Assembly: GCA_029057785.1 (NCBI GenBank)
Contig: JAIDZC010000005.1
Coordinates: 1 to 37,722 of the forward strand
Length of the DNA: 37,722 nucleotides
Source: Anaeroplasmataceae bacterium
Lineage (GTDB): Bacteria; Bacillota_I; Bacilli_A; Acholeplasmatales; Anaeroplasmataceae
Direction of reading: 5' to 3'
The notes beneath the pieces are model-generated. The model saw only the letters and a program-made list of their open reading frames with translations. It was not told the origin of the DNA and ran no database searches. Position 1 is the first letter of the stretch. Every line of letters begins with the position of its first letter. Position numbers and translations under genes: made by a program. Positions 1 through 37,722 of this stretch are shown piece after piece.

Positions 1-162
1 GGGTATTATGATGGTAAGGATGAGGGAAAAGCTGAAGGTAAGGCTGAAGGACAATTTGAGGCTAATTTGACTACTGCTAAAAGACTTAAGTCTATGGGCT
101 TTTCTGATGAGGTCATTGCAGAGGGTACAGGGTTACCTATAGAAAAAGTAAAGATAATTTGA
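1..162 (+). CDS. C-terminal end of Rpn-like nuclease/putative transposase (partial)
   Basis: The frame is open from base 1 and ends at TGA 160-162, giving 53 residues of a gene cut by the window edge. The start has a charged GKDEGKAEGKAEG repeat. It is followed by a short helical tail (TAKRLKSMGFSDEVIAEGTG, then LPIEKVKII). This repeat plus 'MG...I...TGL' tail is characteristic of the C-terminus of Rpn family proteins (PD-(D/E)XK nuclease family putative transposases), which are common in Bacillota gut bacteria. The catalytic domain is outside the window, so integrity cannot be judged. The call rests on the tail alone. It marks the left end of the window as an accessory region. Confidence 0.6.
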   Translation, partial: GYYDGKDEGKAEGKAEGQFEANLTTAKRLKSMGFSDEVIAEGTGLPIEKVKII

Positions 163-189
163 TAAGTTCTTTACAACTCTTGAATTTGA

Positions 190-224
190 TTATATTAAAA
201 GGGGCTTTATTTTAAATTGCCCCT
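190..224 (-). terminator. Intrinsic terminator of the minus-strand gene 233-835
   Basis: GGGGC (201-205) pairs with GCCCC (219-223) around a 13-nt loop. Read on the minus strand, the stem is followed by TTTTAATATA. It begins about 9 nt after the stop of the minus-strand gene. On the plus strand no T-tract follows, so its direction is mainly minus. Confidence 0.55.
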
Positions 225-232
225 ACATTGTT

Positions 233-835
233 TTATATTAAATCTAATAGACCCTTAAGCTGTGAATAGATTGCTTCATATTCATCATGGGAGATAATAT
301 GCGTATCTTTTATAGTTTTAATGTTTTGTTCTTTAGCTAGATATAGGTAATCTCTAGATAATCGGAAATCCTCATCCATATATACATCTACCATTTTAGA
401 GCCATTTTCGGAAGCTAAATAGAGCTGATGAAGCTTATCTAATACGACATATTCATCATCCACTATCTGCACAGGAAAAAAGACATCTTCTATATCTTCA
501 TAATTTTTTAGTTTCTCTAAAAGAGTAGCATCTAAGAAAATAGAAGATACTTGTAAAATGGAAATAGGCAGCTTAAACGTATGGATTTTATCAAATGTCA
601 TAAAAAAGGTTTTATCCTTTATATAGTATTCATTGATATAAGGATGCTCCTTATGATAGTGCTCTACAGCATATTCAAGAAATGTAGAGGAATCGCAAAT
701 TATTTCAGCTTTGTTTTTGGTAACTAAGAACTCATAATGATATATTATCCCATCTTCAATAACTAGATAGCAATTCCCTAATAGTCTTGATTTTTCATTA
801 AAATAAATATCTGTAGTTGTCATTAATATTTCCAT
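233..835 (-). CDS. Hypothetical protein with a degenerate ParB-like segment
   Basis: A 200-residue soluble protein with no signal peptide or membrane segment. The start at 835 is supported by AGGTGAT 7 nt upstream and a TATAAT (minus strand, 853-858) just before it; an ATG four codons in is the alternative. Residues about 88-153 follow the layout of the ParB/sulfiredoxin-like fold: a 'P-I-S-I-L' strand, a short helix, 'FFPVQIVDDEYVVLD', then KLHQLYLASENG and a final strand. The position of the usual D-G-x-H-R signature reads D-K-L-H-Q, so the catalytic or CTP-binding Arg is missing. I do not recognise the first 85 residues. A role in DNA segregation is not implied. It stands alone between the Rpn-like gene and a decayed stretch. 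Confidence 0.65.
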   Translation of the reverse strand: MEILMTTTDIYFNEKSRLLGNCYLVIEDGIIYHYEFLVTKNKAEIICDSSTFLEYAVEHYHKEHPYINEYYIKDKTFFMTFDKIHTFKLPISILQVSSIFLDATLLEKLKNYEDIEDVFFPVQIVDDEYVVLDKLHQLYLASENGSKMVDVYMDEDFRLSRDYLYLAKEQNIKTIKDTHIISHDEYEAIYSQLKGLLDLI

Positions 836-904
836 TTGATATCACCTTTAATATTATACCTTAAATTTGTCAAAAAGAAAAGAAGGAGCGACTCTCCTAT
901 ATAA

Positions 905-1093
905 ACAAGTAAGGTTAAAGCTTCTGTACAGAAAGTTGAGGAAATTATTGCCATAGTATATGGAGGTGCCGTTTTAAAAGATTTTTTAGAATCCTGTTTC
1001 CAAAGAAAAAGTTTAAAGGAATGCTTAAACTTTTCGAATGAGTTCGGATTATTTCGAGCAAAAACACGTGAATTTCTTATTCAAAAAGACTAG
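905..1093 (+). pseudogene. Decayed open frame in the 836-1152 gap
   Basis: This gap of about 300 bases holds one 62-codon open frame ending at TAG 1091-1093, with no ATG, GTG or TTG start and no ribosome binding site. Its product (for example NEFGLFRAKTREFLIQKD at the end) looks more protein-like than random AT-rich sequence. I read it as a remnant of a lost gene of unknown family. It contains a perfect 10-bp inverted repeat, AAAAGTTTAA (1007-1016) and TTAAACTTTT (1025-1034). Chance openness cannot be excluded. Confidence 0.25.
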
Positions 1094-1108
1094 TTAAGCG
1101 TTTTCATA

Positions 1109-1137
1109 TAGACAATCATTCAGCTTGGTAGTATAAT
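1109..1137 (+). promoter_or_regulatory. Sigma-A-type promoter for the 63-aa Cys protein
   Basis: TAGACA (1109-1114) and TATAAT (1132-1137) are separated by 17 nt, 24 nt upstream of the ATG at 1162. Confidence 0.6.
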
Positions 1138-1161
1138 TTCAATAAGAAAAGAGTGATTTAC

Positions 1162-1353
1162 ATGAGCAATATTAGTAGTAGTCAAAAGAAAATAGATTAT
1201 GATAAATGGTTGGAGAGCGAAAAAAAGCATAAGGATATGTGCGGCTCTTACGATTTTTGTAAGTATTGTGATAAGAAATTAGAAAATCCATGTGCAAGAG
1301 CTGTAGAGGCAATATCTAAAGCGAACAACGAAACCTCTTATGTAAAAAAATAA
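1162..1353 (+). CDS. Small Cys-rich protein, possibly zinc binding
   Basis: A 63-residue protein. ATG 1162 is preferred over the in-frame GTG at 1153 because a GAGTG element lies just upstream. The N-terminal half is hydrophilic and helical (Lys/Glu/Asp rich). The middle carries four cysteines in CGSYDFCKYCDKKLENPCA, spaced C-x5-C-x2-C-x7-C, which suggests one zinc-binding knuckle or treble-clef-like site. There is no signal peptide. It has its own promoter and a strong terminator, so it is a monocistronic unit, which argues for a real gene despite its size. I do not recognise a named family and propose no function. Confidence 0.6.
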   Translation: MSNISSSQKKIDYDKWLESEKKHKDMCGSYDFCKYCDKKLENPCARAVEAISKANNETSYVKK

Positions 1354-1362
1354 TGCATCTAT

Positions 1363-1398
1363 GCATAGCAAAAAAAATGCTATGCTTTTTATTTTTTT
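1363..1398 (+). terminator. Intrinsic terminator after the 63-aa Cys protein gene
   Basis: GCATAGCA (1363-1370) and TGCTATGC (1378-1385) form a perfect 8-bp stem with an A7 loop, followed by a long T-rich tract. The stem starts 9 nt after the stop codon. Confidence 0.85.
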
Positions 1399-1422
1399 CT
1401 AGTAATTTTTATCAAGATAGAT

Positions 1423-1428
1423 TATAAT
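1423..1428 (+). promoter_or_regulatory. Probable -10 box of the prfB operon promoter
   Basis: TATAAT lies about 90 nt upstream of the prfB start, directly after the previous terminator. No good -35 is seen at 16-18 nt, so only the -10 is called. Confidence 0.4.
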
Positions 1429-1464
1429 TAAATTAGTAAAGCTAGCTATTTATAGCTAAATCAT

Positions 1465-1500
1465 AAGACTTAAGTATCTGCTTGAGTCTTTTATTTTGTT
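1465..1500 (+). promoter_or_regulatory. Terminator-like hairpin in the prfB leader
   Basis: AAGACTTAAG (1465-1474) pairs with CTTGAGTCTT (1481-1490), 10 bp with one G-U pair and a 6-nt loop, followed by TTATTTTGTT. It sits between the predicted -10 and the prfB ribosome binding site (GGGAG, about 1506-1510), so it could act as an attenuator. A separate palindrome, TAGCTA-TTTA-TAGCTA, lies just upstream (1443-1458). The leader contains no ATG, so there is no obvious leader peptide. Confidence 0.45.
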
Positions 1501-1519
1501 TCTATGGGAGGCTGATTTC

Positions 1520-2626
1520 ATGGAAAAGTATGAGATGAATAAATTCACAACTGAATATGAACAAAAGCTTTTAGAATTAAAACAAGCCCTGGGAATCGAT
1601 AATAAACGTCCCGTTTTAAAATCTTTAGAAGAAGAGATTGCTTCTCCTGATTTTTGGAATAATCAAGAACATGCACAAGCTATTATTAATCGTATGAATT
1701 CTATGAAAGATATAATTACTAGCTTTGATTCACTTCATTCTAAGTTTAAGGATATTTTAGAGCTTATGGATATGGCACTTGAGGATCAAGAGGCAATGGA
1801 AATGCTAGAGCTATTGATAACCGAATTTAAGGATGCCACAAGCCATCTAGAAGAACAGGCATTATTATCGGGTAAATATGATGATTCTGACTGCATCCTT
1901 GAATTACATCCAGGTGCGGGTGGTACAGAATCTATGGATTGGGCAGATATGCTCTATAGAATGTATTCTAGGTTTTGTGCAAAAAAAGGGTTTAAGCTCA
2001 CTGTTTTAGATTATTTGCCTGGAGATGAGGCAGGAATCAAGTCAATAACATTATCTATAAGTGGCCCTTTTGCCTATGGTCTTTTTAAGGCGGAACGTGG
2101 AGTACATCGTTTGGTTCGTATTTCTCCTTTTGATTCAAATGCCAGACGACACACCTCCTTTGTATCCTGTGATGTTTCTCCTCAAATTCCTGAGACAGAA
2201 GAGGTCGTTGTTAAAGAAGAAGATATAAAAATTGATGTATATCATTCCTCAGGTGCAGGTGGGCAATCCGTAAACACAACAGATTCTGCAGTACGTATTA
2301 CCCATAAGCCCACGGGCATTGTCGTGACCTGTCAAAATGAACGAAGCCAAATTAAAAACCGTGAGGTTGCAATGCGGGTGTTAAAGTCAAAGCTTCTAGA
2401 ACTAGAGCTTAAGAAGCAAGAAGAGGAAATGAAAAACTTAAAGGGTAACCAAATGGAAATCAATTTTGGAAGTCAGATTAGAAGTTATGTTTTTTGTCCA
2501 TATACCTTAGTTAAGGATCATAGAACAAACTATGAGATGGGAAACATTACTGCAGTAATGGATGGAGATATTGAAGGCTTTATGCTTTCATATTTGAGAA
2601 TGATAGCGGGGAAAGAAAATGAATAA
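1520..2626 (+). CDS. prfB: Peptide chain release factor 2
   Basis: RF2 reads UGA and UAA stop codons and triggers peptide release in the ribosome. The 368-residue product is close to the usual 365. It shows the stop-codon recognition tripeptide SPF (residues 202-204, in RISPFDSNARRHTSF) and the GGQ catalytic motif (residues 247-249, in SGAGGQSVNTTDSA). ATG 1520 is chosen because GGGAGG lies 8 nt upstream; an in-frame TTG at 1496 has no such site. In many bacteria the gene carries an in-frame UGA near codon 25 that requires a +1 programmed frameshift. Here the N-terminus (LLELKQALGIDNKRP) reads through in one frame, so that autoregulation is absent. The stop overlaps the start of the next gene by 8 nt. 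Confidence 0.97.
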   Translation: MEKYEMNKFTTEYEQKLLELKQALGIDNKRPVLKSLEEEIASPDFWNNQEHAQAIINRMNSMKDIITSFDSLHSKFKDILELMDMALEDQEAMEMLELLITEFKDATSHLEEQALLSGKYDDSDCILELHPGAGGTESMDWADMLYRMYSRFCAKKGFKLTVLDYLPGDEAGIKSITLSISGPFAYGLFKAERGVHRLVRISPFDSNARRHTSFVSCDVSPQIPETEEVVVKEEDIKIDVYHSSGAGGQSVNTTDSAVRITHKPTGIVVTCQNERSQIKNREVAMRVLKSKLLELELKKQEEEMKNLKGNQMEINFGSQIRSYVFCPYTLVKDHRTNYEMGNITAVMDGDIEGFMLSYLRMIAGKENE

Positions 2627-3515
2627 AGAGTATTTGAAAAAAAGATTCATACAATATCTATTTATAGCATTAGGTGTTATCCTACTAGATTTTGGATTTT
2701 ATTTCTTCACAAATCCAGCAAAGCTAGTATTTGGTGGTACAATGGGATTATCTGTTATTCTAGAGCCCTATTATTCTAAGCTTGGTACATGGTTTACATC
2801 CTCCATATTTTTATGGATAGCCAATGGTATTGCCCTCATTGTTGGTGGGATTATGCTCGGAAAGGATTTCTTTCTTAAAACAATTTTTTCTACGGCATTT
2901 TCTCCACTCGTTGTTTTTATTTTTGAAAGAACCTGTGATCCAAATTTCTTTATGAAGGAGGTCTCTATTGGTGGATATTATCCTATTGCCATAATTTGTA
3001 GTATAGTGACCTCTGGTTGTGGTTTAGGACTTGCTTTAAAAAATAATGGCAGCACTGGTGGTATGGATGTCATTCAAAAAATCCTAAGCAAATACCTACA
3101 TGTTCCATATTCCAAAACAATGTATTTTACAGATTGGGTAATTGTAATTGCTTCTGGTTTTGCATTTACACCTACATTTTCTTATCACATTGAGACAGTT
3201 ATTTATGGTATTATAGGAGTTTATGGTATTTCCCTTATAATAGATGTAATTGTCTTGCGAGCAAAGGTGAGAAGAACAGCCTATATCATCACAGAAAAGC
3301 CAGAGGAGATTAGAGATTTTATTTATGCAAAAACAGATCGTGGCGTAACCTTTGTAGATGCTTATGGTGGTTATACAGGAAATAAAAAGACTATGGTTGT
3401 TTGTACAATGGAGAAAAATGAAGCCTATAAAATTACAGAGAGCTTAAATGAAATAGATCCTCATGCCTTTTGCTATGTAAGTACAACCAGAGAAATTGTT
3501 GGAGATTATTTATGA
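2619..3515 (+). CDS. YitT family integral membrane protein (DUF161/DUF2179)
   Basis: A 298-residue polytopic membrane protein. Five or six hydrophobic segments span residues about 13-215, including the family signature region around GLALKNNGSTGGMDVIQKIL. A cytoplasmic DUF2179 domain follows (about 222-298; RRTAYIITEKPEEIRDFIY onward). YitT proteins are widespread in Bacillota and several copies per genome are usual. The transported substrate, if any, is not established. Translation is probably coupled to prfB because ATGAATAA overlaps the prfB stop. The 3' end overlaps recX by 4 nt. The family call is firm, the function is unknown. Confidence 0.9.
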   Translation: MNKEYLKKRFIQYLFIALGVILLDFGFYFFTNPAKLVFGGTMGLSVILEPYYSKLGTWFTSSIFLWIANGIALIVGGIMLGKDFFLKTIFSTAFSPLVVFIFERTCDPNFFMKEVSIGGYYPIAIICSIVTSGCGLGLALKNNGSTGGMDVIQKILSKYLHVPYSKTMYFTDWVIVIASGFAFTPTFSYHIETVIYGIIGVYGISLIIDVIVLRAKVRRTAYIITEKPEEIRDFIYAKTDRGVTFVDAYGGYTGNKKTMVVCTMEKNEAYKITESLNEIDPHAFCYVSTTREIVGDYL

Positions 3516-4096
3516 TTGTAAATCGTTTAACAAAGTGTAAAGAATCTACCTATGAGGTTGAAATAGAACAAAAGGTCTATATTTTGGATGAGGAGACCGT
3601 CTTGAAATATCGTTTATTTAAAGGATATGAAATTTCGCCAACAGAATTAGAGGAATGTATACAAGCTAATGAATTGGAAACGATAAAGAAGAAAGCATAT
3701 TCCTATTATTTAAAATATCAAAAAAATACTTATGAAGTAATTAAGTATCTTACAGATAGAGAAATTCCTTATTTGCTTGCGGTAGAAGCCGTACATACGC
3801 TAGAGGACAAAGGCTTAATCAATGAGCTTTACCTTGCGATTGGTGTTGCAGGATCTTTAGCTAGAAATTCTAATGGAATATATATGATTCGTCATAAGCT
3901 CAAGAATAGGCATTTTAAAAATGATGTGATTGAAGAAGCCATAAATCAATTAACAGAAGAAGATGTCGAAGAGGGGAAGAATAAATTATACGCCAAAGCA
4001 ATCAAAAAGTATGGCAAATTAAATTCTTTTGAACAGAAACAAAAACTAAGAGAAGCCTTTTATCGTCATGGCTATACGGAAAGTATCTCTTCTTGA
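3512..4096 (+). CDS. recX: Regulatory protein RecX
   Basis: RecX modulates RecA filaments. The product is 194 residues and consists of tandem three-helix repeats, as expected. Recognisable stretches are the first repeat around YLKYQKNTYEVIKYLTDREI, the 'LEDKGLINELYLA' helix, and the C-terminal repeat with KAIKKYGKLNSFEQKQKLRE and YRHGYT. The start is the ATG that overlaps the yitT stop (ATGA). An upstream in-frame ATG at 3470 lies well inside yitT and is less likely. recA is not in the window. The gene is the last of the prfB-yitT-recX unit, and the next promoter begins at its stop codon. Confidence 0.85.
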   Translation: MIVNRLTKCKESTYEVEIEQKVYILDEETVLKYRLFKGYEISPTELEECIQANELETIKKKAYSYYLKYQKNTYEVIKYLTDREIPYLLAVEAVHTLEDKGLINELYLAIGVAGSLARNSNGIYMIRHKLKNRHFKNDVIEEAINQLTEEDVEEGKNKLYAKAIKKYGKLNSFEQKQKLREAFYRHGYTESISS

Positions 4097-4121
4097 TATT
4101 TCATATAATTTTTAGTATAAT
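4093..4121 (+). promoter_or_regulatory. Sigma-A-type promoter of glgB
   Basis: TTGATA (4093-4098) and TATAAT (4116-4121) with a 17-nt spacer. The -35 box overlaps the recX stop codon. The start codon lies about 52 nt beyond the -10. Confidence 0.75.
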
Positions 4122-4173
4122 AAAAATTAAGGAAATCTTTTTTATTAAAATTGAACAATTTGAGGTGATTTGA

Positions 4174-6093
4174 ATGGTAAGAGATAAGATAGATTCCAAT
4201 TTTTTGTATTTCTTTGATCAAGGAAAATGTCAGGAAGCTTATCAGATTTTTGGTGCTCATTTAAACAAAAATGAAGATGGTAAAATCATAGGCTGTGAGT
4301 TTTGTCTATATGCTCCAAATGCCACCTATGTAGCTGTAGTTGGAGAATGGAATTTTTTTAATCGTGGACAAGATAAGATGCAAAAAATTGATGACAGTGG
4401 AATTTGGTATTTATATTTAGAGGGAGACTTCTTTGAATGGAAAAGATATAAATACTATATTGAAACGAAAACAGGAGAAGCTAAATATAAGGCAGACCCT
4501 TACGCTTTTTATTCTGAACTTAGACCTTCTACAGATTCTAAAATTTATGACATTGATGGATATTCTTGGAATGATAAGGACTGGATGTATACGCATCCTA
4601 AAACCTATGAGGAGCCTGTTTTGATTTATGAACTCCATTTAGGGTCTTGGAAAAGAAAAGGCGAAGGAGAAAATGACTTTTATTCTGCAAATGAAATTGC
4701 TCCTATGTTGATTCCTTATTTAAAGCAATTTGGCTATACCCATGTTGAGGTTATGCCTATCTATGAACATCCTTTAGATGCTTCATGGGGATATCAAGGC
4801 GTATCCTATTATTCTGTTTCTGCAAGATATGGTGTACCTAAGGATTTTATGTGGTTTGTAGATCAGCTCCATCAAAATGGAATTGGCGTCATTATGGACT
4901 GGGTACCAGGACATATTTGTAAGGATGCCCATGGCTTATATCAATTTGATGGGTCCTCTTTATACGATTATGCAGATCCATCCATTAGAGAAAATGTCGA
5001 ATGGGGTACTGCCAATTTGGATTTAGGAAAAGGAATTACACGTTCCTTCCTATATTCTAATGCACTGTTTTATATGAATTATTTCCATGTAGATGGATTT
5101 AGAGTAGATGCAGTAAGTAACCTTTTATATCATATGGGCAACCCTGAGCGTGGTGTCAATGAGGGTGCATGTAGCTTTTTAAGGGAGCTATCCAATATTA
5201 TTTTTGGTAAAGATGATAGAGTTCTTTTAATGGCAGAGGATTCCTCTAGTTTTCCTAATGTAACTAAGCCTACGGATATCGGTGGTATAGGTTTTAATTA
5301 TAAATGGGATATGGGCTGGATGAATGATACACTTAAGTATTTTAAGCTTGATCCAATCTACCGTAAATATCATCATCATCAGCTTACCTTTAGTATGGTT
5401 TATTATTATAACGAGCAATTCGTATTGCCTTTGTCTCATGATGAAGTTGTGCATATGAAGGGTTCTATTTTAAATAAAATGCCAGGAGATTATTGGCAGC
5501 AATTTGCAAACTATAGGCTATTAATGGGCTATATGATGACACATCCTGGAAAGAAGCTTTTGTTTATGGGAAATGAGCTTGCACCATATAGTGAATGGGC
5601 ATTTAACAAGAGCTTAGATTGGAATTTGTTAGAATACCCTAGCCATGATTCTGCACATCACTATATGATGGATTTGACTAATCTATATAAGAATTCAAAG
5701 TGCTTATATGAACAAGATTTTCATCCAGATGGTTTTAAATATATAGATGCAGATAATGCAGACCAATCTTTGTATATCTTTGCTCGTTTTGCAAAGAATA
5801 GAGATGACCATTATTTAATAGTGATGAATTGTACACCAAATACATATTATAATTATAAAATTGGTGTGCCTGGGAAATTTGATTATCAAGAGATTTTAAA
5901 TAGTGATAAAGATATTTATGGTGGTTCAAATTGCATAAATCCTAATCTTTGTGTAAGCCAAGAAGAGGATTGGAATCATGAAAAGAATATTATATTTTTA
6001 AATATTCCACCATTAGGTATCACAATCTTAAAACCAAAAAAGAAGGTTAAGCCTAGAAGTAAACAACCAAAAATTTCACCTGTAGTGAAATAA
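4174..6093 (+). CDS. glgB: 1,4-alpha-glucan branching enzyme
   Basis: GlgB introduces alpha-1,6 branches into glycogen. The 639-residue protein has an N-terminal CBM48 beta-sandwich (about 35-105, with APNATYVAVVGEWN) and a GH13 barrel. The catalytic motifs are visible: DWVPGH (region I), GFRVDAV with the nucleophile Asp (region II), MAEDSS with the acid/base Glu (region III) and LSHDEVVH (region IV). A C-terminal all-beta domain follows, then a Lys/Pro-rich tail of about 20 residues. GAGGTG precedes the ATG. The neighbour is glgP, but no glgC or glgA is present in the window, so synthase genes must be elsewhere if the pathway is complete. The gene has its own promoter at 4093-4121. Confidence 0.95.
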   Translation: MVRDKIDSNFLYFFDQGKCQEAYQIFGAHLNKNEDGKIIGCEFCLYAPNATYVAVVGEWNFFNRGQDKMQKIDDSGIWYLYLEGDFFEWKRYKYYIETKTGEAKYKADPYAFYSELRPSTDSKIYDIDGYSWNDKDWMYTHPKTYEEPVLIYELHLGSWKRKGEGENDFYSANEIAPMLIPYLKQFGYTHVEVMPIYEHPLDASWGYQGVSYYSVSARYGVPKDFMWFVDQLHQNGIGVIMDWVPGHICKDAHGLYQFDGSSLYDYADPSIRENVEWGTANLDLGKGITRSFLYSNALFYMNYFHVDGFRVDAVSNLLYHMGNPERGVNEGACSFLRELSNIIFGKDDRVLLMAEDSSSFPNVTKPTDIGGIGFNYKWDMGWMNDTLKYFKLDPIYRKYHHHQLTFSMVYYYNEQFVLPLSHDEVVHMKGSILNKMPGDYWQQFANYRLLMGYMMTHPGKKLLFMGNELAPYSEWAFNKSLDWNLLEYPSHDSAHHYMMDLTNLYKNSKCLYEQDFHPDGFKYIDADNADQSLYIFARFAKNRDDHYLIVMNCTPNTYYNYKIGVPGKFDYQEILNSDKDIYGGSNCINPNLCVSQEEDWNHEKNIIFLNIPPLGITILKPKKKVKPRSKQPKISPVVK

Positions 6094-6117
6094 TGAAACG
6101 CTTTCTTAGAGTATTGG

Positions 6118-6147
6118 TTGCAAGAAATTTTTTAAATATGGTATAAT
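6118..6147 (+). promoter_or_regulatory. Sigma-A-type promoter of glgP
   Basis: TTGCAA (6118-6123) and TATAAT (6142-6147) with an 18-nt spacer, 36 nt upstream of the ATG. The nearby TGAAACGCTTTC (6094-6105) resembles a catabolite-response element but is one base short of its spacing. Confidence 0.65.
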
Positions 6148-6182
6148 TTAGTTATGAATTTTATTTTGGAGGAATATAAAAA

Positions 6183-8606
6183 ATGAATTATCCAAATTTT
6201 AAGGATGTTAAAACTTTTAAACAAGCATTTATACAAAATGTAGAAAATAAGTATGCTGTGGATTTTATAGATTCAACAAGCTATCAGCAATATGTTGTTT
6301 TAGGTGAAATGCTAAGACATCATATTGCAAAGGACTGGCATACAACTATTGAAAAGACTAAAAATATAAAAGCACGTCAAGTGTATTATTTTTCTATGGA
6401 ATTTTTGATGGGACGTATGATTACAAACAACCTAATGAATGCAGGTGTTTATCCTATTGTAAAGAAAGCCTTTGATGAATTAGGAATTGATTTAAATGAA
6501 GTAGAGCATCAAGAAACAGATGCAGGTTTAGGTAATGGTGGTTTAGGTCGTCTTGCTGCTTGCTTTATGGACTCTGTTGCTTCTTTAGGACTTCCTGTTC
6601 ATGGTAACTGTATACGTTATCGTTATGGATTCTTTGAACAAGGTATTCGTAATGGTTATCAGGTAGAACATCCAGACCGTTGGTTAAAGGATGTGAATGT
6701 TTGGGAAATTCGTAAGGATGATGAGGCTGTAGAAATCCCTTTTTATGGCTTTATTGAAATCTATAGCGAAAATGGAAAGCTTGCTGTTAAGCATCGTAAT
6801 GCTGAATATGTAAAGGCAGTTCCATATGATGTACCTATTATTGGTGACGGAAATCATATCGTAAATACCCTTCGTTTATGGAGTGCAGAACCAGCTTCTG
6901 TTTATCCTGATGATGCCTTTGAATATCATAAGAAGCTAAGAGAAATTTCTTCTATGCTTTACCCTAACGATGATACAGAAGAAGGGAAGCTATTACGTTT
7001 AAAACAACAATATTTCTTTGTTTCTGCAGGTGTTAAGTCTGCAATTAAGCGTCATAAGAGCATTTTTAAATCTTGTAAGAATTTAGATAAGAAGCTTTGT
7101 TTCCATATTAACGATACTCACCCAGCTTTAATTGTACCAGAGTTGATGCGTATCTTAGTTGATGAAGAAGGCATTGAATGGGATGAGGCTTGGAAGATTA
7201 CTAAGAATTGCTGTGCATATACAAACCATACTATTTTAGCAGAGGCATTAGAGAAGTGGCCAGTACACTTATTTAAGAGATTATTACCAAGAATCTTTAC
7301 AATCACAGAAGAAATTAATCGTCGTTTATTAATTGAAATTGCTCAAAAGTATGGAGAGAATGCTCCTGAAATTTATCAAATGGCAATTGTTAAGGATAAT
7401 ACTATACATATGGCTAATATGGCGATTGCAGGTTCATTTAGTGTAAATGGTGTTGCTGCATTACATACAGACATCTTAAAGAACATTGAGATGAAGGTAT
7501 TTAATGACTATTATCCTGGTAAATTTAATAATAAGACAAATGGTATTACACATCGTCGTTGGTGTTTACACATTAACCCAGAACTTGTGGAAATACTAGA
7601 TGAATATTGTGGTAAGGATTGGGTGAAGAATCCTGATTTATTTGAAAAACTTTTACCACTTGCAGATGATCCAAAACTACAAGCTAAATTTATTAAGATG
7701 AAGCGTGCTCGTAAGGAAGCTTTGGCCAATATGATTTACAAATCTCAGGGCGTTTCTTTAGATACCAATTCAATCTTTGATGTTCAGGTAAAACGTCTAC
7801 ATGAGTATAAACGTCAGCTAATGAATGCTCTTCATGTTATGGCAGTTTATAATCGTTTAAAGAGAGACCCTGAATATAGAAAGAATTATCACCCACATAG
7901 CTTTATTTTTGGTGCTAAGAGTGCGCCTGGCTATGCCTTTGCAAAGAAAATCATTAAGTTAATTAATACAATTGCAGATAAGGTAAATAATGACTATGAA
8001 ACTAATGCGTATTTAAAAGTAGTATTTGTAGTTAACTATAACGTAACCTATGCTGAAACAATTATGCCAGCTGCAAACGTATCAGAACAAATTTCAACAG
8101 CTTCTAAAGAGGCTTCTGGTACTGGTAATATGAAGTTTATGATGAATGGCGCAGTTACCTGTGGTACCCTTGATGGTGCAAATGTTGAAATTGGTGAGCT
8201 AGTAGGTGAAGATAATATCGTTATTTTTGGTATGAATGCAAAGGAAGTTACTGATATTTATGCTCAAGGAAACTATAAACCAATGGAAATATACGAAAAT
8301 AATCCTGTTTTACATGAGGTAATTGATCAATTGACGAATGGATTCTTTGAGAATGTTTCTCCTGATGAGTTTAAGGATATCAGAGATAATTTATTATATC
8401 GTGATCCATATTTAACTTTAAAGGATTTTGATTCTTATGTATTGGCTCAAGAAAAAATCAATGAGCTTTATAAAGATACAAAGAAGTGGATTCATATGTC
8501 TATTGTCAATGTTGCAAAATCTGGATTCTTTACAACGGATAGAACAATGCGTCAATACAATCAAGACATTTGGAAGGTAGAACCTATCGTTATGGATGAA
8601 GAATAA
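6183..8606 (+). CDS. glgP: Glycogen/maltodextrin phosphorylase
   Basis: This enzyme releases glucose-1-phosphate from alpha-1,4-glucan chains using inorganic phosphate. The product is 807 residues, the normal length for the GT35 family. The pyridoxal-phosphate lysine is Lys651 in EASGTGNMKFMMNGAVT. Other family landmarks are ETDAGLGNGGLGRLAACF near residue 113, HINDTHPALIVPELMRIL, TNHTILAEALEKWP, and FDVQVKRLHEYKRQLMN. A strong GGAGGA precedes the ATG. It follows glgB but has its own promoter, and a terminator overlaps its stop. Together the pair handles branching and breakdown of storage polyglucan. Confidence 0.96.
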   Translation: MNYPNFKDVKTFKQAFIQNVENKYAVDFIDSTSYQQYVVLGEMLRHHIAKDWHTTIEKTKNIKARQVYYFSMEFLMGRMITNNLMNAGVYPIVKKAFDELGIDLNEVEHQETDAGLGNGGLGRLAACFMDSVASLGLPVHGNCIRYRYGFFEQGIRNGYQVEHPDRWLKDVNVWEIRKDDEAVEIPFYGFIEIYSENGKLAVKHRNAEYVKAVPYDVPIIGDGNHIVNTLRLWSAEPASVYPDDAFEYHKKLREISSMLYPNDDTEEGKLLRLKQQYFFVSAGVKSAIKRHKSIFKSCKNLDKKLCFHINDTHPALIVPELMRILVDEEGIEWDEAWKITKNCCAYTNHTILAEALEKWPVHLFKRLLPRIFTITEEINRRLLIEIAQKYGENAPEIYQMAIVKDNTIHMANMAIAGSFSVNGVAALHTDILKNIEMKVFNDYYPGKFNNKTNGITHRRWCLHINPELVEILDEYCGKDWVKNPDLFEKLLPLADDPKLQAKFIKMKRARKEALANMIYKSQGVSLDTNSIFDVQVKRLHEYKRQLMNALHVMAVYNRLKRDPEYRKNYHPHSFIFGAKSAPGYAFAKKIIKLINTIADKVNNDYETNAYLKVVFVVNYNVTYAETIMPAANVSEQISTASKEASGTGNMKFMMNGAVTCGTLDGANVEIGELVGEDNIVIFGMNAKEVTDIYAQGNYKPMEIYENNPVLHEVIDQLTNGFFENVSPDEFKDIRDNLLYRDPYLTLKDFDSYVLAQEKINELYKDTKKWIHMSIVNVAKSGFFTTDRTMRQYNQDIWKVEPIVMDEE

Positions 8607-8627
8607 GGGATGCTAAGTCCCTTTTTT
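8605..8627 (+). terminator. Intrinsic terminator of glgP
   Basis: AAGGGA (8605-8610) and TCCCTT (8618-8623) form a 6-bp stem with a 7-nt loop, followed by a T-run to 8627. The stem starts in the stop codon. It is a short stem, so read-through into the next gene is likely: that gene has no separate promoter that I can see. Confidence 0.6.
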
Positions 8628-8647
8628 CTTAAGTGAGGAGGCTGTTT

Positions 8648-10366
8648 ATGCTTGAATTAACTAAAGAAAATGAAATTAAAAAGGAAATAGAAAAACTCAT
8701 AAAGCTTACGAAGACAATTTCATTTATACGATTTTGCTTATTTGTATGTATTGTGGTTTTTGTTATTTGCTTAATTACACTAGATCAATTTATGTTGTAT
8801 TTGGGATTGAGTATTGTCTATATTGCATTATTTTTTGGATGTATATTCATTACAAATCCTTATTATCATAAGTTAAAGCTTATGAATAATCTAGAATACA
8901 TCTATAAGAAACATGAGAATAGAAGAAATTTATCTTATCATAGCTTTACACCTGATGGAAGAGATTTGGTAAATTATAATGACTATAAGGAATTAGATTT
9001 AGATCTTTTAGGACCACGTTCCTTATTCCAGTATCTTTGTGTTGCAAAATCTAAAGAAGGACGAAGAAAGCTTGCGGTACAGCTTACACAACCTATGTCT
9101 AAATCAAAAGAATTTACAGATTGTGTTTTGGAGTTGGCACAGAATGAATCCTCTTTAAATCTAGAAGCCTCTATTGCCTTAATAGGAGCAGATTCGAAGG
9201 ATTGTGACCAAGCAGAAATGCTAGGAGTTGCACAAAAGAAGATTAAGATTCCTTGGTATCTTATAGCTTTGTGCGCTTTATCTTATCTTGCCTTTGCAGT
9301 TACTTTGACCCTTTTACTTATCCATCATATTGACCCATATTATGTGTTTTTATTTATACCACTGAATTTTGTAATTACAAAAAAATGTTTAAAAAGTGAA
9401 GTTTTTGCATTCCCTTCTACGAAATATGCTAATTTGCTTTCTGCGTATAAAAGACTGGCAAAGGATGTTTTAAACATAAAAATTGATAATCCTTATTATT
9501 TGAATCTTCAAAAAAGTATAGAAGCAGAATATGCATCTTTTGTAGAATTAAGTCGTATATTTGATATGCTTTCTTATCGAAAAAATATTATTTTATCTTT
9601 AGTAGGAAATGGAATTTTCTTCTTAGATATCATTATAGCAATTTTGTTTAACTCCTTCACAAAACGTTTAAAATCCGCAGAGGCATGCTTGGATGCACTT
9701 TCTGAACTTGAACTTATGTTATCCTTGTCAACAATCGGTATTGACCAAGAGGTTTATAGCGTTCCATCCGTTACAGGTGGCTTTAAAATAGTTGAAGGAT
9801 ACCATCCATTAGTGAAATCCTGCGTTGCCAACTCATTTGAATTTAAAAATGGAATTGTACTTACAGGAAGCAACATGTCCGGAAAGACAACCTTTATGAG
9901 AATGTTAGGTGTAAACCAGATTTTAGCTAATGCAGGAGGCCTAGTTTGTGCAAAAGAATTCCAAACAGGACATTATCAGGTGGTCACTTCCTTAAGAGCA
10001 AATGATATGCTTCAAGAGGGAATCTCTACCTTTTATGCAGAAGTCAATCGTATGAAGAGAATTATGGAGGAAAGTAAGAACCCCAACACTCTTGTTCTCA
10101 TTGATGAAATTTTTAAAGGGACGAATGCTAAGGATAGAATTTATGCAGCAAAAGAGATTATTGAAAAGTTGAATTCTTTAGGAGTATATTTTCTTATCAC
10201 TACACATGATTTTGAGTTATGTGACGTAGCTTCTATCCGAAACTATCATTTCGATGAGGAATATGTTAATGACAAAATCAGCTTTGATTACAAAATAAAA
10301 AATGGCAAATGTCAAAAGACTAATGCCATCTATTTGCTTAAACTTGCTGGTGTTTTAGAAAACTAA
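8648..10366 (+). CDS. Membrane-anchored MutS-domain ATPase
   Basis: A 572-residue protein with the MutS ATPase domain but none of the mismatch-reading domain I (no Phe-x-Glu motif). Hydrophobic segments lie near residues 25-75 (two), 200-240 (two) and 313-332, which places it in the membrane. The C-terminal third is a classic MutS domain V: Walker A GSNMSGKTT (407-415), Walker B LVLIDEIFKGTNAKDR (Asp486-Glu487) and LITTHDFEL. ATG 8648 is chosen over GTG 8633 because GAGGAG lies 7 nt upstream. Such membrane MutS-like proteins occur across Bacillota. They are not the mismatch repair MutS, and their role is not established. Its 3' end overlaps the convergent HAD gene by 29 nt. Confidence 0.85.
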   Translation: MLELTKENEIKKEIEKLIKLTKTISFIRFCLFVCIVVFVICLITLDQFMLYLGLSIVYIALFFGCIFITNPYYHKLKLMNNLEYIYKKHENRRNLSYHSFTPDGRDLVNYNDYKELDLDLLGPRSLFQYLCVAKSKEGRRKLAVQLTQPMSKSKEFTDCVLELAQNESSLNLEASIALIGADSKDCDQAEMLGVAQKKIKIPWYLIALCALSYLAFAVTLTLLLIHHIDPYYVFLFIPLNFVITKKCLKSEVFAFPSTKYANLLSAYKRLAKDVLNIKIDNPYYLNLQKSIEAEYASFVELSRIFDMLSYRKNIILSLVGNGIFFLDIIIAILFNSFTKRLKSAEACLDALSELELMLSLSTIGIDQEVYSVPSVTGGFKIVEGYHPLVKSCVANSFEFKNGIVLTGSNMSGKTTFMRMLGVNQILANAGGLVCAKEFQTGHYQVVTSLRANDMLQEGISTFYAEVNRMKRIMEESKNPNTLVLIDEIFKGTNAKDRIYAAKEIIEKLNSLGVYFLITTHDFELCDVASIRNYHFDEEYVNDKISFDYKIKNGKCQKTNAIYLLKLAGVLEN

Positions 10367-11072
10367 GAATGAAATTTAAGGCCCCATTTTCTTGATTGGA
10401 TTTTTCAGTTTGAAATTGGCAAACTGCCTTTAATTCATTGTCGCCATTTTTCATGGCAACTTGAGCATCGCAATGCTTTATAAAGTCATAATCTGTATAC
10501 GAATCACCTATGCCAATTGCAGGTGATTCTTTTAATTTTAATATCCAGGCTTCTTTAGTAGAGATTGTTCTTGAAACTAAAAGTAATGACTTTTTAGAAT
10601 CAGAAGCAAGTGTCACAATTTGATAGTCCTTTAAAATCTCTAGAGCCCAGCTTAATCCTTCCTTAAATACAGCTACTACAAAAGAAGCAACAGTTGAAGG
10701 AAAAGAACTACAAATCTGAAGCTTTTTAGTAGGGTAGAAGTTTTTCATTCTTTCTTGATATTTCATTATATAGGTAGTATCCTCGTGTATGCCATAAAGA
10801 GTATAGATGAAAGAAGAATCTAAGAAATTTTTTAGATTACATTCTAATGGCAAAAATTGATAAGTGGTGTTTTTATATACTTTATTTTCTAAAGTAGAAA
10901 CGATTTCAAGACTTGGAATAGAAAAAAGCTGCTTAGCCTCAGCTAAAGCTCCAGTGGTAAGAATCACCACTCTATTTTGTTCTGAAAGTTTTTTTAAAAT
11001 ATCCATTCCTTCACTATTCAGTGTTTTTTTGTCATTGAAAAGTGTATTTTCTAAGTCTAAATAGATTTCCAT
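10338..11072 (-). CDS. HAD-superfamily hydrolase, Cof-like
   Basis: A 244-residue HAD hydrolase, probably a phosphatase for small phosphorylated metabolites. Motif I is MEIYLDLENTLF at the N-terminus and motif IV is IGIGDSYTDYDFIKHC near residue 190. The C-terminal AMKNGDNELKAVCQF matches the Cof subfamily 'vaMgNA...lK..A' pattern, and Lys in STKEAW is the likely motif III lysine. Motif I reads D-L-E instead of the usual D-x-D, so the second acidic residue (the general acid/base) is Glu. ATG 11072 has GGTGAT 6 nt upstream; an in-frame TTG start at 11084 is the alternative. The gene is tail-to-tail with the MutS-like gene, with no terminator between them. Confidence 0.8.
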   Translation of the reverse strand: MEIYLDLENTLFNDKKTLNSEGMDILKKLSEQNRVVILTTGALAEAKQLFSIPSLEIVSTLENKVYKNTTYQFLPLECNLKNFLDSSFIYTLYGIHEDTTYIMKYQERMKNFYPTKKLQICSSFPSTVASFVVAVFKEGLSWALEILKDYQIVTLASDSKKSLLLVSRTISTKEAWILKLKESPAIGIGDSYTDYDFIKHCDAQVAMKNGDNELKAVCQFQTEKSNQENGALNFILSFLKHQQV

Positions 11073-11124
11073 GAAGATCACCAAATGTATTATCGCATTC
11101 TAAAAATAAAATGTAAAGAAAAAC

Positions 11125-11153
11125 TTTAAAAAAGATGAAGTTTATTATATAAT
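11125..11153 (+). promoter_or_regulatory. Weak sigma-A-type promoter for the 11181 operon
   Basis: TTTAAA (11125-11130) and TATAAT (11148-11153) with a 17-nt spacer, 27 nt before the GTG start. The -10 is perfect and the -35 poor. Confidence 0.45.
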
Positions 11154-11180
11154 AATAAAGAAAGCTTGAGGTGATTTGTT

Positions 11181-12086
11181 GTGAAGGATATAATTTTAAT
11201 GAAAATAGGCATTTTTAATATTGAATTTTCAACAATCATAAGCTTTTTACTTGGTATAGTTATGGGATTTATTATTTTACTCCTTGTTTATGCTTTAGCA
11301 GTAATATCAAGTATTAGGACTAAAAACTTTATTGCTAAGACAGAAGCAGATGACTTAACCACTCAAGAAGTAAAAGATATGGTAGCTCAAACTCAAAAAT
11401 CATATAAAGATAAAACATTGAGAAAAGATATTTCTAGAGTAAGTCATTGTTATAGCTTAAGCAGAGATTTAGCTTATGGAATTGCTGTAAGATTTTATCC
11501 TGAAAGTAATCACCCATTTTTAGAATTATCCATTAATGAAATCACCTTATTAACAGGATATATCACATCAAGAGTAGATGAAATCTTAAATCATAGAGGA
11601 GTAAGAATGCTCCGTAAATTAAAAATTTCTACGATAGTAAACATATCCTCGAGAACAAAGGATATTGAAGAATCTAAAGCCTTTCAAACAACAAAGACAA
11701 TTAGTCAAAATTTGAGTAAGGCAAAATATGTCTTAGATATTATTAATCCAATCAAGTGGGGAAGAAAATTAATTGTTGATAGAGTAATTAATCTCATAGT
11801 TGATCAAATTTGTCTTGTAATTATATCTATCGTTGGGGAAGAGACCTATAAGATTTATTCTAAGAAAGTGTTTAATAAAGAAGTTGATATTGATGCTGGA
11901 ACAGAAGAATTAATTGAAGAAATGTCTGATTCCTTAAAATCAGCAGCATTAGAATTGAATGGTGAGGTTTCTACTTACAGGCCTTCATCTACACAACGTC
12001 TAAAAACACATGTTTATTATAGAAATATTGAAGAAGGACCGCTTACGACTTTTCATCCTAAGTATCCTTTGAAAAGAAAGTGTTAG
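11181..12086 (+). CDS. Membrane protein of unknown function upstream of ftsK
   Basis: A 301-residue protein I do not recognise. GTG 11181 is preferred as start because GAGGTGA lies 6 nt upstream; the ATG at 11199 has no ribosome binding site. One strong N-terminal membrane helix (about residues 17-44) is followed by a largely soluble helical domain. A second hydrophobic stretch, VINLIVDQICLVIISIVG, lies near 206-223. The C-terminus is polar and ends in KRKC. It is followed 12 nt later by ftsK, which lacks its own membrane domain. A membrane-anchoring or regulatory role for that translocase is my inference only. Confidence 0.7.
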   Translation: MKDIILMKIGIFNIEFSTIISFLLGIVMGFIILLLVYALAVISSIRTKNFIAKTEADDLTTQEVKDMVAQTQKSYKDKTLRKDISRVSHCYSLSRDLAYGIAVRFYPESNHPFLELSINEITLLTGYITSRVDEILNHRGVRMLRKLKISTIVNISSRTKDIEESKAFQTTKTISQNLSKAKYVLDIINPIKWGRKLIVDRVINLIVDQICLVIISIVGEETYKIYSKKVFNKEVDIDAGTEELIEEMSDSLKSAALELNGEVSTYRPSSTQRLKTHVYYRNIEEGPLTTFHPKYPLKRKC

Positions 12087-12098
12087 AGGTAAAGAAAT

Positions 12099-14399
12099 AT
12101 GAAAAAGAAAAAGACAATTGAAACGATTGAATTAGATGAAAAATTTAGCATTCCTCAAATTAGCTATACGTTAGATGGGCTATTAAAGGGAAGAACAAAA
12201 TTTCAACGTAGCCAAATTGTATCTCCAATTCATGGAACACATGTCGTAGATCGTATGCACTATGTAGATAATAGTGGCAAAGTGGATGTGGATTATGGGT
12301 ATGATTATATTCGTGACCAGAAGCATATTTCTGATGAAGAGCTAATCGCAAGACATGGCACTAAATATTATGAGTTTAGTTATGTAAATAAACAATTAAC
12401 AGATGAAGAAAAACGTGGTACAGATTATACCAAAAAAGAAGAAAAACCAGTTATAGAGCCTGTAAAAGAGAACAAAACGTTGAGCTCCTTTTTCACTACA
12501 AATGAAGGTTTAAAAGCAGAGGAAGAAAAGGAACCAGTCATTCTTGATCCGGTTTTAGAAGAAGAACCAGAAGAAATCATCAATCCATTAGAAGAGGATG
12601 CCGAATTTAATATTCGTATTTCTATTGATGAGGAAGAGGAAGAGCCTTACGAATATAATAGCTTTGATGCAAATCTGCCAAAGCCTGAGCCAACTCCAAT
12701 TCATAATTATGATTATCGTAGAGAGGATTTAATTCCTCCTACACCAAAACCAGCTCCTCAAAAGCCAAAACCTGTGGTTGAGCCTGAAGAAAAAATTGAA
12801 GAAATTGATTATTCAGATGCAATGGATTTTGTTGAGGAGATTATGGATGAGCCTGTGATTGAAGAGGAGATGGAAGAGATTATAGTCGCTCCTTCTAAAC
12901 CAGCACCAGCAATTGAGCCAAAACCAGAACCCAAGCCTAAAAAGCCAAAGTATGATAATTATAAAATTCCTTATAAAAAGTTATTCCCAGCTGGAGATGC
13001 TTCCTTAGAGGAAATGCCTGCTTGGCTTGAGGAGAAAAAAGAAATTATTAATCAACAGCTTCAAGCCTTTGGAATTGATGGTGAGGTTATCACTTATACA
13101 AAAGGCCCTGCCTTCACTCGCTATGAAATTATGCTTGCTCAAAACGTAAATGTTAAAAAGATTAACAGCATTTATGATAATATTCAAATGGCATTAAAAG
13201 CTAAATCTATGCGTATTCAGGCTCCAATTCCTGGTAAAAATACAGTTGGTATAGAAGTGCCAAATGAGAAAGCGGATATGGTGGCCTTTGGTGATATTTT
13301 AACAGATGATTATATCAATAATAAAAAGAATTTATTGATTGCTATGGGTAAAGATATTGACGGTACACCAGTATTCCAAAATATTATTGATATGCCACAT
13401 GCTCTTATTGCAGGTGCTACTAAATCTGGTAAATCAGTATGTATCAATACCTTATTGGTATCTTTGTTGATTAAGAATTCTCCAGAACAATTAAAACTTA
13501 TCTTAGTAGACCCTAAGAAGGTTGAACTATCCTTTTATAACAACTTGCCACATCTAGCTACTCCAGTAATTGATGACCCTGTTATTGCAACTGAGGCTTT
13601 GAAGTGGGCAGTTGCTGAAATGGAAAGAAGATATGAGCTTTTGGCGATTTCTAGAGTTAGAAATATAGAAGATTACGATAGAAAGCGTGAGAGTAAGCCG
13701 GAAATGGAAAATCTACCTTTTATCGTTATTGTTGTAGATGAGTTTAATGATTTGATTATGCAATGCGGTGTTGAAGCAAATGATGCCATTGTACGTCTTG
13801 CTCAAAAGGCAAGAGCAGCAGGTATTCATATTATCCTTGCAACACAGCGTCCTACTGTAAATGTAGTAAGTGGTACTATCAAGGCAAATATTACCTGTCG
13901 TATTGCTTTTAGAGTGGCAACAGATGCTGACTCTAGAATTATTCTAGATGAACAAGGTGCAGAAAGTTTGCTTGGTCGTGGAGATATGTTGATTAAGAAT
14001 AATGGCTTACCTGAACGTGTACAGGGTGCCTATATCTCTGATGATGAAATTGGTAATATTTGCGATTTCATTTGTGAACACTATGAACCAGATTTCTTAT
14101 TTACTCATGAAGAATTACGCAAAAAAGCATCTGGTGGTGCAGGTGCTGGTGGCAATGGAAGAGAATCTGCTCAGGAATCTGAGGATCTATTGTATCAAAT
14201 TGCACTATACTGTATTGAATCAGGAATGTGCTCTATTAACTCCATCCAAAATAGCTTTGGTTTAGGATTCAATAGAGCTTCGCGTATTGTTGCAATATTA
14301 GAAGAAAGAGGTATTGTATCTCCTAAGAATGGAACTAAGGGAAGAGAAATATTAGTTGATTCCTATCGTTTGAAGGAAATGTTTGATGACATAATGTAA
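12099..14399 (+). CDS. DNA translocase FtsK/SpoIIIE family, soluble SftA-like form
   Basis: This ATP-driven motor moves double-stranded DNA during chromosome segregation. The 766-residue product has no N-terminal membrane segments. Residues 1-310 form a polar linker rich in Glu, Pro and Lys. The alpha domain (about 315-400) and RecA-like beta domain follow, with Walker A GATKSGKS (439-446), Walker B VVDEFNDL (Asp547-Glu548) and ATQRPTVNVVSGTIKAN. A C-terminal winged-helix gamma domain (about 698-760; NRASRIVAILEERGIV) reads DNA polarity sequences. The lack of the four-helix anchor resembles B. subtilis SftA rather than SpoIIIE. GAGGT precedes the ATG. The upstream gene encodes a membrane protein. 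Confidence 0.92.
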   Translation: MKKKKTIETIELDEKFSIPQISYTLDGLLKGRTKFQRSQIVSPIHGTHVVDRMHYVDNSGKVDVDYGYDYIRDQKHISDEELIARHGTKYYEFSYVNKQLTDEEKRGTDYTKKEEKPVIEPVKENKTLSSFFTTNEGLKAEEEKEPVILDPVLEEEPEEIINPLEEDAEFNIRISIDEEEEEPYEYNSFDANLPKPEPTPIHNYDYRREDLIPPTPKPAPQKPKPVVEPEEKIEEIDYSDAMDFVEEIMDEPVIEEEMEEIIVAPSKPAPAIEPKPEPKPKKPKYDNYKIPYKKLFPAGDASLEEMPAWLEEKKEIINQQLQAFGIDGEVITYTKGPAFTRYEIMLAQNVNVKKINSIYDNIQMALKAKSMRIQAPIPGKNTVGIEVPNEKADMVAFGDILTDDYINNKKNLLIAMGKDIDGTPVFQNIIDMPHALIAGATKSGKSVCINTLLVSLLIKNSPEQLKLILVDPKKVELSFYNNLPHLATPVIDDPVIATEALKWAVAEMERRYELLAISRVRNIEDYDRKRESKPEMENLPFIVIVVDEFNDLIMQCGVEANDAIVRLAQKARAAGIHIILATQRPTVNVVSGTIKANITCRIAFRVATDADSRIILDEQGAESLLGRGDMLIKNNGLPERVQGAYISDDEIGNICDFICEHYEPDFLFTHEELRKKASGGAGAGGNGRESAQESEDLLYQIALYCIESGMCSINSIQNSFGLGFNRASRIVAILEERGIVSPKNGTKGREILVDSYRLKEMFDDIM

Positions 14400-14413
14400 A
14401 GGACAAGAATTGA

Positions 14414-15331
14414 ATGAATAAAAGACAAAAACAGAAACTTAAATCTGAGATGTCTCATGAAATTTATATTGAAGAAAATAATGAGCTCATCTTTAAAAAG
14501 TTAATCTATAATCCTCTACTTAGGATTTTGGGCATGCTGGTTTTATTGATTTTTTCAGTAGTGAATCACAATCGTATTACGAAGCTTGCGGCCATAACTT
14601 CTAATGCTATTTTTTCATCCGAAGTGGTATTAGGACACATTACCTACTATACTATTTTGGGTATGACGATTGGTCTTTGCCTGATTACCTCCTTACTAGC
14701 TTTAATATTCAAATCAAATATGGATATGATGGATATAAAAGTGTTAAGAAAAGCGTATCAAATTTATTCGGTTTATGATTTTGTGGTATTTGTTTTGTCG
14801 ACATTTGTTTGTTTATTCTTTATTATTATGATTCTTGTCACACCATGTAATATTTCAGGAAGTTCTATGGAAAATACCTATCAGGATGGGGATCGTGTTT
14901 TATTGTGGAATATTGGATATTCTCCTCACGATGGAGACGTTATCGTCTTTGATTCTGCAAAATATACGGATAGATCTTCAGCAGAAGCAAGATTTTATAT
15001 AAAAAGAGTTGTTGGAAAGGAAAATGATATTATTACATATGTTCCACAAACTCTTACAACAGGAAGCTTATTTGTGAATAATACTTATATTGAGACGATT
15101 AATCGTTCTCAATATAATACAATATTGAGTTCTATAGATTTAGATTATACTTTGAAGTTTCCTGTTCCTCGAGACAAGATCTTAGTATTTGGTGATAATC
15201 GTACTCCTGGTGGTAGTCATGATTCAAGAGCATTTGGATTTATTGATGAAAGTGAAATTATTGGTAAAGTTTTATTCCGTTTCTATCCTTTTGCAAAAAT
15301 TGGAAATCCAGATCCAATATATAGATATTAA
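14414..15331 (+). CDS. lepB: Signal peptidase I with extra membrane segments
   Basis: The type I signal peptidase removes signal peptides from exported proteins at the outer membrane face. The 305-residue product carries the S26A catalytic dyad: Ser151 in SGSSMENTYQDGD and Lys197 in FYIKRVVG. It also carries the GDNRTPGGSHDSRAFGFI block near the C-terminus. The Pro that usually follows the SM motif is replaced (SMENT for SMxPT). Unlike the usual single anchor, about three hydrophobic segments precede the catalytic domain (near 36-53, 76-100 and 121-146). AAAGGA lies upstream of the ATG. It sits in the ftsK-lepB-rbgA-rnhB run; lepB next to rbgA is a common Bacillota arrangement. Confidence 0.92.
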   Translation: MNKRQKQKLKSEMSHEIYIEENNELIFKKLIYNPLLRILGMLVLLIFSVVNHNRITKLAAITSNAIFSSEVVLGHITYYTILGMTIGLCLITSLLALIFKSNMDMMDIKVLRKAYQIYSVYDFVVFVLSTFVCLFFIIMILVTPCNISGSSMENTYQDGDRVLLWNIGYSPHDGDVIVFDSAKYTDRSSAEARFYIKRVVGKENDIITYVPQTLTTGSLFVNNTYIETINRSQYNTILSSIDLDYTLKFPVPRDKILVFGDNRTPGGSHDSRAFGFIDESEIIGKVLFRFYPFAKIGNPDPIYRY

Positions 15332-15356
15332 GTCTAAATTATAGATAGGTGATAGT

Positions 15357-16211
15357 ATGCAAACAATACAGTGGTTTCCTGGTCATATGGCTAAGGCGAA
15401 ACGTGAAATAAGTGAAAAGGTAAAATTAGTGGATTTGATTATAGAATTAAAAGATGCAAGAATACCTTATGCATCAACAAATCCAATGATTTCTGAAATT
15501 ATAGGAAACAAACCAAGATTAATATTACTTTGTAAAAGTAGTCTTGCTGATCCCCTTGTTACAAAGGCTTGGATGGAATACTATGCTTCAAAAAATATTA
15601 TTTCCTTAGACATTGATTCTATCACAGGGTATCATACAAAAGATATCTTAAAATATGCTAATATCGCATTAAAGGAAGTATTTGAAAAACGACAGGCTAA
15701 AGGGATAACCTCTAAAACTATTAAAGCAATGATTTTAGGTATCCCAAACGTTGGCAAATCAACCTTAATCAATACTTTAGCCAAAAGAAAGGCAACGACA
15801 GTTGGCGATCGCCCAGGTGTGACTAAAAACCAAACTTGGATTAAGATTTCAGAAGTCCTATATTTGTTAGATACACCAGGTATTTTATGGCCAAAATTTG
15901 AAGATCAAGAGGTTGGTCTAAAGCTTGCAATGTGTGGATCTATAAAGGATGAAATTCTAGATTTAAATGGCTTAGTTTTAGCAAGCTTAGATTATATATC
16001 TAAGAATTATCCTGAATATATAAAAAATAGATATAAGATTGAAATTAATGATTCTGAATCCATGCAAGAACAAATTGGCAAAAGCCGTGGTTTTCTTTCA
16101 AAGGGTGGAATTGTAGATTTGGAAAGAACAAATCGTATGTTTATAAATGAACTTAGGGGAATGAAGATAGGAGCAATGAGCTATGAGCGACCAGAAGATC
16201 AATCTATATGA
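15357..16211 (+). CDS. rbgA: Ribosome biogenesis GTPase RbgA (YlqF)
   Basis: RbgA is a circularly permuted GTPase that promotes late 50S subunit maturation. The 284-residue product begins IQWFPGHMAKAKREI, with the catalytic-type His10. It has G1 GIPNVGKS (128-135), G2 in TVGDRPGVTKNQ, and G3 DTPG (from Asp172), followed by ILWPKFEDQEVGLKLA and the RNA-binding C-terminal domain. The G4 position, NKxD in this family, reads CKSS (59-62, bases 15531-15542), so both guanine-contacting residues are lost. The surrounding KPRLILL and LAD are conserved, so alignment is not in doubt. AGGTGA precedes the ATG. The 3' end overlaps rnhB by 29 nt, ending in TGA. Confidence 0.93.
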   Translation: MQTIQWFPGHMAKAKREISEKVKLVDLIIELKDARIPYASTNPMISEIIGNKPRLILLCKSSLADPLVTKAWMEYYASKNIISLDIDSITGYHTKDILKYANIALKEVFEKRQAKGITSKTIKAMILGIPNVGKSTLINTLAKRKATTVGDRPGVTKNQTWIKISEVLYLLDTPGILWPKFEDQEVGLKLAMCGSIKDEILDLNGLVLASLDYISKNYPEYIKNRYKIEINDSESMQEQIGKSRGFLSKGGIVDLERTNRMFINELRGMKIGAMSYERPEDQSI

Positions 16212-16836
16212 ATTTGAAGAGAAATTATATGATGAAGGGTATCATTTGATTTGTGGAGTAGATGAAGCTGGTCGAGGACCTCTTGCTGGTCCAGTTGTTG
16301 TTGCCTCTTGTATTTTACCACCCTTTTTACGTATTGAAGGAATTAACGATTCTAAACAGATTTCTGCTAAGAAGAGAGAAGAACTATTTAAAATTATCAT
16401 TAAGAATGCGATAGATTATAAAATTGTTTTTATTAGTGAAAAAGATGTAGATGAGTTAAATATTTATCAAGCCACTAAGAAGGGAATGCTAGAGGCCATT
16501 GGCGGCTTGAATACGCAACCAGATTATGCATTAATTGATGCAATGCCGCTTGGCGAATTAAAAATCCCACATAATTCCATTATTCATGGTGATGCAAGAT
16601 GTGCAAGTGTTGCAGCGGCAAGTATATTGGCTAAAGTAACACGTGATGAATATATGGAAAAGATGGATGTGAAGTATCCTAATTATGGTTTTAAGAAGCA
16701 CAAGGGCTATGGAACCAAGGCTCATTTAGAAGCATTAGAAAAGTATGGTCCTTGTGAAATTCATAGAAAAACCTATGCACCAGTATCTAAATTTTTTTCA
16801 AAGCAACTGTCATTTCAATTTGATGAGACAGAATAA
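16183..16836 (+). CDS. rnhB: Ribonuclease HII
   Basis: RNase HII cuts RNA in RNA-DNA hybrids and removes misincorporated ribonucleotides from DNA. The 217-residue product shows the type 2 signature GVDEAGRGPLAGPVV (Asp27-Glu28), the third acidic residue in ALIDAMPL, and ASVAAASILAKVTRDEYM. It ends with GYGTKAHLEALEKYGPCEIH, a complete family length. AGGAG lies 9 nt before the ATG, inside the end of rbgA. The overlap of 29 nt implies coupled translation. A terminator follows directly. Confidence 0.95.
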   Translation: MSDQKINLYEFEEKLYDEGYHLICGVDEAGRGPLAGPVVVASCILPPFLRIEGINDSKQISAKKREELFKIIIKNAIDYKIVFISEKDVDELNIYQATKKGMLEAIGGLNTQPDYALIDAMPLGELKIPHNSIIHGDARCASVAAASILAKVTRDEYMEKMDVKYPNYGFKKHKGYGTKAHLEALEKYGPCEIHRKTYAPVSKFFSKQLSFQFDETE

Positions 16837-16838
16837 GA

Positions 16839-16873
16839 CCTCGATTTTTTATAAAATTTGAGGCTTTTCTTTT
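16839..16873 (+). terminator. Intrinsic terminator of rnhB
   Basis: CCTC (16839-16842) pairs with GAGG (16860-16863), extended by an inner ATTTT/AAAAT pairing, and CTTTTCTTTT follows. It starts 3 nt after the rnhB stop. Confidence 0.65.
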
Positions 16874-16930
16874 AGTATAAAAGAGATAGAATACTTTTTT
16901 ATCAAAGAACATAAACTATTAAAAAATCTA

Positions 16931-16959
16931 TTGACAAGAGAGCAATTTTGAAATAAACT
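16931..16959 (+). promoter_or_regulatory. Promoter of topA
   Basis: A consensus -35 TTGACA (16931-16936) and TAAACT (16954-16959) with a 17-nt spacer, 25 nt before the ATG. The -10 is a 4/6 match. Confidence 0.6.
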
Positions 16960-16983
16960 TTAAAAGGTAAGGAAGTGGAAACA

Positions 16984-19197
16984 ATGCAAAATATTATTAT
17001 TGTTGAATCTCCAAGTAAATCGAAAACCATCGGCTCCTATGTTGGAAAAGGCTATTTGGTTCTTTCCTCTAAAGGACATATTTGTGATCTTGCCACCTCT
17101 GGTAAGGATGGTCTTGGAATCGATATTGAGCATGATTTTAAGCCAAATTACAAAGTGATGAAGGATAAAGAAGAACTAGTTGAATACTTGAAAACAACCT
17201 GTAAGGATCGCCAGGTCTATCTTGCAACAGACCCTGACCGTGAGGGAGAAGCGATAGCGTATCATCTTGCTAGAACTTTGAATTTGAATTTAGACGATTT
17301 GAATCGTATTGAATTCCATGAGATTACTAAGCCAGCAGTTAGAAAGGCTTTAGAGAATCCACATAAGATAGATATGCAGATGGTAAATTCTCAGGAATGT
17401 AGAAGAATGATTGACCGCATTTTAGGATTTAAGCTATCTAAGCTTTTACAGAAAAAGATTGGTTCTAAGAGTGCGGGTCGTGTTCAAAGTGTTGTATTAA
17501 AGCTTATAGTAGATTTGGAAAAGGAAATTCTTGCATTTATTCCGACACCTTATTATGAAATGGAAGCGAATTTTAATACTTTTAAATTAAAATTAGTAGA
17601 GCTAGATGGTATGCCTGTTGATTCTAAGAACCGAATTCTAGATCGAAAAGTATTAGAAACCTTGCAACCAAAGCTAATGAGCTTTTTTGTAAGCAATATT
17701 GCAAATAAGCTTGTGAACAGAAATAGTTATCCTGCTTTTACAACATCCACCTTACAACAGGATGCCTCTAACAAGCTGGGATTTTCTCCAAGTAGAACAA
17801 TGAGAATTGCTCAAGGTTTATACGAAGGTAAAGCCATTAAAGATGAAACTGTGGGTTTAATCACATATATGCGTACAGATTCTACAAGATTATCTGACTT
17901 ATTTGTAGATGCTGCTCATCAATATATTAGAAATACATATGGGGATAAATATTTAGGAGAAGTAAAAATTAAGACTGCTAAAAATATGCAAGATGCTCAT
18001 GAGGCAATCAGACCTACTGCAGTAGAAAGACCTCCTGAGGATATGAAGCCTTATTTAACGGAAGAAGAATATCAGCTTTATCGTTTGATTTATAATCGTA
18101 CGATTGCCTCCTTAATGGCACCAGCACGATTCAATTCTTTGAGAGTTGAATTTACGAATACCAATTCTTTATGGGCAGTTACGGGCCAAACTATGGAATT
18201 TGATGGATATTTGAAAGCATATGGAAAAACAGAAGAAGATGAAAATACTATACTTCCTAATTTTTCTTTAGGAGAAGGCTACAATGCAAATGAGATTGTG
18301 ATTTTAGATAAGAAAACTGCTCCAAAGGCAAGATATACAGATGCCTCTATTATAAAAGAGATGGAAGCCTTAGGAATTGGTAGACCTTCTACTTATGCAC
18401 AAACAATTTTAACTTTAAAAGAAAGAAATTATATTACAGTTGAAAAGAAATACTTAGTTCCTACAGAACAAGGAACATTAACAAGTGAGAAGTTAGATCA
18501 ATTTTTCAACGATTTAATTAATGTTTCTTATACAGCTGAAATGGAAACAAACCTAGATGAAATTGCTCGTGGAACGAAAAAAGAACTAGATCAATTGAAA
18601 GAATTTTATCAAGCGTTTATTCCATTATTTGATATTGCTATGGAAAAGATGGAAGCAATCTATCCTATTCCAACAGAACAAATCTGTCCAGAATGTGGTG
18701 GTATGCTCGTCATTCGTAAATCTAAATTTGGTGAGTTCATATCCTGCAGCAATTACCCTTCTTGTAAGTATGTCTACAAGGAAGAAAATCAAGAAAATGA
18801 GCCAGTGGATACAGGAATTATCTGTCCGGAATGTGGTAAGGGTCATATTGTTGAGCGTGTAGCTAAAACGGGCAAAAATAAAGGAGCTATCTTTTATGCC
18901 TGCAACAATTATCCAAATTGTAAGGTGACCTATAGTGACCCCCCTACAAACCACATCTGTCCAAATTGTGGCAGTATTATGCTTGAGGATAAGGATGGAA
19001 AGCTGTATTGTTCTAAGCAATGTGATAAGAAGGATGAAAAGGAAGAGACAATTTTATGCCCAGTATGCAAGAAGGGACATATGGTAAAGCGTGTGGCCTC
19101 CAAGGGCAAAAACAAAGGAAATGTATTCTATGGCTGCTCTAACTTTCCTAGATGTAAAAATATTATGACGGAAGAAGATATTCAAAAATTATCATAA
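16984..19197 (+). CDS. topA: DNA topoisomerase I
   Basis: A type IA topoisomerase that relaxes negative supercoils through a 5'-phosphotyrosine intermediate. The 737-residue product starts with a TOPRIM domain (IIIVESPSKSKTIGSYVGKG; acidic motif DPDREGEAIAYHL). The active-site tyrosine is Tyr295 in LITYMRTDSTRLS, and DAHEAIRPT follows. The C-terminus carries four zinc-ribbon modules, beginning CPECGGML, CPECGKGH, CPNCGSIM and CPVCKKGH. The second and fourth share the 'KNKG..FY.C.N.P.CK' pattern. ATG 16984 is preferred over GTG 16975, since GGAAG lies 8 nt upstream. It has its own promoter and terminator. Confidence 0.97.
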   Translation: MQNIIIVESPSKSKTIGSYVGKGYLVLSSKGHICDLATSGKDGLGIDIEHDFKPNYKVMKDKEELVEYLKTTCKDRQVYLATDPDREGEAIAYHLARTLNLNLDDLNRIEFHEITKPAVRKALENPHKIDMQMVNSQECRRMIDRILGFKLSKLLQKKIGSKSAGRVQSVVLKLIVDLEKEILAFIPTPYYEMEANFNTFKLKLVELDGMPVDSKNRILDRKVLETLQPKLMSFFVSNIANKLVNRNSYPAFTTSTLQQDASNKLGFSPSRTMRIAQGLYEGKAIKDETVGLITYMRTDSTRLSDLFVDAAHQYIRNTYGDKYLGEVKIKTAKNMQDAHEAIRPTAVERPPEDMKPYLTEEEYQLYRLIYNRTIASLMAPARFNSLRVEFTNTNSLWAVTGQTMEFDGYLKAYGKTEEDENTILPNFSLGEGYNANEIVILDKKTAPKARYTDASIIKEMEALGIGRPSTYAQTILTLKERNYITVEKKYLVPTEQGTLTSEKLDQFFNDLINVSYTAEMETNLDEIARGTKKELDQLKEFYQAFIPLFDIAMEKMEAIYPIPTEQICPECGGMLVIRKSKFGEFISCSNYPSCKYVYKEENQENEPVDTGIICPECGKGHIVERVAKTGKNKGAIFYACNNYPNCKVTYSDPPTNHICPNCGSIMLEDKDGKLYCSKQCDKKDEKEETILCPVCKKGHMVKRVASKGKNKGNVFYGCSNFPRCKNIMTEEDIQKLS

Positions 19198-19201
19198 AAG
19201 G

Positions 19202-19240
19202 CTGTGTTGGAATTTTTCCACACAGTTTTTTTATTTTATT
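19202..19240 (+). terminator. Intrinsic terminator of topA
   Basis: CTGTGTTGGAA and TTCCACACAG pair along 10 bp with one bulge, followed by TTTTTTTATTTTATT. It begins 5 nt after the topA stop. Confidence 0.85.
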
Positions 19241-19751
19241 TTTTAAAAATTAAAATGAAGTATTTTTCTTATAATACAATCATATCATATTTCTTTGAAA
19301 CAAGTATAGCAATAAAAAAATTGAGGCAATCAAAATTAGGTTCGAATTCTTTTCCTATACTTCATTGGCTTTTACTAGATTATAATACTTCTAAATATTC
19401 AAGATCATTACTTTCAATATCTGGGGAATATAAAGGCAATCTCACATTGTCAACAAATCAATAAATAATAGTACAATACAAATAATAAGTATGTTTCATA
19501 AATGATTTCTCCAGTAACTTAAATATTTACCATTAGTTCTTACTAAAGTAAAGTAATATTTTTAAAATGTCGAGGAATATGAAGTAATAGAAGTGTCTTT
19601 TGATTGAATACCATAATAAAGAAAAAAACATTATTCTAACCTAATCTTGCGTAATCAGGTGGAATTTCTCTTTTTTGTTTTTAATGCGAAATCATATATT
19701 TTTGCTTTTTTTTATGATATAATGAAATTAGAAAAAGGGAGATGATATCCG
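19241..19751. other. AT-rich gap between topA and the accessory island
   Basis: No convincing gene. A plus-strand frame ending at 19464 could start at ATG 19255 (69 residues), but it has no ribosome binding site, and its longer form starts inside the topA terminator. The minus strand across 19270-19460 reads as protein-like segments broken by two stops, so decayed coding sequence is possible on either strand. The stretch contains a terminator-like repeat (19616-19693). A TATAAT at about 19719-19724 probably drives the island genes that follow. Confidence 0.4.
19616..19693 (+). repeat. Copy A of an imperfect direct repeat (terminator-like)
   Basis: This stretch aligns with 22747-22814 over its whole length. 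Both share CTAATCTT, a AATCAG core, and TTTGTTTTTAATGC followed by AAATC. In copy A the flanking arms pair only weakly through A-T pairs. It may be a decayed copy of the downstream terminator or a duplicated module boundary. Confidence 0.5.
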
Positions 19752-19874
19752 ATGTTAAATTTGAAAACCAAATTTGATATTAAAATAGAATATTCAAATA
19801 ATAAAGTGTATGAATCAATATCAATTTATTATTTGAATCAAAAAGCTTTTATATTTAGAAAGGAAATTAAATAA
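19752..19874 (+). CDS. Small 40-aa ORF upstream of the lipoprotein gene
   Basis: A 40-residue ORF following a TATAAT and GGGAG about 10 nt before the ATG. The product begins MLNLKTKFDIKIEY and ends FIFRKEIK, with no signal peptide, membrane helix or Cys motif. Its TAA directly abuts the ATG of the lipoprotein gene (19875), as in translationally coupled genes. The promoter, start site and coupling favour a real gene. The short, AT-rich sequence gives no family match that I recognise. Confidence 0.45.
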   Translation: MLNLKTKFDIKIEYSNNKVYESISIYYLNQKAFIFRKEIK

Positions 19875-20390
19875 ATGAAAAAAAATATATTTTTACTTTT
19901 TCTAGTAGTATTGTTTACTTTGATTTTCTCTTCTTGTAGTTCACAGGAGTCTGTCTATCCACCAAAAGATCATATAAAAATAGAATTAGAACCAGAATAT
20001 AGTATATATGATGATATTCTAGTGGATATTTCTATAGGGCTTTGGAAAGAAGCACAGGAAAGCTATATTTCTACACCAAATCTTAAATATATAGTAGCAT
20101 ATTCCAAAACCTATCCTGCGGATAATTCTGAGGAGCATACAATTTTATTCACATTAACAGACTTTTCATCTGATATATATTATTTCACTGAAAACGGAAA
20201 TAAGATTATCTATAATTTCAAAGAAACATTTTCCATAAAAAAGGAAGTTTTTACAGATAGTACAGGAGAATTTTATATCTTTATGTATAGTACGACTTCA
20301 GATTTTAATGGGAGAAGCTTTACTCGTATAAGTAAAATAACTTATGAAAAAAACAATGAAACATTAATACTAAATAGATCTAAAAGTTAA
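19875..20390 (+). CDS. Putative lipoprotein
   Basis: A 171-residue secreted lipoprotein of unknown function. It has an n-region MKKN, a hydrophobic core (about 5-18) and a lipobox ending LIFSSC, with Cys20 as the probable lipidation site. The mature part is acidic and predicted mostly beta, with aromatic-rich strands such as DIYYFTENGNKIIYNF. AAAGGA is upstream. It is followed 12 nt later by the secreted metalloprotease, so the two are probably co-transcribed. The sequence is more AT-rich than the core genes on either side, in line with an accessory origin. Confidence 0.65.
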   Translation: MKKNIFLLFLVVLFTLIFSSCSSQESVYPPKDHIKIELEPEYSIYDDILVDISIGLWKEAQESYISTPNLKYIVAYSKTYPADNSEEHTILFTLTDFSSDIYYFTENGNKIIYNFKETFSIKKEVFTDSTGEFYIFMYSTTSDFNGRSFTRISKITYEKNNETLILNRSKS

Positions 20391-20402
20391 GAAAGGAAAG
20401 CT

Positions 20403-20693
20403 ATGAAACACAAATTAAATCATAAAGTATTTGGTTTTTTATTATTATTTATATTAATTGTATCTTTTTGCAGCATTTCAACTTCAGCTAATTCAAAGTA
20501 TGATAATAGTCATTTAAGTACATCCAAAATGAGTGATTTAAATGACATTGAATCAGTAGCTTTTAATTCACAGTTAGATGATGCTCTTTATGGCAATGAG
20601 ATTGAAGAAGATACTTATTGTCAAGATTATATTCAATTAGATTTTGAGGAAAGGGCATTTTCATTATCGGAAATAGCATATCTATTTTTTTAA
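20403..20693 (+). CDS. N-terminal part of a secreted metalloprotease, ending at a T7 frameshift
   Basis: A 96-residue ORF with a clear signal peptide: MKHKLNHK, a hydrophobic core FGFLLLFILIVSFCSIS, then a TSANSK cleavage region. After this it is acidic. It ends CTA TTT TTT TAA. Skipping one T of the T7 run (20685-20691) continues in frame as FFNVNSSSQVKN and leads directly into the HEXXH protein downstream, giving one 769-residue protein. This is therefore not an independent gene but the export signal and pro-region of the protease. Either the locus is frameshifted (pseudogene, phase-variable or sequencing error) or the ribosome shifts +1 at TTT-TAA. GAAAGGAAAG precedes the ATG. Confidence 0.7.
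   Translation: MKHKLNHKVFGFLLLFILIVSFCSISTSANSKYDNSHLSTSKMSDLNDIESVAFNSQLDDALYGNEIEEDTYCQDYIQLDFEERAFSLSEIAYLFF
20685..20691 (+). other. T7 homopolymer at the frame junction
   Basis: Seven T residues followed directly by AA, so TTT TTT TAA in the upstream frame. The +1 frame is open only from 20677 (after TAG 20674-20676), so the join must occur at or next to this run. A tRNA-Phe on TTT can re-pair on the overlapping TTT one base downstream with the stop codon in the A site. Confidence 0.7.
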
Positions 20694-20817
20694 TGTCAAT
20701 TCCTCAAGCCAGGTAAAAAATGTTAAATATGAATATGCAGGATTTAATATAATTGAGACAAGCATAGTAAAAGGCTCTGTTAAAATAGGCGTTAAGTTTA
20801 ATGAGAATAATGATGCC

Positions 20818-22713
20818 ATGAGTCTTAAATTGATAGTAAAACTATCTGATGATAATGTCTTAGTTTCTAATGTATATGGATATCAATCTAATGAATTATA
20901 TTTTTTTAGTTATGCATCAGATGAAAATGTAGATTTATTATATTATGATTATGCGTTAAGAACAAATACGATTTCTAATGAAGAATATGAAGAGTTATTA
21001 ATAGAAAAATCTTGTCTTGCAGAAGAAAAAAAATATGTTAGCAATGAAATACAGCAAGATCCTTTTTATGATTCTAATAATCAGGCCAGTGTACTTGCTT
21101 ATGAACCAGTAGCATCATATGTGAGCGGAAACTGGAGCTGGCATGATGGGAATAATTATCACCCGTTAAAAAACACATTGGTAAACATATCTTATCCTCG
21201 CAATGCTCCTGGGGATAGTGCATATGTATCATGTAGTACTTATACAGATGAAAATGGTGATTTTTCTGCAACACTTTGGATTACAGAGTCAGTTGAGGTT
21301 CAAGTTCAGGTACGTTCAGAAGGTAAAACAACTCTAGTTAGAAAAAATTCACTTAGTTCATCTTATTCTTCAACAACTCCTTCTAAAACACTTAACCCAG
21401 GCGGTTCTGTTTCATTTGATTATTATTTGCCTAATACAAGTACAACTTTTAAGGCTTTTCAGGTTGGCCAAGCGCTGATTATGGGTGGAAGATATGTTGA
21501 GGCAATGACTGGAACAACTGCCCCAAAAGCAACTTGCCATTTTCCTAAATCTAATAATCAATATAGTTCCTTTTGGGATGCTATAGATATTACAGAGGAA
21601 GCCCATAATTATTGGGATATTATTCTGCATGAGTATGGACATAAACTTCAAGACCATTTTAAAATTGATGATAGTCCTGGGGGCTCACATATTATCAATG
21701 AAGATTTAATTACTAAGCATGGCAAAGATAAAGGTTTAAGATTAGCATGGGGAGAAGGTTGGCCCACTTTCTTTTCCATATTGGTAACTCAATATTATGG
21801 AGATGAATTAAGAAATATTAGACAAATAAATGACAACACCTATCATTCATATACTTATAATGACGATGGTGAGCTTGAGGAGTGGAATTTTAATCTTGAG
21901 ACTCCAAGCACGCATGTAGAAGGAGAAGGCTGTGAGGCAGCTATCTTTGCTGTACTATATGATTTTTATGATTTTTACTCTTTAAATGAATCATGGGATA
22001 ATGTGTCTTTCTCTCATAGTACCATGTTCAATGCAGTAATTAATTCCAAAGCCACTACATTTTCAGGGTTTTTAAATTATTTTGTTAACAACTATCATAG
22101 TGCTAATGATGGAAAAATAGGTGATATTTTATCACAATACGGAATGTCCCCAACTAACTTAAGAGTAAGCAATGGAACTTTATCATATACTACTCCACCA
22201 ACATTTTTTTGGGAAGCTGGTGGCCCAACATCTTGTAGCTATAATAGTTTTAAATTAGCATTTTATAATTCAAACAAGTCAATTATCTTGACAACAGAAG
22301 AGCAGCTAGATACTACTTTGACATTATCTTTAGAGCAATGGCATCAAATCTGGGACTCTGATACTACATCTGTTTTTGTAATGGTAATAGCATATCAAAC
22401 CTCTAAACCATCTACAGGAGCTTATTACTCTGTTCAATTAGAAATATCAAGACCATCTAATGAAACTCATGTACATAATTATACATATACATATACCGAT
22501 GTACATACACATAAAGCATCTTGTGCTTGTGGGGATTCCTTTCAGCAGGTTCATTATTTCATAACAGAGAGACTAGGTCAAAGATGCAAATATTGCCGAT
22601 ATTATACAGAGGGACCAGTAATTACCCCAGGAATAATGAGTTCAAATTTAATTACTAAAGAAGTTTTATATATTCCAAGAAAAGAAACAATAAATGTTAT
22701 TGAAAGTATTTAA
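20818..22713 (+). CDS. Zinc metalloprotease, catalytic and C-terminal part
   Basis: The open frame actually extends upstream from 20818 to the T7 run at 20691; the ATG at 20818 is internal and has no ribosome binding site. The 631-residue part contains a beta-rich region, a carboxypeptidase-regulatory-like/transthyretin-like domain (around SYVSGNWSWHD to TLWITESVEVQVQV), and a zincin core with HEYGHKLQDHF (bases 21628 onward). A downstream AWGEGWPTFFSIL supplies a candidate third zinc-ligand region. The C-terminus has a small His/Cys module (about 552-605) with CACGD and CKYC. No membrane anchor is seen. Without the upstream ORF it would have no export signal. It is followed by a strong terminator. 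Confidence 0.75.
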   Translation: MSLKLIVKLSDDNVLVSNVYGYQSNELYFFSYASDENVDLLYYDYALRTNTISNEEYEELLIEKSCLAEEKKYVSNEIQQDPFYDSNNQASVLAYEPVASYVSGNWSWHDGNNYHPLKNTLVNISYPRNAPGDSAYVSCSTYTDENGDFSATLWITESVEVQVQVRSEGKTTLVRKNSLSSSYSSTTPSKTLNPGGSVSFDYYLPNTSTTFKAFQVGQALIMGGRYVEAMTGTTAPKATCHFPKSNNQYSSFWDAIDITEEAHNYWDIILHEYGHKLQDHFKIDDSPGGSHIINEDLITKHGKDKGLRLAWGEGWPTFFSILVTQYYGDELRNIRQINDNTYHSYTYNDDGELEEWNFNLETPSTHVEGEGCEAAIFAVLYDFYDFYSLNESWDNVSFSHSTMFNAVINSKATTFSGFLNYFVNNYHSANDGKIGDILSQYGMSPTNLRVSNGTLSYTTPPTFFWEAGGPTSCSYNSFKLAFYNSNKSIILTTEEQLDTTLTLSLEQWHQIWDSDTTSVFVMVIAYQTSKPSTGAYYSVQLEISRPSNETHVHNYTYTYTDVHTHKASCACGDSFQQVHYFITERLGQRCKYCRYYTEGPVITPGIMSSNLITKEVLYIPRKETINVIESI

Positions 22714-22746
22714 TAGGTAAGTATTGAATTCAAATATATTTAACAT

Positions 22747-22814
22747 ATAAAAAGAAGCAATTTTCTAATCTTATGCAATCAGAAATATTGCTTCTTTGTT
22801 TTTAATGCAAAATC
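22747..22814 (+). repeat. Copy B of the imperfect direct repeat
   Basis: The partner of 19616-19693, about 3.1 kb downstream. The two copies bracket the 40-aa ORF, the lipoprotein and the protease. This copy contains the perfect terminator stem. Confidence 0.5.
22751..22803. terminator. Intrinsic terminator after the metalloprotease
   Basis: AAAGAAGCAAT (22751-22761) and ATTGCTTCTTT (22787-22797) form a perfect 11-bp stem around a 25-nt loop, followed by GTTTTTA. On the minus strand it is followed by TTATATG, so it can serve the minus-strand remnant too. The long loop, partly shared with copy A, is unusual for a plain terminator. Confidence 0.75.
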
Positions 22815-22834
22815 CCCTCTTTTAATTATTGAAT

Positions 22835-23188
22835 TTATAGGATTGTCATTAAATAATCACTGTCATCAATACAATTAATATTTACACTGTAAGCGCCATT
22901 TCTATGCTGTCCAGTTGTTAACACATCTTTTTCAATTTGATTAGCATCTATAAGGTTGCCAGAAGGGAGATTTAGGAACATATTTAAATTTTCATAAGTT
23001 TCTTTTAAAGAATCAGTTAAATCTTGTATAAGGTCATCCTTTGTATAAACATAGAATTCCTTTGTCTTGCTATTTTTAATAGTAAACAGAACTCCTAGAT
23101 TCTCTTTAATCTTATTGTTATTTATTTTATTGATTGGTATATTGCCATTTTCATATTGATTGACTTCAAATAGAGAGAATGAGATTTT
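22835..23188 (-). pseudogene. C-terminal remnant of an unknown gene
   Basis: A 117-codon minus-strand open frame that is bounded upstream by TAG and has no usable start codon near its beginning. The product is typical soluble protein sequence (FYVYTKDDLIQDLTDSLKE near the middle, ending IDDSDYLMTIL). An ATG (minus strand) about 30 nt further upstream is in another frame and stops after about 30 codons, so a one-base frameshift or loss of the 5' part is likely. I recognise no family. The rest of the 22714-23270 gap holds only the terminator and the 5' signals of the next gene. Confidence 0.45.
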
Positions 23189-23270
23189 CTAATAAGCAGT
23201 TGCGATTTTTTCATTTTTGTAGGAAAATATTATCTTTTATGTTAAAATACTATTGAAAGGAAGTGCTCCT

Positions 23271-24374
23271 ATGTTTCTTAAATCTGTTTATTTTCCTGGC
23301 TTTGATTATTTTACGAAGGAAACCTGCATCCATAATTATTATCCAGCTAAAATTTTGGCTAAGCTTGATATAAAAGAAATGGAATTTTCAGATATAACTA
23401 TTTTTTATGGAAATAATGGTTCAGGTAAATCTACGCTTTTAAATCTGCTTGCAGAAAAAATTAAAGCCTCTAGGCAAACACGTTTCTTTAAAGATGAAGA
23501 ATGGGTGGTCGGACCAGGAGGAGGATCTCTACACAAATTATTTGATGAATGTGTCAAAGAAGTTGATGTTACCCTTGAGCTTGGAGAAAATGGAAAAGCA
23601 ATAGAACTTCCTTTTCATCGTAAAGTCATTACTAGTGATGACATTTTTAAGATATTGGATTCCAAAAAGGAGTTTAACCAGAATATAGTTCTAAAGACAG
23701 ATGAGGCAAATAAAGAAGGGAAAAAGCTTTTAAAGGAAGGCTATTACTATAGGGGAATGGAGGATTTTGAAAGACTTAGAGATTACAACACGATGAGAAG
23801 TTCTCCAAAACGCTATATTGCCAGTAAGGTTGGAACCAAGAAGACACAATACTCAAATGGAGAAACTGCAATAAAGTACTATATGGATATGATTGAAAAT
23901 GATGGCATCTATTTGCTAGATGAACCAGAAAACTGCTTATCTCCTCTATATCAGCTTCAATTAAGAGATTTGATTTTATCCTCTTCAAGATATTGTAATT
24001 GTCAGTTTATTATTGCTACACATTCGCCTTTTTTCTTAAGCCTAGATGGTGCTAGGGTCTATAACTTAGATAAGGAACCCGTGGTGAGCGAGAAGTGGTA
24101 TCAATTAGAAAACTCTATTATTTGGTATAATTTTTTTAAAGAGTATCAAAATGTATTTGAAACTAAAGAAGAGGGTCCTCTAACGCTACCAGTATTAACG
24201 AACAAAGAGTTTGATGAACTTATGGATACTTTGAAGAATATGAATTGTACAAGTGGATTTATTGGAATGATTCGTGGGAATGAAGAATATCTATCAAAAG
24301 TATTTTATTTATTAAATAAGTATCCAGATTTAGAGGAAATGGATTTAAGGAGAGAATTAGGACTTATTCGCTAA
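23271..24374 (+). CDS. AAA family ATPase (ABC/RecF-like), predicted
   Basis: A 367-residue soluble P-loop ATPase. Walker A is YGNNGSGKSTLLNLLAEK (near residue 45). A signature-like SNGETAIKYYMDM lies near 200, Walker B is GIYLLDEPENCLSP, and the switch His is in IIATHSPFFLSL. This layout, with a short coiled or helical insert, is that of the AAA_15/AAA_21-type predicted ATPases (COG3910-like) related to RecF and OLD. No nuclease domain is attached and no partner effector lies next to it. ATG 23271 has GGAAG 7 nt upstream. The role is unknown. It lies at the border between the accessory island and the SRP operon. Confidence 0.8.
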   Translation: MFLKSVYFPGFDYFTKETCIHNYYPAKILAKLDIKEMEFSDITIFYGNNGSGKSTLLNLLAEKIKASRQTRFFKDEEWVVGPGGGSLHKLFDECVKEVDVTLELGENGKAIELPFHRKVITSDDIFKILDSKKEFNQNIVLKTDEANKEGKKLLKEGYYYRGMEDFERLRDYNTMRSSPKRYIASKVGTKKTQYSNGETAIKYYMDMIENDGIYLLDEPENCLSPLYQLQLRDLILSSSRYCNCQFIIATHSPFFLSLDGARVYNLDKEPVVSEKWYQLENSIIWYNFFKEYQNVFETKEEGPLTLPVLTNKEFDELMDTLKNMNCTSGFIGMIRGNEEYLSKVFYLLNKYPDLEEMDLRRELGLIR

Positions 24375-24406
24375 TAGGGTTTGTTGTATTATTCGAGGTG
24401 TATTTC

Positions 24407-24436
24407 TTGAAATTGTATATTGAATTATGATATAAT
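24407..24436 (+). promoter_or_regulatory. Promoter of the ftsY-ylxM-ffh operon
   Basis: TTGAAA (24407-24412) and TATAAT (24431-24436) with an 18-nt spacer, 25 nt before the ftsY ATG. Confidence 0.7.
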
Positions 24437-24461
24437 TCATAAAGAATATGGAGTTGATTTT

Positions 24462-25430
24462 ATGGGCTTCTTTGATTTATTTAAGAAAAAGGACAAAGAA
24501 AAAAGTAAAAAGTATAAATTAGGTCTTCATAAGACAAGAGAAGGTGCCTTAGCTGGTCTTCGTGAAATCTTATCTAAAAGTACTAAAATAGATGATGAAT
24601 TATTTGATGAACTAGAAGAAGTATTCATTATGGCAGATATCGGTGTGGATACCGTAGTAGATTTCATTGATGAATTAAAGGAAGAGGTTTATCATAAAAG
24701 AATAGAAGATCCATTATTGTTGCAAGAAATGATTATGGACAAGATGTTTGAAATATATTTGAATGGTGAAATTGTAAATGCCAACCTTAAGCTAAAGAAG
24801 GATGATTTATCTATCGTTTTATTTGTTGGTGTCAATGGCGTTGGAAAAACGACCTCTATAGCTAAGATTGCTTATGCCTACAAGAAACAAGGCAAGAAAG
24901 TTTTACTTGCAGCAGGAGATACCTTCCGGGCGGGTGCAATTGAACAGCTCTCTGTTTGGGCGAAACGCGTAGGTGTTGACATTGTTACTAAGGAAGCAGG
25001 CTCTGATCCATCAAGTGTTATTTTTGAGGCTTGTAAGAAGGCTAAAAATGAACATTATGATTTACTCCTTTGTGATACGGCAGGACGCTTACAGAACAAA
25101 GTGAATTTGATGAATGAGCTTGCAAAGATGAAGCGTGTCATTGAAAACGTGTGTCCTGGTGCTCCAGATGAAACTTTGCTTGTCATAGATGCTACAACAG
25201 GTCAAAATGGTATGTCTCAGGCCAAAGCCTTTAAAGAGGCTACAGATGTAACAGGAGTTATCCTAACAAAGCTGGATGGTACATCTAAGGGTGGTATTGT
25301 ACTGGCAATCCGTCATGAGATGGGAATTCCTATCAAATACATTGGCTTAGGAGAATCTGTTGAAGACTTAGAGGTATTTGATATTGAGCAATATTTATAT
25401 GGTCTATTTGCTGACTTCTTTGAGGAATAG
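24462..25430 (+). CDS. ftsY: Signal recognition particle receptor FtsY
   Basis: FtsY docks the SRP-ribosome complex at the membrane. The 322-residue product has a short Lys-rich N-terminus (MGFFDLFKKKDKEKSKK) in place of a long acidic A domain. An N domain follows, then a G domain with GVNGVGKTTSIAKIA, DTFRAGAIEQL, DTAGRLQNK and LTKLDGTSKGG. ATG 24462 is supported by GGAG 8 nt upstream and by the match of MGFFDLFK to family N-termini. It is the first gene of the conserved SRP operon and is followed by ylxM after 3 nt. Confidence 0.96.
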   Translation: MGFFDLFKKKDKEKSKKYKLGLHKTREGALAGLREILSKSTKIDDELFDELEEVFIMADIGVDTVVDFIDELKEEVYHKRIEDPLLLQEMIMDKMFEIYLNGEIVNANLKLKKDDLSIVLFVGVNGVGKTTSIAKIAYAYKKQGKKVLLAAGDTFRAGAIEQLSVWAKRVGVDIVTKEAGSDPSSVIFEACKKAKNEHYDLLLCDTAGRLQNKVNLMNELAKMKRVIENVCPGAPDETLLVIDATTGQNGMSQAKAFKEATDVTGVILTKLDGTSKGGIVLAIRHEMGIPIKYIGLGESVEDLEVFDIEQYLYGLFADFFEE

Positions 25431-25433
25431 CCT

Positions 25434-25736
25434 ATGTCTATGACGTTTGAGAAAAGAGAAGAAATCATTAGCTTGTATGATACTTATGGTGTCTTGCTTA
25501 CAGATAAACAAAAAAATTATTTTGAAAGCTATTATTTTGATGATTTATCTATTACAGAAATTGCAAGCAATTTTGAAGTCTCAAGAAATGCAGTATTTGA
25601 CCAGTTAAAACGAGTTAATCTCATTTTGATGGAATATGAGGAGAAGCTTAAGATAGTAGAAAAAACTTCAAAAATAGAAAAATTAGAATTATCAAAACCT
25701 TTGAAAGAAGAAATACTAAATATATTAAAGGAGTGA
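25434..25736 (+). CDS. ylxM: YlxM-family SRP operon HTH protein
   Basis: A 100-residue UPF0122/YlxM protein. The region LLTDKQKNYFESYYFDDLSI and the following TEIASNFEVSRNAVFDQLKR form a sigma-region-4-like helix-turn-helix. In streptococci and relatives YlxM modulates SRP activity. GAGGA lies about 7 nt upstream of the first of two close ATG codons. It sits between ftsY and ffh, its constant position in Bacillota. Its TGA overlaps the ffh ribosome binding site. Confidence 0.9.
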   Translation: MSMTFEKREEIISLYDTYGVLLTDKQKNYFESYYFDDLSITEIASNFEVSRNAVFDQLKRVNLILMEYEEKLKIVEKTSKIEKLELSKPLKEEILNILKE

Positions 25737-25741
25737 AGCGT

Positions 25742-27160
25742 ATGGCATTTGATAGCTTAAGTTCACGATTACAAATGGGCCTACGTCGTTTGACGGGCAA
25801 AGGAAAATTAAATGAAAATGATATCGACGATATGCTTAGAGAGGTTCGTCTTTCTTTGTTAGAAGCCGATGTGAATTATAAGGTTGTCAAAAAATTTCTA
25901 GCGAATATTAAAGAACAGGCTTTAGGAGAACATATTTTAAAAGGCTTAAATCCTGGTCAGCAGGTCGTTAAAATAGTTCGTGAGGAATTGAAAAAGACAT
26001 TAGGTGATGAAGCTGTTGAATTAAGCTTTGCCTCTAGTGGGATGACTGTTGTTATGGCTGTGGGTTTGCAGGGTGCTGGTAAAACAACGGCTGTTGGTAA
26101 GATGGCACTTTTTTACCGCAAAAAGATGAAGAAAAAACCAATGCTTATTGCTGCCGATATTTATCGTCCTGCGGCAGTAGATCAGCTTGTTACACTAGGT
26201 AAACAGATTGATGTTCCTGTATTTGAGATGGGAACTAAGGTATCTGCCCAAAAGATTGTAACAGAGGGATTAAAGAAAGCCAAAGAGGAAGGCTATAATC
26301 TTGTCTTTATTGATACAGCAGGTCGTTTAGAAATTAACGAAGAGCTGATGGATGAACTTAAAGATATTGAAAAGATTGCATCTCCACATGAGATTTTACT
26401 TACTGTAGATGCAATGGCAGGTCAAAATGCTGTTAATGTGGCACTGGCTTTCCATGAAAAGCTCAATATCACGGGTTGTATTTTAACAAAACTTGATGGT
26501 GATACTCGTGGTGGTGCTGCCCTTTCCATTAAAGAAATGACAGGAATTCCAATTAAGATTATGTCTACCGGTGAAAAGCTAGATGCTATGGAAATCTTTT
26601 ATCCAGACCGTTTGGCAGATCGTATTTTGGGTATGGGTGATGTCCTTTCCTTAATCGATACAGTTACAGAAAACATAGATGAAGAAGAAATGAAATCTAT
26701 GGCTGAAAAGATGATGAGTAATTCCTTCAATTATAATGATATGCTTAAGCAGTTTAAGATGATAAAGCGTATGGGATCTATCTCTAAGATTCTTGGTTTT
26801 CTTCCTGGCATGCGAAATATCAAGCAGGCAATGGCCAATGTAGATGACAATGCATTAGATAAAATTGAATGTATTATATTCTCTATGACTGAAAAGGAAA
26901 GAAGTCATCCTGAATTGATTGATAGAGATTATAAGCGTAGAGAAAGAATTGCCAAAGGCTCTGGTAGAACGATTCAAGAAGTAAATCAGCTAAGAAGCTC
27001 TTTGGAAAATATGAAAAAGACAATGAAGCAGATGAACAATATGTCTGAAGCAGATGCTATGCGTATGCAGTCTCAAATGAAAAATGGCAATTATTCTGGA
27101 ATGGCTCAGCCTAAGGTTCATAAGGGAAAAGGCAAGGGCAAAGGAAATTTTAGATATTAA
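25742..27160 (+). CDS. ffh: Signal recognition particle protein Ffh
   Basis: Ffh is the SRP54 GTPase that binds signal peptides and 4.5S/6S RNA. The 472-residue product has an N domain, a G domain (GLQGAGKTTAVGKMA; DIYRPAAVDQL; DTAGRLEIN; LTKLDGDTRGG) and a Met-rich M domain. The M domain includes the RNA-binding RRERIAKGSGRTIQEVNQL near residue 400 and the flexible Met-containing loop ILGFLPGM. The C-terminus is Lys/Gly rich (HKGKGKGKGNFRY). ATG 25742 has AAAGGAG upstream; GTG 25733 is less likely. A terminator follows. The SRP RNA gene is not in the window. Confidence 0.97.
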   Translation: MAFDSLSSRLQMGLRRLTGKGKLNENDIDDMLREVRLSLLEADVNYKVVKKFLANIKEQALGEHILKGLNPGQQVVKIVREELKKTLGDEAVELSFASSGMTVVMAVGLQGAGKTTAVGKMALFYRKKMKKKPMLIAADIYRPAAVDQLVTLGKQIDVPVFEMGTKVSAQKIVTEGLKKAKEEGYNLVFIDTAGRLEINEELMDELKDIEKIASPHEILLTVDAMAGQNAVNVALAFHEKLNITGCILTKLDGDTRGGAALSIKEMTGIPIKIMSTGEKLDAMEIFYPDRLADRILGMGDVLSLIDTVTENIDEEEMKSMAEKMMSNSFNYNDMLKQFKMIKRMGSISKILGFLPGMRNIKQAMANVDDNALDKIECIIFSMTEKERSHPELIDRDYKRRERIAKGSGRTIQEVNQLRSSLENMKKTMKQMNNMSEADAMRMQSQMKNGNYSGMAQPKVHKGKGKGKGNFRY

Positions 27161-27161
27161 T

Positions 27162-27190
27162 GAAAATCCATGAGTTTATCATGGTTTTTC
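27162..27190 (+). terminator. Intrinsic terminator of the SRP operon
   Basis: AAAATCCATGA and TCATGGTTTTT pair around a GTTTA loop, with the final T residues doubling as the U-tract. It begins 2 nt after the ffh stop. Confidence 0.65.
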
Positions 27191-27208
27191 ACATTTTAGG
27201 AGGACTCT

Positions 27209-27736
27209 ATGAAAATTGCGATTATTGGTTTTAGTGGTACAGGAAAATCAACCTTGGCAAGAAAGCTTGCTAAATTTTATTCTATTCCAGTATTACATTT
27301 GGATGCTTGCCATTTTAAACCAAATTGGGAAGAGCGAACAGATGAGGATATGACTTCCATTGTATCCGAATTTTTAAATAAAGAAAATCAATGGGTAATA
27401 GAAGGAAACTATATCCGTATCTGCAAAGAGAGATTTCAAGAAGCAGATTTAGTCATCTATCTTGCCTATAATCGCTTTGCTTGTCTTAGAAATGTGATTC
27501 ATAGGTATAAGACATTTAAAAATAAAACTCGTCCCGATATGGCAGATGGCTGTGCAGAAAAATTGGATAAGGAATTTGTTTCTTGGGTTTTTTATAAAGG
27601 AAGAACGAAGCGTAAAAAAACAAATTACACAAATCTTGTTTTAAATGCTCAGAAAGGACTCATCTTTAAAAGTCGAAAAAAATTACACAAATACTTAAAA
27701 AAATTAGGAGTAGAAAATTATGAAGCTAGTATGTAG
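27209..27736 (+). CDS. P-loop kinase-like protein (FlaR/topology-modulation family)
   Basis: A 175-residue small NTPase with an adenylate-kinase-like fold. Walker A is GFSGTGKSTLARKLA at residues 7-14 onward. HLDACHFKPNWEER and the strand WVIEGNY match the 'DNA topology modulation protein FlaR'-like kinase family. The C-terminal region is Lys/Arg rich (GRTKRKKTNYTN, SRKKLHKYLKK). TTAGGAGG lies 7 nt upstream of the ATG. It overlaps the U32-type gene downstream by 17 nt, so the genes are probably co-translated. The substrate is unknown. It is not uridine kinase, which is the kinase found near the yrrN/yrrO pair in B. subtilis. Confidence 0.8.
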   Translation: MKIAIIGFSGTGKSTLARKLAKFYSIPVLHLDACHFKPNWEERTDEDMTSIVSEFLNKENQWVIEGNYIRICKERFQEADLVIYLAYNRFACLRNVIHRYKTFKNKTRPDMADGCAEKLDKEFVSWVFYKGRTKRKKTNYTNLVLNAQKGLIFKSRKKLHKYLKKLGVENYEASM

Positions 27737-28550
27737 CCTTCCCTCCTTCCATCTGCTTAAGGATGTAGCATCTTATGTAGATGGTATCTTGTTGGAGGAT
27801 CAACCTGATATTTTAGAACAAATTCATATTGTAGGTTCCTATGGACTAGTCTCAATTTATAAGCTGAATGAAATGGTTTTTCCTTTAGAGATAGAAGAAT
27901 ATAGGAAAAAGATTTTAATGACAAAGGATACCGACTGTCTATATTATATTACAGATTTAGGACTAGCACATATCTTAAAGGAGTTTGGTCTCATTGGAAG
28001 GACTATCTATGATCCAATCACGATGATTACAAATAGCCTAGACGCAAGAGAGTTTATGGAGTATGGATTCAAGGCCATCGGCTTAAGCAATGAGATTACA
28101 TTAAAGGATACCAAGCAAATTATTGAAAAAACAGGTATTCCCACCTTTATGCAGGTTTTTGGCTATCGCTTGATGCTTTCTACAAGAAGAACACTAATTT
28201 CTTTATATCAAGAAAAAATACAAACTCAATTTCAAATAGAAAATTTAGAAATCGAAGAGGCAACAAGAACGGATGCATTTCCAATTGTTGAGACAAGTAA
28301 GGGGACAAAAATATATCGTAGCTACCTTATTTCTTTATTAAATGAAATGAATAGTCTTTCTTTAGAATATGCATATTTAGAATCCTTTGGACTTGATGAA
28401 AGTATTTTTATAGAAGTCGTGAAGCTATACCATGCAGTGAAATCTAACAAGAGTAAAACAGATGCGTTAACTGCCTTAGAGTCTTTGAATTTACCTATAG
28501 GAGAAGGATTTTCCTATCAAGATAGTGTCTATATGAAGGAGGAGTTTTAA
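27720..28550 (+). CDS. U32 family protein, TrhP1/YrrN-like
   Basis: A 276-residue TIM-barrel-like U32 protein without the cysteine cluster of its partner. It resembles B. subtilis YrrN (TrhP1), which with YrrO (TrhP2) forms the prephenate-dependent 5-hydroxyuridine at tRNA position 34. Support comes from the fold pattern (KLVCSLPSFHLL; TIYDPITMITNSLDAREFM; GFKAIGLSNEITL), the characteristic RLMLSTRRTLISLY stretch and, above all, its position directly before a clear TrhP2 homologue. AGGAG lies 9 nt before the ATG. The TAA abuts the next ATG. Confidence 0.8.
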   Translation: MKLVCSLPSFHLLKDVASYVDGILLEDQPDILEQIHIVGSYGLVSIYKLNEMVFPLEIEEYRKKILMTKDTDCLYYITDLGLAHILKEFGLIGRTIYDPITMITNSLDAREFMEYGFKAIGLSNEITLKDTKQIIEKTGIPTFMQVFGYRLMLSTRRTLISLYQEKIQTQFQIENLEIEEATRTDAFPIVETSKGTKIYRSYLISLLNEMNSLSLEYAYLESFGLDESIFIEVVKLYHAVKSNKSKTDALTALESLNLPIGEGFSYQDSVYMKEEF

Positions 28551-29729
28551 ATGGTAGAATTACTCGCTCCTGCTGGAGATTTAGAAAAATTAAAAATAGC
28601 TATTTTATATGGTGCTGATGCTGTATTTATTGGAGGGCTAAAATTTTCTTTACGCTCAAGAGCCTCAAACTTCACAATAGAAGATATAAAAGAAGGGTGT
28701 CAGTTTGCTCATAAGCATCATGCAAAGGTTCATGTGACCTGTAACATTGTGATGCATGAAATAGATACAGAAGATATCTTGGAGTATTTAAAGGCGTTAG
28801 AAGCAGCTGGTGTAGATGCCATCATCGCTTCATCTATTACAATTTTAAAGCTTGTAGTAAATCATACCAAAATGGAAGCCCATGTATCTACACAAACCTC
28901 ATGCTTAAATCAAGAGGCTGTTGCCTTTTATAAGGACCTTGGTGTAAAGCGAGTTGTTTTAGGTCGTGAACTTTCTTTAGAAGAAATCGAAGTGGTAAAG
29001 AAAAATACATCCATAGATTTAGAAGTATTTATTCATGGAGGGATGTGTGTTTCCTACTCTGGAAGATGTATGCTATCCAATAATATGACCAATCGGGATG
29101 CGAATAGAGGGGGCTGTGCACATAGCTGTAGATGGAATTATAATTTATATCAAAATGGTAAAAGAATGAATCCAGAAGGGGATTATTTTGCGATGAGTAG
29201 TAAGGATTTATGTGCCATTCGAGCAATTCCAAGACTGATGGAATTAGGTATTCATTCCTTTAAGATTGAAGGTAGAATGAAAAGCCTTCACTATATTGCA
29301 ACGATTGTAAAGACTTATCGTACGCTTATAGATGATATAAATAACAATACACTAAAGGATTTTAACCATTATGAAACTATGATCAATAAGGCAGAAAATA
29401 GATTGACCTCTACAGGATTTCTATTTGGTCTTCCAACGATAGATGAACAGCTTTATGATTTAGATGCATCTATTCCAAATAAGGATTTTGTAGGTATTGT
29501 ATTAGATTATGATAAAACTACAAAAAAAGCCACTATTGAACAAAGAAATCATTTTGTTCCATATAGTAGCTTAGAGGTTTTTGGACCACATCACAATGAT
29601 GTGATAGAAATAAAAGAAGTATTTGACAAGGATGATGTGAGTCTAGATGCTGCAAGACATCCAAGACAAATTGTATATTTTTACACAGAATATCCTTTAG
29701 AAAAAGATGATCTTTTAAGACTGAATTAG
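28551..29729 (+). CDS. U32 family tRNA hydroxylation protein, TrhP2/YrrO-like
   Basis: A 392-residue U32 protein for tRNA ho5U34 formation, the first step towards mo5U/cmo5U-type wobble bases. It starts with the family signature ELLAPAGDLEKLKIAILYGA and has EAHVSTQTSCLNQEAVAFY, EVFIHGGMCVSYSGRC and FKIEGRMKS. Four cysteines (166, 173, 189 and 193; C-x6-C-x15-C-x3-C) match the iron-sulfur ligands of the catalytic U32 group. GGAGGAG precedes the ATG. Despite the 'peptidase U32' label, proteolysis is doubtful. greA lies about 1 kb downstream, as in the B. subtilis yrrN-yrrO-udk-greA order, but udk is absent. The 3' end overlaps the convergent small gene by 15 nt. Confidence 0.88.
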   Translation: MVELLAPAGDLEKLKIAILYGADAVFIGGLKFSLRSRASNFTIEDIKEGCQFAHKHHAKVHVTCNIVMHEIDTEDILEYLKALEAAGVDAIIASSITILKLVVNHTKMEAHVSTQTSCLNQEAVAFYKDLGVKRVVLGRELSLEEIEVVKKNTSIDLEVFIHGGMCVSYSGRCMLSNNMTNRDANRGGCAHSCRWNYNLYQNGKRMNPEGDYFAMSSKDLCAIRAIPRLMELGIHSFKIEGRMKSLHYIATIVKTYRTLIDDINNNTLKDFNHYETMINKAENRLTSTGFLFGLPTIDEQLYDLDASIPNKDFVGIVLDYDKTTKKATIEQRNHFVPYSSLEVFGPHHNDVIEIKEVFDKDDVSLDAARHPRQIVYFYTEYPLEKDDLLRLN

Positions 29730-30032
29730 ATTTCTTACCTGAAGATAGGCTAAAGATAGCTTAGTATAGTCAATATCTTCAATAAAGTTTGCAATATCGC
29801 AGACATCCAAATTACATTCCAAAAGAGGTATAGAGTTTCTGTTTTCGTCCTTTAGACAAGCAGGATACATCGTGAAATTTAAAAGCTTATTAATTCCAAA
29901 ATAAAGACGTCCCTTATTTCCGTACTGATAGGCTTTATAAACAAGTTCCTTTTCAAAGTTACGCTTTGAGCCGTATGCATTATTTAAGGACTGCATAAAT
30001 ACCTCTGAAATTGTTGTGTTTGTTTTAACCAT
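29715..30032 (-). CDS. Small hypothetical protein
   Basis: A 105-residue soluble protein I do not recognise. The start is supported by AGAAAGGAG about 8 nt upstream (minus strand), a strong site. The sequence is mixed helix and strand with several aromatic residues (VYKAYQYGNKGRLYFGINK) and two Cys near the C-terminus (LLECNLDVCD). There is no signal peptide, membrane helix or known motif. It is transcribed against the U32 genes and overlaps their end by 15 nt. It is also divergent from the YgjP-type gene with a 29-nt spacer. The ribosome binding site and normal codon use argue that it is real. Confidence 0.6.
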   Translation of the reverse strand: MVKTNTTISEVFMQSLNNAYGSKRNFEKELVYKAYQYGNKGRLYFGINKLLNFTMYPACLKDENRNSIPLLECNLDVCDIANFIEDIDYTKLSLAYLQVRNLIQS

Positions 30033-30061
30033 ATGCTTGGCTCCTTTCTGGTGGTGATATA

Positions 30062-30730
30062 ATGATTTTAGTCAATGTGAATTCAATAAATTTTAAAGTC
30101 GAAGTGATTTATAGGAGATCAAATCGTAAAATTTATCTTCGCATTAAAAACGGCATGATAGTAATAACTACGCCTATTCAGCTCTCCTATGATAAGATTT
30201 CTGATATGATAAAGAAGAACTTTAATTACATAATGAAGTATATGAATCAACCTGCTGAAATAGAAGATAAAATTCATTATTTAGGTAAATTATACTCTCT
30301 AAATATTATCGAATCTACCTCCGATGAAATCTATGTTTTAGATGATGAAATTAATGTGTATTCAAAATCTTTAGAATCCGTAGGAAAGCTCATAGAAGGA
30401 TTATATAAAAATACTCTTTCAAATGTTGTCGAAAGGTATGCAAAAGATATTTTCACACAATTTAATATATCCTTTGATGTGAAGTTTCAATACAAAAATG
30501 CTAAAGGGTATTATGGAGAATGCTTTTCAAAGAAAAGAGTTATTGTATTATCGACTCGACTTGCCAAATATGATTTAAAATATATTTTATCTGTGATTTA
30601 TCATGAATGTGCTCATTTCAAATATCAGAATCATCAAAAAGAATTTTATGAATATTTGGAAGAAAGATATCCAAATTATAGAAGTGTTCAAAGAGAACTA
30701 AGAAAAATCCGCTACAATGAGAAATATTAA
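30062..30730 (+). CDS. YgjP-like metallopeptidase (DUF45/SprT-like)
   Basis: A 222-residue protein of the YgjP/DUF45 M48-like family. The N-terminal beta region carries RRSNRKIYLRIKNGMIVITT. The C-terminal third has the zinc site HECAH (181-185) in ILSVIYHECAHFKYQNHQ, followed by KEFYEYLEERYPNYR. The family pattern is 'Y...Hel.H.....H...F', so the downstream His in QNHQKEF is the likely third ligand. There is no signal peptide, so it is cytosolic. GGTGGTGA precedes the ATG. It precedes greA, which has its own promoter. The biological substrate of this family is not established. Confidence 0.85.
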   Translation: MILVNVNSINFKVEVIYRRSNRKIYLRIKNGMIVITTPIQLSYDKISDMIKKNFNYIMKYMNQPAEIEDKIHYLGKLYSLNIIESTSDEIYVLDDEINVYSKSLESVGKLIEGLYKNTLSNVVERYAKDIFTQFNISFDVKFQYKNAKGYYGECFSKKRVIVLSTRLAKYDLKYILSVIYHECAHFKYQNHQKEFYEYLEERYPNYRSVQRELRKIRYNEKY

Positions 30731-30742
30731 ATTAAAAATTTC

Positions 30743-30771
30743 TTGATTTTTAGCTTTAGTTTAGGTATAAT
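30743..30771 (+). promoter_or_regulatory. Promoter of greA
   Basis: TTGATT (30743-30748) and TATAAT (30766-30771) with a 17-nt spacer, 32 nt before the ATG. Confidence 0.75.
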
Positions 30772-30802
30772 AATTAAGCGTTGATAATGGAGGTATCCGA
30801 TA

Positions 30803-31249
30803 ATGAATAAAGATGAAGTTTTTGAATTATCTCATGCAGGTGCGGAAGCCCTACAAGAAGAATTAGAAAAATTAAAGACTGTAGATAGAATCCAAATCCG
30901 TGAAGCTATTAAAGAGGCACGTGAGCAAGGTGACTTATCTGAGAATGCAGATTATTCCTCTGCAAGAGAGCAGCAGGCAACTATCGAAGCACGTATTTTA
31001 GAGATTGAAAATATTCTAAAGCATGCTAAGATTATGGATGTTAACACGGTAACTGTAAAGTATATGGATTTAAATCGTGTTGCTACCTTCCAAATTGTTG
31101 GTACAATTGAGGCAGATCCATTTGCAGGTAAGATATCTAATGACTCTCCACTAGGTAAAGCTGTTTTAGGTCATAAGGTTGGAGATGTATTCCACATTTC
31201 TACAGAAAATGGCAAAGAATTAAAAGTTAAGCTTATGGAAGTAAAGTAA
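30803..31249 (+). CDS. greA: Transcription elongation factor GreA
   Basis: GreA rescues backtracked RNA polymerase by stimulating transcript cleavage. The 148-residue product has the N-terminal coiled coil (LEEELEKLKTVDRIQIREAI) with the acidic tip GDLSENADYSSAREQQ, which holds the Asp/Glu pair that acts in the polymerase channel. The C-terminal FKBP-like domain includes SNDSPLGKAVLGHKVGD. The ribosome binding site is GGAGG. It ends in a strong bidirectional terminator shared with the convergent sigma factor gene. Confidence 0.97.
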   Translation: MNKDEVFELSHAGAEALQEELEKLKTVDRIQIREAIKEAREQGDLSENADYSSAREQQATIEARILEIENILKHAKIMDVNTVTVKYMDLNRVATFQIVGTIEADPFAGKISNDSPLGKAVLGHKVGDVFHISTENGKELKVKLMEVK

Positions 31250-31280
31250 AAATAGGACACTTTTAGGTGTCCTATTTTTT
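31249..31280. terminator. Bidirectional terminator between greA and the sigma factor gene
   Basis: AAATAGGACAC (31250-31260) and GTGTCCTATTT (31267-31277) form an 11-bp stem with A- and T-runs on both sides. The stop codon of the minus-strand sigma gene (31272-31274) lies inside the stem. Confidence 0.9.
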
Positions 31281-31931
31281 AAGTAGAAAGTAGAGTTTTA
31301 ATAAAGCTCGCTTTTCTATTCTAGAAACATAGCTTCTAGATATATTCATATCTTTTGCAATTTCCTTTTGTGTTTGACTTTCTCTAGAAATACCATAACG
31401 TCTAGAAATGATTTCGTATTCTCGACTATTTAAAGATTTTAAAGCTTCATTTAAGTCCTGATGCATTGCCTTTTTTTCATAGGAGGCCATAATATCTATG
31501 CTTTTATCTTCAATCAGATCTAGAAGTTCCACCTCATTTCCATCCTTATCCATAGCAACTGGAGATTGTAAATAGATAAGATTTCGCTTGTTTTTGGTGG
31601 AACGAAGATGCATTAAGATTTCGTTTTCTATACAGCGCGCTGCATAGGTAGCAAGTTTATTATTGGCTGTAATCTGATAAGAATCAACAGCCTTCATAAG
31701 TCCTAAAATACCAATGGAGAGGATGTCATCTTTATCTTCCTGGGTATTTTCATATTTTTTTGCGATATGGGCAACTAATCTTAAATTATGCTCAATGAGC
31801 TTAGCTCTTGCTGTTTCATCCTTGGTTTGTGCATACCGCAAGAGATACATCCGTTCCTCCTCATCTGAAAGTTTTTGGGGGTAGGACTCACTTTTGATTG
31901 CACCAAAAAGTGGTAGCAAGAAAAACAACAT
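31272..31931 (-). CDS. sigK: Sporulation-type sigma factor (sigma-K/sigma-E group)
   Basis: A 219-residue sigma-70 family factor. Region 2 has HNLRLVAHIAKKYENT, DILSIGILGLMKAVDSY and LATYAARCIENEILMHLR, nearly identical to B. subtilis sigma-K. Region 4 has SREYEIISRRYG and a helix-turn-helix ending SRSYVSRIEKRAL. The first about 18 residues are hydrophobic (MLFFLLPLFGAI), like a shortened pro-sequence of the kind removed by SpoIVFB in pro-sigma-K. The gene is contiguous, with no skin-type insertion. AAAGGAG lies 7 nt upstream of the ATG. It would direct late mother-cell transcription if the organism sporulates. Sigma-E is the alternative identity, less likely given the sequence match. It is convergent with greA and divergent from yqeG. 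Confidence 0.85.
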   Translation of the reverse strand: MLFFLLPLFGAIKSESYPQKLSDEEERMYLLRYAQTKDETARAKLIEHNLRLVAHIAKKYENTQEDKDDILSIGILGLMKAVDSYQITANNKLATYAARCIENEILMHLRSTKNKRNLIYLQSPVAMDKDGNEVELLDLIEDKSIDIMASYEKKAMHQDLNEALKSLNSREYEIISRRYGISRESQTQKEIAKDMNISRSYVSRIEKRALLKLYFLLKK

Positions 31932-31946
31932 TTTAAAACTCCTTTA

Positions 31947-31975
31947 TTTAAAAGATTATGGAAATATTGTATAAT
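31947..31975 (+). promoter_or_regulatory. Promoter of the yqeG operon
   Basis: TTTAAA (31947-31952) and TATAAT (31970-31975) with a 17-nt spacer, 20 nt before the ATG of yqeG. The -35 is weak. Confidence 0.55.
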
Positions 31976-31995
31976 ATAAAAAGAGGTAAAAAATT

Positions 31996-32553
31996 ATGCT
32001 AAAAAAACTGATTCCAAATGACTACTATAAAACAATAGATGATATTCCATACAATAAACTTTATGCAGATGGGTTTAGACTTATTCTTACAGATTTAGAC
32101 AATACTTTAATTTCTTATTTGGAAAAAGAACCAACAGATAAATTATATGTTTGGAAAAATATGCTTGAATCAATGGGATTTGAAATTATCATTGTATCCA
32201 ATTCCCGTAAGGATAGAGTAGAGCATTTTGCAAATCTGTTAAATTTGCCTTTTGTAAAATTTGCGAAAAAACCTTTACTTTTTGGGATGAAAAAGGCTTT
32301 AAAGCTTGCTAGTAGAGAATATAAAAAAGAAGAGATTTTGGAGATTGGTGATCAGTTGATGACAGATGTATTTGCATCAAGAAGACTTGGGGTACATACC
32401 ATTTTAGTTAAGGCCATAGATAAAAAGACAGAAATTTTACCTACAAAAATCAATCGTAGGCTAGAGCATTTCTTTTTAAATCAAATTGAAAGAAGACATC
32501 CAAGACTTTATCAGCACAAGCTAGATCAATATGTGGTGGACAAAAATGAGTAG
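31996..32553 (+). CDS. yqeG: YqeG family HAD phosphatase
   Basis: A 185-residue HAD IIIA phosphatase of the YqeG family, always linked to yqeH in Bacillota. Motif I is ILTDLDNTLIS with Asp33 and Asp35, motif II is IVSNSRKDRVE, the motif III lysine lies in FAKKPLLFGMKKAL, and motif IV is EIGDQLMTDVFASRRLG. The ribosome binding site is GAGGT. The substrate is not established. Its end overlaps the start of yqeH by 8 nt. It opens a four-gene unit yqeG-yqeH-yqeK-rsfS. Confidence 0.92.
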   Translation: MLKKLIPNDYYKTIDDIPYNKLYADGFRLILTDLDNTLISYLEKEPTDKLYVWKNMLESMGFEIIIVSNSRKDRVEHFANLLNLPFVKFAKKPLLFGMKKALKLASREYKKEEILEIGDQLMTDVFASRRLGVHTILVKAIDKKTEILPTKINRRLEHFFLNQIERRHPRLYQHKLDQYVVDKNE

Positions 32554-33637
32554 AAAATGTATAGGCTGTGGGGCTATTTTGCAGACTCAGGATGAAACAA
32601 AACCTGGTTTTGTACCAGCATTAAATGAAGATATGAAAATTTGTAAGCGTTGTTTTCGAATGATGCATTATAACGAATTGCCTAAGATTGTTGCGACAAA
32701 TAAGGAATATGAGACTGTCATTGATGATGTTGTCAAGAAAAAGGCACTTATGGTTTTTATCGTGGATATCTTTTCCTTTAAATCCACCTTCCATCCAATG
32801 ATGATTAATCGTCTTAAAGCAAAGGATGTTATTTTAGTTGCAAATAAGCTAGATTTATTACCGAAAAGTTCTAATCTTTCCAAGGTAGTAGATTGGATAA
32901 GTAAGGAATGTCAAAGAGTTCAGTTTGATCCACTTGCTATTGGAATTGCATCAGCAAAAAATGGATCTTTTATGGATGAATTGATTTCTACAATTGACTT
33001 AGCAAGAAAAGAGCGAGATGTATATTTTGTGGGTTGTGCAAACGTAGGAAAATCAAGTATAATAAACGCATTGCTAAAAAGAACAACCTCTAGAACTACA
33101 GATGTTATTGCCACATCCTTAATTCCTGGAACGACTTTAAATTCGATTAGGATTCCTTATTTTGAAGATAACTGTGCGTTAGTAGACACTCCAGGACTCA
33201 TCAATGAGAAAGATACTTTAAATCAATTATTTCCTATTTCCTATAAAACGATAGTACCTAACCATGAACTCAAGCCAGTAACCTATCAAATTACAGATCA
33301 AAACAGTATCTGTTTAGGTGGTTTGGCTGTTTTAAGCTTTACAGCAAGTAAAATGGTTTCTGTGACAGTTTATGCTTCTAAGAATTTATATTTGCATCGC
33401 TCTAAAACAGAAAAACTAGATGAATTACTTAAAAATCAACTAGGAAAGCTATTAACCCCACCTACTTTAGAAGAATTAGAAAAGCTAGAGTATACAAAAA
33501 CAAGCTTTCAAATCAATGGAAAGAAAGATATTTGGTTTGCAGGTTTTGGCTTTGTTCAAATCTCAGGAACAACAAAAGTAGATGTGCAGTATATCAAAAA
33601 CACGGAGGTTTACTTAACAAATGCTATTCTTGGGTAA
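32546..33637 (+). CDS. yqeH: Ribosome biogenesis GTPase YqeH
   Basis: YqeH is a circularly permuted GTPase needed for 30S subunit assembly. The 363-residue product begins with a zinc finger (CIGC near residue 5 and CKRC near 35, with PGFVPALNEDMKICKRC between). It has intact G4 VANKLDLL, G1 GCANVGKSSIIN, and G3 VDTPGL, followed by a C-terminal domain with the treble-clef-like RNA-binding region. ATG 32546 is preferred over ATG 32531, since GGTGG lies 7 nt upstream and MSRKCIGCG fits family N-termini. In contrast to rbgA in this window, its NKxD is normal. The 3' end overlaps yqeK by 17 nt. Confidence 0.95.
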   Translation: MSRKCIGCGAILQTQDETKPGFVPALNEDMKICKRCFRMMHYNELPKIVATNKEYETVIDDVVKKKALMVFIVDIFSFKSTFHPMMINRLKAKDVILVANKLDLLPKSSNLSKVVDWISKECQRVQFDPLAIGIASAKNGSFMDELISTIDLARKERDVYFVGCANVGKSSIINALLKRTTSRTTDVIATSLIPGTTLNSIRIPYFEDNCALVDTPGLINEKDTLNQLFPISYKTIVPNHELKPVTYQITDQNSICLGGLAVLSFTASKMVSVTVYASKNLYLHRSKTEKLDELLKNQLGKLLTPPTLEELEKLEYTKTSFQINGKKDIWFAGFGFVQISGTTKVDVQYIKNTEVYLTNAILG

Positions 33638-34205
33638 AATAAAGAAAATGGTAAAAAATAAATTTGCCACTAATGATCATCTAGACCGTTACCAACATAC
33701 TTTAGGTGTAGTAAAAATGGCCAAATATTTGGCCAAGCAATACAAGGTTTCAACGAAAAAAGCTATGCTTGCAGCTTATTTACATGATTATTGTAAGTAT
33801 GATGAAGAAGCGGATATCCTAAAATTATTAAGTGAAAAGGATAAAGAAGAATGCAAGCAATATCCCGTTTTGTATCATTCTTATGCATCTGCTGCCTTTT
33901 ATAAGAAGGAAATTGGGTCAGATGAAGAGATCTATCAGGCAATTAGAAATCATGTGTTTGGAAGACTTGGAATGTCTAGATTAGAAGAAATCGTGCTTAT
34001 TAGTGATTATACAGAAGAAAATAGAGCTTATCCTAGCTGTATTCATTGTAGAGAAATATTGCTTTCTGGAAACTTATATCAAGCGATTTATGAATCTACT
34101 TTACTCACTATTGAGTTTTTGAAAAAGAAAAATATAGTTCCTCATCCTTTACAGCTTGAGGTACTAGATTATTATGAAGGGTTGTGTAAAAATGACATTA
34201 AATGA
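33621..34205 (+). CDS. yqeK: HD-domain hydrolase YqeK
   Basis: A 194-residue HD-domain protein of the YqeK family, a symmetrical Ap4A hydrolase in studied members. The metal-binding pattern is visible in RYQHTLGVVKMAKYLA, AAYLHDYCKY, PVLYHSYASA, IRNHVFGRLGM and LISDYTEENRAYP. In B. subtilis nadD precedes yqeK, and in many mollicutes NadD and YqeK are fused. Here there is neither a fusion nor a nadD gene next to it. The GGAGG upstream of ATG 33621 is 12 nt away, so ATG 33648 is a possible shorter start. It overlaps rsfS by 14 nt. Confidence 0.9.
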   Translation: MLFLGKIKKMVKNKFATNDHLDRYQHTLGVVKMAKYLAKQYKVSTKKAMLAAYLHDYCKYDEEADILKLLSEKDKEECKQYPVLYHSYASAAFYKKEIGSDEEIYQAIRNHVFGRLGMSRLEEIVLISDYTEENRAYPSCIHCREILLSGNLYQAIYESTLLTIEFLKKKNIVPHPLQLEVLDYYEGLCKNDIK

Positions 34206-34524
34206 AATCATTTATACTTGTCTTGGCAAGGTAAAGGCAGAAAATATATTAGAATATAATATGAAGGGACTTTCTCCTTTTTATGATACAATGATTCTTG
34301 CAAGTGTAGATTCAGAGCGTCAGGCTTCTGCTGGTGTATCCTATATTGAAGAAGAGGCATCAAAAGCTGGCTTTAAGATTCGTGGTATTGAAGGAGAGAA
34401 TTCTCCTTGGGTTTTAATTGATTTAAATGATATCATCGTATCAATATTTACAAAAGAAGAACGTGAACGTTTTTCTTTAGAGAAAATATATTTGGATTTT
34501 CCTTGTAAGAAGATTGAAGATTAA
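34192..34524 (+). CDS. rsfS: Ribosome silencing factor RsfS
   Basis: RsfS binds uL14 on the 50S subunit and blocks subunit joining in poor growth conditions. The 110-residue product shows the family core: ENILEYNMKGLSPFYDTMIL, ASAGVSYIEEEASKAG, and GENSPWVLIDLNDIIVSIF followed by SLEKIY. ATG 34192 is chosen over ATG 34174 because family N-termini begin just before the first helix (MTLNEIIYTCLGKV) and AGGG lies upstream at suitable spacing. It is the last gene of the yqeG unit. No strong terminator is seen after it. Confidence 0.93.
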   Translation: MTLNEIIYTCLGKVKAENILEYNMKGLSPFYDTMILASVDSERQASAGVSYIEEEASKAGFKIRGIEGENSPWVLIDLNDIIVSIFTKEERERFSLEKIYLDFPCKKIED

Positions 34525-34571
34525 ATTAATAATACAAAATAGCTAAAAGTGTTTAATAATTTATTTTTCAT

Positions 34572-34600
34572 TTGACAAATTAGTATAAAAGAATTATTCT
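34572..34600 (+). promoter_or_regulatory. Promoter of the 116-aa lipoprotein gene
   Basis: A consensus TTGACA (34572-34577) and TATTCT (34595-34600) with a 17-nt spacer, 29 nt before the ATG. Confidence 0.6.
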
Positions 34601-34629
34601 ATACTATAGAAAACGAAAGGGGAAAAATT

Positions 34630-34980
34630 ATGAAAAGATTTTTTAAATGGTTAGCTGCAAGTGTTGCAACTCTAAGTTTAATTTTATTAGTTGCATGTTC
34701 TAATGTTTCTCAAAGATATGCTGACAAAATTAACAATGCTGCAAAGAATGGCGAGCCTATCACTTTAGAACAAGTTCAAAAAGACTTAGGGGATGATCGT
34801 GTAGATATTCTTATTCTTGGAAATGGCGTTATCATTTCTGTTAAGGGCTGCAAGAGCGTTGAAGACATCAAACAAAAGATTGATGATGGTAAGGATGTAG
34901 AAGGAATCATTGTTACAATTGCCTTAAGTAAAGCAACTTCTGCAGAATATCGTAAAATCACAACTAGCGACTTAAAGTAA
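34630..34980 (+). CDS. Small lipoprotein of unknown function
   Basis: A 116-residue exported lipoprotein. The signal peptide has MKRFFK, then a hydrophobic core and the lipobox LVAC with Cys23 as the lipidation site. The mature part is short and folded (EPITLEQVQKDLGDDRVDIL, then ILGNGVIISVKGCKSVEDIK, then IIVTIALSKATS), reminiscent of small BLIP/SmpA-type alpha-beta modules, though I cannot assign it. One further Cys is present in the mature part. It has its own promoter (34572-34600) and terminator, and AAAGGGG as the ribosome binding site, so it is an independent unit between rsfS and thyA. Confidence 0.75.
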   Translation: MKRFFKWLAASVATLSLILLVACSNVSQRYADKINNAAKNGEPITLEQVQKDLGDDRVDILILGNGVIISVKGCKSVEDIKQKIDDGKDVEGIIVTIALSKATSAEYRKITTSDLK

Positions 34981-35007
34981 GAAAACTATATAAGCAATTA
35001 ACGAAAG

Positions 35008-35047
35008 AATATCCTTTTCTTCTTGTTGAAAAAAAGGGTATTTTTTT
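35008..35047 (+). terminator. Intrinsic terminator of the lipoprotein gene
   Basis: AATATCCTTTT (from about 35008) pairs with AAAAGGGTATT (ending about 35042), 11 bp with one G-U pair, followed by a T7 run. The thyA promoter overlaps it. Confidence 0.8.
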
Positions 35048-35054
35048 GTATAAT
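35026..35054 (+). promoter_or_regulatory. Promoter of thyA, embedded in the upstream terminator
   Basis: TTGAAA (35026-35031), in the terminator loop and right arm, and TATAAT (35049-35054), just after the T-tract, with a 17-nt spacer. It lies 19 nt before the thyA ATG. Confidence 0.65.
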
Positions 35055-35073
35055 AGAAGCTAGGTGATTGAAA

Positions 35074-35940
35074 ATGAAGCAGTACTTAGAATTATGTAAA
35101 ACAATATTAGAGAAAGGTATCAAAAAAGAGGATCGAACTGGGACAGGGACGATATCTTATTTTGGATATCAAATGCGCTTTGATTTAAAGGAAGGATTTC
35201 CTTTATTAACTACAAAGAGAGTTCATTTGAAAAGTATCATTCATGAACTTTTATGGTTCATTAGTGGTGATACAAATATTAAGTACTTAGTTGACCATGA
35301 TGTAAGAATTTGGAACGATTGGCCTTATGCTTCATATCAAAAGTCATCAGAGTATCAAGGGGAGTCCATTGAAGAGTTTGCAGAAAAAATTAAAGCAGAT
35401 GAGGCTTTTGCTAAAGAGTGGGGAAATCTAGGACCTGTCTATGGTAAACAATGGCGAAATTTTAATGGTGTTGACCAATTAGAGTGGTTACTTCATGAGA
35501 TTAAAACGAATCCAACCTCTAGACGTCTGATTATCTCTGCATGGAATCCTGCTGAAATTGATGAAATGGCGTTACCTCCTTGTCATTGCTTTATGCAGTT
35601 TTATGTCAATGAAAACAAGCTTTCCTGTCAGCTTTATCAAAGAAGTGCTGATGTCTTTTTAGGTGTTCCTTTTAATATTGCGAGCTATGCATTATTTACA
35701 ATGATGATTGCACAGGTTTGTAATTTAGAGTTGGGCAGCTTTGTTCATACGATTGGAGATGCCCATATCTATTTAAATCATCTAGAACAAATCAACAAGC
35801 AATTAAAAAGAGAACCAAGAAAGCTTCCTACTATGAAAATCAATCCAAATGTGAAATCTATTTATGATTTTCAATTTGAGGATTTTGAACTTGAAGGATA
35901 TGATCCTCATAAAGGAATTAAGGGAAAGGTTGCGGTATAA
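35074..35940 (+). CDS. thyA: Thymidylate synthase
   Basis: ThyA converts dUMP to dTMP with methylene-tetrahydrofolate and releases dihydrofolate. The 288-residue product shows [34 protein letters not shown], the catalytic Cys170 in [12 protein letters not shown], and the dUMP-binding [20 protein letters not shown]. It also has [12 protein letters not shown] and a C-terminal GIKGKVAV. A moderate insertion near residues 86-120 makes it longer than E. coli ThyA (264). AGGTGA lies 6 nt before ATG 35074. Its stop overlaps the folA start by one base, coupling it to the enzyme that recycles its product. Confidence 0.97.
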
Positions 35941-36410
35941 TGATTCGTTTAATCTGGGCAATGACGAAAGAACATGTCATTGGTAATAAAAATCGTATAC
36001 CATGGCATATTAAAGAGGATTTACTATATTATAAGAGTAAAACTGAAGGTCAAACCGTTCTTATGGGAGAGGCGACCTACCATTCTTTAAAAGGATATTA
36101 TAAGACAAAACCACTTCCTTATGGAAAAATTTATGTTGCTTCCTTGAATCCAAATTTTTCTATTGAAGATGGGATAGTCATTTCTGATGTAGAGACCTTT
36201 ATGAAGAATAATAAAGAAGATATTTGGGTGGTTGGTGGTGCAAGTATCTATAGACTTTGTCTTTCTTATGCAGATGCTTTATATATTTCTTGGATAAAAG
36301 AAAATTATACTGGTGATGCATATTTTCCAGAGCTTGATTTTGCCAAATTTAACTTAACTTGGGAGAAAGAGACAGATTTGGTTCACTATACCATTTATGA
36401 AAGAGTTTAG
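35940..36410 (+). CDS. folA: Dihydrofolate reductase
   Basis: DHFR reduces the dihydrofolate made by ThyA. The 156-residue product aligns with E. coli DHFR from the first residue: IRLIWAMTKEHVIGNKNRIP, the substrate acid in PWHIKEDL, VGGASIYRL, and YFPEL followed by a C-terminal beta strand. The cofactor-phosphate motif MGRxT reads MGEAT, with Glu at residue 44 (bases 36069-36071), where Arg normally contacts the 2'-phosphate of NADPH. The second phosphate-contact strand (SSQ in E. coli) reads ASLN. It is coupled to thyA and followed 5 nt later by plsC. Confidence 0.94.
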   Translation: MIRLIWAMTKEHVIGNKNRIPWHIKEDLLYYKSKTEGQTVLMGEATYHSLKGYYKTKPLPYGKIYVASLNPNFSIEDGIVISDVETFMKNNKEDIWVVGGASIYRLCLSYADALYISWIKENYTGDAYFPELDFAKFNLTWEKETDLVHYTIYERV

Positions 36411-36415
36411 ATAGT

Positions 36416-37222
36416 ATGATTTTATTATGTTTACTAATGTTACTTGCAGGTGCTTATAGCTATGCATTTTATTTTACAGGGTTATCCTTATGGTTTTATT
36501 TTCTATGGGTACCTGTATCCATAGTCCTTTCCTTTTTAACCTTTGTGTTATTTGTTATACTTGTTTTTCAAGTCTGGATGCGTACAGATCCAAAAGGAAA
36601 AATCCGACACAAGATTTTATACCAGGTTTGCCAGATGGTGTTAATTTTATGTAATATAAAACTCAAGGTGATTGGGAAAGAACATATCCCAAATGAAACC
36701 TTTGTGTGTTATTCTAATCACAAATCTGATATTGATCCTGTAGCTTTATATGTGGCACTTCACAGAACTTGTTCAGCAGTTGGAAAGAAGAGCTTATTTA
36801 AAATTCCAATTATTAAACAGTGTCAGGCAGTTTTTGGTGCAATTTCAATTGATAGAGAAAATGATCGAGCTGCAGCTAAATCTATTATAGAAGCCATTCG
36901 TTCAGTAAAGGCGGGAATGTCTTATATTATATTCCCTGAAGGTGGCATTAAATCTCGTGAAACTGAGGAAATGGTAAATTTACGTGCTGGTGCTTATAAG
37001 CTTGTGATGAAAAGTGGTGCGTTATTATTACCAGCAACAATTATTGGAAGCTCTAATACTAAAAAGAGAAAGACAATTTTTAAGCGTGTCAAAATTACCA
37101 TTATTTTCCATGAGCCTATAAAAGAAGAGGAATATAATCTAATGAATACCACTGAACTTGGGAACAAGGTTATGGAAATGGTAAATGAGGATATTAATCA
37201 ATATGAAAAAGATTATCATTAG
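36416..37222 (+). CDS. plsC: 1-acyl-sn-glycerol-3-phosphate acyltransferase
   Basis: PlsC acylates lysophosphatidic acid to phosphatidic acid in membrane lipid synthesis. The 268-residue product has two N-terminal hydrophobic stretches (about 2-22 and 24-52) and then the acyltransferase domain. Block I, CYSNHKSDIDP, carries the H-x4-D catalytic pair. Other blocks are the AVFGAISIDREND segment, IIFPEGGIKSR, and LLPATIIGS. There is only a weak ribosome binding site, so it probably depends on translation of folA, which ends 5 nt upstream. Its 3' end overlaps the next small gene by 20 nt. Confidence 0.92.
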   Translation: MILLCLLMLLAGAYSYAFYFTGLSLWFYFLWVPVSIVLSFLTFVLFVILVFQVWMRTDPKGKIRHKILYQVCQMVLILCNIKLKVIGKEHIPNETFVCYSNHKSDIDPVALYVALHRTCSAVGKKSLFKIPIIKQCQAVFGAISIDRENDRAAAKSIIEAIRSVKAGMSYIIFPEGGIKSRETEEMVNLRAGAYKLVMKSGALLLPATIIGSSNTKKRKTIFKRVKITIIFHEPIKEEEYNLMNTTELGNKVMEMVNEDINQYEKDYH

Positions 37223-37409
37223 TAGTTTAATTTTATCATTTCTATGCTTTTTTACAGGCATTGGGTTAATTATTTTTGCATCTAATAGCTTAAATTTGTC
37301 CATAATGTATGCAGGCTTATCTTTATTATGTATTGGCATTTTAGGATATACAATTTTAGGATTTATTTTGTTTTTTTATTGGTATAAGAATAAAAGTGGG
37401 GTGAAATAA
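37203..37409 (+). CDS. Small two-helix membrane protein
   Basis: A 68-residue membrane protein with two hydrophobic helices (about 3-26 and 33-60) and a short Lys-rich tail (YKNKSGVK). ATG 37203 begins MKKIIIS, a natural membrane-protein start; the ATG at 37185 lies deeper inside plsC. It overlaps plsC by 20 nt and its TAA overlaps the next start by one base (TAATG), so the three genes form one translated chain. I recognise no family. Confidence 0.6.
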   Translation: MKKIIISSLILSFLCFFTGIGLIIFASNSLNLSIMYAGLSLLCIGILGYTILGFILFFYWYKNKSGVK

Positions 37410-37722
37410 TGGAATTGATTTATTGGATAGTAGGTGCTATTTTAGTTATAGCTATAGCGATATCGGTTTTTATTATTATAAATAATCGTAAAATTCAAAA
37501 AAGAAAAAATGATATTATCAAGCTTTTTACAAATGCTTGTAAAGAAAAGGGCATTGAGAATTTTAAGATAGAATATGTGAAAAAGGATACTCATGATTTC
37601 TATTTTGAGGATGAAAAAAATATTTATTACATTAAGATAATTTATAATTTTTCTCACCATGAAATTTGTATTACTAATCCCATACAATGGCTATTGAGAA
37701 AATTAAGTGACCATAATGAAAC
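37409..37722 (+). CDS. Single-helix membrane protein, cut by the window end
   Basis: The first 104 residues of a gene that runs off the window. GGGGTG lies 5 nt before the ATG. The product begins with a membrane helix (IYWIVGAILVIAIAISVFII), then a basic NNRKIQKRK stop-transfer segment and a soluble cytoplasmic domain (LFTNACKEKGIENFKIEYV; FEDEKNIYYIKIIYN). It is coupled to the preceding small membrane gene. No function can be given from this part. Confidence 0.65.
   Translation, partial: MELIYWIVGAILVIAIAISVFIIINNRKIQKRKNDIIKLFTNACKEKGIENFKIEYVKKDTHDFYFEDEKNIYYIKIIYNFSHHEICITNPIQWLLRKLSDHNE

Follow-up and report, generated by a model that had tools for sequence, protein, structure and literature searches.

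Homopolymeric tracts whose length sets the reading frame of a surface or secreted product are known from phase-variable genes of Campylobacter and Bordetella, and there is good documentation of phase variation by homopolymers in mucosal bacteria (PMC8355987, PMC1891110). In AT-rich bacteria such as Buchnera, homopolymer frameshift pseudogenes carry a one-base change in an A/T run, with the rest of the gene intact and with homologues that are read in a single frame (PMC5574713). Slippage of transcription at homopolymers mostly inserts one base (PMC5574713), and selection against slippage is evident from nine nucleotides in many genomes (PMC1088944). The +1 frameshifting of prfB and antizyme, a further system, has in common with the site described below an in-frame stop directly after a codon able to re-pair in the +1 frame. 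The gene of interest encodes a putative secreted metalloprotease in the window (the whole 37,722-nucleotide stretch of Anaeroplasmataceae DNA that was analysed) and is probably a recently inactivated gene.

This gene is read in two frames, both on the forward strand. The 5′ part, ORF1 (20403..20693, 96 aa), starts with the ATG at 20403, has AAGGAAAG upstream, and encodes a signal peptide, called by eye as MKHKLNHKVFGFLLLFILIVSFCSISTSANS, and the start of the N-terminal domain. It runs into a T7 homopolymer (20685..20691) followed by AA, with the final T of the run forming the first base of the ORF1 stop codon TAA (20691-20693). The second frame opens at 20677, just after a TAG (20674-20676), and ORF2 (20677..22713), representing the remainder of the protease, continues for 678 codons without a stop until the terminal TAA (22711-22713). 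These coordinates had been given in an earlier note and were confirmed in the sequence, and its count of 769 aa for the protein joined by removing one T is arithmetically right. The ORF2 frame possesses no ATG, GTG or TTG ahead of 20818, and no SD sequence was found at the ATG at 20818, which is preceded by GTTAAGTTTAATGAGAATAATGATGCC; the description of this codon as internal and without a ribosome binding site therefore holds. The interpretation of ORF2 as a separate gene starting at 20818 was rejected, both for the missing SD sequence and because homology extends upstream to the junction. Hexamer coding scores at the junction are 0.82 before and 0.63 after the T7, in different frames. Given that both frames are coding right up to and from the junction, and given the uniqueness of the site among the listed hits of the genome scan presented below, the split is far beyond chance.

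The nearest orthologue of this protease, in G004, an Anaeroplasmataceae MAG of the same genus, is 43% identical, too divergent for a dN/dS estimate, and is read in a single frame across the region. The whole of ORF1 aligns to residues 1-77 of the G004 protein (z = 8.2 against shuffles) and ORF2 aligns from residue 77 onward, with no gap between the two pieces, which meet at the T7. As the two pieces, placed end to end, match a single protein read in one frame, they represent one gene, broken exactly at the T7. The best named relative, from Acholeplasmataceae bacterium AS08sgBPME_432 (L094), is a single-frame protein of 734 aa with 40% identity, to which ORF2 aligns strongly (z = 15.9) and ORF1 weakly (z = 1.7, not significant). 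At the junction site G004 and L094 have different codons, with no T run and no frame change. The 80 relatives fetched are single-frame with few exceptions, some being cut by contig ends, and a split at the T7 position was found in none of the 80. No near-identical strain for a comparison of tract length was found in the genome-contig or viral-contig collections (one genome per species). Overall, these alignments show a protease gene that once was a single frame and is now split exactly at a homopolymer. The earlier suggestion that export of the protease is tied to the tract is borne out by this arrangement, as the split of one protease gene at the homopolymer uncouples export from catalysis.

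A gene for a 171-aa lipoprotein with a lipobox-like N-terminus (FSSC) lies upstream on the same strand (19875..20390) and is a putative partner of the protease. In G004 the orthologue is likewise directly preceded by a lipoprotein gene, whose product is 36% identical to that of the window, and in L094 the ORF directly upstream of the protease (189 aa) is lipoprotein-like by its position and N-terminus. With this upstream neighbour in the window and G004, and an ORF of similar size in L094, the lipoprotein and protease pair looks like a conserved cassette.

By homology, the protease gene was a single frame encoding a signal peptide followed by putative N-terminal, Ig/transthyretin-like and thermolysin-like catalytic domains. 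ORF2 carries the zinc-binding and catalytic motif HEYGH (21628..21642, forward strand), and in an alignment of 42 sequences the H, E, G and H of this HExGH motif are invariant, as is a downstream Glu. The latter is the Glu of WGEGW (21754..21756, forward strand; column E360 of A1 / E313 of A2), which is located in helix 303-326 of a structure model, after the HExxH helix, and is the likely third zinc ligand, as in gluzincins. All 28 invariant residues of A1 are present. The structure model, made for 20818-22710, has a mean pLDDT of 84.8 and matches thermolysin (5fxn; Z 18.3, 257 residues aligned, rmsd 3.8) as well as other M4 enzymes (Z about 18, about 257 residues, rmsd about 3.8, about 11% identity), and by this predicted fold the catalytic part is thermolysin-like. 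It resembles the M4 gluzincins (thermolysin, vibriolysin, aureolysin) in predicted fold and in the possession of HExxH with a downstream Glu, but differs in its low identity of about 11%, in N- and C-terminal parts unlike theirs, and in having no Pfam M4 match. The peptidase M4 model of Pfam was not among the matches of the 42 family members, and no Pfam peptidase family matches convincingly, so the protein is filed here as thermolysin-like and not as M4. Searches of Pfam, NCBIfam, PADLOC and PDB sequences returned no name for the protease; a PDB match to a lipoxygenase was dismissed, as it covers profile positions 132-231 only, outside the catalytic motif. These proteins constitute a widespread protease family of thermolysin-like predicted fold which is without a match to a Pfam peptidase model.

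The genome (1.76 Mb, 32% GC, a draft in 44 contigs) was scanned over 1.11 Mb for coding-frame switches at homopolymers, comprising 6,578 runs of at least six. The scan recovered 82% of simulated changes (226 of 276 insertions and the same number of deletions) and called none of 276 intact tracts; it replaced an earlier scan by start-codon distance, whose recall on simulated indels was 18-26%. There were 33 raw hits and those listed were read by eye, with hits at runs of six having an SD-bearing start nearby being taken as junctions outside this reading. Apart from the T7 and one A9, the listed hits represent gene junctions where a start codon lies close by, and the T7 is the only coding-frame switch among them whose second frame has no start codon in the vicinity. 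The A9 is the sole other split judged genuine in the 1.11 Mb, and A/T tracts of at least seven that are intact in large ORFs number in the hundreds. With only one other split judged genuine in this span, the assembly does not appear to be error-rich at homopolymers.

The A9 run (G000:C30, 3524-3532) divides a gene (3046-3736) into two frames; this gene is immediately followed by one for a HamB-like (Hachiman) helicase (3733-6033), and neither piece of the split gene matches a HamA model. A PD-T4-1/NO VEIN-like gene also adjoins it. A look-alike of an A7 frameshift near 13847 on the minus strand of G000:C8 (L041) was discarded, its translation running from a recombinase-like ORF into an asparagine synthase-like ORF. 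The asparagine synthase-like ORF (HSGECADEVFGGYPWF) is 5′-truncated, and the fusion suggests integration of a mobile element into an asparagine synthase-like gene.

Tract lengths in coding sequence were also compared to an expectation obtained by synonymous-codon shuffling of 522 ORFs. The ratio of observed to expected T runs is 0.50 for T7 (84 tracts, fewer than expected) and 0.19 for T8, and runs of T9 or longer number 0 against 23 expected. Depletion begins at a length of six for T runs and of eight for A runs, and at equal length is stronger for T. T runs of at least seven are selected against in this genome, and their depletion is as expected if T runs are prone to frame-breaking change.

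We consider it probable, at roughly 0.6, that a real one-base change in the length of the T run inactivated the protease gene in the sampled strain. Since its relatives read this stretch in one frame and without a T run, an ordinary recent knock-out (or an “off” allele) is most likely, and a replication slip in the T run of an accessory gene under weak selection would be the simplest account. With seven Ts, ribosomes starting at 20403 would make a 96-aa fragment and then stop, and the catalytic part would not be made, or would be made at most at trace level and not exported. No further decay, be it a second lesion or lost catalytic residues, was seen in the 678 codons of ORF2; with no second stop there and the catalytic residues intact, the lesion, if real, would be recent. 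As in the pseudogenes of Buchnera, the homologues are intact and single-frame and the lesion is private to one genome, although the genome studied here (1.76 Mb, 32% GC) has not undergone strong reduction and splits in it are rare (two judged genuine in 1.11 Mb). However, the downstream frame keeps its full coding character, which counts against a lesion, and a single lesion without further decay would also be seen with an assembly error, with an allele in its off phase or with rare read-through. An assembly or base-calling error, with a true gene that is intact and ordinary, would account for a lone lesion in an otherwise clean gene of a 44-contig draft, homopolymers being where such errors fall. 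Set against this are the hundreds of intact tracts with just one other split judged genuine, and the accessory nature of the genes in which both splits lie, as true losses are to be expected in such genes; we regard such an error as unlikely and the seventh T as probably real. Reversible phase variation, in which changes of T-tract length at replication toggle export of the protease and the assembly caught the off state, is possible, though unlikely. Such control would suit a protease that a gut bacterium secretes or displays on its surface, the other split judged genuine likewise lies at a homopolymer (A9), in a gene that is accessory and linked to defence, and a homologue in G001 is split at an A7. 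When compared to the phase-variable tracts of Campylobacter (PMC8355987) and Bordetella (PMC1891110), however, the T7 would make a short contingency tract, is not over-represented (the 84 in 522 ORFs are below expectation) and is not conserved in the relatives compared, being absent from G004 and L094, with the G001 run at another position of the gene. The loss is read as probably lasting and not as a reversible switch. It is quite unlikely that protease export is genuinely switched by the T7, be it on and off or by low-level read-through, with the A9 beside the Hachiman-like helicase being a second such switch.

The geometry of the site had also been likened to +1 recoding in prfB and antizyme. 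This stands in so far as perfect re-pairing of the P-site TTT to the TTT of the +1 frame is possible inside the T7; the downstream frame is still open and conserved, and tracts of the length of T7 are under selection in this genome. That recoding, programmed or tolerated, by a +1 ribosomal shift at TTT-TAA or by transcript slippage, yields some full-length protease from the T7 is nevertheless very improbable. UAA-U is a strong stop context. Unlike the sites of prfB and antizyme, the present one combines this stop with an accessory gene and with a lack of conservation (G004 and L094 are without the shift site) and of a stimulator, there being no SD sequence within 20 nt upstream and a downstream RNA fold that is not more stable than shuffles (z = 0.65). 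The prfB of the genome itself (window 1520-2626) is read in a single frame. Productive transcript slippage, which had been raised as well, is unlikely at a T7, as errors of transcription at homopolymers mostly add one base, the wrong direction for joining the frames of ORF1 and ORF2, with no frame restoration seen (PMC5574713), and the tract is shorter than the A/T run of about nine or more nucleotides expected of a productive slippage site, selection against slippage being evident at nine in many genomes (PMC1088944). If the T7 is a plain lesion, it adds another example of an accessory secreted enzyme being lost at the strain level, and warns against equating an in-frame stop that follows TTT with recoding in every case; if the tract varies, it would be an instance of a secreted protease under phase variation by a homopolymer, in an uncultured gut lineage that has been little studied.

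The inactivation favoured here falls in a protease family that is often lost by the genus, and damaged family members are common within it. The G004 copy has lost its C-terminal third after GEGCE, a C-terminal remnant alone (67% identical) is kept at G003:C48, and the G001 homologue switches frame at its A7, GGGAAAAAAATG, elsewhere in the gene than the T7. Copies in a single frame are found at G003:C168, in G010 and G002, and as a paralogue at G000:C14 of the studied genome. Among the 80 relatives fetched, L117 and L132 have an internal TAA, and L097 and L102 each have a lone in-frame TGA in an otherwise open 1,180-residue frame (residue 509 in the frame from 107 and residue 495 in the frame from 1695, respectively). 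The TGA of L102 falls at the conserved Trp of AWGEGW, and the two TGA codons are either nonsense changes or are decoded as Trp. Further damage in relatives, which the earlier note had named as the mark of a plain pseudogene, is accordingly seen in part. In G001 (L020, G001:C88, 123-1986), the homologous protease is preceded by the gene for an ECF-type sigma factor and by an ORF of 446 aa, which may encode a membrane partner of that protease.

Two other genes of the window may be mentioned. The prfB gene is without the usual in-frame TGA recoding site. Downstream of the protease, a PtuA/AriA-like ATPase gene with a TTG start (23253-24374) adjoins two SRP54-family GTPase genes (24420-25430 and 25733-27160) and possibly encodes a lone defence-type ATPase.
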